A stretch of 8,055 nucleotides of DNA from a bacterium (lineage in GTDB: Bacteria; Blakebacterota; Blakebacteria; Blakebacterales; Blakebacteraceae), in NCBI GenBank assembly GCA_025774205.1, contig JALGWK010000072.1:1-8055 (forward strand), given 5' to 3'. The stretch's first letter is position 1. Every line of letters begins with the position of its first letter. The translations under genes were made by a program, and so were the position numbers. This document shows, one piece after another, positions 1-8,055 of the stretch. The notes under the pieces were generated by a model that did not search any database, had not been told where the DNA came from, and saw only the letters and a program-made list of their open reading frames with translations.

Positions 1-929
1 CGGTTGATAGTCGTCATGATGTTCAACGAGCCACGGTTCATGGACCTCGAACGCCGCCCGGCTCCCGATCACGTGATAGGAATGAACCAGGTCCACGGTC
101 GCCTCCCGGAAGGCATCTGTGACCTCCCGGTCGGGTGCCAGACCGGCTTTCCCGAGGAAGGTGTCACATGCGCTCTGCAGGTCGGGATCGATGGCCAGAC
201 CCTCGGGTTCGAGGACGATCCCGCGCAGCGAATTATCCGTGGCCTCCGGTTCGAGGAGCAGTCGGGTGACCGTGATCATGTCACCGGCAGTACCGGTGAA
301 CCAGCCGGCTGTATCGAGTCCCGGTGAGAGGGGGAAGCAGCCTTCACGGGACCACTCATGGTCGGGAGTCAGGCGCAGACCGAGGATGCCGCAGAAGGAC
401 GCAGGGACCCGCACCGAACCGCCGGTATCCGATCCGAGCGCCAGTGGAACCAGCCCGCGGCTCACGGCCCAGGCTGAGCCGCTGCTCGAACCACCGCTCA
501 TCCGGTCGGGGAAGCGGGGATGGCGGCAATGTCCGAAATGAGCGTTCCTGCCGGACAGGCCGTACGCGACGCGAATTCATTCAGGTGTGTCTTCCCAACC
601 GGTGTCGCTCCCAGAGAGCAGAGGCGGGTAACGAGCGGGGCGGTGTCGGCCGGTATCCCCCGGACCGAATCGAGGAACGTCGATGAGGCCGTTGTCGGCC
701 AGCCGGCGACGTCGTAGAGATCCTTGACGAGGAAGGGTACTCCCGCCAGGGGACGATTCATCCAGTCATTCATTGCGGCCCCGGTTCCGAATCCCGGAAC
801 CGTCTCCGGCATCCAGGCAACGGCCGTCCTGAATTCCTCTTCGTCGACCTCCAGGGATCGCCTGGTGAATGCCTGGAGAACAGCGTCAGGCGAGTCGTAC
901 CCGTGATCTCGCCAGTCGTTCAGCGTCAT
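1..929 (-). pseudogene. Amidase-signature family hydrolase, frameshifted and cut off by the left window edge
   Basis: The gene would encode an amidase-signature (AS) serine hydrolase that cleaves a carboxamide to acid and ammonia; its substrate cannot be told. The ATG at 929-927 overlaps the M20 stop codon (ATGA), with GGAGG upstream inside that gene, which suggests translational coupling. The first frame gives the AS N-terminus with the catalytic lysine in FLVKDLYD (K69) and continues to KTHLNEFA at about residue 120. It then shifts out of frame and stops at 500-498. Reading resumes in another frame as YGLSGRNAHFG, then GGSSSGSA (cis-serine) and GSDTGGSVRVPA (nucleophile serine). That frame is open to base 1, ending in EPWLVEHHDDYQP. 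The break coincides with a tandem TCGCG duplication; dropping one copy joins EFA directly to YGLSGRN. All catalytic residues survive, so the lesion is either recent or a sequence error. The C-terminal part lies outside the window. The family is certain; true pseudogene status is not. Confidence 0.85.
565..574 (-). repeat. 5-bp tandem duplication (TCGCG x2) causing the amidase frameshift
   Basis: On the minus strand the amidase reads GAAT-TCGCG-TCGCG-TACGGC. With two copies the frame goes EFASRTACP and terminates about 22 codons later. With one copy it reads EFAYGLSGRN, which matches the usual AS-family sequence just before the conserved Asn-x-x-Phe-Gly segment. Direct duplication of a short GC-rich word is typical of replication slippage. 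Confidence 0.8.
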
Positions 930-2260
930 CGTTCACCACCCTCCAGCAACAACCGGTCGATCACGAGATTGCTCAGGGCCCTGATGCCGACAGGAACGGC
1001 GGAGTCATCGGCCCGCATACCCGGATTGTGGAGGTCACCGCTGACCGTTCCCTCCTTCAGGGTACCGAGGAAGAAGATGAATCCGGGTACCAGCCGGGCG
1101 TAGTAGGAGAAGTCCTCCGAGGCCATCCAGGGAGGCCCCTCGATGACATGTTCGGCCCCGAGCGCGGCCTGGAGGGTGGGGATCATCGATCTCACCAGGT
1201 CGGGATCGTTGATGGTCGGGGGGAGCCCCCTTGAATACGTCAGCTCGCCGGTGCCGCCGCCCGCTGTCGCGATGCCCTCGACGATCTCGGTCATCCTCTG
1301 CTCGACCGTGTCACGGACCGCGTCGCTGTAGGATCGGACGGTACCGGTGAGACGGACGTTCTCGGGGATGATGTTGGAGCGCTCACCACCGTGGAACATG
1401 CCGACGGTGACGACGCAGGAATCGAGAGGATCGAGCGTCCGGGAGGTGATCGTCTGAAGAGCCAGGACGAGCTGGGAGGCCATCACGATCGGATCGACGC
1501 CGGTGTGGGGCCTGGCGGCATGGGTCTGCTTCCCCGTGACGGTGATGGAGAATCCGTCGCTGGCGGCGAGGGCGGGGCCGATTGAGTAGACGATATCACC
1601 GGCCGGTACCTGGGGATCGATGTGGAGCGCGAAAACCGCCACCGGTTCGATCCCCTCGAACAGGCCCTCCTCGAGCATGAGGCTGGCGCCTCCCGACTCA
1701 CCGGCTGGCGCGCCCTCCTCGGCCGGCTGGAAGATGAAGAGGACAGAGCCGGCCAGCTCTTCCTTCAGGTCGGTCAGCACCGTGGCGACTCCCATGAGAA
1801 CGCTGGTGTGGATATCGTGCCCGCAGGCGTGCATCACCCCGACTTCCATGTCGTTGTAGGTCGTCCGCTTTGTGGAGCGGAAGGGGAGGTCGGTCTCCTC
1901 AGTGACGGGCAGGGCGTCCATGTCGGCCCTGATCGCCACCATCGGACCGGGCCTGCCTCCGCGCAGGATCCCGACGACTCCCGTGTGGGCCACGCCTGTC
2001 TTGACTTCAATTCCGAGGGAAGCCAGGTGTCCGGCCACCATTGCCGCGGTCTCGAACTCCCGGTTCCCCAGTTCGGGATTGGCATGGATCTGGTGACGGA
2101 TATCGATGATCGAGGCCTCGCAGCCGGCGATCGCCCGGGAGATCCTCTCGTCGAACCGTCCCGGCTGAGCCAGGGCGGAGGCGGGGAGGAGCAGTACTGC
2201 GCACGCGGCAGGTATGAGCAGTTGAAGCCGGGCGGGGAGTGATTCGATTCTCTTCTGCAT
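926..2260 (-). CDS. Secreted M20-family amidohydrolase (M20D / N-acyl-amino-acid hydrolase-like)
   Basis: This is a di-metal amidohydrolase of the M20 family, the group containing hippurate hydrolase, IAA-amino-acid hydrolase and N-acetyl-amino-acid deacylases. It cleaves an N-acyl amide bond; the exact substrate is unknown. From the ATG at 2260 it has 444 residues. The family motifs are HQIHANPELG (56-65), RADMDALPV (111-119), HACGHD (C146, H148 as metal ligands), QPAEEG (E181/E182), ALHIDP (H213), the dimerisation-domain THAARPHTGVDP (246-257), and C-terminal SEDFSYY (381-387) and HNP (H411). The N-terminus is a signal peptide: basic MQKR, a hydrophobic core LLIPAACAVLLLP, and an ALA|Q cleavage site near residue 31. 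It is therefore probably exported, whereas many M20D enzymes are cytosolic. Start 2260 has AGAGG nine bases upstream. An in-frame ATG at 2308 has a stronger but very close AGGAG and would add 16 residues. The open frame reaches further to 2500, but that part would overlap the sulfatase and is not family-like. It forms an operon with the downstream amidase. Confidence 0.93.
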   Translation of the reverse strand: MQKRIESLPARLQLLIPAACAVLLLPASALAQPGRFDERISRAIAGCEASIIDIRHQIHANPELGNREFETAAMVAGHLASLGIEVKTGVAHTGVVGILRGGRPGPMVAIRADMDALPVTEETDLPFRSTKRTTYNDMEVGVMHACGHDIHTSVLMGVATVLTDLKEELAGSVLFIFQPAEEGAPAGESGGASLMLEEGLFEGIEPVAVFALHIDPQVPAGDIVYSIGPALAASDGFSITVTGKQTHAARPHTGVDPIVMASQLVLALQTITSRTLDPLDSCVVTVGMFHGGERSNIIPENVRLTGTVRSYSDAVRDTVEQRMTEIVEGIATAGGGTGELTYSRGLPPTINDPDLVRSMIPTLQAALGAEHVIEGPPWMASEDFSYYARLVPGFIFFLGTLKEGTVSGDLHNPGMRADDSAVPVGIRALSNLVIDRLLLEGGER

Positions 2261-2357
2261 GGATGTGATCCTCTCAGGGAGTCTCTGTCGATTCGCCGGA
2301 TGTAGCATAATCTCCTCTTCCCACAATCTCCAGTGGGAGGCTACGATACGGACTGCC
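2261..2357. promoter_or_regulatory. Divergent intergenic region, probable promoters for the M20 and sulfatase genes
   Basis: This 97-bp gap between two divergently read genes must hold start signals for both. On the plus strand a CATAAT at 2306-2311 (within TGTAGCATAAT) resembles a -10 element and would leave a leader of about 40 nt before the sulfatase ATG. No convincing -35 is visible. On the minus strand AGAGG (2274-2270) serves the ATG at 2260, and AGGAGA (2316-2311) sits just before the alternative ATG at 2308. A small inverted repeat CTCC-AGTG-GGAG (about 2328-2339) could be a weak hairpin or operator half-sites. No transcription factor site is recognised. Confidence 0.35.
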
Positions 2358-4175
2358 ATGGATGAACGGAGCGACAACCGACGAGACCGCCGCAGGTTCC
2401 TCAGGGAACTGGGCGCCGGTACGGCCGCTGTGACCACTGCCTGGCCCTTCACGGTCGTCAGGGGCACCGGTCGGGAGCGGCCCAATGTGATCGTGATCAT
2501 GACCGACGATCAGGGGTACGGTGATCTGGGGGCCACCGGCAACCCGGTCATCCGTACCCCCAACATCGACGCCATGGCGGAACGGAGCGCCCGGATGGAG
2601 CAGTTCTATGTCCATCCGGTCTGCTCGCCGACCCGCGCCTGCCTCATGACCGGTCGCTACAATTATCGAACCCGGGTGATCGACACCTGGATCGGCCGCT
2701 CGATGATGGACCCCGGAGAGGTGACCGTCGCCGAACTCCTTCAGGGCTCGGGCTACTCTACCGGGATCTTCGGCAAGTGGCACCTGGGAGACAACTATCC
2801 GATGCGCCCGATGGACCAGGGTTTCGAAGAGTCTCTGGTGCATCGCGGTGGGGGGATCGGGCAGCCGAGTGATCCACCCGGGGGGGAGGGGAAGTACACC
2901 GATCCGATCCTTTTCCACAACGGCGAGGAGGTGCGGACCGAAGGCTTCTGTACCGACATTTATTTCGACGCCGCCCTGGAGTGGATCGGCGGAGAGGTGG
3001 AGGGGGGACGCAATTTCTTCGCCTACGTTGCCCCGAACGCGCCCCACGGTCCCTTCAACGATGTGCCTCAGGAACTGTATGAGGAGTACCGGTCGATCGA
3101 CCTGGGCAATCATGTCTTCCCGCAGGAGCGGGGACATCCGCTGCCGGAGGATGCCGATACCGACCGGCGGGCCCGCATCTTCTCGATGATCACCAACATC
3201 GATGACAACGTCGGTAAACTCTTCCGGGGCCTTGACGATCTGGGAGTGACCGGCAGCACCATCGTCATCTTCATGGTGGACAACGGACCGAACGGGAACC
3301 GGTACGTAGCGGGAATGCGGGGGAGCAAGTCGTCGGTCTACGAGGGGGGAGTGCGATCACCCTTCTTCGTCCAATGGCCTGATAGGCTGACGGCCGGCCA
3401 CTCGAGTGACCGGATCGCGGCTCACATCGATGTGCTCCCGACCATCCTCGAGGCGTGTGAGGTGCCGGTCCCTGCCGATCTGCGTCTCGACGGCCGCAGT
3501 ATCCTGCCGCTGCTCGAGGGAGTTGAGGTGGAATGGCCCGATCGGACCATCCACATTCAGGCCCACCGCGGAGACCAGCCGTTCAAGTTCCACAACTTCG
3601 CCGCCCGGAAACAGAAGTGGAAGTTCCTCCACGCCAGCGGTTTCGGTCGCGAACGGTTCGAGGGGACGCCGGCCCTCGAACTCTACGACATGGAGTTCGA
3701 TCCGCTGGAAGAGCACAACATCGCCCACCTGAGGCCTGACGTCGTCCGTACCATGCTCCTCGATTACGATGCCTGGTTCGACGACGTGGGTACCACCCGT
3801 CCGGACAACTACGCGCCGCCGAAGATCGTGATCGGAACGAGTCATGAGAATCCGACCGTTCTCACCAGACAGAACTGGAGGAGTACCCAGGGTTCATGGG
3901 CCCGGTACACCAACGGTCGGTGGGAACTTCAGGTTGCGAACCTGGCCTTGTGGGACATCCATCTCCGCTTCCCGGTTACTGAGGAGGATGTTGAAGTCGT
4001 CCTCCATCTCGATGATCGGGAGTTGACCGGGAATATCCCCGGCGGGCCGGAGGGGGCCTCGGGCTGCGTCTTCAACCGGATTGTACTGCCGATGGGACCC
4101 CTCCACCTGAGCGCCGATATCACCATCGGCGGGGTGGTGCAGGGACCGTCGCAGGTGGACCTGAACAGGCTGTGA
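2358..4175 (+). CDS. Tat-exported formylglycine-dependent sulfatase (arylsulfatase A-like) with C-terminal beta-rich domain
   Basis: This type I sulfatase of the alkaline-phosphatase superfamily hydrolyses sulfate esters, probably in the periplasm or outside the cell. The 605-residue protein begins with a twin-arginine signal (RRRFLREL at 11-18 plus a hydrophobic stretch), which favours the ATG at 2358 over the upstream in-frame ATG at 2259. The Shine-Dalgarno is poor: GGAGG lies 17 bases away. Active-site residues are all present: metal ligands D50-D51 (MTDDQGYGD), formylglycine motif C89-S-P-T-R93 followed by ACLMTGRY, GKWHLG (K140, H142), NAPHGPF (H230), VDNG (D308, N309) and K324 in GSKSSVYEGGVRSP. 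Activity needs a formylglycine-generating enzyme encoded elsewhere, since none is in the window. After the sulfatase fold, residues of about 497-605 form a beta-rich region (GRWELQVANLALWDIHLRF) that may be an accessory or carbohydrate-binding domain; this is inferred from the pattern only. The substrate, whether polysaccharide sulfate or arylsulfate, is not determinable. Its stop overlaps the next gene's start. Confidence 0.94.
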   Translation: MDERSDNRRDRRRFLRELGAGTAAVTTAWPFTVVRGTGRERPNVIVIMTDDQGYGDLGATGNPVIRTPNIDAMAERSARMEQFYVHPVCSPTRACLMTGRYNYRTRVIDTWIGRSMMDPGEVTVAELLQGSGYSTGIFGKWHLGDNYPMRPMDQGFEESLVHRGGGIGQPSDPPGGEGKYTDPILFHNGEEVRTEGFCTDIYFDAALEWIGGEVEGGRNFFAYVAPNAPHGPFNDVPQELYEEYRSIDLGNHVFPQERGHPLPEDADTDRRARIFSMITNIDDNVGKLFRGLDDLGVTGSTIVIFMVDNGPNGNRYVAGMRGSKSSVYEGGVRSPFFVQWPDRLTAGHSSDRIAAHIDVLPTILEACEVPVPADLRLDGRSILPLLEGVEVEWPDRTIHIQAHRGDQPFKFHNFAARKQKWKFLHASGFGRERFEGTPALELYDMEFDPLEEHNIAHLRPDVVRTMLLDYDAWFDDVGTTRPDNYAPPKIVIGTSHENPTVLTRQNWRSTQGSWARYTNGRWELQVANLALWDIHLRFPVTEEDVEVVLHLDDRELTGNIPGGPEGASGCVFNRIVLPMGPLHLSADITIGGVVQGPSQVDLNRL

Positions 4176-5884
4176 TGGCTGACGACGGCGATACCCGTCC
4201 CGGGGGGACCGGACTATCCGGAAAGTTCCGCGACGATCGACCACTCCTCTTCCTGCTGCTCGGTATCGCCCTCTTCCAGGTTGTGACGATGCCGGCCTTC
4301 TTCTATCCGGGCGACAACTTCGCTCCCCGGGCGGCGGCGGTGAACCTCCTCACCACCGGTGACATCGGGATCGAACCGTCGGCGCGACCGGAGCTCGAAT
4401 CGTTCCTGCGACAGAAGGGACAGTACTTCTTCGAGCGGGACGGGAGCGGCCGGCTCTACTCGAAATACGGGATCGGGAACACGCTGCTCTGCCTGCCGCC
4501 ACTCCTGGCCGACCGGCTGACCGGCGGGGACCTCGGGTTCCAGAACAATGCCGCCTCACTCCTGATCTGGCTGAACCTCTGGTCGATCGTCCTGACTCTC
4601 CTCGCGACGGTCTTCATCTACCGGATCGTCTCGCTCTACACCGACCGTTCCCTGATCAGGATCGGCTTCATCCTCGTCCTCTGGTACACGACCTTCGCGT
4701 GGTACTACCTGCGCTCGCCGAGCCTTGAGATCTACCAGGTGGTGCCCTTCCTCGGATTCATCTTCCACCTGCTCGCCTCGCTGAGAGCGAGGGAGGGGGA
4801 GGCTCCCGGAGCATCGGCAGAAGCACCGGCAGAAGCACCGGCAGGAGCATCGGCAGAAGCACCGGCAGGAGCATCGGCAGAGGCATCGGCAGGAGCATCG
4901 GCAGAGGAGGTCGATCCCCGGTTCGGAGGACATCTTCTGCGGGCCGGCCTCTGGCTCGGCGCCCTGGTGCTGGTGAAACTCTTCTTCATCATCCTCGTCC
5001 CGGTGGTCTGGATCTTCGCGCTCAGCGCCGGACGGAAGAGCGATCCCCTCAAGGAAAGGCTGCGGGGGAACCTCTCGGAGACGCGGATCCGGGCCCTCAT
5101 CCGTCCGCTCGTGATCCCGACGGTCGTGATCGTCGTTGCCGTGCTGCTGGTGAACCAGATCAAGTTCGGCTCGCCCTTCAACTCGGGGTACGGGCAGTGG
5201 CTGGGAGCCGACGGTCAGTCGCACGATCGGTTCGCCTTCTCCTATCTCGTCCCGGCCGTTTCGTCGTTCCTCTTCAGGCCGGGCAACGCCAACATCTTCA
5301 TCCACGCGCCCTCACTGCTGGTCGCCCTTTTCGGACTGCCGGCCTTCCTCCGCCGCAACCGGTCTGAGGCGCTCTTCCTGCTGGCGGTCAGCGCCGTGAT
5401 CTTCCTGGGGGTGATCCCCTTCTCCTCCTGGGCCGGAGAGTGGTGCTACGGTCCCCGCTACCTGCTCCCGATCGTCCTGATCGGCACCCTGCCGCGGATC
5501 GAGGTGGGGGAGTGGCTCCTGCGGGCCCCCCGCCGGATAGCGGCGCCGATCACGATCACCGTCGGTGCGGTCCTGTTCTGGTCCTTCTCGATGCAGGTAC
5601 GGATCAATTCTCTCCACTACTTCACCTTCCACCGGACGCAGGCCTTCTTCGCGCCCTTCCAGAACCCCGACATCTCCGCGTATTACGGTGGTCTCTTCCA
5701 CCGGGGTATCCTCCATCGCGATCTGATCAGGTCTCGAGAGAGGAGGGGCGAGTTCCCCCCGGCCGCGATCCTGAGGGAACTGGTTCCACCGGAGGGAAGA
5801 GGCGAAGTCGAACGGGCGCTGCTGCCGGTACTTCATGAAGCTGTCCGACCGAATTTTCTCCTGCTCCTGCGGCCGGGAAGGTAA
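4175..5884 (+). CDS. Polytopic membrane protein, GT-C / PMT-like glycosyltransferase-type
   Basis: This integral membrane protein of 569 residues has roughly ten hydrophobic segments, among them about 24-42, 125-150, 162-178, 188-204, 253-285, 311-326, 376-392, 399-417 and 456-474. The overall plan resembles GT-C glycosyltransferases and PMT-like proteins that use a polyprenyl-phosphate sugar donor. An acidic first external loop (PGDNFAPRAAAVNLLTTGD, D47) could hold the catalytic Asp. GRLYSKYGIGN (92-102) and SWAGEWCYGPRYLLP (418-432) resemble conserved segments I associate with a family of uncharacterised bacterial membrane proteins of this kind. Catalysis is unproven. The ATG at 4175 overlaps the sulfatase TGA (TGATG), so translation is probably coupled; a GTG at 4172 is an alternative. 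The Shine-Dalgarno is weak. Residues 212-243 are an Ala-rich tetrapeptide repeat in the loop after the fifth or so membrane segment. The C-terminal about 90 residues after 475 are soluble. An alternative is a non-enzymatic membrane protein of the same fold. Confidence 0.75.
   Translation: MADDGDTRPGGTGLSGKFRDDRPLLFLLLGIALFQVVTMPAFFYPGDNFAPRAAAVNLLTTGDIGIEPSARPELESFLRQKGQYFFERDGSGRLYSKYGIGNTLLCLPPLLADRLTGGDLGFQNNAASLLIWLNLWSIVLTLLATVFIYRIVSLYTDRSLIRIGFILVLWYTTFAWYYLRSPSLEIYQVVPFLGFIFHLLASLRAREGEAPGASAEAPAEAPAGASAEAPAGASAEASAGASAEEVDPRFGGHLLRAGLWLGALVLVKLFFIILVPVVWIFALSAGRKSDPLKERLRGNLSETRIRALIRPLVIPTVVIVVAVLLVNQIKFGSPFNSGYGQWLGADGQSHDRFAFSYLVPAVSSFLFRPGNANIFIHAPSLLVALFGLPAFLRRNRSEALFLLAVSAVIFLGVIPFSSWAGEWCYGPRYLLPIVLIGTLPRIEVGEWLLRAPRRIAAPITITVGAVLFWSFSMQVRINSLHYFTFHRTQAFFAPFQNPDISAYYGGLFHRGILHRDLIRSRERRGEFPPAAILRELVPPEGRGEVERALLPVLHEAVRPNFLLLLRPGR
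4808..4903 (+). repeat. In-frame minisatellite: eight 12-bp units, (G/E)A(S/P)A
   Basis: Eight contiguous 12-bp units fit the consensus GRRGCAYCGGCA (R = A/G, Y = C/T). Four are GGAGCATCGGCA (GASA), three are GAAGCACCGGCA (EAPA) and one is GAGGCATCGGCA (EASA). The order is GASA, EAPA, EAPA, GASA, EAPA, GASA, EASA, GASA. Because the unit is a multiple of three, gain or loss of copies changes loop length without breaking the frame. The array lies between SLRAREGEAP and EEVDPRFGG, in a loop between two membrane segments. The minus-strand reading is a Cys/Arg-rich artefact, not a gene. Confidence 0.95.
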
Positions 5885-5892
5885 ACTGACCC

Positions 5893-8055
5893 CTACTCCC
5901 CGCGCAGTGACGTCAATGGATCGAGCCTGGCCGCCCTGCGAGCGGGCAGCAAGGTCGCGATCGTCGCGATCAGGAAGAGCAGAATGGTGACACTCACGAG
6001 GGTGAATGGATCGGAAGGCGCCACCCCGTAGAGCTGGCTCATGATCAGGCGCGACAGGCCGAGTGAAGCGAGCAGGCCGACCGCGATGCCGGCCGCGGCC
6101 AGGAAGAGGCCGCTCTTCAACACCATGGTGATGAGCTGTAAACCGGTTGCTCCGCACGCCAGCCTGACGCCGAACTCTGCGGTCCGCTCGTTGACGGTCT
6201 GCGACATCACTCCATAGATACCGAGCGAGGCCAGTATGATCGCCAGGGCGGCGAAGAGGACGAGGAGGAACATGGTCGTCTTCCGGTCACCGAATGAGGA
6301 GGCGATCAGCTCTTCCATGGTCCGGAATCCGGAAACCGGCTGATCGCTGTCGAGGGACTGGACGGTCTGGCGCACCGCGGAGGTCAGACTCAGAGGGTCG
6401 CCGGTGGTGCGGATCACCAGGTTGGTATTGCCGCCACCGGCCTGCTGATGGGAACCGTAGACCTGGAGACGCGGATCGGCATCCAGGCCTTCGTGCATGG
6501 TGTGACCGACGACGCCGATGACCTCGAAGAAGACCGCGTCGGGGTCGGTCTGGTCGTCGAAGGTGATGCGCTTGCCGATCGGCTCCTCATCGCTCCAGAA
6601 CCGCCTGACCATCTCCTCGTCCACCACCACGATCATTCGTGTGTCCGGGGTGTCGGTCTCATCGAAGAATCGTCCCTTGATGAGTCTCAGGTCCATGACG
6701 CGATCGAACCCGGGACTGACGACCCTGATGTCCCCCCAGGGATCCTCCAGACTCCCATCCAGGTTATAGCCCTCGATGCTGAAGGTGGCCGTAGACCAGG
6801 AGCCGCTGAAGGGAAGCACATCGGTTGTGCTGGCCGAGACCACCCCCGGCAGGGCCTCCAGCTCCGGCAGGAGCCGCTGGTAGAAGGCCTGCTGGGACTG
6901 GCTATCGGGATACTTGGCCTGTGGCAGAGAGATCCTGGCGGTGAGCAGGTTCCCGGGGTCGAAGCCGGGATCGACCCGCTGCAGTCCCGCAATCGTCTGT
7001 ATCAGCAGTCCCGCTCCGGTCAGGAGGGCCAGGGAGATGGCGAACTCCCCGGCCACCAGTACCTTCCTCAGCGATCGGCTGCTGCGGTCGGTCCGGGACC
7101 GCTGACCACCCTCACGCAGAGTGCTCTGGATGTCGGTCTTCGATATCTGCAGGGAGGGGATCAGTCCGAAGAGCACGCCGACAATGAGTGAGACCGCCAG
7201 GGTGAAAAGCAGGACGGTGGCGTCGATCGAGATCCCGGCAACGCCGGATCCGGCCGGGCCGGTCGCGACCACCGCTCGTACCCCCAGCATTGCCAGCAAC
7301 AGTCCCATGAGACCACCGGCGCCGGCCAGGATGATGCTCTCGGTCAGCAGCTGTTGCAGTATCTGGCCCCGGTTGGCTCCGAGCGCCCCGCGGATGGCGA
7401 TCTCTTTGCGTCGTCCGAGCGCCCGTGCCAGCAGGAGGTTGGCGACGTTGAAACAGGTGATGAGGAGAACGAGGCCGACCGCGCCGACCAGGATGAGCAG
7501 CGAGGTACGGTAGCCAGCCTTGGCCCGATCATCGAGGGTGGTGAGCATGAGGGTCCAGTCTTCGGGGAATTCGTCAGGTGAGGCTTCCTTGAGACCCTCG
7601 GCCATGGCGACGAGTTCCTCCCGCGCGGTCTCGATCGAGGTTCCTTCCTCGACCCGGGCGACCAGGTTCAGCCATTCACTCAGGTACCCCCGACTGTCGA
7701 TCTGTTCGGCAGTGAGGGCCAGCGGAGTCCATATCTCACGCTCGTGATTGAAGAAGTCTTCGAATTCCGGGGGCATCAGCCCGATGATGGTATAGGTCTC
7801 GCTGTTCAGAAGCAGTTCACTGTTGATTACATCGGGGATGCTGCCCAGCCTCCGCTTCCAGAATCCGTCACTGATGATCACCACCCGGTTATTGCCGGGA
7901 GTCTCCTCATCGGGAGTGAAGTGCCGTCCCGCCGGCAGGGGGAGTCCGAACGTCCCCAGATAACCACTGGTGACCCGGCCGGCGGTGAGTCGCTCCGGCT
8001 GTCCCTCTCCGGTGAGATTGACGGCCCAGCCGGTCGAGATCCCCACCTGCTCGAA
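5893..8055 (-). CDS. ADOP-type ABC transporter permease (duplicated MacB/FtsX), N-terminus beyond the window edge
   Basis: This large permease belongs to the ADOP group of the MacB/FtsX superfamily. These proteins are thought to work with an ATPase in export or envelope functions; the cargo is unknown. The 720 residues seen are open from the right edge (first residues FEQVGISTGW), so the true start and probably the first membrane helix lie outside; typical members are about 800-900 residues. Domains in order are a MacB periplasmic core (1 to about 160, with RLTAGRVTSGYLGTFG and NSETYTIIGLMPPEF), FtsX domain 1 (about 186-312, GLVLLITCFNVANLLLARALGRR), a second periplasmic core (about 335-575, KVLVAGEFAISLALLTGAGLL and FEVIGVVG), and FtsX domain 2 (about 594-713, LGIYGVMSQTVNERTAEFGVRLACGA, ending LLPARRAARLDPLTSLRGE). 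The stop TAG at 5895-5893 fits a normal family C-terminus. No ATPase gene is visible nearby, as usual for this orphan class. It converges on the GT-C-like gene with 8 bp between stops, and no clear terminator is seen. Confidence 0.93.
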   Translation of the reverse strand, partial: FEQVGISTGWAVNLTGEGQPERLTAGRVTSGYLGTFGLPLPAGRHFTPDEETPGNNRVVIISDGFWKRRLGSIPDVINSELLLNSETYTIIGLMPPEFEDFFNHEREIWTPLALTAEQIDSRGYLSEWLNLVARVEEGTSIETAREELVAMAEGLKEASPDEFPEDWTLMLTTLDDRAKAGYRTSLLILVGAVGLVLLITCFNVANLLLARALGRRKEIAIRGALGANRGQILQQLLTESIILAGAGGLMGLLLAMLGVRAVVATGPAGSGVAGISIDATVLLFTLAVSLIVGVLFGLIPSLQISKTDIQSTLREGGQRSRTDRSSRSLRKVLVAGEFAISLALLTGAGLLIQTIAGLQRVDPGFDPGNLLTARISLPQAKYPDSQSQQAFYQRLLPELEALPGVVSASTTDVLPFSGSWSTATFSIEGYNLDGSLEDPWGDIRVVSPGFDRVMDLRLIKGRFFDETDTPDTRMIVVVDEEMVRRFWSDEEPIGKRITFDDQTDPDAVFFEVIGVVGHTMHEGLDADPRLQVYGSHQQAGGGNTNLVIRTTGDPLSLTSAVRQTVQSLDSDQPVSGFRTMEELIASSFGDRKTTMFLLVLFAALAIILASLGIYGVMSQTVNERTAEFGVRLACGATGLQLITMVLKSGLFLAAAGIAVGLLASLGLSRLIMSQLYGVAPSDPFTLVSVTILLFLIATIATLLPARRAARLDPLTSLRGE

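Follow-up and report, generated by a model that had tools for sequence, protein, structure and literature searches.

The amidase signature family (Pfam PF01425) comprises enzymes in which one continuous open frame of ~430 aa is expected, with a Lys / cis-Ser / Ser triad in GGSSxGS and DTGGS(V/I)R contexts. Recent frameshift pseudogenes and assembly frameshifts in draft metagenome-assembled genomes (MAGs) both take the form of a single indel with conserved sequence on either side and intact relatives, and real pseudogenes can make up several per cent of genes. Slipped-strand phase-variable genes carry, in the gene or its promoter, a tract of several simple sequence repeats whose copy number differs between cells or strains, and within a coding frame the length of the repeat unit is not a multiple of 3. 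A review describes multiple tandem repeats as the feature by which slipped-strand phase variation is identified (PMC5149525). Here we compare with these systems a bacterial amidase gene whose frame is broken by an extra 5 bp. The window analyzed (8,055 nucleotides) covers contig C229 from end to end; the draft MAG to which this contig belongs has 527 contigs and is 85.9% complete.

A direct check of the window located TCGCGTCGCG at 574-565 on the minus strand, in the context AATGAATTCGCGTCGCGTACGGCC, confirming the doubled TCGCG from which a sequence-only reading of this DNA had set out. As shown in Table 1, the doublet divides the amidase gene into two frames. Frame A runs from MTLND to KTHLNEFA, contains the catalytic Lys69 (context FLVKD, codon 725-723) and, after its non-homologous residues, ends at a TGA at 500-498. 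Frame B resumes with AYGLSGRNAHFG, continues through GGSSSGSA (495-472) and GSDTGGSVR, in which the nucleophile Ser of DTGGSVR is codon 417-415, and has no stop to base 1. Both halves match PF01425 over consecutive profile segments (44-109 and 127-219), scoring 49.7 and 92.3 bits against a gathering cut-off of 27. The Lys, GGSSSGS and DTGGSVR motifs of the family are all present but spread over two frames, and the single open frame expected of a member is interrupted at 565-574 and again by the contig end. Because the window is the whole contig, the end of the gene is missing: the last ~115 aa are absent from C229 and were not found anywhere else in the assembly, and a search of the MAG turned up neither another copy nor another allele of the locus. 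Thus, the earlier claim of an intact catalytic triad holds for the residues but is not demonstrated for the full gene, and the window edge up to which frame B is free of stops is also the edge of the contig.

Table 1. Coordinates and descriptions of features in the window and of frame-breaking changes elsewhere in the MAG
Feature	Position	Strand	Description
Amidase 5' part, frame A	498..929	minus	143 aa: 120 homologous aa to LNEFA, then 23 out-of-frame residues
Amidase 3' part, frame B	1..567	minus	AYGLSGRN..., GGSSSGSA, DTGGSVR; open to contig edge
TCGCG TCGCG	574-570 and 569-565	minus	Exact 5-bp tandem doublet; +5 bp relative to orthologues, frame-breaking
ATGA overlap	498..501	minus	Frame-A stop TGA (500-498) and in-frame frame-B ATG (501-499)
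M20 peptidase/amidohydrolase	926..2263	minus	Intact; TIGR01891 above cut-off
Pyruvate phosphate dikinase (PPDK)	L105:375-418		22-bp exact two-copy tandem duplication, breaks the gene; flanks 95-96% identical
Lipoamide-dehydrogenase-like gene	L143		67-bp deletion; flanks 88-92%
Sensor kinase	L116		53-bp net deletion; frame-breaking in this MAG
C69 peptidase	L141:3056-3081		13-bp exact two-copy tandem duplication, breaks the gene
TonB-dependent receptor	L102:1484-1540		28-bp exact two-copy tandem duplication, breaks the gene
Unknown ~600-codon ORF	L119:1172-1265		47-bp exact two-copy tandem duplication, breaks the ORF

The repeat itself is unremarkable: the window holds nine period-5 doublets against 8.8 +/- 2.7 expected. 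Because such doublets occur at chance level, the significance of this one lies in the frame break and in homology. Among the four genomes of the phylum that were examined, including that of the MAG, orthologues with open frames were found in a same-genus genome (G001, 460 codons) and a same-family genome (G002, 440 codons), and the remaining genome (G003) gave no match. DNA alignment with the two orthologues revealed the 5 bp as the only frame-breaking gap, the remaining indels (12 bp and 3 bp) being in frame, and removal of one copy restores the amidase frame as had been proposed. Both orthologues, each from another species, read TTCGCCTA, with a single copy, TCGCC, that differs in its last base. 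PF01425 or related NCBIfam models recognize the halves as well as the intact orthologues, although the orthologues fall below the NCBIfam equivalog cut-offs: the nearest model to the intact orthologue is NF006169 (PRK08310, 'amidase'), at 263 bits against a cut-off of 391, and its nearest solved chain is 2dc0, a probable amidase. Near M20 genes of other phyla, none of 80 loci held a close relative of this amidase, and one (L071) gave a weak match.

Both halves of the amidase are under purifying selection, with dN/dS relative to G001 of 0.23 for the 5' part and 0.17 for the 3' part; the neighbors lie at 0.10-0.21. The dS of the amidase was 1.17 compared with 0.76-0.91 for the neighbors, and hence the gene evolves slightly faster than the other genes of the cluster. 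With G002 as outgroup, relative-rate counts were 9:6 and 14:15 (combined, 23 vs 21), revealing no acceleration on this lineage, and an old pseudogene was rejected on this ground. Nor was there a second lesion in the amidase. From the same counts, the time without constraint is at most ~6-12% of the branch, a rough bound that is indicative only because dS is near saturation. Neither dN/dS nor the rate counts detected relaxed selection after the break, as would also be the case for a very young pseudogene. Overall, because constraint was kept and neither acceleration nor a second lesion was seen, the break is either very recent or not real.

The sequence-only reading had attached importance to the break because the amidase is translationally coupled to an apparently intact M20 enzyme. 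The M20 gene is indeed intact (dN/dS 0.14 relative to G001) and, judged by eye, its product has a likely N-terminal signal peptide. The overlap is also real, since the M20 TGA overlaps the amidase ATG in an ATGA at 929-926 (GTGA in G001), and the order ABC permease, membrane protein, sulfatase, M20, amidase is common to the window and G001. However, the amidase lies downstream of the M20 gene and in G001 no same-strand ORF directly follows it, so that its unit appears to end with it, and the overlap does not make the break important. Elsewhere in the window, an in-frame 12/24-bp minisatellite encoding EAPAGAS-type repeats lies at 4815-4880 on the plus strand, within a 570-codon ORF that by eye encodes a multi-pass membrane protein and has no Pfam match.

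To place the break among others in the same assembly, we took a sample of 63 MAG contigs (322 kb, 279 kb of it readable) and 81 contigs of G001. Frame-breaking indels were found in 4 of 62 query ORFs of the MAG (58.8 kb of coding DNA aligned to G001), the amidase included; the other three are the PPDK, lipoamide-dehydrogenase-like and sensor kinase genes of Table 1, named by eye from their translations, with Pfam backing the first. Exact two-copy duplications 10-100 bp long that join two long same-strand frames were scanned for, and four were found in the 279 kb (13, 22, 28, and 47 bp), compared with none in 695 kb of control DNA (80 loci from other genomes, all centered on one gene family, M20) and two in 604 kb of G001. 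The excess of frame-breaking duplications in the MAG is significant at P about 0.007-0.011, and the 5-bp site itself is too short for the scan to separate events from chance. The 13-bp and 22-bp duplications each split one Pfam domain (C69 at 140/137 and PEP-utilizers_C at 80/74, respectively). Separately, an 11-base run of N accompanied by a frame change lies within a gene of G001 (L169:15141-15151), which suggests that scaffolding affected that assembly too. A search of the literature on assembly duplications in MAGs found nothing useful.

We consider an assembly or consensus error to be the likeliest origin of the extra copy, with a probability of about 0.55. The 5 extra bases would be a short exact duplication made in draft metagenome assembly at overlapping reads or contig ends or, alternatively, where strain variants meet. 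It is unlikely that genes flanked by such well conserved sequence would so frequently have just died, and the broken genes in this MAG are more simply explained by an assembly process that introduces short exact duplications and deletions; we infer that the amidase site belongs with them. Against this, the other duplications scanned are 13-47 bp long, so the 5-bp one may differ in class, and real replication slippage leaves the same two-copy form. A real, very recent null mutation, in which slippage doubled TCGCG and left either a newly formed pseudogene or a variant that is still segregating, is a possible though tentative alternative. The exact doublet, the single copy in both relatives, the lack of a second lesion, the short time without constraint and the raised amidase dS are all consistent with it; against it, the prior for error is raised by the further genes of this assembly that are broken between well conserved flanks, and no loss of constraint is seen in the relative-rate tests. 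Such a mutation would truncate the amidase after 120 native residues and leave the upstream M20 enzyme unaffected, and the product would be inactive because translation stops at 498, past the Lys but before both triad serines. In the assembly as given, the frame is broken and the relatives are intact, and we found no difference between this gene and a recent frameshift pseudogene or an assembly frameshift in a draft MAG. Of the origins offered by the sequence-only reading, very recent inactivation thus survives, as does assembly error, and it is toward the latter that the data lean.

The third, a reversible switch in which the amidase would be turned on or off by gain or loss of a TCGCG copy, has no support. 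Like the units of slipped-strand phase-variable genes, the 5-bp unit is not divisible by three and lies within the coding frame; however, there are two copies only, at a chance frequency, in place of a tract of several repeats, and the two-copy form is not conserved. Enzymes of this type are not known as usual phase-variable targets, and we regard the switch as very improbable. We give still less credence to a working split gene, in which frame B would be made by termination-reinitiation at the ATGA at 501-498, a possible reinitiation site, with the two fragments forming the enzyme, or in which ribosomal frameshifting would join them. The frame-A stop does overlap an in-frame ATG and frame B shows past constraint, but neither the ATG (TTG in G001) nor the extra 5 bp is present in the relatives, with no sign of a conserved split form, and the dN/dS values are explained by constraint predating the break. 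Moreover, the break falls inside the catalytic core, adding a 23-residue foreign tail at the cost of ~22 native residues, and inspection by eye revealed no slippery site. Overall, the switch and the split gene have little or no positive support, and it is highly unlikely that the doublet is real and the halves are made separately through the ATGA overlap as a split amidase or two-state switch in this species.

If the extra copy is an assembly error, the gene would be an ordinary member of the amidase signature family at the end of a short M20-amidase unit, and most likely intact in the organism, where it would encode a predicted Lys-Ser-Ser amidase that is probably cytoplasmic because no signal peptide was seen. 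The frameshift is of a known kind under either leading reading: rather than a new type of switch, it is probably an error of assembly or, failing that, an ordinary mutation of very recent date. If the mutation is real, it represents one ordinary recent gene loss. More generally, some frameshifts among the gene calls of this MAG are probably absent from the organism, and its 'pseudogenes' should not be taken as biology without reads.
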